This document shows, in pieces, positions 1 to 29,320 of a DNA stretch of 29,320 bases. Position 1 is the first letter of the stretch. Each line of letters starts with the position of its first letter. Position numbers and translations under genes: made by a program. The notes under the pieces were generated by a model. The model did no database searches. It had not been told where the DNA came from and worked only from the letters and a program-made list of their open reading frames with translations. Origin of the DNA: a virus; IMG/VR virus record IMGVR_UViG_3300049218_000484, positions 1 to 29,320 of that record. One strand, 5' to 3'.

Positions 1-216
1 CCCGAAGATGGGCCGCTGAAAGATCGCATCGCCGCGGTTGACGCCGCTTATCCCTTTGGCGCGCGCAGTCACTGGCCGTATCGCGCCTGGTGCAAGGCGC
101 GTCGCGAGTACCTGGGCAGATACGGCTGGAAGCCGCGCGGGCAAGCGCCCACGCCGATGGAGCGCTTTCTCGCCGAGCGTCCCCGCGACCCGGTTACGGG
201 CAGGCCTGTGATTTGA
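1..216 (+). CDS. Truncated small conserved phage protein (3' end only)
   Basis: The first 71 codons are open from the window edge to TGA at 214-216, so the start lies upstream. The visible protein has a motif reading AYPFGARSHWPYRAWCKARR, then YLGRYGWKPRG, and ends in PRDPVTGRPVI. A 'YPFG...H.PY..W' pattern of this kind occurs in small uncharacterised proteins just upstream of the Mor-like activator in Mu-like prophages; that comparison is from memory. It is rich in Arg, Trp and Tyr, with no membrane segment. Four bases separate it from the next gene, so it is probably co-transcribed with the middle-region genes. Its function is unknown. The coding call is well supported by frame and composition, the family link less so. 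Confidence 0.7.
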   Translation, partial: PEDGPLKDRIAAVDAAYPFGARSHWPYRAWCKARREYLGRYGWKPRGQAPTPMERFLAERPRDPVTGRPVI

Positions 217-219
217 CCC

Positions 220-429
220 ATGCCGCCGGTCGACCTCCTCTCGTGGCCGGACCTTCGCGACGCGGAACAGGCGTCGGCGCAGGCGAGGCTCGCGTGGCGG
301 GAGGCGCAGCGGCCGTACTGGATCGCGCCCCACGGCCAGCGGGAGAGCCGTCTTTGCGCCCTCAAAGAAGCTTCTCAGACGGCTCTAAGGGCGGAGGCCG
401 AGGTGGCGAGACTGCGGGGGTTGGCATGA
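220..429 (+). CDS. Small hypothetical protein, 69 aa
   Basis: ATG start four bases after the preceding stop; the TGA overlaps the ATG of the next gene (ATGA, 426-429), which argues for translational coupling and a real gene. The protein is Ala/Arg/Glu rich and looks mostly alpha-helical: DLRDAEQASAQARLAWREAQ near the N-terminus, and ALRAEAEVARLRGLA at the C-terminus. There is no membrane segment, Cys cluster or recognisable motif. I do not recognise a family. Its position directly before a Mor-like activator suggests it belongs to the middle operon of a Mu-like element. Confidence 0.55.
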   Translation: MPPVDLLSWPDLRDAEQASAQARLAWREAQRPYWIAPHGQRESRLCALKEASQTALRAEAEVARLRGLA

Positions 430-818
430 GGCCGGCCCCGATCGAGAGCCACGCCGTCACCGTGACGGAGATCCTGCTGGAGCAGCTCGGGCCGGAGACG
501 GCGAGGAAGCTCGCCGACGTGTTCGGCGGCCGTCGGCTGTATGTTCCCAAAGCCATGGGCGAGCACCATCCGATCGTCCAGACCATCGGGCCGCAGGCCG
601 CGGCCGTGCTGGCGGAGCATTTCGGGGGCGCGGCCGGGATCGACGTTCCCATGCTGGCCGAACGCCGCGCGCGGATCCTGGAGCTTGACGCCGCCGGCTG
701 GTCTCGCGCCAGAATAGCCCGCGACGTCGGCTGCACCGAACGCCGGGTCTACCAGGTGCTTGAGCAGGCGCGCCGCGTCGCCGACCGGCCGCCGCCGCGG
801 CAGGGGTCGTTGTTTTGA
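426..818 (+). CDS. mor: Mor/C-family transcription activator (Mu middle operon regulator-like)
   Basis: 130 aa, close to the 129-140 aa usual for Mor and C of phage Mu. The N-terminal half shows the Mor layout: a helical stretch (ILLEQLGPETARKLADVFGG, about residues 16-35), then RRLYVPK and HPIVQTIG, then a second helix ending in HFGGAAGIDVP. Residues about 86-115 form the helix-turn-helix (LDAAGWSRARIARDVGCTERRVYQVL). Known members bind as dimers and recruit RNA polymerase to middle or late promoters. It sits directly upstream of the lysis and head genes, where it could activate the late operon. The same frame is open further upstream to about 90, but ATG 426 is chosen because it overlaps the previous stop and gives the normal family length. 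No second C-like gene is seen in the window. Confidence 0.88.
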   Translation: MRPAPIESHAVTVTEILLEQLGPETARKLADVFGGRRLYVPKAMGEHHPIVQTIGPQAAAVLAEHFGGAAGIDVPMLAERRARILELDAAGWSRARIARDVGCTERRVYQVLEQARRVADRPPPRQGSLF

Positions 819-1000
819 CTCACGTTGAGTCACACGACATCGATATGTTTAGCAACGCCTGTGTCAGGTGCGGGCAACGCCTTTGCGACATCGAAAATCT
901 TGAGCTGCGATGTATAGCGTCGGACAACCTGACGGCGGTGACCCACAAAATTATACGTCGGCGCCTGGCGCGGCTCACGGGCCGATTGCCTTCACCCTGA
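815..1000 (+). CDS. Small Cys-motif protein, 61 aa (TTG start)
   Basis: TTG at 815 overlaps the Mor stop, with GGGG about six bases upstream; ATG 845 in the same frame would give 51 aa. The protein contains SNACVRCGQRLCDIENLELRC, a CxxC followed by two further Cys, which suggests a small zinc-binding fold. 'HD....SNACxRCG' is a layout seen in many small phage proteins. It resembles the zinc finger of Mu Com only in outline and lacks the second complete CxxC, so I do not call it Com. The last residues and the TGA (998-1000) lie inside the left arm of the hairpin repeat at 993-1014, so the repeat may have replaced the native C-terminus. The role is unknown. Confidence 0.55.
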   Translation: MTHVESHDIDMFSNACVRCGQRLCDIENLELRCIASDNLTAVTHKIIRRRLARLTGRLPSP

Positions 1001-1014
1001 AGCCCTTCAGGGTG
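993..1014. repeat. Hairpin repeat, copy 1
   Basis: Perfect 10-bp inverted repeat CACCCTGAAG / CTTCAGGGTG with a 2-base CC loop. A second copy occurs at 13614-13635. Similarity between copies continues downstream: GGTGGG, then a GGCGTCG block, ending in a CGC..CAT string. No T-tract follows, so it is not a classical intrinsic terminator, but it could attenuate transcription or act as a REP-like element. It separates the regulatory genes from the lysis/late genes. Confidence 0.75.
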
Positions 1015-1048
1015 GGGCGATCTTGGGCGTCGCCGCATCTTCGGCGGC

Positions 1049-1693
1049 ATGCAGACCGCCGCCGCCCTCCTTCCCGCGACAGCCGACACGCGCTGGTCGA
1101 CGGTGGTATGGCCGCACCTCGAACTGGAGGAGGGGACGCGGTTTACCTGCATCAAGGGCGACGACGGCGGCGCGACCAAGTTTGGTCTTACGCTGACCTT
1201 TCTCCAAAACGAGGCCCGAATTGATCCGTCCCTGTTCGCCGAGCTGGGCGTCGGTCACGGCGGCGTCATCACCGTCGCCGATGTCGAAGCCCTGACCGCC
1301 GACCAGGCCCAGGCGATCTATTTCCACTGCATCTGGCGCGCGCTCATGATCGATGAGCTGCCTGCGCCGTTCGACTGCGCGACCATGGATCAGGTCGTCA
1401 ACGACGGCCAGGAAACGGGCGTCAAGCTGTTGCAGACCGCGATCAATAGCGTCTGGGAGCCCTACGGCGACGCCGAACCCGCGCCGAAAGTGGACGGCGT
1501 GCTGGGCAGCGAGACGATCAGCGCCTGCGTCGTTGTCTGTACGCCAAGCCGCGGAACGGGCGCTCAAGCGCTCCTCTTCGCTCTCCGATCAGCCGCTGCC
1601 GCGCGCTACCACGCGATCGTCGATGACGATCCCTCTCAAGCTGAATTCCTGGACGGCTGGCTGAAGCGCGCCGCCGCCCTGGGCTCTGTGTGA
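1049..1693 (+). CDS. Endolysin, glycoside hydrolase 108-type muramidase
   Basis: 214 aa. The N-terminal half matches GH108 (N-acetylmuramidase): LELEEG around residues 24-29 carries the probable catalytic Glu, followed by DDGGATKFGLTL (38-49), the usual 'DxGGxTxxGIT' element. The C-terminal part has the peptidoglycan-binding-3 pattern: VVNDGQETGVKLLQTAINSV (116-135) and VDGVLGSETI (148-157). The family normally reads EGG; here it is EGT. The enzyme would cleave the glycan backbone at host lysis. There is no clear signal peptide, so it probably depends on the adjacent holin. ATG 1049 has no strong Shine-Dalgarno and lies just after the hairpin. 35 bases separate it from the holin-like gene. 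Confidence 0.85.
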   Translation: MQTAAALLPATADTRWSTVVWPHLELEEGTRFTCIKGDDGGATKFGLTLTFLQNEARIDPSLFAELGVGHGGVITVADVEALTADQAQAIYFHCIWRALMIDELPAPFDCATMDQVVNDGQETGVKLLQTAINSVWEPYGDAEPAPKVDGVLGSETISACVVVCTPSRGTGAQALLFALRSAAAARYHAIVDDDPSQAEFLDGWLKRAAALGSV

Positions 1694-1728
1694 TCCCGCG
1701 CTCGCCCCCATGACAAGAGAGACCGACC

Positions 1729-2484
1729 GTGCCTAACGACCCCAAACCAACCGTCAGTTCCCTAACAATTTTGGGAATCTTCTTTTCTGTTTTCAGCGGA
1801 CTTTTCCCATCCTTAGCGGCCTTCTTGCACCTGACCGATCCCGCGACGCAGCAACAGATTATAACCGTTGCGGGCCAGATCGGCGCGGTCGTCTTCGGCC
1901 TGGTCGCGGTCTATGGGCGCATCACTGCATCGGCGCCCATCTCGGGCTTCTTGAAGACCGCAGCGTCACGGGTCGCCATGCCGTCCGCGGCGCAGGTCGA
2001 AACGGCCGGCGCGACTATCATCGCCGATCTCGCGGCGACCCCCAAGCCGCCGGGCGCGACGGCGTCGGCATTGCTCGCTTTCCTCGTTCTGGGCGCAATC
2101 GTCTTGGCGCCCGCGCTCTTGACCGCCTGCGCCTCCACCGCCGCCGTCACCGCCAGCTCGGTCCAGCTCGACGAGGGCAAGGCGCTCGACACGATCGTCA
2201 CGGCGTCGGACGCGCTTGCCGTGAGCCTCGACGCGGCCGCGAAGTCCGGCGCAATCACGGGCGCCTCGGCGACGACGGCGCGAAACGCTTTGATGTCGCT
2301 CCAGACGGGGCTCGCCGCCGCCCAGACCGCCTATGCGGCCCAGGACGGCACCCAGGCCCAGAAGATCGCGGCGCTTGCCACGCTCCTGGACGACTGCGAG
2401 CAGGCGCTGCCGCTTAGCGCCTCGACCAGCGCCGAGGTGGACGCCGCGATCAGCGCCGCCGTCGCCATCGCAAACACCTACTGA
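1729..2484 (+). CDS. Holin-like membrane protein with an internal lipobox (possible holin/lipoprotein fusion)
   Basis: 251 aa, GTG start with AGAGAG upstream. Two hydrophobic segments at about residues 11-33 (LTILGIFFSVFSGLFPSLAA) and 44-63 (IITVAGQIGAVVFGLVAVYG) give a holin-like N-terminus. A third segment, 113-133, ends in LLTAC with Cys 134, an acceptable lipobox (L-T-A-C), followed by an Ala/Thr/Ser-rich helical domain to residue 251. One reading is a fusion of a two-TM holin with a lipoprotein. Another is an overlapping lipoprotein started internally: TTG 2071 is in frame at residue 115, with no obvious ribosome site. It follows the endolysin, as lysis genes do. The holin call rests on topology and position; the lipidation is inference. 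Confidence 0.7.
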   Translation: MPNDPKPTVSSLTILGIFFSVFSGLFPSLAAFLHLTDPATQQQIITVAGQIGAVVFGLVAVYGRITASAPISGFLKTAASRVAMPSAAQVETAGATIIADLAATPKPPGATASALLAFLVLGAIVLAPALLTACASTAAVTASSVQLDEGKALDTIVTASDALAVSLDAAAKSGAITGASATTARNALMSLQTGLAAAQTAYAAQDGTQAQKIAALATLLDDCEQALPLSASTSAEVDAAISAAVAIANTY

Positions 2485-2509
2485 TCGCCGTTCTCAAGGA
2501 GCCACGCCC

Positions 2510-2698
2510 GTGACCGAAGCCGAAATTCTCGCCGTGATCCAGCTGATCCCGTCCCTGGTCACGCTGGTCCAAAACGCCGCGTCGGCGCTGAACTCGACCA
2601 GCCAGGCCACCGTCAACACGGCGCTCGCCACCGCCATGGCCAGCTTCAACGCCGACGCGGCGACCGCGGAAGCCGATCTCGCCACCGCGGCCGGCTGA
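2510..2698 (+). CDS. Small hypothetical protein, 62 aa
   Basis: GTG start at 2510, preceded by a good Shine-Dalgarno AAGGAG at 2496-2501. The frame is open further upstream, but that part overlaps the holin-like gene in another frame, so the GTG with the ribosome site is chosen. The product starts MTEAEILAVIQLIPSLVTLV and continues as an Ala/Thr-rich helix (about 40 residues). The first 20 residues are amphipathic to hydrophobic but short for a membrane span. It sits in the lysis cluster and may be an accessory lysis or membrane-associated protein. No family recognised. Confidence 0.6.
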   Translation: MTEAEILAVIQLIPSLVTLVQNAASALNSTSQATVNTALATAMASFNADAATAEADLATAAG

Positions 2699-2715
2699 GC
2701 CCCGAACGGCGACGC

Positions 2716-3114
2716 ATGACGTCCATCGATATTGGCAATGCCGCCCAGGTCACCAGCGCCGTCATCAGTTTCTGTTCGCTGGTCGCGGTCATCTGGATCG
2801 CGACCCGCCAAAGCGCCGCCGTCCGTCAAGCCGCCGCCGCCGCCGCGGAAGCGAAGACCGCAGCGCTGGTCATGGAAAAGGCGGCCCGCTGGCACGAGAC
2901 CGAAATAGGCATCGCCGTGATCGCAAAGGTCGATAAGAACGCCACCCGACTCGACATCGTCAAAGAGCGGCTGATCCATGTCGCCACCTGCGAAGACGTG
3001 GCGCGCTTAAGCGGCCAGATCGACTCGGTCGCCCGCGCCAGCAACCAGGCCGCCGCCGGTGTAGACCGCCTGGAGGCGTTCTTCCTGGCTGAAGGCGTGC
3101 GGGGCGGCCGCTGA
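2716..3114 (+). CDS. DUF2730-like membrane-anchored coiled-coil protein (Mu gp25 position)
   Basis: 132 aa. One N-terminal transmembrane segment (about residues 12-30, VTSAVISFCSLVAVIWIAT) is followed by a long Ala-rich helix and a probable coiled coil to the C-terminus. The layout and place, directly before the gp26-like winged-helix gene, match the DUF2730/gp25 family of Mu-like phages, whose role is not established. It could also work as an i-spanin-like protein, since it has one TM plus a coiled coil and lies beside the lysis genes. Its stop overlaps the next start (ATGA-type, 3114). Confidence 0.65.
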   Translation: MTSIDIGNAAQVTSAVISFCSLVAVIWIATRQSAAVRQAAAAAAEAKTAALVMEKAARWHETEIGIAVIAKVDKNATRLDIVKERLIHVATCEDVARLSGQIDSVARASNQAAAGVDRLEAFFLAEGVRGGR

Positions 3115-3416
3115 TGAGCCCCGCCGATTACGTCCTGGCCAACCGGCGCCTGTGCATCCTGAAGATCCTCGCCGACGACGGCGGCCATTCCAACGAAAGC
3201 GTGATCGAGACGGCGCTCCTGTCGCTCGGGCACCACGCCGGCACCGACCGCGACGCGGTGCGGACCTGGCTGCGCGAGCTTGAGACCTCGGGCACCATCA
3301 CGCTCGAATACTACCGCGACAAGGTGATGGTCGCCCACCTCACCAGTCGTGGTTTGGCGGCGTCCCAGGGGCGCATCGCCATCGACGGCGTCGCCAAGCC
3401 CGCGATCGGCGGGTGA
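3114..3416 (+). CDS. Winged-helix phage protein (VpaChn25_0724 family, Mu gp26-like)
   Basis: 100 aa. The sequence ADYVLANRRLCILKILADDGG, then NESVIETALLSLGH and RDAVRTWLRELETSGTITLE, forms a typical winged helix-turn-helix: two helices, a recognition helix, then a beta wing (about residues 10-85). The family is a standard member of Mu-like late clusters between DUF2730 and DUF3486. Its exact role is not known; DNA binding linked to packaging or gene control is plausible. It overlaps the upstream gene and is one base from the downstream one, so translation is probably coupled. Confidence 0.75.
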   Translation: MSPADYVLANRRLCILKILADDGGHSNESVIETALLSLGHHAGTDRDAVRTWLRELETSGTITLEYYRDKVMVAHLTSRGLAASQGRIAIDGVAKPAIGG

Positions 3417-3417
3417 A

Positions 3418-3978
3418 ATGTCGGGACCGTCGCGCCACCGGCCTTCGTCCATAGACCGCCTGCCGGCCGAGCTGCGCGATGTGATCGGCGAGCTGTTCGT
3501 GCAGGGGCGCTCGATCGACGAGATCGTGGCGCACCTGCGCACCATGGACGTCACCATCAGCCGCTCGGCCATGGGCCGCCACACCAAAAGCCTGGCCGCG
3601 ATGCAGGAGCGCCTGGCGCACAGCCGCGAAATGGCGCGAGCCCTGGTCTCGCGCTTTGGCGAAGAGCCGGACAGCAAGATCAACCGTCTCAACATCGAGA
3701 TGCTGCACGGCATCGTGCTCCAGATCGCCACCGCGACCGAGGAAGACGAAGACGGCGACACGCGCCCTGTCACCTTCACACCGGAAGACGCCAAGTTCCT
3801 GGCCCAGGCGCTGAACCAGCTCGCCAACGCCCAGCGCATCGACCAGGTGCGCACGCTCCAGCTCCGCAAGGAGATGGCGGCCGAGGCGGTGAAGGAAGTC
3901 GAGAAGGTCGCCAAGACGGCGGGCCTGACGCGCGAGACCGTGGCCCAGATCCGCGAAGCCGTGCTGGGGGTCGCATGA
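3418..3978 (+). CDS. DUF3486 family protein (Mu gp27-like, probable small terminase)
   Basis: 186 aa from ATG 3418, one base after the previous stop. The N-terminal region is a helix-turn-helix: SSIDRLPAELRDVIGELFVQ, then RSIDEIVAHLRTMDVTISRSAMGRHTKSL (to about residue 60), matching DUF3486. The C-terminal half is long helix with charged repeats (EEDEDGD, then LQLRKEMAAEAVKEVEKVAK). In Mu-like phages this protein sits directly before the large terminase and is taken as the small, DNA-recognising terminase subunit. Here an extra ORF separates the two. The frame is open 23 codons further upstream, but that overlaps the previous gene. Confidence 0.85.
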   Translation: MSGPSRHRPSSIDRLPAELRDVIGELFVQGRSIDEIVAHLRTMDVTISRSAMGRHTKSLAAMQERLAHSREMARALVSRFGEEPDSKINRLNIEMLHGIVLQIATATEEDEDGDTRPVTFTPEDAKFLAQALNQLANAQRIDQVRTLQLRKEMAAEAVKEVEKVAKTAGLTRETVAQIREAVLGVA

Positions 3979-4535
3979 GACGGGAGCGTCGAGGGCAGCC
4001 GCGACGGCCGTGGACCGCCGCCAGCCGTCGAACCGAACGCCACAGCTTTGCCGAGGAAAGGGCGCCCTGCGGCTCGCGCGGCCTTCTGCCAGATTTCCAC
4101 TTCGGGAATGTCCACAAGGTTCATGCCGCTTTCAGCGAAATGCTCGTCGCGCGGGTTCGGCCGCATCTTCTTGTCATCTGGGAGCCGCTGAAGACCAAAG
4201 CCCCATCGCCACCGAAGGCCGCGCCATTTTGCTGCTATCGGCAAACGGTCATCTTCTATTGCTCACCGTATTATGTCCGTCCCTGGAAGCAGCGCTGGCG
4301 TGGCGCCGGTGGCCGGCTGCAAATTTGCAGGCCATCGTTTGAGGTGTGGGACACCGTTGAATCGGGACTGACCTGGGACGACGTCGTCGAATTTGAGGGT
4401 GAGCGTTTCCAGGTCGGCGGCGGGACCGTGGTCTGGTCTAAAGGTCGCTGGTGGATGCGACACGGCGCGCGTCGGATGTCTGACTCGCTGGCCGGAAAAA
4501 CGGGCTGGGTCGTTGTCGATGAGGCTGCGGCATGA
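3975..4535 (+). CDS. Unrecognised protein between the two terminase genes
   Basis: 186 aa. It starts in an ATGA overlap with DUF3486 and ends in an ATGA overlap with the large terminase, so the frame fills the gap exactly. The C-terminal part (about residues 95-180) looks like a real folded domain: RPSFEVWDTVESGLTWDDVV, VEFEGERFQVGGGTVVWSKG and GRWWMRHGARRM. The first 55 residues are Arg-rich and less protein-like, so ATG 4140 (131 aa) is an alternative start. Codon use is less GC3-biased than in neighbouring genes. In Mu, gp27 and gp28 are adjacent, so this is an insertion. I do not recognise a family. The reverse strand here (4244 down to about 4005) also reads as plausible protein. Confidence 0.5.
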   Translation: MRRERRGQPRRPWTAASRRTERHSFAEERAPCGSRGLLPDFHFGNVHKVHAAFSEMLVARVRPHLLVIWEPLKTKAPSPPKAAPFCCYRQTVIFYCSPYYVRPWKQRWRGAGGRLQICRPSFEVWDTVESGLTWDDVVEFEGERFQVGGGTVVWSKGRWWMRHGARRMSDSLAGKTGWVVVDEAAA

Positions 4536-6043
4536 GCGCCGCCGCCAATCCCGGCCCGTTCCCAGCCGCCGAAGCCCAGCTCTCGCCGGCCGTGGCCGCC
4601 TTGCCGAAGTCCGACATCCTGCTCGGCTATCAGCGCAAGTCGATCATGTTTTCGACCGTGGCGCCGTTGCTGGTCATCCCCAAGAGCCGGCGCGTGGGCC
4701 TGACCTGGGGCTTTGCGTCCGAAGCGGCGCTGGCCGCTTCAGCGTCGCGCCAGGCCGGCGGCATGGACGTCTGGTACATGGGCTATGACAAGGAGATGGC
4801 GCGGGAGTTCATCGACGTCGTCGCCATGTGGGCGCGAGCGTTCGGTATCGCGGCTCGGGCGGTCGAGGAAGTGGTGCTCCAGGACGAGGAGGGCGACGTT
4901 GGCGCGTTCCGCATCCGCTTCGCCTCGGGCTTCGAGGTGGTGGCGCTGCCGAGCGTCGCCCGCGCGCTGCGCGGCAAGCAAGGCCTCGTTATCATCGACG
5001 AGGCGGCCTTCCACGCCAACCTGGCGGCCGTGCTGAAAGCGGCGATCGCGCTCCTGATGTGGGGCGGCCGGGTGGTGGTGATCAGCTCCCATAACGGGGT
5101 CGATAATCCGTTCAACCAGCTCATCGACGAGATCGAGAGCGGCGAGCGGCGCGGCAAGGTGTTCACGATCACCTTCGACGACGCCGTCGCGGACGGCCTG
5201 TACGACCGCGTCGCGCTGGTCATGCGCGGCAAGGGCCAGACGCCGCCGACGAAGGAAGACTGGATCGCGGAAATCCGCGAGACCTATGGCGAGTCCGCCG
5301 CCGAGGAGCTGGACTGCATTCCGGCGACCGGCTCTGGCTCCTGGATCAACGCCGAAGATATCGCCGGCTGCGAACATCCCGACGCCGGGCGGTCGGAGCT
5401 GTATCAGGGCGGCCTGGTCTATCTGGGCCGAGACGTCGCCCGCCGGCGCGATATCGCGGCGATCTGGGCGTTCGAGCTGGTCGGGCCGATCCTGTGGCTG
5501 CGGGAACGCTGGGAAAAGCGCGGCGCGACGTTCGCCGAGCAGGATGCCGCCGAAGACGAGATGTATCGCCGCTACCGCGTGGCGAAGGAGAAGATCGACC
5601 AGACCGGCATGGGCGAAAAGGTGGTCGAGGACAGCCAGCGCCGGCACGGGACGACGCGAGTCGACGGCGTGCTGTTCACCGGCCCCAACCGCCTCGATCT
5701 GGCGATCGGCTATCGCGACCGGTTCGAGGCGCGGCTGATCCGCATCGCGCCCGATCCGGCGATCCGCACCGACCACCGCGCCTTGAAGCGCGCCGGCCCC
5801 GACGGCAAGGCGCTGATCGAGACCGGCGACATCCACGCCGACCTGTTCTGGGCCGGCGCGCTGGCTGTGTCGGCGGCCAGCCTTGGCCCGGTCGCCTACG
5901 CCTACACCGCCGCCGCGCGCGTCACGGCCCTGGACAGCTCCGGCGCGGGCGAGAGCGACGACGACCGCGACCTGGTGCTCACCAGTCGCGGGTTCGAGCG
6001 CCGCACGGCGCCGCCGCGCGACTTCGGGCGGGGGACCTGGTGA
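4532..6043 (+). CDS. Large terminase subunit (Mu gp28-like)
   Basis: 503 aa, a normal length. The N-terminal ATPase shows a degenerate Walker A (PKSRRVGLTW, residues 50-59), a Walker B GLVIIDEAAFH (151-161, with D156 and E157) and a coupling motif VISSHN (183-188). The C-terminal nuclease starts around LGRDVARRRDIAAIW (298-312, D301), with DQTGMGEKVVE (356-366) and DIHADLFWAGALA (433-445) as further acidic/His motifs. The enzyme cuts and translocates phage DNA into the prohead. The start is in an ATGA overlap with the preceding ORF, and the stop overlaps the next ATG (TGATG). The family assignment is firm from motifs and position. Confidence 0.92.
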   Translation: MSAAANPGPFPAAEAQLSPAVAALPKSDILLGYQRKSIMFSTVAPLLVIPKSRRVGLTWGFASEAALAASASRQAGGMDVWYMGYDKEMAREFIDVVAMWARAFGIAARAVEEVVLQDEEGDVGAFRIRFASGFEVVALPSVARALRGKQGLVIIDEAAFHANLAAVLKAAIALLMWGGRVVVISSHNGVDNPFNQLIDEIESGERRGKVFTITFDDAVADGLYDRVALVMRGKGQTPPTKEDWIAEIRETYGESAAEELDCIPATGSGSWINAEDIAGCEHPDAGRSELYQGGLVYLGRDVARRRDIAAIWAFELVGPILWLRERWEKRGATFAEQDAAEDEMYRRYRVAKEKIDQTGMGEKVVEDSQRRHGTTRVDGVLFTGPNRLDLAIGYRDRFEARLIRIAPDPAIRTDHRALKRAGPDGKALIETGDIHADLFWAGALAVSAASLGPVAYAYTAAARVTALDSSGAGESDDDRDLVLTSRGFERRTAPPRDFGRGTW

Positions 6044-6282
6044 TGGCGAAGGTTCACGACCGTCATCCCCGAATTCCGTGCGTTGTGTTGGGCTGCCGGT
6101 GCGGCGCTACCTGCTACCCGCCCGGACATGAGATCATCTGTCCGAAGCATTATCGCCTGGTCGACGCCAATCTGAAGGCGCTGCGCCGACGCGCCCGGCG
6201 CAAGTTCAAGGGCCGTTTCGAGCAGATGCTTTGGCGCAAGATCGTGCGCCAGGCCACCGAACGCGCCGCGGGGCTTGCCTGA
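6043..6282 (+). CDS. Small Cys/His-rich basic protein, 79 aa
   Basis: Starts in a TGATG overlap with the terminase and ends in a TGATG overlap with the portal gene. The N-terminal 36 residues hold C13, C18, C20, C24, H29, C33 and H36 (CVVLGCRCGATC, then HEIICPKHY), which suggests one or two bound zinc ions. The rest is a basic helix (ALRRRARRKFKGRFEQMLWR). This looks like a nucleic-acid- or protein-binding zinc protein. Its place between terminase and portal suggests a part in packaging, but this is inference. The frame is open far upstream, but that stretch overlaps the terminase in another frame. Confidence 0.7.
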   Translation: MAKVHDRHPRIPCVVLGCRCGATCYPPGHEIICPKHYRLVDANLKALRRRARRKFKGRFEQMLWRKIVRQATERAAGLA

Positions 6283-8033
6283 TGGTCGGCTGGACGCCTC
6301 CCGACGCGACCGGCCGCTCGCCGCCGCCCCTGGTCGACCATCTCAACCGGCCGATCGACTTCGGCGTGTTGAAGCATGCGATCTCGGCACCGTCGCTCTC
6401 GACCATGCGCTCGGTCTACACCTCGGCAGTCAGCCGCGACATGAACCCGCGCAAGCTCGCCGCCATCCTGCGCGGGGCCGAGAGCGGCGACGTGCTCAGC
6501 TACCTGGAGCTGGCCGAGCAGATGGAGGAGAAGGATCTCCACTATCTGTCGGTGCTGGGCACGCGCAAGCGCGCGGTCAGCCAGCTCGACATCGAGGTCG
6601 AGGACGCCGACGAGAGCCCTGAGGCCAAGGCCTGCGGCGACCTTTTGCGCGACTGGCTGAAGCGGGAAACCCTGCAGCCCGAGCTGTTCGACGTGCTGGA
6701 CGCGGTGGGTAAGGGATACTCCATGTCGGAGATCGTCTGGGAGATGTCGGCCAAGGAGTGGCGGCCGGCGACCCTGTCGTGGACCGATCCGAGGTTCTTC
6801 CGCCTCGACATGGTCGATCTCCGCACGCCGCTTCTCTACGTCGACGGCGGCCAGTACGAGATGGCGCCCCCGTTCAAGTTCGTCTCCCACGTCCACCCGT
6901 CCAAGTCCGGCCTGCCGATCCGGTCTGGCCTGGCGCGGCCGGCGGCCTGGGCGTGGATGTTCAAGAACTACAGCATGAAGGACTGGGTCGCCTTCGCCGA
7001 GGTCTATGGCCTGCCGATCCGGGTGGGCAAGTATGGCCCCGGCGCGACGGACGACGAGCGGGCGATCCTGCTGCGCGGCGTGCAGTCGATCGGCTCCGAC
7101 GCCGCCGCCATCATCCCCGACTCCATGACGATCGAGTTCATCGAGTCCAAGTCGGGCCAGAGCGACGGCGCCCTGTTCCGGGAGCTGGCCGACTTCTGCG
7201 ATCAGCAGATGTCCAAGGCTGTCCTGGGCCAGACGGCGACCACCGACGCCATCGCCGGCGGCCATGCGGTCGGGCGCGAGCATCAGCTTGTGCGCGACGA
7301 TATCAAGCAAGCCGACGCGGTCCTGATCCAGTCGACGCTCAATCGCGATATCGCCCGGCCGATGGTGATGCTGAACCGCGGGCCGCAGGAGGCTTATCCG
7401 CGCTTTCGGGTGAAGACGCCGGACTGGGTCGATATCCAGGCGGTGGCCAACGCCGTAGGGACGCTGGCGCCCTATGGCCTCCGGGTAAAGCAAGCGGAGC
7501 TGCGCCAGAAGTTCGGGCTCACCGATCCGGACGAGGGCGACGAGGTGCTGAACGCCGGCGCGCCGGCGGCGCTGGATAGCGGCGAGGTCGGCCAGGGTCC
7601 CGGCGCGCCGCCGCCGCCAGGGGTGCGCAGGCCGGCTCAGATCAAGCCCCGCGCCGACGGCAAGGACCCGATCAAGGACGCCACGCCCACGCCCGCGACG
7701 GCGCTTGTGGCCCAAGCTAGCGGGGGGGGCGGAGTCGCGGCCTCTTACGCCCTCTCAAACCCTCTTAAACCGCAAACGGGGTCGGGGGGGCTCGACGAAC
7801 TGACCGAAGCGTCGCTCGATGAGTGGGAGCCGCTCGCCGCAGCGGTCGCCGCGCCGATCGAGCAGCTCCTGACCAACGCCTCGAGTCTCGAAGAGGTGCG
7901 CGACGGCCTGGCCGCCGTGATCGCCGCCATGGATCCGACCGCGACCGCCGAGCTGATGGCGCGCGCGGGCTTTGCAGCCCGCATCGCCGGCCTGGTCGGC
8001 ATGGCGCCGAACGGAAACGGAGGCGGCTCGTGA
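6282..8033 (+). CDS. Portal protein, DUF935 family (Mu gp29-like)
   Basis: 583 aa from ATG 6282. The DUF935 core is evident: MNPRKLAAILRGAESGD, LSVLGTRKRAVSQLDIEVE, GKGYSMSEIVWE, KDWVAFAEVYGLPIRVGKYG and LGQTATTDAIAGG. The protein forms the dodecameric ring through which DNA enters the capsid. After about residue 440 comes a Pro/Gly/Ala-rich linker encoded partly by G8 (7722-7729) and G7 (7784-7790) tracts, then a helical C-terminal domain (LDELTEASLDEWEPLAAAVA, then MDPTATAELMARAGFAARIA) typical of the family. Its stop overlaps the GTG of the next gene. The homopolymers would be prone to slippage. Confidence 0.93.
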   Translation: MVGWTPPDATGRSPPPLVDHLNRPIDFGVLKHAISAPSLSTMRSVYTSAVSRDMNPRKLAAILRGAESGDVLSYLELAEQMEEKDLHYLSVLGTRKRAVSQLDIEVEDADESPEAKACGDLLRDWLKRETLQPELFDVLDAVGKGYSMSEIVWEMSAKEWRPATLSWTDPRFFRLDMVDLRTPLLYVDGGQYEMAPPFKFVSHVHPSKSGLPIRSGLARPAAWAWMFKNYSMKDWVAFAEVYGLPIRVGKYGPGATDDERAILLRGVQSIGSDAAAIIPDSMTIEFIESKSGQSDGALFRELADFCDQQMSKAVLGQTATTDAIAGGHAVGREHQLVRDDIKQADAVLIQSTLNRDIARPMVMLNRGPQEAYPRFRVKTPDWVDIQAVANAVGTLAPYGLRVKQAELRQKFGLTDPDEGDEVLNAGAPAALDSGEVGQGPGAPPPPGVRRPAQIKPRADGKDPIKDATPTPATALVAQASGGGGVAASYALSNPLKPQTGSGGLDELTEASLDEWEPLAAAVAAPIEQLLTNASSLEEVRDGLAAVIAAMDPTATAELMARAGFAARIAGLVGMAPNGNGGGS

Positions 8034-8512
8034 GCTTCGCGGCCAGCTTTTCCATTGTCAGTCCGGGCGGTCCCTATACAGACGCCAATGGCGCGGCCCA
8101 AGTCGCTCCGGCGAACACGCCGCGGTTCGATCATACGGCGCAAGGGGTCGCCCTGGGACTGTTGGTGCAGGGGTTGCCCGAGGCCAGCGCGGCGGACGTG
8201 GTGACGATCGACGCCGGCGTCGTCGCAAACCAGGCCTGCACGATCCTGCACGTTTTGAAGCAGCCATCGGGATCCGTCGTCGCCAAGGCGATCTGGAGCC
8301 GCAATCCGACCCAGACGATCAATGCGCTTTTGAACGCCAAGGGTTGGCATCAGTCGATCGTCGTCGTCGGTCGCGCGCTGCGCGTGACGGACGGTGCGGT
8401 GACCTTTCGCGGCCAGACCTATGGCGTGGGGCAATATCTGGCGGTCGATCTGGCCGGCGCCGACGGCCTCGGCGCCAACGTGCCGGCCGAAACCCTGATC
8501 GTAGGAGCGTGA
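8030..8512 (+). CDS. Small phage structural-like protein, 160 aa
   Basis: GTG at 8030 overlaps the portal stop (GTGA). The N-terminus reads FSIVSPGGPYTDANGAAQVA, then NTPRFDHTAQGVALGLLVQG. The 'PRFDH....G.ALGLLv' pattern occurs in beta-rich phage tail and appendage proteins; this is pattern recognition, not an alignment. The rest is beta-strand rich with regular Val/Gly spacing, and there is no membrane segment. It precedes the giant fibre gene with almost no gap and may be expressed with it. It could be a small virion appendage, an adaptor for the fibre, or unrelated cargo. It has no counterpart at this place in Mu. Confidence 0.6.
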   Translation: MSFAASFSIVSPGGPYTDANGAAQVAPANTPRFDHTAQGVALGLLVQGLPEASAADVVTIDAGVVANQACTILHVLKQPSGSVVAKAIWSRNPTQTINALLNAKGWHQSIVVVGRALRVTDGAVTFRGQTYGVGQYLAVDLAGADGLGANVPAETLIVGA

Positions 8513-8514
8513 CG

Positions 8515-11500
8515 GTGAAACGGAGCCTGTTACATCGTCTCGTTATCGCGGCTGTTGCGGCTGTCGCGGCTGTCGCAACTGTGGCGTCGGTATCTGGGGC
8601 GCTGGCGCAAACCAACCCCATCCAGCTGACCCAGACCAACGAGCTGGCCTCGCTAAACGACCAGACTGTGGTCGCGGTCCAGCAGCCAAACGGCCCCTTG
8701 AGCCACGCCTCGCTCCCGGCCCTCAAGAGTTACGTCTTTTCCGAAAGCGCGCTGCCAGCGGCCAACCTGACGGGCACGGGGACCAATGTGCTGGCCGGCC
8801 TTCAGGCGGCGACCAACAGCGCCAATGGATTTCTGACGGGGGGCGGCGCCGCCACCGCGCTTGGTCTGCAGTCCGCCGCCTACCAACCCACAACAGCCTT
8901 CGATGCGGCCGGGGCGGCGGCGACGGCGTTGGCGTCGGCGCAGGCCTCAGGCTTACAGAGGTCCAACAACCTCAGCGACATTGCCTCGGCCGCAACAGCC
9001 CGTACGAACCTCGGCCTCGGGTCTGCGGCGACGCAGCCCGCCACAGCCTTCGATGCGGCCGGGGCGGCCGCGACGGCCCAGGCTACGGCAATCTCGACGG
9101 CCGAAGCCGCCAGCTTGCAGAGGGCCAACAACCTCAGCGACATTGCCTCGGCCGCCACAGCCCGCACGAACCTCGGCCTCGGGTCTGCGGCGACGCAGCC
9201 CACCACAGCCTTCGATGCGGCCGGTACAGCGGCGACCGCCCAATCTACGGCGATCTCGACGGCCGAAGCCGCCAGCTTGCAGAGGTCCAACAACCTCAGC
9301 GACATTGCCTCGGCCGCAACAGCCCGCACGAACCTCGGCCTAAACGGAACCGGCTTCGCCGCCGCCGCCGCCAACCCCGTCAACACCACGGGAGGGTTGG
9401 CGACCTATCAGATCGCATCGTCGTCTACCTTAGGGTTGGTCAAACCGGACAATGCGTCGATCCTCGTCAACGGATCCGGGACGCTAACGGCGACGGCGGC
9501 CAGCGTGGGGGCGTGCGCTCTGACAGGGTGTACTTATTCTGGGCCTATATTGAGCAGCGGAAGCGCCACGTTTCCGCTTTACTATACGACCGGGGCAAAT
9601 GCAGGATATTCGTTCGGAGATAGAAACGCATCCGACACGGCGACTAATTTACTTTATAGAATCAATAATTATGTAGATTTGTATGACACCACCTTTGGAA
9701 ACCTTCTAAGCATTAACGCCGTCACCGGCGCCACCGTCATTGCGGGCAGCTTAACTGCAGGCGTAAGCTATACAGCGGGCTTGGCGGTAAACGGATGCTC
9801 GTTAACAGGCCTATATTTCTGTGCCGCGGGACAAGCCGCCTTTACGGGGGTCTTGAGCATCCAATCCGGAAACCAATTTGGCGGCGCATACGGCGGCGAG
9901 CTGGAGCTCACCAATACGTCTTCTGGCGCGACAAACCCAAATAAAATTATTCGGTTGGGCTCAACGGGCGATTTGCAAATCGTGAACAGTGCAAATTCTT
10001 CGATCATTGCGGATTTGACCGATGCCGGTGTTCTAAATTTGACACAGACGCCTACCGTCAACGGCGTACCGTTGGCCAACTCCAGTTCGACCTATTCAGC
10101 GGGGTCGTGTCTGACCTTGTCAGGTACCGTCTTCAGTCTGACTGCCTCCTGCAGTACACTGACCAACTACGCCACTCTATCTGGCGCCACCTTTACAGGT
10201 CCGGTCAACGGCACGCTGGCGTCGTTTAGTGGCTCCGGCTGGCAATATTTCCTCGGCAATACGGTCGGCAATACGGGAAGCGCCTTCCCCGCAGGAACGG
10301 CGGCGGGGGGCTTGGGCGTAGCCTGGAACGTTACGAATGGCCAAGCCGAGGTTGATTTTTTGAACCGGACCAACCTCGGCGACCCTTCAGGTTTCGCCTT
10401 CTACCAGCAGCCCGCCGCCACCGGCACGCCGACGCAGATCGCCTATTTGGGATCGGCCGAGGATACTTTTCCGGAGCCTATTTATGGAACCGGCTCGACG
10501 AACACTTTGAGCTGTCCTGTGAACTTTGACAGCAACGGCCCGACAGCCGAGCTTTGCGCCATTACGTCCACCACGGCATCCGGAAACAAATCGCAGTGGG
10601 GATGGATGGTCAGCAACACCTCCAACGCTGTAAGCACATCGGGGGCGGAGGCTGGGGCGCTATATGTGGCCAATAATTGCCTTTCGGGCGCACCCAAGTG
10701 CTGGGGAATGGCCCTTACCAATGTGTCGGAAGCGGGATCGGCAGGCGGACAAGCCTTAGAACTTATATCTGCGAACGGAAGTTGCGATCCAGGCGTTCCC
10801 TGGCATCCCACGACATCTTGTATTACTCCCACGATCGGAATGCTAATTGATGGCGTCGGCAATTCCACATCTAACGTTTATGCAGGAGAAGCTGCATTTT
10901 ACATTGTCAATTCATCAACGGGTGCAATATTTCACGCCGGAATGTTTATAGGAAACAATCCAGGCGGAGCAAGCAGCGTAGATCAGTGCGCCGTTTGCGA
11001 TTATTCCGGCGATTACACTGTAATGAGAGTTGGCGGCACGCACACTCACTTTTATTATCCTGAGTCGAATTACACGCCGGCCAGCTATACCTCGACGATG
11101 TGGGATGGGGAATTGACGATAGGCGACTCGTCGGAGTCAGGCCCCATGATCAGCGTCGCCAACAGTACGGCGACTTGCGTAGGTTCGCCGTCGACCGGCG
11201 CGTTTGGGTGGTCTTGCTCGTCGGATGCACGGCTCAAAACCGACTACGGCCCAGACGGCGATGAGCTGGCCTACATCAACAGCCTGCCTATCGACCGCTA
11301 CAAGGTCAACGCCACTGGCGAGATCACGGTCGGACCCATCGCTCAGCAACTCCAAAAGGTCCATCCCGAGATGGTCCATGAGGTCGAGGACGACCTGATC
11401 CCGGCCGATAAGGAAAACGCCGCCGGAACCATGCTATCGGCCGATCAACCAAATATCTGGAAACTCACGCGCGGCATCCAGGAAGTGTGGTCTCACGACC

Positions 11501-11646
11501 TCGACCAAGACGCCGAAATCGCCGCCCTCAAGGCGCTGACACGCAGACAACAATCCCAAATCGCAGCGCTCAGTTCGGGCGCCAGATGGACGCCTGCCAA
11601 CGACAACGGCGTGCTCGGCTTTTTACGTCACTTAATCGCTCGCTAA
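8515..11646 (+). CDS. Large fibre-like protein with Sec signal peptide and C-terminal peptidase S74 chaperone
   Basis: 1043 aa from GTG 8515; GTG 8509 in the same frame adds two residues. Residues 1-31 form a convincing signal peptide: K2, R3, H7 and R8, a hydrophobic core of A/V/I, and GALA before Q32. Residues about 120-280 hold repeats of NNLSDIASAATARTNLGLGS, a motif common in phage fibres, encoded by tandem DNA repeats. The middle (about 330-900) is beta-rich, with 16 Cys. The C-terminus is a peptidase S74 intramolecular chaperone: S903-D904-A-R-L-K908 (Ser/Lys spaced +5 as in endosialidase), then GPIAQQLQKVHPEMV and a coiled coil. Autocleavage would release the last 140 residues after trimer folding. 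It is probably a trimeric surface or virion fibre. Codon use turns AT-richer from about 9530 to 11200. Confidence 0.88.
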   Translation: MKRSLLHRLVIAAVAAVAAVATVASVSGALAQTNPIQLTQTNELASLNDQTVVAVQQPNGPLSHASLPALKSYVFSESALPAANLTGTGTNVLAGLQAATNSANGFLTGGGAATALGLQSAAYQPTTAFDAAGAAATALASAQASGLQRSNNLSDIASAATARTNLGLGSAATQPATAFDAAGAAATAQATAISTAEAASLQRANNLSDIASAATARTNLGLGSAATQPTTAFDAAGTAATAQSTAISTAEAASLQRSNNLSDIASAATARTNLGLNGTGFAAAAANPVNTTGGLATYQIASSSTLGLVKPDNASILVNGSGTLTATAASVGACALTGCTYSGPILSSGSATFPLYYTTGANAGYSFGDRNASDTATNLLYRINNYVDLYDTTFGNLLSINAVTGATVIAGSLTAGVSYTAGLAVNGCSLTGLYFCAAGQAAFTGVLSIQSGNQFGGAYGGELELTNTSSGATNPNKIIRLGSTGDLQIVNSANSSIIADLTDAGVLNLTQTPTVNGVPLANSSSTYSAGSCLTLSGTVFSLTASCSTLTNYATLSGATFTGPVNGTLASFSGSGWQYFLGNTVGNTGSAFPAGTAAGGLGVAWNVTNGQAEVDFLNRTNLGDPSGFAFYQQPAATGTPTQIAYLGSAEDTFPEPIYGTGSTNTLSCPVNFDSNGPTAELCAITSTTASGNKSQWGWMVSNTSNAVSTSGAEAGALYVANNCLSGAPKCWGMALTNVSEAGSAGGQALELISANGSCDPGVPWHPTTSCITPTIGMLIDGVGNSTSNVYAGEAAFYIVNSSTGAIFHAGMFIGNNPGGASSVDQCAVCDYSGDYTVMRVGGTHTHFYYPESNYTPASYTSTMWDGELTIGDSSESGPMISVANSTATCVGSPSTGAFGWSCSSDARLKTDYGPDGDELAYINSLPIDRYKVNATGEITVGPIAQQLQKVHPEMVHEVEDDLIPADKENAAGTMLSADQPNIWKLTRGIQEVWSHDLDQDAEIAALKALTRRQQSQIAALSSGARWTPANDNGVLGFLRHLIAR
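8899..9345 (+). repeat. Imperfect tandem repeats (150/162 bp) in the fibre gene
   Basis: The phrase CTCAGCGACATTGCCTCGGC starts at 8971, 9133 and 9295 (162-bp spacing), and CGATGCGGCCGG starts at 8901, 9051 and 9213 (150 then 162). The units are nearly identical at the DNA level and encode about 50-54 residues each: AATARTNLGLGSAATQ, AFDAAG and ISTAEAASLQR. The first unit is 12 bp shorter. This points to recent duplication or homogenisation by recombination, which could change fibre length. Confidence 0.9.
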
Positions 11647-11659
11647 AGGAAAAACAGAG

Positions 11660-11929
11660 ATGGACACGTCAGACGCTGGATATTTTTGTATATTGCTAGC
11701 TTTCCTTGTGGTTGCATTTATTTTTCCTTTTGGTTTAATTTCAATTATTAAAGATAAAGATGCTAAAATTAAAAGATTAGAAAGTGGTAAAGATACAGAT
11801 TTAATAAAATTGACAAATATTATAATAGAAACAAGTAAGAACGTTCCCGAAAAAGATGCGTTCAAAATTGCAAAGAAAATTATCGATTTAGGATGGCAAC
11901 CCCCAAGCTTTAACTCGCGTCGTTTCTAA
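11660..11929 (+). CDS. AT-rich gene for a small single-TM membrane protein, 89 aa
   Basis: ATG 11660 follows AAGGA at 11646-11650. Residues about 8-30 are strongly hydrophobic (FCILLAFLVVAFIFPFGLIS) and form one transmembrane helix; a Lys-rich cytoplasmic helix follows (KDKDAKIKRLESGKDTDLIK), then a region ending GWQPPSFNSRRF. By hand count the gene is about 31% GC (83 of 270), in a window that is otherwise strongly GC-rich, and it uses AAA, ATT, TTA and ATA freely. That marks it as a recent import. I do not recognise a family. Being just downstream of the secreted fibre, it may be a moron gene, for example an exclusion-type membrane protein, but this is speculation. Confidence 0.75.
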   Translation: MDTSDAGYFCILLAFLVVAFIFPFGLISIIKDKDAKIKRLESGKDTDLIKLTNIIIETSKNVPEKDAFKIAKKIIDLGWQPPSFNSRRF

Positions 11930-11949
11930 CCGTAAAGGGAGCATCCCTC

Positions 11950-12219
11950 ATGTTCGCAACTCTTCTCGGCGCCGCGGCTGCGGCCAGCGTCGCCACCGCC
12001 CAGCCGGTCAAGCCGCCGGAAAAACTTCACCTCGATCTGCCGACGGCCTATGTGGAAGCGTTGATCGACGCGGTGAAATGGGACGTCGACCAACCCAATC
12101 ACCACGCCCTGACCTATGACCAGAAGAGCGAAGTGATGCAGGCGATCGTCCAACAAGCCGCGCCGCAGATTCGCGCAACGCCTGCGCCTGCCGCACCTGG
12201 TCCTGAGCAAAAGAAGTAG
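11950..12219 (+). CDS. Small hypothetical protein, 89 aa, hydrophobic N-terminus
   Basis: ATG 11950 is preceded by AAAGGGAG (about 11933-11940), a good ribosome site. Residues 1-18 (MFATLLGAAAAASVATAQ) are hydrophobic and could be a weak signal sequence, although positive charges are missing. The remainder is helical: KLHLDLPTAYVEALIDAVKW, then DQKSEVMQAIVQQAAPQ, with a Pro/Ala/Lys tail. GC content returns to the level of the phage backbone. It is the last gene of the insertion before MuF. No family recognised. Confidence 0.6.
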   Translation: MFATLLGAAAAASVATAQPVKPPEKLHLDLPTAYVEALIDAVKWDVDQPNHHALTYDQKSEVMQAIVQQAAPQIRATPAPAAPGPEQKK

Positions 12220-12231
12220 GGGTCGCGCCCG

Positions 12232-13542
12232 ATGGCGCCGGTCAAGTTCGCGCCCGTTCAGCCGACCGACGCCATCGCCTTCTTTCGGGCCAAGGGGTTC
12301 AGGATAGGGTTCGCCTGGCAGGACATCTGGCAGGAGGAGCACGCCAAGGCTTTCACCGTCGCCAAGGCGATGGACGCGGACCTGCTCGCCGACATTCGCG
12401 ACGCGGTCGATCAGGCTCTGGCCAACGGCACGACGTTCGACACGTTCAAGAAGGAGCTGACGCCCAAGCTGAAAAGCCGCGGATGGTGGGGTCAGAAGCC
12501 GCTAATCGACCCTCAGACCGGCGAGCCCCAGCTCGTGCAGCTCGGCAGCGATCGGCGGCTAGCGACGATCTTCGATATCAACGTCCGCACTGCCTACGCC
12601 GCCGGCGCCTGGGTCGGCTTTCAGCGCTCGAAGCGTTATCTGCCTTATCTGAAATACAACCACCTGGACCCGCAGCCGCACCCCAGACCCGAGCACCAGG
12701 CGTGGAACGGGATCATCGTGCATATCGACGATCCCTGGCTCGACGAACACTATCCGCCCTGCGATTGGGGCTGCCATTGCTGGATGACGGCGCTCACGCC
12801 CAGCCAGGCGCGGCGCGAAAAGCGCTGGGGCGAGAAGCCGGCGGTGTTTCCGAAAAAGGCCTACCGTAATCCACGTACCGGCCAGGTGGTCGAGCTCGAG
12901 CAGGGGATAGGGCCTGGCTGGGCTTACAACGTGGGAAAGTCGTATCTCGAATCCCTCAGCCCGCCGCCCCTTAAGCCCCGCGCCGTCACGGCCGCCGAGC
13001 CCGGCGTGGATCTCGACGAACTGCAACGGGGCCAGCCCTCGGCCGAGCCGCTGACGCCTTTGCCGTCGCCCCGGGTTGTGCCGGAGCGCCAGATTCCGAT
13101 TCCCGGCGCCGACGAGGACGAGGCGATCGCCAACTTCCTGGGCGGCTTCGCGGCCTCGCCTGACGAGACCCTGCTGTACGCCGACCAGGCCGGCGATCGC
13201 CTCGCGATCGGCCCCGGCCTGTTCCGCGACGCCGCCGGCCACGCTGTCCCGCTGCCGGCCGAGCTGGTGAAGGCGCTCCCCGTCATCGGCGTGGCGCTGC
13301 GCGAGCCGATGGAGATCCGCAGCGTCTGGACCTTTGGGCCGCCCCGAGCTGGCCAACCGCCGCTCTCCATGCTCGTGCGCCGTTATATCGCGCGGGTGAT
13401 GTTCGCCGGGAAGGCGGTCGATGTCGTGGTCGATGTCGGCAAACAGGGCTGGACGGCGCGGACCTCGATCGAGGACGCGGCGTTGCGCCTGGACGACTGG
13501 CGGCGCGGCTTTGTGCTGTGGCCGCCGAAACCGCAGCCCTGA
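12232..13542 (+). CDS. MuF head morphogenesis protein (Mu gp30-like) with C-terminal PBECR-like nuclease-fold domain
   Basis: 436 aa. Residues 1-240 are a classical MuF: DAIAFFRAKGFRIGFAWQDI, IFDINVRTAYAAGAWVGFQR, then HQAWNGIIVHIDDPWLDEHY and CDWGCHCW (177-184). MuF proteins bind the portal and enter the capsid, and some are ejected with the DNA. After a Pro-rich linker (245-290) there is an extra domain (about 295-430): DETLLYADQAGDRLA, REPMEIRSVWTF, LVRRYIARVMFAGKAVDVVV and GWTARTS. This 'P.EI..W...RRYI......VVV....W.T' pattern recalls PBECR (phage-Barnase-EndoU-Colicin-RelE-like) domains found fused to MuF; that link is moderate. The upstream gap is 12 bases; downstream is a 128-base gap with a hairpin. 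Confidence 0.9.
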   Translation: MAPVKFAPVQPTDAIAFFRAKGFRIGFAWQDIWQEEHAKAFTVAKAMDADLLADIRDAVDQALANGTTFDTFKKELTPKLKSRGWWGQKPLIDPQTGEPQLVQLGSDRRLATIFDINVRTAYAAGAWVGFQRSKRYLPYLKYNHLDPQPHPRPEHQAWNGIIVHIDDPWLDEHYPPCDWGCHCWMTALTPSQARREKRWGEKPAVFPKKAYRNPRTGQVVELEQGIGPGWAYNVGKSYLESLSPPPLKPRAVTAAEPGVDLDELQRGQPSAEPLTPLPSPRVVPERQIPIPGADEDEAIANFLGGFAASPDETLLYADQAGDRLAIGPGLFRDAAGHAVPLPAELVKALPVIGVALREPMEIRSVWTFGPPRAGQPPLSMLVRRYIARVMFAGKAVDVVVDVGKQGWTARTSIEDAALRLDDWRRGFVLWPPKPQP

Positions 13543-13613
13543 CAGGCCGAAAAGAGACTTCTCATTGACGCCTGAGACGCTCAAGTTGGGCCTCTCATTG
13601 TGGCGCATCGCTT

Positions 13614-13635
13614 CACCCTGAAGTCCTTCAGGGTG
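13614..13635. repeat. Hairpin repeat, copy 2
   Basis: CACCCTGAAG / CTTCAGGGTG with a TC loop, identical in both arms to the copy at 993-1014 and flanked by similar bases (CTTCACC... and ...GGTGGG). It lies in the 128-base gap (13543-13670) between MuF and the protease gene, which is otherwise featureless apart from a small CTCATTG direct repeat at about 13561 and 13594. It could attenuate or terminate transcription, stabilise the mRNA 3' end, or be a host REP-type element. Confidence 0.75.
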
Positions 13636-13670
13636 GGTCGCCCTGGCGTCGGTCGCCATTGTCGCGATCA

Positions 13671-14795
13671 ATGAAGCTGTTCAGCCCCCTTTCCTGGTTC
13701 AACCCCCACATCGTCGCCATCCTGGCGTCCGTGTCCGAGCAAGTCACCGTCTGCGCCGGCGTCGCGGTCGAGGTGGCCAGCGCCGAGGGCGAGCCCAAGG
13801 AGTGGGTTCAGCTCATGCCGATGGGGACGTTCGGCACGACCCGCGACAGCCGCGGCCCGTGGCGCATCGCCGACCAAGCCCACGCCGAGCGCGTGATCGC
13901 CGCCTCGCAACGCATCGCCGGCGGTGTCGATATCCCGGTCGATTACGATCACGCGCTGGAAGCGGCGCTCGATCCCAAGCTGCGCACGCCGGCGCCGGCG
14001 TCGGGCTGGATCAAGGCGCTGCAGGCGCGTCCCGACGGTCTCTACGGCCGGATCGAGTGGACGTCGGCCGCCGCCGCCAAGCTCAAGGCCAGAGAGTATC
14101 GCTACATCTCGCCGGTGTTCACGCACGAAACCGCCAAGGGCGGCGCGCCCGGCGATGTGGTGTCGCTGCTCCGCGCCGGCCTCACCAACTATCCCGCCCT
14201 GACCGACCAGCTCGCCATCGCGGCGTCGGGCCAAGGCCAATCCGGAGCCGACATGGACCTCAAGGCGCTCGCCGCAGCCCTCGGCCTTAGCGCCGACGCC
14301 ACCCTCGACCAGATCGTCGCCGCCGCCGCCGCGCTGAAGGCCGCCCACGGCCAAGTCGCCGTCGCCGCCGGCCTCACCGCCGCCGCCCAGCCTGGCGAGG
14401 TGGTGACGGCGGTCGCGGGGCTGAAGACCCAGGCCGGCGTCGATCCGACCAAGTTCGTCCCGCGCGAGACCTATGACGCGCTCTCGGCCCGCGTCGCGAA
14501 GATCGAGACCGATACGGTCGAGGAAAAGGCCGTCGCCGCCGTCGATACCGCCATCGCCTCGGGCAAGATCGCGCCGGCCACGCGCGATTGGTACCTGAGC
14601 CACGCCCGGCGCGACCTGGCCGATTTCGAGAGGTTCGTGGGCGCCGCGCCCGTCGTGGTCGCCGCAGGGCGTCTGGCGCAGACGGCCAAAGCGCCGGCCG
14701 AGGTCAGCGTCAACGATGAGGAGATGGCGGTCGCCGCCGCCATGGGCCTCTCGAAGGACGAATATCTGAACTCTAAGAAGGGGGTCGCCCGGTGA
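13671..14795 (+). CDS. I: Prohead protease/scaffold (Mu I-like)
   Basis: 374 aa from ATG 13671; TTG 13659 in frame would add four residues. The N-terminal half is a Mu-type prohead protease: EWVQLMPMGTFGTTRDSRGP, then DIPVDYDH with probable catalytic His 94, SGWIKALQARPDGLYGRIEW, and REYRYISPVF with probable Ser 147, then LTNYPALTD. The C-terminal half (from about residue 195) is an Ala-rich helical scaffold ending MAVAAAMGLSKDEYLNSKKG. The enzyme matures the scaffold and capsid during head assembly. There is no strong Shine-Dalgarno before ATG 13671, and the hairpin repeat is just upstream. The stop overlaps the next GTG. Confidence 0.9.
   Translation: MKLFSPLSWFNPHIVAILASVSEQVTVCAGVAVEVASAEGEPKEWVQLMPMGTFGTTRDSRGPWRIADQAHAERVIAASQRIAGGVDIPVDYDHALEAALDPKLRTPAPASGWIKALQARPDGLYGRIEWTSAAAAKLKAREYRYISPVFTHETAKGGAPGDVVSLLRAGLTNYPALTDQLAIAASGQGQSGADMDLKALAAALGLSADATLDQIVAAAAALKAAHGQVAVAAGLTAAAQPGEVVTAVAGLKTQAGVDPTKFVPRETYDALSARVAKIETDTVEEKAVAAVDTAIASGKIAPATRDWYLSHARRDLADFERFVGAAPVVVAAGRLAQTAKAPAEVSVNDEEMAVAAAMGLSKDEYLNSKKGVAR
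14244..14247 (+). promoter_or_regulatory. Internal ribosome binding site for the nested scaffold start
   Basis: GGAG at 14244-14247 lies five bases before an in-frame ATG at 14253, at the border between the protease and scaffold parts of the I-like gene. This is the same arrangement as Mu I/Z. Confidence 0.6.
14253..14795 (+). CDS. Z: Nested scaffold protein (Mu Z-like, internal start in I)
   Basis: 180 aa, in the same frame as the protease gene. It starts at ATG 14253 (Met 195 of the long product; MDLKALAAALGLSADATLDQ), with GGAG five bases upstream. The product contains only the helical scaffold part: LKAAHGQVAVAAGLTAAAQP, then KFVPRETYDALSARVAKIET, and the conserved C-terminus. In Mu, Z is made from such an internal start and forms the scaffold core that the I protease later digests. 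The start and ribosome site are seen directly; expression is inferred from Mu. Confidence 0.6.
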   Translation: MDLKALAAALGLSADATLDQIVAAAAALKAAHGQVAVAAGLTAAAQPGEVVTAVAGLKTQAGVDPTKFVPRETYDALSARVAKIETDTVEEKAVAAVDTAIASGKIAPATRDWYLSHARRDLADFERFVGAAPVVVAAGRLAQTAKAPAEVSVNDEEMAVAAAMGLSKDEYLNSKKGVAR

Positions 14796-15286
14796 CCGCT
14801 CTCACCCGCAGCCGCAATACGCCCTCTCGCCTTCCCGGCCTCTGGTACGGGCCGGTCGAGGCGCTGGCCGCTGGCTTTGCCGGCGGCATCTGCGCCTACA
14901 ACGCGGCCGGAAACATCGTCAATGGTCAGACCGCGCTAAACCTGAAGCCTGCTGGCCGGATCAACGTCGATTTCAGTAACGCCGTCAACGACTACTTGCC
15001 ATACGGCCAGATCGGGCTTGGGCCGACTATGGGCGCGGCCGGGGCATTCAACGTGCCGTTCGAGCCGGGCATCTTTGGTCTGAGCAACTCGGCCGCCGGG
15101 GCCGACTTCGTGACCAGGGCGCTTCTCGGCGACCCCGTATACATGGTCGATGACAACACCGTGGCCGCCAATCCTAACGTGCTGGGCGCGGGCGCGAACG
15201 TGCGCTCGGTCATGGGCACGCTGATCGACATCGACGCCGCCGGGGTCTGCTGGGTCCATGTCGGCCTGATCCCCACCGCCTACTGA
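14792..15286 (+). CDS. Capsid decoration (head cement) protein
   Basis: 164 aa, GTG start overlapping the protease stop (GTGA). Typical features of the Mu-like decoration family appear: EALAAGFAGGICAYNAAGNI, FEPGIFGLSNSAAGADFVT, DPVYMVDDNTVAANPNVLG, then RSVMGTLIDIDAAGVCWVHV. The protein is beta-rich and expected to bind the outer or inner capsid surface and stabilise it. It lies between scaffold/protease and the major capsid gene, as expected. Family assignment is from motif layout and position. Confidence 0.75.
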   Translation: MTALTRSRNTPSRLPGLWYGPVEALAAGFAGGICAYNAAGNIVNGQTALNLKPAGRINVDFSNAVNDYLPYGQIGLGPTMGAAGAFNVPFEPGIFGLSNSAAGADFVTRALLGDPVYMVDDNTVAANPNVLGAGANVRSVMGTLIDIDAAGVCWVHVGLIPTAY

Positions 15287-15301
15287 TCGAAGGGCCGCAC
15301 C

Positions 15302-16222
15302 GTGCAAGTCAACATTGGGAACCTGGCGACGCTGTTCATCTCCTTCAACGGGATGTTCCAGCGCGGCGTGAAGATGATCACTCCGGATTGGAAGGACATC
15401 GCCATGGAGTCGCCGTCGGGCACCCTGGAGGAGGAGTACGGCTGGCTCGGCGAAATCGAGAACGTGCGGGAGTGGATCGGGCCGCGCCAGACCACGGCGC
15501 TCACCCGCTACGCCTATCGCATCCGCAACCGCGACTGGGAACGCACGGTCGAGGTCGATCGCAATGTGATCGAAGACGATCGCTACGGGGTCTACGGCCC
15601 CAAGTTCGAGATGATGGGGCGCTCCATCGCCAGGGCGCCGAACCGCCTGGTCTACTCCACGCTGCTCGGCGGGTTCGCGAACCCTTGCTACGACGGCCAG
15701 CCCTTCTTCGACGCCGACCATCCGGTTCTGGTCACGGGCGGCGGCTTCACCACCATGGCCAATACGGACGTCGTGGCGGGGACCGGGCCGGCCTGGTTCT
15801 TGTACGATTCCAGCATGCCGCCGCTGATCTTCCAGAACCGCAAGCCGTTCGAGCTGGTGGCGAAGGATCGGCCCGACGACGACAACGTCTTCATGCTCAA
15901 GAAATTCCTCTACGGCGCGGATGCCCGCTACAACGCCGGCTACGGCTTCTGGCAGTACATCTGGGGCTCGACCCAACCCTTGACGCCGGACAGCTACGCC
16001 GCCGCGCGCGACGCTCTGATCGCCATGACGGGTGACTATGGCGCGGTGATCGGGGTCAATCCCGACACGCTCTTGGTGCCCTCGACGCTCGAGTCCCAGG
16101 GTCGCGCCATCCTGATCGCCGACCGCGACCAGTATGGCGCGACGAACATCTGGGAGGGGTCGGCCAAGCTCAAGGTCTCGCCGTGGCTCACCGCGGCGCA
16201 GATCCCGGCGATCGCGGCCTAA
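15302..16222 (+). CDS. T: Major capsid protein (Mu T-like)
   Basis: 306 aa, the usual length for the Mu gpT family, GTG start at 15302. It begins NIGNLATLFISFNGMFQRGV, a hallmark of the family, then GTLEEEYGWLGEIENVREWI, YRIRNRDWERTVEVDRNVIE, GQPFFDADHPV and GDYGAVIGVNPDTLLVPSTL. It builds the icosahedral shell (HK97-like fold). It is followed 17 bases later by the gp35-like gene. The assignment is firm. Confidence 0.92.
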   Translation: MQVNIGNLATLFISFNGMFQRGVKMITPDWKDIAMESPSGTLEEEYGWLGEIENVREWIGPRQTTALTRYAYRIRNRDWERTVEVDRNVIEDDRYGVYGPKFEMMGRSIARAPNRLVYSTLLGGFANPCYDGQPFFDADHPVLVTGGGFTTMANTDVVAGTGPAWFLYDSSMPPLIFQNRKPFELVAKDRPDDDNVFMLKKFLYGADARYNAGYGFWQYIWGSTQPLTPDSYAAARDALIAMTGDYGAVIGVNPDTLLVPSTLESQGRAILIADRDQYGATNIWEGSAKLKVSPWLTAAQIPAIAA

Positions 16223-16239
16223 GGAAAGGTACCTACACC

Positions 16240-16836
16240 ATGTCCGACACCCCCGCCGACGGTCAGTTCGTCCAGCGCCAACCCGTCATCGTCATGCCGC
16301 CGGTGCGCAAGCTGTTCGGCGTTTTTGCGCCGCCTGCGGTCGATCCGGACTATGTCTCGCCGGCGCTGCGGATCACCGCGCGGGTCGAGGGCCATTGCCG
16401 GGCCGGCCTCAAGCACACCGCCGCCGCGGTGGTCTATCCGTCGGGCCGCTTCAACAACATTCAGGTCGCCCAGCTCAAGGCCGACCGTCAGCTCATTGTC
16501 GATGAGGTCGGCGAGGACGGTAAGATCGCTGTGGCGTTCGACCCGGACCACACGGAGGCGCAGCTCCGCGCGCACCTGGCCCATGATCCGGAGTCGCTGG
16601 TCGCCCTCGTGCGCCAAGTGCTTCCGGATATGTTGGCGCCGCTTCAGACGGTCGAGGTCAGCCAGATCGGCGCGGGCGGCGCGCCGAACTCCACGACCGT
16701 GACTGTGCAGACAGCCGAGGGAACCGCAAGCGCGCCTGGCGCGGCCGACGGATCCACAGCGGCGGACCAACCCCCGCCGCCCCCCGCCGGCGTCTCGGCC
16801 GCCGCCGGCAAGCCTGCCAAGGGAGCGGCGACCTAA
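16240..16836 (+). CDS. HI1506/Mu gp35-like head-region protein
   Basis: 198 aa from ATG 16240, with AAGGAAAGG at 16221-16229 as ribosome site; the frame is open 19 codons upstream, but that overlaps the capsid gene. The core reads LRITARVEGHCRAGLKHTAA, then YPSGRFNNIQVAQLKADRQL (about residues 43-86), matching the gp35/HI1506 domain ('RItA...G..RaG......F...ql..Lkad..L.V'). The C-terminal third is a low-complexity Ala/Pro/Thr tail. The family role is not settled; the position is always between capsid and gp36. Confidence 0.8.
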   Translation: MSDTPADGQFVQRQPVIVMPPVRKLFGVFAPPAVDPDYVSPALRITARVEGHCRAGLKHTAAAVVYPSGRFNNIQVAQLKADRQLIVDEVGEDGKIAVAFDPDHTEAQLRAHLAHDPESLVALVRQVLPDMLAPLQTVEVSQIGAGGAPNSTTVTVQTAEGTASAPGAADGSTAADQPPPPPAGVSAAAGKPAKGAAT

Positions 16837-16854
16837 GCGTCGCTCGGAGACCCT

Positions 16855-17271
16855 TTGACCTATGCGGCCGTTTCAGACCTTACCACCCGGTTCGGCGTCC
16901 AGGCGATCACCGAGCTGAGCGATCCGGCCAACACCGGAGCGCTCCAGACGGCCGTGGTCGACCAGGCGCTGAGCGACGCCGACGACCTGATCAACGGCTA
17001 CATCATCAAAATCTATCAGTTGCCGCTCGTGACCGTGCCGACGATCCTGACCGGGATCGCGGCCGACATCGCCCTCTACAAGCTCTATGGCGATTTGCCG
17101 ACCGATACGGCGACCAAGCGCTATAACGACGCCATCGCGCGGCTTCGCGATATCGCCGCCGGCAAGTTCGTGCTGGATGTCGCCGGCGTCGAGACGCCGC
17201 AACAGCCCGACCTGGTCTCCATCACCTCCGAACCCCGCCGCCTGTCCCGCGATAGCTTGAGGGCCTGGTAA
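16855..17271 (+). CDS. DUF1320 protein (Mu gp36-like head-tail connector)
   Basis: 138 aa, TTG start at 16855 with GGAGA at 16846-16850. The DUF1320 layout is clear: MTYAAVSDLTTRFGVQAITE, ALSDADDLINGYIIKIYQLP, PTILTGIAADIALYKLYGD, and KRYNDAIARLRDIAAGKFVL. This helical protein resembles gp6-type connectors that sit below the portal. The TTG is preferred because nothing in frame upstream offers a better start and the family begins 'MyatvaDL..rfG'. Its stop overlaps the next ATG. Confidence 0.87.
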   Translation: MTYAAVSDLTTRFGVQAITELSDPANTGALQTAVVDQALSDADDLINGYIIKIYQLPLVTVPTILTGIAADIALYKLYGDLPTDTATKRYNDAIARLRDIAAGKFVLDVAGVETPQQPDLVSITSEPRRLSRDSLRAW

Positions 17272-17780
17272 TGGTCGGCGTCGTCATCAATGGCGCGATC
17301 GATGCGGCCGAGGTGCTGGACCACGTGGTCGCGGACCTCGACGTGCTGGTCGATCGGTTCGACGATCTGACGCCCTTGATGGAGGCGATCGGCCAGTACG
17401 GCGTGACCTCGACCAAGGATCGCTTCAACACCAATATCGATCCGTCCGGCGATCCCTGGGCGCCGTCGGAGCGGAGCGAGCTGACCGGCGGCAAGATTCA
17501 GGTCGAGCGGGGCCATTTGCGCGACTCCATGAGCTACAATGTGCTCGGCGAGACAGGCGTCGAATGGGGCTCGAACCTGATCTACGCCGCCCAGCGCCAG
17601 TTCGGCGGCTCGATCCGCGCGGTCAATGCGCCGTTCCTGCGCTGGCAGGGTCCGGGCGGCGACTGGCATAGCGCGCTGGAGGTGTTTCAGCCACCGCGGC
17701 CGTTCCTCGGGATCAGCCTCGAGGACGAGGACGAGATCGGCGAGATCGTGGGCCTCGTGATGGAAGAGGCCTTCGCATGA
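17271..17780 (+). CDS. Virion morphogenesis / tail completion protein (Mu gpG-like)
   Basis: 169 aa. Motifs of the phage virion morphogenesis family: FDDLTPLMEAIGQYGVTSTK, DRFNTNIDPSGDPWAPSERS, RGHLRDSMSYNV, VEWGSNLIYAAQRQFGG, then RPFLGISLEDEDEIGEIVGL. In Mu, gpG lies nearer MuF; here it sits between gp36 and gp37. The protein is thought to help complete and join the tail to the head. ATG overlaps the stop of the preceding gene, and its stop overlaps the following ATG, so translation is likely coupled. Confidence 0.85.
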   Translation: MVGVVINGAIDAAEVLDHVVADLDVLVDRFDDLTPLMEAIGQYGVTSTKDRFNTNIDPSGDPWAPSERSELTGGKIQVERGHLRDSMSYNVLGETGVEWGSNLIYAAQRQFGGSIRAVNAPFLRWQGPGGDWHSALEVFQPPRPFLGISLEDEDEIGEIVGLVMEEAFA

Positions 17781-18430
17781 TCGATGCGGTCTCCATCGGC
17801 GACGTCGAAAACGCCATCCTGGCCGTCCTCGCGGCCGCCGGCGACGCCGGCGTGCTGGGCTATAGGTACGGCGACCTCAGCTCCTATCCGCTCGACTTCT
17901 CCCAGTACATCCTGTCGGAACAGCGCCGGTTTCCGGCGGCGTGGGTGGTTTGGCAGGCCTGGGGAAAGGCCAAGCTCAGGGGCGATGGGTCCTATCAGGT
18001 GCTGAATAGGTTCGGCCTGGTGCTCGGCGCCCGGTCGCTGCGCAATGAGACCGCGACGCGCCAGGGCTCGGCCGGCCAGGTCGGGTCTTATCAGCTCCTG
18101 AACGACGCCTGCGCGCTCCTGGCCAACCAGACGCTGGGCTTACCGATAGACCCTTTGCGGATCGGCCAGGCGCGCACCCTGTTCAACGCCAAGCTCCAGA
18201 CCGACCGCAAGGTCAATCTGATCGTGCTCGATCTGGACACCAACCTTTACCTACCGGCCGCGCCGTCGCCCTATCCGGCTCCGTCGATCGTCGACTTCAC
18301 CACCTTCAACGTGTCGTGGGACATTCCGCCGTTCATCGGCGTGCAGCCGGGAACGGGCGAGCTGCCGGCCGCCGATGCAGACGCGAAGGCCTATGACATC
18401 GTCACCCTGCCCGAGTCGGAGAGCCCGTGA
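17777..18430 (+). CDS. DUF1834 protein (Mu gp37-like tail terminator/connector)
   Basis: 217 aa, starting in an ATGA overlap. N-terminal DAVSIGDVENAILAVLAAAG, then FPAAWVVWQAWGKAKL and GSYQVLNRFGLVLGARSLRN, GSYQLLNDACALLANQTLGL; the C-terminal part has NLIVLDLDTNLYLPAA and DFTTFNVSWDIPP. The mixed alpha/beta layout and place between gpG-like and DUF2635 match the gp37/DUF1834 family, which may cap the tail tube. Its stop overlaps the DUF2635 start. Confidence 0.82.
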   Translation: MIDAVSIGDVENAILAVLAAAGDAGVLGYRYGDLSSYPLDFSQYILSEQRRFPAAWVVWQAWGKAKLRGDGSYQVLNRFGLVLGARSLRNETATRQGSAGQVGSYQLLNDACALLANQTLGLPIDPLRIGQARTLFNAKLQTDRKVNLIVLDLDTNLYLPAAPSPYPAPSIVDFTTFNVSWDIPPFIGVQPGTGELPAADADAKAYDIVTLPESESP

Positions 18431-18798
18431 TGGCCGCCAAGATCGATATGCGAATGGTCTATGCGGTCGAGGGCCGGCGCGTGCGCGATCCGGCGCACCC
18501 GAAGCAAAGCGCTATTCCGGCCGAGGGGCGTTTCGTGGCCTGGGGACCCTATTGGAAGCGGCGCCTTCAAGACGGCGACATCGCGCTCGATGCGCCGCCG
18601 GCGGCGCCCGATCCGGTCGCCCCCAATCCGGTCGCCCCCGATCCGGTCGCTCCCGATCCCGGGGCCGAAGCGGCGCCGGCGAAACCGGCCAAGCCTGTGC
18701 CAGCGCCTGGCGTCGGGGCGTCGCAGCCTGCGCCGCCTGCGCCGCCTGCCGCCGCGCCGGTCGCCGCAGACGCGCCCAACGCAAGCGTAAAGGCCTGA
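18430..18798 (+). CDS. DUF2635 protein (Mu gp38-like) with Pro-rich repeat tail
   Basis: 122 aa from ATG 18430 in a TGATG overlap; GTG 18427 is one codon earlier. The first 50 residues carry the DUF2635 core: EGRRVRDPAHPKQSAIPAEG, RFVAWGPYWKRRLQDGDI. The family precedes the sheath gene in Mu-like phages, and its function is unknown. The remaining 70 residues are low-complexity Pro/Ala/Val, encoded in part by four 15-bp repeats (PDPVA units, 18607-18666). Confidence 0.85.
   Translation: MAAKIDMRMVYAVEGRRVRDPAHPKQSAIPAEGRFVAWGPYWKRRLQDGDIALDAPPAAPDPVAPNPVAPDPVAPDPGAEAAPAKPAKPVPAPGVGASQPAPPAPPAAAPVAADAPNASVKA
18607..18666 (+). repeat. Four 15-bp tandem repeats in the DUF2635 gene
   Basis: Units starting at 18607, 18622, 18637 and 18652 read CCCGATCCGGTCGCC with small changes (GAT to AAT in unit 2; the last unit is diverged). 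They encode PDPVA, PNPVA, PDPVA, PDPGA. The unit length is a multiple of three, so copy-number changes keep the frame. Confidence 0.9.
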
Positions 18799-18802
18799 GC
18801 CC

Positions 18803-20281
18803 ATGTCGGACATCAGCTTCGATACCATTCCGTCCGAGATCTACAGCGGCGGCCAGTTCGTCGAGTTCTCGAACGTGCTGGCGAACCAGGGCTTGCCCGG
18901 CCAGCCGCACCGCATTCTGATCGTCGGGCAGATGCTGGCGGCCGGTGCAGGCCAGCCGCTGACCGTCTACAATCTGACGCAAGCGTCGGACGCGACCAGG
19001 CTGTTCGGTCAAGGCTCCATGCTCGACCGCATGGCTCAGTTCATGTTCCAGGCCCAGAACGGCTATGTGCCGATCGACGCCATCGCTGTGGCCGATAACC
19101 CGGCTGGCAATGCGGCCGTGGGCTCGATCACCTTCACCGCCGCCCCGACGGCGGCTGGAACCTATGCGCCCTATATCGGGATGCAGTCGGCGGCGATCGC
19201 CGTGATCGGGGCCGAGACGCCGGCGCAGCTGGCCACCGCCCTGGTCGCCGAGATCAACAGCCTGCCCGACATGCCGGTGATCGCGTCGGTCGATGGCGCC
19301 GCTCCCGCCAAGGTCGACCTGACCTGCAAATGGAAGGGTCTGACGGGCAACGACATCGACATCCGCCAGAACTACTATGTCGGCAGCGACCAGATGCCGG
19401 CCGGGATGACCACGACGATCGTTCCCATGGCCGGCGGCACGGCCAACCCGCTGATCGCGCCGGTGATCGCCGCGATCGGCGAGAAGTGGTACACCACCTT
19501 CGTCATGCCCTGGACCGACACGGCCAATATGGAGGCCCTGGTCACGGAGCTGACGAGCCGCTGGGGCGGCGTTCGCCAGATCGACGGCATGTCGGTTTCG
19601 GCCATGCGCGGCAGCCAAGGCGCGCTCGCGGCCTATGGACCCACGGTCAATTCGCTGGATGTGATCGTGGTGGAGAACACGGGGCCGTCCTGCACCTATG
19701 AGCGGGCGGCCTCGGTCGCCGGCGTCATGGCCTATTCGAGGGCGCTCGATCCCGCGCGGCAGTACGATACGCTGACCTTGCCAGGCATCGGCGCGCCGGC
19801 GCAAGGCGAGGGGTTCAACTGGGAAGAGCGCAATGCGCTGCTGCCCGACGGCATCTCCACCACGAAAAGCCATGCCGGCGTCGTCTCTATCGACCGCCTG
19901 GTCACCACCTATCAGACCAACGCCGCGGGCGCGTCGGACAGGTCTTATTTCGCGGCCGAGACCGTCACCAACCTCAGCTATCTGCGCTATTCGACGCGCA
20001 ATATGATCTCGACCACGTTCCCGCGCTTCAAGCTGGCGCCGGACGGAACGCCGGTGGCGCAAGGTCAGGACATCGCCCTGCCCAAGACCGTCGCCGCCGC
20101 CATGGTGGCGCTGGCCACCCAGTGGCAAACGGCGGGCCTGGTCACGAGCCTGGACGCCTATCAGGCCGCGCTGCTCTGCATCATCAACCCGTCGGATCAG
20201 AACCGGATCGATGCTGTGGAGTCGCCGAGCCTTATCGGCAACTTCCGCACCTTCGCCGATCAGATCCAGTTCCAGCTCTAG
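18803..20281 (+). CDS. L: Contractile tail sheath protein (Mu L-like)
   Basis: 492 aa, the size expected for Mu gpL. N-terminal ISFDTIPSEIYSGGQFVEFS, then RILIVGQMLAAGAGQPLTVY and ATRLFGQGSMLDRMAQ are typical of the family; the C-terminal part has RLVTTYQTNAAGASDRSYF and NLSYLRYSTRNMISTTFPRF, close to the conserved sheath core. It forms the contractile outer tail cylinder, which makes this a myovirus. The next gene is the tube protein, 15 bases away. Confidence 0.93.
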   Translation: MSDISFDTIPSEIYSGGQFVEFSNVLANQGLPGQPHRILIVGQMLAAGAGQPLTVYNLTQASDATRLFGQGSMLDRMAQFMFQAQNGYVPIDAIAVADNPAGNAAVGSITFTAAPTAAGTYAPYIGMQSAAIAVIGAETPAQLATALVAEINSLPDMPVIASVDGAAPAKVDLTCKWKGLTGNDIDIRQNYYVGSDQMPAGMTTTIVPMAGGTANPLIAPVIAAIGEKWYTTFVMPWTDTANMEALVTELTSRWGGVRQIDGMSVSAMRGSQGALAAYGPTVNSLDVIVVENTGPSCTYERAASVAGVMAYSRALDPARQYDTLTLPGIGAPAQGEGFNWEERNALLPDGISTTKSHAGVVSIDRLVTTYQTNAAGASDRSYFAAETVTNLSYLRYSTRNMISTTFPRFKLAPDGTPVAQGQDIALPKTVAAAMVALATQWQTAGLVTSLDAYQAALLCIINPSDQNRIDAVESPSLIGNFRTFADQIQFQL

Positions 20282-20296
20282 GGGAGGCGACTCGAT

Positions 20297-20656
20297 ATGG
20301 CTCAGCAGCTCGGCCGGGGCGTCATCAAGATCAACGGCACGCCGATCGGCAACGACATCGACTTCACCCTCGACTTCGGGGGCGTCAAGCGCACCGAGAA
20401 GACCAACGCCTCCACCTCCGTCAACTATACGGAGGCGACGGCGGCGTCGAAGCTGGACTTCAATATGCCCGTCGCGTCGGGCGTATCGGTCTCCTATCTC
20501 CAAACGCTGACGGCCGCGACGGTTACGGTCGAGGCGGACACGGGCCAGACCTGGACCATTCCCAACGCCTGGAACGGCGATCCACAAGCCGTGTCCGGGT
20601 CCGCCGGCACGGCCAAGATCACCCTCATGGGCGACGCCGTACAGGAGACCACCTGA
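20297..20656 (+). CDS. M: Tail tube protein (Mu M-like)
   Basis: 119 aa, normal for Mu gpM. It reads GRGVIKINGTPIGNDIDFTL, then RTEKTNASTSVNYTEATAAS and ITLMGDAVQE, a beta-rich tube subunit that forms the inner rigid tail tube inside the sheath. A GGGGAGG ribosome site lies just upstream (20281-20287). Its stop overlaps the start of the assembly chaperone gene (TGATG). Confidence 0.92.
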   Translation: MAQQLGRGVIKINGTPIGNDIDFTLDFGGVKRTEKTNASTSVNYTEATAASKLDFNMPVASGVSVSYLQTLTAATVTVEADTGQTWTIPNAWNGDPQAVSGSAGTAKITLMGDAVQETT

Positions 20657-20967
20657 TGGATGTCATCGACACCTATACGCTCAAGCATCCGCTGACGGTC
20701 ACGATCAAGAACCATGGCGATGGCTCGGAACGGCAGGAGCTGATCACCGAGGTGACGTTCAGGAAGCCGCTGACCGGCGATCTTCTAGCCATGGATGGGA
20801 AGGACGGCGATCGCGCCGGCGTGTTCGCCTTCATCGCCGCGATTTCGAACCTCAGCTACCACCAGATCATCAGATTAGAGATCGAGGACGGGCGCGCTTT
20901 GCTGCGCAAGGCCAACGGTTTTTTGAGCGGTGGCCGCGAGACTGGCGATCCTGCGTCGGCCGATTAG
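20656..20967 (+). CDS. Tail assembly chaperone (Mu gp41-like)
   Basis: 103 aa from ATG 20656. The sequence DTYTLKHPLTVTIKNHGDGS, ITEVTFRKPLTGDLLAMDG and FAFIAAISNLSYHQIIRLEI matches the gp41/TAC_7 family (compare 'tv.L..P......ev..l.lR.pt..Dl'). The protein coats the tape measure during tail assembly. In Mu and many other tailed phages this gene is extended by a programmed frameshift; here a T TTT TTG heptamer (20919-20925) lies near its 3' end, and a short downstream frame is open (see separate entries). The TAG stop overlaps a GTG. Confidence 0.87.
   Translation: MDVIDTYTLKHPLTVTIKNHGDGSERQELITEVTFRKPLTGDLLAMDGKDGDRAGVFAFIAAISNLSYHQIIRLEIEDGRALLRKANGFLSGGRETGDPASAD
20919..20925 (+). other. 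Candidate -1 frameshift site T TTT TTG
   Basis: In the gp41-like frame the bases read GG[T TTT TTG], a canonical X XXY YYZ slippery heptamer. A -1 shift here is open through to TGA 21063-21065, giving a 136-aa product whose tail contains APSEIERMSLERLTFYYKQL. This fits the gp41/gp42 pattern. The bridge it would encode (ERWPRDWRSCVGRL) is unusual, and GTG 20967 offers another way to make the tail. Confidence 0.5.
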
Positions 20968-21065
20968 TGATTCAGGGGCGCATCGCCCCGTCCGAAATCG
21001 AACGGATGTCGCTGGAGCGGCTGACGTTCTACTATAAGCAGCTGGAGACCTGGGGCCGTGGTTGA
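20967..21065 (+). CDS. Short downstream frame of the tail chaperone (GpE/gp42-like), 32 aa
   Basis: The frame encodes IQGRIAPSEIERMSLERLTF, then YYKQLETWGRG. The 'PSEiermsleeL.yw...' layout is typical of the small C-terminal half of tail chaperones (P2 GpE/E', Mu gp42). It can be made alone from GTG 20967, which overlaps the TAG of gp41 (TAGTG), or as a -1 frameshift extension of gp41. It overlaps the tape-measure start by eight bases, as is usual. That the frame is translated seems likely; how it is started is open. Confidence 0.6.
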   Translation: MIQGRIAPSEIERMSLERLTFYYKQLETWGRG

Positions 21066-22863
21066 CCTGACGGCGAAGCTAGTTCTGCGAGCGCAGGCGG
21101 AGGGTCAGTCCGAGATCCGCGCCATGGCCGCGGAGACGGCCGAGCTGGCGGCGGCCATGCGCGAGGTCAGAGAGGCCGCCAAGAGCGGCGGCCAGGTCAG
21201 CGCCTCCACGATCAAGGAGCTCGGCGGCTACGCCAATTTCGAGCAGGCCTTCCGCCAGGCCCAGAAGGAGCTCGAGGGCGGCAAGACGCCAGGCTCTGGC
21301 GAGGCCGCGGCCAAGGAAGCGGCGGCCTGGAAGCTCAGCGCCAAACAGCGCGCTCAGGCCGAGCTGGGCGCGGCGATCGAGGCGGCGAAGGACTTCAAGC
21401 TGATCGAGCGCGCCGATCTCCAGGCCGAGACCAGCGTGCGGCGCGAAGCCGAACAGACCTTGAAGCTGCGCATGGGCCTTTGGGCGCAGGAACGGCGCGA
21501 GGCCGAGGAGACGGCGGCGGCAGAGGCGCGGGCGGCCGAGCAGGCGGCGCGAGCTCAGGAGCGGGCGGCGCGCGAGGCGGCGCGGGCTGAAGTTCAGGCC
21601 CAGCGCGAGATGCGGCGCGAGGCGGAGCAGACGCTGGCGTTCAACATGCGCATGTGGCGCCAGCGCCAGCGAGAGATGGCGCCGCCGCCGGAGACGCGCG
21701 GGCGTCACGGGCGCGGCGTGCTCGGCGAGCTGGGCATGGCGGCCGAGTACACGCTTGTCTACGGCGCCATCAACAAGGTGCTGGAGGGCGTCGGCGCTCT
21801 CGCCCGGGCGCCGTTCGACATCGCCAAGATGACGCTCGGCGTCGCCGAGGGCGCGCGCTCGGTCGAGGAGCTCTCCAAGTCCACCCGGATGGCCACCGAC
21901 GATATCCAGGGCCTGCAGGCGGCGTTCGAGCTGAAGGGTCTCGACCCCGACAAGCTGCCGCAAATGCTGCTGTTCATGGCCAAGAGCGAGGTCGCCGCGG
22001 CGCGCGGCATCAAGACCAACGCGGCCGCCTTCAAGGCGCTGGGCGTCTCGGTGCTGGATAGCCAGCATCGTCTCAAGCCGATGACGGAGCTGCTGTACGA
22101 GACCACCGACGCTCTGCACAAGCTGGGCGGCGGCCCCAAGGCCGACGCCATTTCCATGATGATCTTCGGCCGCGGCGTGAAGGACTTGCTCCCGATCATC
22201 CAGGGCGGCTCGGCCGCGCTGAAGGAGATGTCGGCCCAGGCCAAGGATATGCACTTCACCCTGTCGCCGGACGAGATCGGCGCCGCCGAAAAGGCGGCGG
22301 AGGATTGGTCGCGGCTGAAGCTTCAGATGATCGGCTTTCGCAACGATATCGCCGGCGCGGCCATGCCGATCCTGACCGGCCTGCTCGGCGACGCATCCGA
22401 GTACTTGAAGTCGCACCGCGCCGAGATCGTGAAGGACATCAAGGATACTTTCGCCGAACTGAAGGCCGATCTGCCCGTCATTTTGAGCGGAATGCGAGAG
22501 TTCGCGGACCTCATTCTGAAGATCGCCGGCGCGGCCAGCGGCGTGGCGGCGATTACGCGCATGGGCGCAGACCTGTCTATCGCCGGCTCTGGCAATCTGC
22601 CGGCCGGCGCCCGGATGGCTTCGTTAAAGGACCTTCAGGACACGGCGACACGCTTCATCCTGAACCAGGCTCAGAACCTGGCCAACGGCTGGCGCGCGGC
22701 GGACGCCCAGGCCGGGGCGAAAGCTGGCGCAGCAGCCGCGACACCGCCGTCCGGCCAGGTCCATATCACGGTCTCGGCCGACAAGGGCTCCAAGGTCACG
22801 GGCGTCACCACCAAAGGCTCCGGCCTGCGCACGGACCTCGGCTTCGTGGGGGTGACCTACTAA
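21058..22863 (+). CDS. Tail tape measure protein
   Basis: 601 aa, GTG start at 21058 (VDLTAKLVLRAQAEGQSEIR), overlapping the chaperone tail. A long Ala/Arg/Glu coiled coil covers about residues 20-210 (QAARAQERAAREAARAEVQA), followed by a compact helical region (ARSVEELSKSTRMATDDIQG, then LQAAFELKG) of the kind seen in Mu-like tape measures, and a small C-terminal domain GSGLRTDLGFVGVTY. It sets tail length and is ejected on infection. It is short for a myovirus, implying a short tail. It sits in the invariable place after the tail chaperone. Confidence 0.88.
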   Translation: MVDLTAKLVLRAQAEGQSEIRAMAAETAELAAAMREVREAAKSGGQVSASTIKELGGYANFEQAFRQAQKELEGGKTPGSGEAAAKEAAAWKLSAKQRAQAELGAAIEAAKDFKLIERADLQAETSVRREAEQTLKLRMGLWAQERREAEETAAAEARAAEQAARAQERAAREAARAEVQAQREMRREAEQTLAFNMRMWRQRQREMAPPPETRGRHGRGVLGELGMAAEYTLVYGAINKVLEGVGALARAPFDIAKMTLGVAEGARSVEELSKSTRMATDDIQGLQAAFELKGLDPDKLPQMLLFMAKSEVAAARGIKTNAAAFKALGVSVLDSQHRLKPMTELLYETTDALHKLGGGPKADAISMMIFGRGVKDLLPIIQGGSAALKEMSAQAKDMHFTLSPDEIGAAEKAAEDWSRLKLQMIGFRNDIAGAAMPILTGLLGDASEYLKSHRAEIVKDIKDTFAELKADLPVILSGMREFADLILKIAGAASGVAAITRMGADLSIAGSGNLPAGARMASLKDLQDTATRFILNQAQNLANGWRAADAQAGAKAGAAAATPPSGQVHITVSADKGSKVTGVTTKGSGLRTDLGFVGVTY

Positions 22864-22864
22864 C

Positions 22865-24166
22865 ATGGCCGACGCTTCCACGCTCCCGCAATGGCGCCAG
22901 AACATGCAGCCCGGATCGTTCCGCGGTGTACCGTTCCTCGCGACGTCGAGCGATCTGAACTTCGGCCGTAACGCCGCGGTGCATGAGTTTCCGTTGGGCG
23001 AAACGCCACAAGCCCAAGACCTCGGCGCCAAGGCCAACCGGTTCGCGCTGGAGATTTTCGTGATCGGGCCGACCTATATGGCCCAGCGCGACGCCCTGAT
23101 CTCGGCGCTGACGACGCCGGGGCCAGGAACCCTGATCCATCCGTGGCAGGGCTCCAAGACGGTGCAGTTGGTCGGTGAAGCGCGATGCCGCGAGAGCGCG
23201 GCCGAGGGCGGCATGGCCGTCTTCAACGTCACCTTCGCCCAGACGCCGGCGCAGTCGGGAACGGCGACCACGGTCGATACGGGCGCCGTGGTCGCGACGG
23301 CGGCGAGCGATGTCCAGACCCAGGCTAGCGATAGCGCGGTCGAGCGCCTCGATGTCGCCGGCCAGCCGGCCTTCGTCCAGGCCGGCGCGGTGTCTGTGGT
23401 GGGTCAGCTGGCCTCGGCCTTGACGGCGGCCAGCAATGTTGCAGGCGCGGTCGGAACGTCGGTCTACAGCCTTCAGGCGGGTATCCTGTCCCTGTCAGAG
23501 CAGGCGCTTCCGCTGCTCTCGACGCCGGCCGACCTGATCGGGTCCGTGCAGACCACGCTGGGTCAGATTGCCGAGTTGGCCGACTATCCAGAGGACGCGC
23601 TGAGCGCCATGGCCGGCCTGATGGGCTTTGGCTCGCCCGTCGATTCGACGGGCGGATCGTTCGACCTGGCCGCACCGTTGCCCGCGGCTGTCGCGGCCGT
23701 GACTCTGCCCACACCCTTGACCACAACGACCTCCGGCCAGATCGAGGCCGCAAACCAGACGGCGATCTGCCAGACTGTCCAGGCGCTCGCCGCTGCGCAG
23801 GCTGCGGAAATCGCGAGCGGCCTGACCTTCAGCTCCTACAATCAGGCCGCCGCCACGCGCGATCAGCTCGCCGCCTCGATCGACGACATGGCCATCGCCG
23901 CGGCCGAGGCCGGCGACCCCGATCTGTGGTCGAGTCTCAGCGCGCTGCGCCTGGCCGTGATCCAGGACATCACCGCCCGCGGCGCCTCTTTGGCGCGTCT
24001 CTACGCCTATACGCCGCCGACCACGCTGCCGGCGCTCGTGATCGCCTACAGCCTCTATGGCGACGCGACCCAGGCCGACGACATCGTCGCCCGCAACGCG
24101 ATCCAGCATCCGCTCTTTGTAGCGGGCGGACAGCCGATCCAGGTGCTGACCGAGGTGTCGTCATGA
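22865..24166 (+). CDS. N: DNA circularisation / baseplate hub protein (Mu N-like)
   Basis: 433 aa. The N-terminal domain is diagnostic: LPQWRQNMQPGSFRGVPFLA, then HEFPLGETPQAQDLGAKANR, FVIGPTYMAQRDALISAL and GPGTLIHPWQGS, with VNVTF-type strands (about residues 1-125; the Mu gpN / DNA-circulation N-terminal family). The rest is Ala/Thr/Ser-rich and helical, ending in a conserved part (LPALVIAYSLYGDATQADDI, then RNAIQHPLFVAGGQPIQVL). It is a hub component linking tail tube and baseplate. The stop overlaps the start of gpP. Confidence 0.9.
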   Translation: MADASTLPQWRQNMQPGSFRGVPFLATSSDLNFGRNAAVHEFPLGETPQAQDLGAKANRFALEIFVIGPTYMAQRDALISALTTPGPGTLIHPWQGSKTVQLVGEARCRESAAEGGMAVFNVTFAQTPAQSGTATTVDTGAVVATAASDVQTQASDSAVERLDVAGQPAFVQAGAVSVVGQLASALTAASNVAGAVGTSVYSLQAGILSLSEQALPLLSTPADLIGSVQTTLGQIAELADYPEDALSAMAGLMGFGSPVDSTGGSFDLAAPLPAAVAAVTLPTPLTTTTSGQIEAANQTAICQTVQALAAAQAAEIASGLTFSSYNQAAATRDQLAASIDDMAIAAAEAGDPDLWSSLSALRLAVIQDITARGASLARLYAYTPPTTLPALVIAYSLYGDATQADDIVARNAIQHPLFVAGGQPIQVLTEVSS

Positions 24167-25281
24167 CGGATCAGGTGCAGCTCAACGTCAATGGCGCGAT
24201 CTTTTCGACTTGGACCCAGGCGCGCGTCTCCAAGCGCTTAGACGGCATGACGGGCGACTTCGACTTCCGCCTGGCGCGCGATCAGATCGCCAGTGGAAGC
24301 GACGTCTTAGGCATTACCGAGGGCCTCTCTTGCAAGGTGCTGGTCGGCGGCGAGCTTCAGCTCACCGGCTGGATCGACGACGCCGACTTCGATCTGTCGG
24401 ACGAGGACAATGCGCTTACGATCACGGGCCGGGGCAAGACCGGCGACCTGATCGACTGCTCGGCCCAGAACAGCCCCGGCACCTGGACCAATCGCACGGC
24501 GCTTCAGATCGAGACCGATCTCTTAAGTCCCTTCGGCCTGACGGTGACGGCGGCCGTCGATGTCGGCGCGGCCTTCCCTTCGTTCGCAATTCAGCAGGGC
24601 GAGCGCGTCCATGAAGTGATGGAGCGTCTCCAGAAACAGCGGGCGTTGCTGGCGATCGAGACGCCGGATGGCAATGTGCAGCTCGTGAGGCCGAGCCAGA
24701 CGGTCGCCGGCTGGAGCCTGATCGAGGGCGTCAATATCCTTCCGGGGCTCCGCCACAAGCGCACGATGAAGGACCGCTATTCCACCTATAAGCTGGTGGG
24801 GCAGGCCCAGGGACGCGACGCCAGCGGCGATTGGCTGACTGGCGCGCCCTCCACCAAGGCCTTCCAACCGACCGCGACTGCGACCGATCCTGGCGTGACC
24901 CGCTATCGGCCGTTGACCATTATCAACGAACACCAGGCCTTCGACACGACGCTGCCCCAGCGCGCGCAGTGGGAGGCGACGGTACGCGCCGGAAAGGGCC
25001 AGACGGTGACCGCGCCGACGCTCGGGTGGCGCGACCCGACGGGCGCGATCTTCACCGTCAACCAGCTCGTGCCCGTGACGGCGCCGGCGGTGGCCATCGC
25101 GACGTCTAAGACCCTTCTCGTCAGCGCCTGTCACTTCCTGCTGTCGAAAACGACGCAGACGACAGAGATCGATCTGACCGATCCGCGCGCCTATTCCCTG
25201 CTCGATCTGCCGGATCCGAAGAAGGCGAAAAAGGGCAAGAAGCGCAAAGGTCCCGACCCCCTGATCGGGATCCAGCAATGA
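24163..25281 (+). CDS. P: Baseplate hub protein (Mu P-like, gpD/gp27 fold)
   Basis: 372 aa from ATG 24163, in an ATGA overlap. The family pattern is clear: DQVQLNVNGAIFSTWTQARV, LDGMTGDFDFRLARD, then LTITGRGKTGDLIDCSAQNS, TWTNRTALQIETDLLSPFGL and QGERVHEVMERLQKQRALLA, with KDRYSTYKLVGQAQG further on. It is a T4 gp27-like ring protein that receives the spike. The C-terminus ends in a Lys-rich stretch (KKAKKGKKRKGPDPLIG). The stop overlaps the gp45-like start. Confidence 0.9.
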   Translation: MTDQVQLNVNGAIFSTWTQARVSKRLDGMTGDFDFRLARDQIASGSDVLGITEGLSCKVLVGGELQLTGWIDDADFDLSDEDNALTITGRGKTGDLIDCSAQNSPGTWTNRTALQIETDLLSPFGLTVTAAVDVGAAFPSFAIQQGERVHEVMERLQKQRALLAIETPDGNVQLVRPSQTVAGWSLIEGVNILPGLRHKRTMKDRYSTYKLVGQAQGRDASGDWLTGAPSTKAFQPTATATDPGVTRYRPLTIINEHQAFDTTLPQRAQWEATVRAGKGQTVTAPTLGWRDPTGAIFTVNQLVPVTAPAVAIATSKTLLVSACHFLLSKTTQTTEIDLTDPRAYSLLDLPDPKKAKKGKKRKGPDPLIGIQQ

Positions 25282-25856
25282 TGGAGGCCGTCCACAGAGC
25301 CGTATCCCAAGCCATGGCGCCGATTATGCGCCGGGTGCAGATGAGCGTCGGCCGCGCCCTGATCGCGGCCGTGAACTCCAGCCTTCAGACCCAGCTTGTG
25401 CAGCTCAATCTTCTTGCCGGCGAGACGTCGGGTCAGCTCGAACAGTTTCAGGAGTACGGTTTCGCCTCGGTTCCCTTCGCCCAGGCCGAGGCGGCTGTGG
25501 TGTTCGTCAACGGCGACCGCAGCCATGGCCTGGTGATCGCGACGCAAGACAGACGCTATCGGCTGACGACGCTCGTGGGCGGCGAAGTGGCCCTGTACGA
25601 CGATCAGGGCCAGGCAGTGACTCTCAAGCGCACCGGCGTCGTCGTGACCGCGCCGAAAGGACTGACGGGGACCGTGGGCGGGACGGGCCTTGCGCTTACC
25701 GTCACAGGCGGCGCCACGATCGTCGCCGACACCGCGGTCATCAAGTCCCAATCCATCGACCTCGGCGCCACGGGCGGCAAGGGTGTGGCGCGGATCGGCG
25801 ACGCGGTCTCAGGCGGCGTCATCACCGGCGGGTCGACCAAGGTGAGGTCGGCATGA
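25278..25856 (+). CDS. Baseplate spike protein (Mu gp45-like) with PAAR-like tip
   Basis: 192 aa. N-terminal helix (VHRAVSQAMAPIMRRVQMSV) and OB-like domain with EQFQEYGFASVPFAQAEAAV, VFVNGDRSHGLVIATQDRRY and GGEVALYDDQGQAVTLK match the gp45/spike family. A repetitive beta-helix follows (KGLTGTVGGTGLALTVTGGA). The last 23 residues, VARIGDAVSGGVITGGSTKV, look like the PAAR pattern 'ArvGD...gG.It.GS..V'. It is the trimeric needle that pierces the outer membrane. ATG 25278 and 25281 are alternative starts. Confidence 0.88.
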   Translation: MMEAVHRAVSQAMAPIMRRVQMSVGRALIAAVNSSLQTQLVQLNLLAGETSGQLEQFQEYGFASVPFAQAEAAVVFVNGDRSHGLVIATQDRRYRLTTLVGGEVALYDDQGQAVTLKRTGVVVTAPKGLTGTVGGTGLALTVTGGATIVADTAVIKSQSIDLGATGGKGVARIGDAVSGGVITGGSTKVRSA

Positions 25857-26308
25857 GCGACTTCGCGCTGCGCTGGAACAATCAGCTGGGCCACGCCGAC
25901 CTGGTGATGACCGGCGCGGACTTGCTCGTCGACGACGGGCTCGAGACGGCCGTCATCATCTCCATGTTCACCGATCGCCGGGCCAACGACGACGATGTTC
26001 TGCCGCAGCCGGGCGGCGATCTCAGGGGTTGGTGGGGCGACAGTTATGCGGCGATCGCTGGCGACAAGATCGGCAGCCGTCGTTGGCTGCTGGAGCGAGC
26101 GAAAGCGCTCCCGAGCGTCTATGCCGAAGTGCAGGTCTACGACCAGGAATCCTTGCAATGGCTCATCGACGATGGCGTCGTCTCCAGCGTCGGCCTCGCC
26201 TATTCGTCGCCCAAGCTCGGCTGGCTTCGCACTGTTGTGACGCTAGCACGGCCGTCCGGAGCGCCGGTGCAGTATCGGTTCGACTATCTGTGGGGAGCGA
26301 GCGCCTAG
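25853..26308 (+). CDS. Baseplate wedge protein (Mu gp46-like)
   Basis: 151 aa, ATGA overlap with gp45. The pattern SDFALRWNNQLGHADLVMTG, then DDGLETAVIISMFTDRRAND, DLRGWWGDSYA, IGSRRWLLERAKALPSVYAE and QWLIDDGVVSSVGLAYSSPK is diagnostic of gp46. It joins the wedge (gp47, gp48) to the hub. The stop is immediately followed by the gp47 ATG. Confidence 0.9.
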   Translation: MSDFALRWNNQLGHADLVMTGADLLVDDGLETAVIISMFTDRRANDDDVLPQPGGDLRGWWGDSYAAIAGDKIGSRRWLLERAKALPSVYAEVQVYDQESLQWLIDDGVVSSVGLAYSSPKLGWLRTVVTLARPSGAPVQYRFDYLWGASA

Positions 26309-27388
26309 ATGGGCAACTCCTCCTTTGGCGGCTCGACGCCCACCCTGTCGTGCCTCATCGCCGCGCGCCAGAACGACTTTAACGGCCGCCTTCCGGGCGC
26401 CGATTCGCGCCTGCGCCGCTCGTGTCTAGGCGTGCTCGCCACCGTGCTCGCCGGCGGCGAATATGGCCTTTATGGCTACATGAATTATCTGGCCGATCAG
26501 ATCTTGCCCGACACCATGGATCTGGCGCATCTGACCCGGTTCGCCTCGATCTACAACCAGCAGCCCTCGCCCGCGACGCCGGCGGCGGGGCCGGCTCTGA
26601 TCAGCGGCGGAACGCCAGAAACCCCGGTTCCCGTGGGCACGACGGTGCAGAGCGGCGCCGACATCGAATATGTCACCATCGCCGCCCTAGTGCTGGACCA
26701 GAACGGCGACGGGACGGTGCAGATTCAGGCGACCACGCCGGGGAGCGCCGGCTTGGCCGACGCCGGCGTCATCCTGAATCTCGTGTCGCCGATCGCCGGC
26801 GTGCCTGGAACTTGGACCGTCGCCGAGCCCGGCTTGACAGACGGCGCAGACACCTCGACGGCGGCCGAGCTGCTCGCCAATGTGACAGACCGGATTCAAC
26901 AGCCGCCGGCGGCGGGAACCGGCAACGATTATGAGGCGTGGGCGAAGGCCGCCGGCGTCGGCGCGACCCGGGCGTGGGCCTATCCGCAGTGGATGGGCCT
27001 CGGCACCGTCGGCGTGACTTTTATGTGCGACAACCGTGTCGATCCGCAGCCCCAGCCGGCCGACGTGGCCGCCGTTCAGGCCTATATCGAGGCGCAGCAG
27101 GGCGTGACGGCCGAGGTGATCGTCTTCGCGCCAATCCTGGACGAGATCGACTTCACGATCCAGCTCGCGCCTAACACCGCAACCGTTCAGGCCGCGGCGG
27201 CGGCCGAGCTGGCGGCGCTATTCATACGCGAAGCGGCGCCCGGCGGTACGGTGCTCAAGTCCCATCAGGACGAGGCCATCGCTGTAGCCGCCGGGGTGAC
27301 AGATCACACCATCGTCGCGCCGGGCGGCAATATCGTTTCCGCCAACGGCCACCTGGCGATCCTGGGCAACGTCGTATGGCAGGGCTAG
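26309..27388 (+). CDS. Baseplate J-like wedge protein (Mu gp47-like)
   Basis: 359 aa. Typical gp47/baseplate J features: FNGRLPGADSRLRRSCLGVL, AGGEYGLYGYMNYLADQILP, HLTRFASIYNQQPSPATPA, PVGTTVQSGADIEYVTIAAL, TATELLA-type helix and GVGATRAWAYPQWMGLGTVG, then NRVDPQPQPADVAAVQAYIE. It forms the wedge of the contractile baseplate. The start abuts the stop of gp46 and the next gene follows three bases on. Confidence 0.92.
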   Translation: MGNSSFGGSTPTLSCLIAARQNDFNGRLPGADSRLRRSCLGVLATVLAGGEYGLYGYMNYLADQILPDTMDLAHLTRFASIYNQQPSPATPAAGPALISGGTPETPVPVGTTVQSGADIEYVTIAALVLDQNGDGTVQIQATTPGSAGLADAGVILNLVSPIAGVPGTWTVAEPGLTDGADTSTAAELLANVTDRIQQPPAAGTGNDYEAWAKAAGVGATRAWAYPQWMGLGTVGVTFMCDNRVDPQPQPADVAAVQAYIEAQQGVTAEVIVFAPILDEIDFTIQLAPNTATVQAAAAAELAALFIREAAPGGTVLKSHQDEAIAVAAGVTDHTIVAPGGNIVSANGHLAILGNVVWQG

Positions 27389-27391
27389 ACG

Positions 27392-27985
27392 ATGGCGCAG
27401 AGTTCCGCCGCCTACCTGCTGATGCTACAGGCGTTGCTGCCGCGGGGTCGCGCCTGGCCACGCGATCCGGACGCCGTCTTGACCCAGGTTCTGGGCGGAA
27501 TGGCCGACGGTTTGGCGCAGGTGGACGCCGACCTCGATCGGCTGATGCTGGAGGCCGATCCGCGTACCGCCGATGTGACGTTGCCGGACTGGCAGCGCAA
27601 TTTCGGTCTGCCGTATCCGGGCGTGGGACCGTTTACATCCAACGCGGACGCTCAAGCCGCCATCGTCGCGCAGATGAATTTCAAGGGGGGCAAGAGCCGC
27701 GCCTGGTTCGAGCAGCTGGCCACCACGCTCGGGTTCGACAGCTATATCACCCAGCTGCGGCCGTTCCGCGCCAGCCTGTCGGGCGCCGGATCGTCAACCG
27801 ACACAGATCCGGCTCGCTACGCTTGGACCTTCACAGTCTTTACCGCCGATCCGACGAGCCAGGCCGCGCTGACGCTCCAGTACCTGGTGCAGCAATACAC
27901 GCCGGCCGAGACCTTTGTGACGCTAACCTTCGTCGACCCCGACGCTTCGGTGTTCGAGGTCGATTTCCTGACCACTGGCCCGTAA
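27392..27985 (+). CDS. DUF2313 baseplate/tail protein (Mu gp48-like)
   Basis: 197 aa. It begins AAYLLMLQALLPRGRAWPRD and continues LTQVLGGMADGLAQVDADLD, RLMLEADPRTADVTLPDWQR, FGLP, GKSRAWFEQLATTLGFDSYI, then FEVDF near the C-terminus; this is the gp48/DUF2313 pattern. The protein joins baseplate wedge and tail fibre. The fibre gene follows 15 bases later, as in Mu. Confidence 0.9.
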   Translation: MAQSSAAYLLMLQALLPRGRAWPRDPDAVLTQVLGGMADGLAQVDADLDRLMLEADPRTADVTLPDWQRNFGLPYPGVGPFTSNADAQAAIVAQMNFKGGKSRAWFEQLATTLGFDSYITQLRPFRASLSGAGSSTDTDPARYAWTFTVFTADPTSQAALTLQYLVQQYTPAETFVTLTFVDPDASVFEVDFLTTGP

Positions 27986-28000
27986 GCGGGGTGAGCTGAT

Positions 28001-28978
28001 ATGCACGCGATCGACACCGCCACGGCTGTCAACGGCGAATTCGTCGACGCCGATCCGCTCGAGGGCGTCGCCGGCACGGAGGCCGACGCCGCGTGGCTGA
28101 ACGACCTCCAGAACAATGTTTTGGCCGTGATCGCGGCCGCCAATATCGCGCCGACCAAGGGCGACTCTCAGGACCTGGCTAACGCCATCGCCGAGCTGAT
28201 CGCCGCCGCCGTCGGCCCTGCCGTCCAGAGCGCCGTCAATACGGCGGTCGCCGATTTGCCGACGGGCTCCGGCTCCGGAACGGCCGCCAACCAGGTCGCG
28301 CCCTACGGGATGCCCACCCGCGCGGCGCTCGCCACCCCCGATCTCAACGCTCTGAATCAATCGGGCTTTTGGAGCGCGCCGGCCGGCGTCGCCAACATCC
28401 CCGCGGGCGCCAACCCTGGCGTCGTGTTCGCGATCGGCAACACGGCCATGAGCGGCGCGGACGGCGCCCAGATTTACATCGATCTGACCAGCGGTTCGGT
28501 GTGGACCCGGCCCCGCCTGGCGGGCGCGTGGGGCGCGTGGACCCTTCTGAGCTACACAGCGCCGCAGTCTTTTTCGTATGGCGACACCGACAATTGGGGC
28601 GTGTGGTATCAAACCACCGGCGAGTTTGTGCAGGGCGGTTTTATCGAGGGGCCGTTCCCGGAACAGATCGTCGCGGTTGCGTTTCCCTACGCCTTCGACG
28701 CCTGCTACGGCATCAAGGGATGGAGCTATAATCCGACCGCCAACATCAACATCGGCAACTGGATCGACGAGGTATCGATCACCAATACGTCCGCTCAAGT
28801 GTTGGTAAATCGGGTCTCGAACAGCTCGCCCAATCTGCCCGGGTTCAAATGGGAGGCGCGCGGCAAGTGCGCCGCGATGCCGGTTCTTTCCAGCACCTTA
28901 AATTCCGGCGGAAGCTCGGGGTCTTCCGGGTCGAGCGGCGGGACGGGCGGACTCTCCGGCAACGGCAATCAACAGTAG
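28001..28978 (+). CDS. Tail fibre / receptor-binding protein
   Basis: 325 aa. The N-terminus (IDTATAVNGEFVDADPLEGV, then GTEADAAWLNDLQNNVLAVI) is the baseplate-attachment type seen in Mu-like fibres; residues about 100-160 contain YGMPTRAALATPDLNALNQS and GFW, then GQIYIDLTSG-like strands and WTRPRLAGAWGAWTLL. The C-terminal receptor-binding part has GDTDNWGVWYQTTGEFVQGG and FPEQIVAVAFPYAFDACYGI, and ends in a Ser/Gly-rich tail (GSSGSSGSSGGTGGLSG). It probably binds the host surface. No tail-fibre assembly chaperone is visible in the window. Confidence 0.82.
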   Translation: MHAIDTATAVNGEFVDADPLEGVAGTEADAAWLNDLQNNVLAVIAAANIAPTKGDSQDLANAIAELIAAAVGPAVQSAVNTAVADLPTGSGSGTAANQVAPYGMPTRAALATPDLNALNQSGFWSAPAGVANIPAGANPGVVFAIGNTAMSGADGAQIYIDLTSGSVWTRPRLAGAWGAWTLLSYTAPQSFSYGDTDNWGVWYQTTGEFVQGGFIEGPFPEQIVAVAFPYAFDACYGIKGWSYNPTANINIGNWIDEVSITNTSAQVLVNRVSNSSPNLPGFKWEARGKCAAMPVLSSTLNSGGSSGSSGSSGGTGGLSGNGNQQ

Positions 28979-28990
28979 GGATCGACTGTC

Positions 28991-29320
28991 ATGACATCCA
29001 AACTTCGTGTCGAATTTTTGCAAGCGGCGGCCGACGACGGCCCGATCCGCACCTTGCTCGCCTCGGAAACGGTCGCCGTGACGGGCACAGCCGCGGGCGA
29101 CATGGCCGAGATCGCCGTCGCGCCGGCCGCGTCGTCCAGCAGCTATGGCTTGATCGCGCGCTTGACTGCGCCAGTAGGAGCTGTGGTGGCGACCTGGGAC
29201 GGCACCGCGCCGTCAGAGACCAACGGCCTGCGCATCGCCACCGGCGATCCGCCGGTGCGCGTCGCCGTTACCTCCACGACGGTGTTCAAGTTCGTGGAGT
29301 CGCTGGATCAGCCTGCCTAG
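28991..29320 (+). CDS. Hypothetical protein downstream of the tail fibre, 109 aa
   Basis: 109 aa, complete: ATG 28991 to TAG at the last base of the window. It contains SKLRVEFLQAAADDGPIRTL, TVAVTGTAAGDMAEIAVAPA, then SYGLIARLTAPVGAVVATWD and VRVAVTSTTVFKFVESLDQP. The regular Val/Ala/Thr spacing suggests an all-beta fold with no membrane segment. It lies just after the tail fibre, so a fibre-associated or virion-surface role is possible. No family recognised. Confidence 0.7.
   Translation: MTSKLRVEFLQAAADDGPIRTLLASETVAVTGTAAGDMAEIAVAPAASSSSYGLIARLTAPVGAVVATWDGTAPSETNGLRIATGDPPVRVAVTSTTVFKFVESLDQPA

Follow-up and report, generated by a model that had tools for sequence, protein, structure and literature searches.

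A phage-type S74 fibre with a Sec-type signal peptide in the late region of a Mu-like virus

Tailed phages are assumed to build their virions entirely in the cytoplasm, which raises the question of what a fibre of phage type, headed by a strong Sec-type signal peptide, does among the late genes of such a phage. The fibre gene (positions 8515–11646, forward strand) starts with GTG, encodes 1,043 amino acids, and has matches in both Pfam and PHROGs. The gene lies in a virus record of 29,320 bases whose late region is Mu-like; this whole record is referred to here as the window. Other genes of the window encode a gp27-like small terminase (3349–3978), a large terminase (4532–6043), head protease, major head protein, sheath, tape measure, and baseplate as well as a canonical tail fibre that begins without a signal peptide (28001–28978). 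The reading frame of the fibre with the signal peptide is open upstream to position 7972, and this extra stretch overlaps the portal gene and the gene that follows the portal. The preceding gene ends 2 nt before the GTG codon. An AGGAG sequence 7 nt upstream of this codon, together with the upstream stop, supports the start at 8515.

The N-terminus of the fibre reads VKRSLLHRLVIAAVAAVAAVATVASVSGALA|QTN. Residues 1–31 (8515–8607, forward strand) contain K2, R3, H7, and R8, a hydrophobic core that is long (~20 residues, L9–G28), and the sequence ALA ahead of Q32. The AxA motif places the proposed cleavage point at GALA|Q32 (ALA|QTN). N-termini were evaluated with a home-made scorer that considers a positive n-region, an uncharged hydrophobic core, and small residues at positions -3 and -1. 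By this scorer, the window fibre has the positive n-region, hydrophobic core, and AxA motif of Sec/signal peptidase I substrates, with a value of 11.05 compared with 10.8 for E. coli OmpA. Among 283 core proteins of head and tail from Mu-like relatives, the same rule called none as signal-bearing, and none of 3,626 internal positions reached 8.8 when treated as starts in four such fibres. The first-pass annotation had proposed a signal peptide on the basis of these same residues, and the score and controls confirm it. Neither a twin-Arg motif nor a lipobox is present in the window signal peptide, so Sec and signal peptidase I would be the expected route.

With the fibre as query, six loci were retrieved from 2.9 million viral contigs. 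Two of these are uninformative for the N-terminus: L002, a near-identical phage with a fibre truncated by the contig edge, and L006, where the truncation is at the start. Rather than starting after residue 31, a possibility that had been raised against the signal peptide, the fibres at all four loci with an intact N-terminus (L001, L003, L004, and L005) carry a signal peptide at their start. These signal peptides are short and classic with AQA|Q-type ends, and they are unlike each other and unlike that of the window, except for the related L004/L005 pair. The phages that carry them differ in type; L003 carries a stabilisation gene of the P22 gp10 type, L005 encodes a head protein of its own (phrog_1357), and L001 represents another type. 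Within the fibre tip (window residues 505–1019), identity is 69% to L001 and 39% to L003, while the mature N-terminal domains differ among the window, L001, and the set formed by L003, L004, and L005. Exchange of tips behind phage-specific N-terminal domains is the usual pattern among virion fibres. Directly behind the L001 signal peptide comes a match to a domain with which many phage tail proteins and spikes begin, at residue 2 (phrog_13893, E = 5e-18; tail spike phrog_1171), and which corresponds to domain 1 of the solved tailspike Dpo31 (PDB 28lx, E = 3.7e-11). The position of this match at residue 2 elsewhere indicates that an ordinary N-terminal spike domain was given a signal peptide in front in L001. 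Domains of this kind usually hold the spike on the virion.

Close fibre relatives were absent from isolated phages, plasmids, and GTDB contigs beyond shared repeats. No signal peptide was found on the fibres of phiM5, Octadecabacter DB virus 2, and Manatee phage, which share core genes with L003, or on the S74 fibres of isolated Bradyrhizobium, Rhizobium, Roseobacter, and Methylophilales phages. The earlier view that a signal peptide is unexpected on a virion fibre holds up. Of 22 proteins from the phages that share core genes with L003, the one called signal-bearing was a 186-amino acid open reading frame by the holin of Manatee phage (L199 12044).

Behind the signal peptide, the fibre comprises a mature N-terminal domain (residues 32–107; 8608–8835), shaft repeats that are common to other phage fibres (~residues 108–290; 8836–9384), a region with 16 cysteines (9514–11217) within which the tip domain starts at ~residue 505, and a peptidase S74 autochaperone (residues 903–954; 11221–11376), all on the forward strand. 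Residues 32–107, which differ from their counterpart in L003, L004, and L005, could possibly provide a contact with the virion or an adaptor; residues 32–130 have no family match in PHROGs. The PHROGs matches of the fibre are to tail-fibre families (phrog_1980, E = 1.4e-19). Pfam assigned PF13884 (Peptidase_S74) to residues 903–954 at 34.5 bits (cut-off 22), in agreement with the C-terminal S903-D904...K908 motif recognised by the first-pass annotation. The catalytic residues S903, D904, and K908 are all present in the window fibre and are invariant in L001 and L003, and the predicted self-cleavage of a trimeric S74 fibre holds up at this level. S74 was the sole Pfam domain, and no C-terminal YadA-type outer-membrane anchor was found in the fibre. 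A search of the PDB gave a match limited to the repeat region of a short tail fibre. An AlphaFold model of the C-terminal half was discarded (pLDDT 29.5).

The periplasm is where disulfides form; the pattern of cysteines is therefore expected to mark exported proteins. The 16 cysteines of the window fibre fall into eight pairs (334/339, 428/436, 532/546, 667/681, 722/729, 757/769, 825/828, and 888/901) whose members are 3–14 residues apart. Every gap within a pair is shorter than every gap between pairs in the window fibre (chance 1/6435), in L001 (1/1716), and in L003 (1/462), a rule that the L005 fibre does not quite satisfy. Four of these pairs are found unchanged in L001 and L003; the last pair, 888/901, lies just ahead of the S74 cut site. 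With duplicates and incomplete proteins set aside, cysteine counts at the fibre-relative loci and in the L005 group were even in 32 of 36 proteins with a signal peptide (4 odd; binomial p = 2e-6), compared with 67 of 156 without one (89 odd); the contrast has a Fisher p of 2e-7. Cysteine content was 1.62% and 0.73%, respectively. We consider it very probable that the window fibre is exported, and nearly as probable that it contains disulfides.

The fibre gene belongs to a cassette of four genes that separates a Mu-type portal (PF06074 in Pfam; 6231–8033) from a Mu gpF-like head protein (Pfam and PHROGs; 12232–13542). Directly 5' of the fibre is a fibre-associated (ARFDH-type) protein (8030–8512), and 3' of the fibre are two proteins of 89 amino acids, one with a single TM segment (11660–11929) and the other with a weak Ala-rich signal peptide (11950–12219); all of these genes, like both flanks, are on the forward strand. 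The genes of the cassette are separated by 2–20 nt, and promoter-like and terminator-like sites at the cassette occur at or below chance level, so it is most likely co-transcribed with the late genes. The fibre gene thus lacks the promoter and terminator of its own that are expected of a moron. In most Mu-like relatives, which occur mostly in Alphaproteobacteria such as Caulobacter and Paracoccus, the portal directly adjoins gpF, and the cassette is thus an extra insertion between conserved phage genes, a trait that it shares with morons. The G+C content of the fibre gene (59%, versus 69% for the portal) is consistent with recent arrival. The gpF-like protein ends in a PBECR2 nuclease-like domain (46 bits, cut-off 27), which makes it a MuF-type fusion.

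The same slot between portal and gpF holds different fibres without signal peptides in L010, L016/L063, L060, and L061. In L010, a homologue of the ARFDH-type protein precedes the signal-less fibre; further copies of this upstream protein were not found in the scanned viral contigs. We claim no likeness between the N-terminal domains of the window and L010 fibres (p = 0.10). In L008, another Mu-like phage, a 300-amino acid protein with a signal peptide and 8 cysteines (11692–12594) occupies this slot right after the portal. The 89-amino acid membrane protein of the window has a homologue directly 3' of the exported fibre of L003, where the fibre ends at 12352 and the homologue starts at 12366. 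L003 and L005 also have in common a small Ala-rich signal-peptide protein 3' of the fibre (E = 1e-15). The signal-peptide protein of 89 amino acids in the window resembles this companion in layout, but similarity is not significant and homology is not claimed. The fibre and the small envelope proteins seem to be exchanged together, as a module, by the Mu-like phage and other phages.

A wider set of such proteins emerged from a 719-amino acid gene of L005, as phages with relatives of this gene carry many signal-peptide proteins. They account for 33 of 120 open reading frames within 6 kb downstream of homologues of this gene, in the tail-fibre region, compared with 4 of 144 upstream, and several proteins of the group have tail-fibre and collar family matches behind the signal peptide. 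One fibre module, NGxxADAxQVM, exists in signal-bearing and signal-less versions at one tail-fibre locus. A cysteine pair surrounds the module in 9 of 12 copies with a signal peptide (10 of 13 with the borderline L131) and in none of five without one (L118, L119, L123, L147, and the second copy in L115), a contrast with a Fisher p of 0.007–0.009 that overstates independence because the sequences are related. Where the module occurs in isolated phages, namely those of Klebsiella, E. coli, and Pseudomonas, it lacks a signal peptide. In L118, an S74 fibre without a signal peptide (2903–4093) lies directly behind the homologue of the 719-amino acid gene, in the slot that holds signal-peptide fibres in relatives. 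The exported tail-fibre region ends repeatedly with a member of a family of four-cysteine signal-peptide proteins of ~150–175 amino acids (L115, 16224–16736; L116, 7439–7966; L147, 5301–5828).

Filamentous-phage coat proteins pIII and pVIII are Sec-exported virion proteins with cleavable signal peptides, and pIII contains disulfides. Filamentous phages assemble in the membrane without lysis, whereas tailed phages are put together in the cytoplasm and leave the cell by lysis. The window fibre is thus like pIII and pVIII in bearing a Sec signal peptide on what may be a virion protein and unlike them in the lysis-free membrane assembly that they serve. S74 virion fibres such as endosialidase NF/K1F, the T5 L-shaped fibre, and phrog_1980 tail fibres also combine a C-terminal S74 autochaperone with repeats and a place in a structural operon; those checked from isolated phages differ from the window fibre in having no signal peptide and 0 or 1 cysteine. 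Lambda Lom is an outer-membrane barrel expressed in lysogeny (PMC12309495). Like Lom and other morons, the window fibre is a phage-encoded protein with an export signal, near fibre genes, but unlike Lom it is an S74 fibre encoded among closely spaced late genes. Among described cases, it is closest to the mosaic adhesive trimer (MAT) fibres of Bdellovibrio bacteriovorus, which are displayed on the cell surface (PMC10769870). Their S74 subgroup has a signal peptide, a phage-type trimeric fibre, and a self-cleaving S74 chaperone with an SDxxxK motif, and cleavage has been proven for Bd3182 (PMC10769870). The window fibre shares this combination at the sequence level. MATs differ in that they are bacterial genes for predation with a conserved, beta-rich domain of ~130 amino acids after the signal peptide, and the paper makes no mention of disulfides (PMC10769870); the window gene is in a phage late operon between a Mu-type portal and gpF rather than on the chromosome of a predatory bacterium. 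By analogy, the window fibre would work like a MAT fibre up to export. In alphaproteobacterial genomes, S74 domains also occur together with type IV pseudopilin-like N-termini (GFTLxELAIV; L086, L090, and L091). Their presence on pseudopilins and exported proteins makes it plausible that the S74 chaperone works outside the cytoplasm.

From the signal peptide, S74 domain, cysteine pairs, recurrence in unrelated phages, and late-operon position of the fibre, we infer a model that includes translocation, disulfide formation, and docking at lysis. The fibre would be made late in infection together with the head genes and sent through Sec, and signal peptidase would remove residues 1–31. In the periplasm, the chains would trimerise on the S74 chaperone, neighbouring cysteines would form disulfides, and the chaperone would release itself by a cut ahead of S903. 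Stapled and mature, the receptor-binding fibre would then wait in the periplasm and dock on particles once lysis mixes the compartments. We regard this model as a whole as evenly balanced, with docking on the virion marginally favoured. We know of no demonstrated precedent for docking at lysis in tailed phages. Three observations count against the model. The Mu-like phage also has its ordinary signal-less fibre at 28001–28978, so the exported one could be an accessory; the long h-region of the window signal peptide could serve as an uncleaved anchor; and the isolated-phage S74 fibres checked have no signal peptide.

The separate fibre at the canonical place is also what one would expect if the exported protein were an adhesin, receptor blocker, or decoy, sent to the cell surface or medium and not part of the virion. 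The cell-surface display of Bdellovibrio signal-peptide S74 fibres (PMC10769870), the companion membrane protein conserved beside the L003 fibre, and signal-peptide S74 proteins in some alphaproteobacterial genomes point in the same direction. The first-pass annotation had suggested that such a trimeric fibre may be exported to the surface of the lysogen. Export of the fibre is supported by the relatives and the cysteine pairing, but a surface location instead of the virion is less well supported: the gene sits in a late operon without its own promoter or terminator, no outer-membrane anchor domain was found, exported and non-exported versions of one fibre module occur at one tail-fibre locus, and a virion-anchor-type domain follows the L001 signal peptide. 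This spike domain, together with the signal-less S74 fibre of L118 in an exported-fibre slot, makes an exported virion fibre more likely than a lysogen adhesin. Residues 32–130 of the window fibre match no family, so its virion role is suggested by its relatives. A surface or secreted adhesin appears rather unlikely, and the lysogen-surface idea less likely than a late virion fibre.

The ~20-residue hydrophobic core (L9–G28) would also suit an N-terminal segment that stays uncleaved and keeps the fibre anchored in the inner membrane or, alternatively, buried in the particle. The short, classic signal peptides of the relatives with AQA|Q-type ends and the restriction of paired, even-numbered cysteines to the signal-peptide set argue against such an anchor, which we consider improbable. 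Fibre proteins are Ala-rich and in-frame alternative starts lie further in, so the hydrophobic N-terminus might be an accident of an Ala/Val-rich fibre or of a wrong start codon. This reading is largely refuted by controls and relatives, and we reject it as extremely improbable: none of the 283 control proteins or 3,626 internal positions scores alike, all four relatives with an intact N-terminus carry a signal peptide, and the ribosome-binding site is good.

Our preferred reading is a virion fibre that is made late, exported to the periplasm for oxidation and self-cleavage, and docked on particles at lysis. No report of signal peptides on tailed-phage fibres was found in the open literature, subscription papers being beyond the reach of the search; the phage signal-peptide literature that was found concerns lysins, spanins, and Lom. 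Dozens of related uncultured viruses with the same sequence traits suggest that in some tailed phages the folding of receptor-binding fibres takes place outside the cytoplasm. It is tempting, if a little less secure than the model for the window, to extend this to a set of uncultured tailed phages, podovirus-like phages and a Mu-like phage among them, in which capsid and tail would be made in the cytoplasm and receptor-binding fibres in the oxidising periplasm, the two being joined only at lysis, with the exported module moving between unrelated phages. If such fibres are exported and disulfide-stapled, they may fail to fold correctly when expressed in the cytoplasm in the usual way, host Sec and Dsb machinery would be used in phage assembly, attachment of the fibre would be an event of lysis, and the evolution of phage fibres would be tied directly to that of exported bacterial fibres such as the Bdellovibrio MATs.
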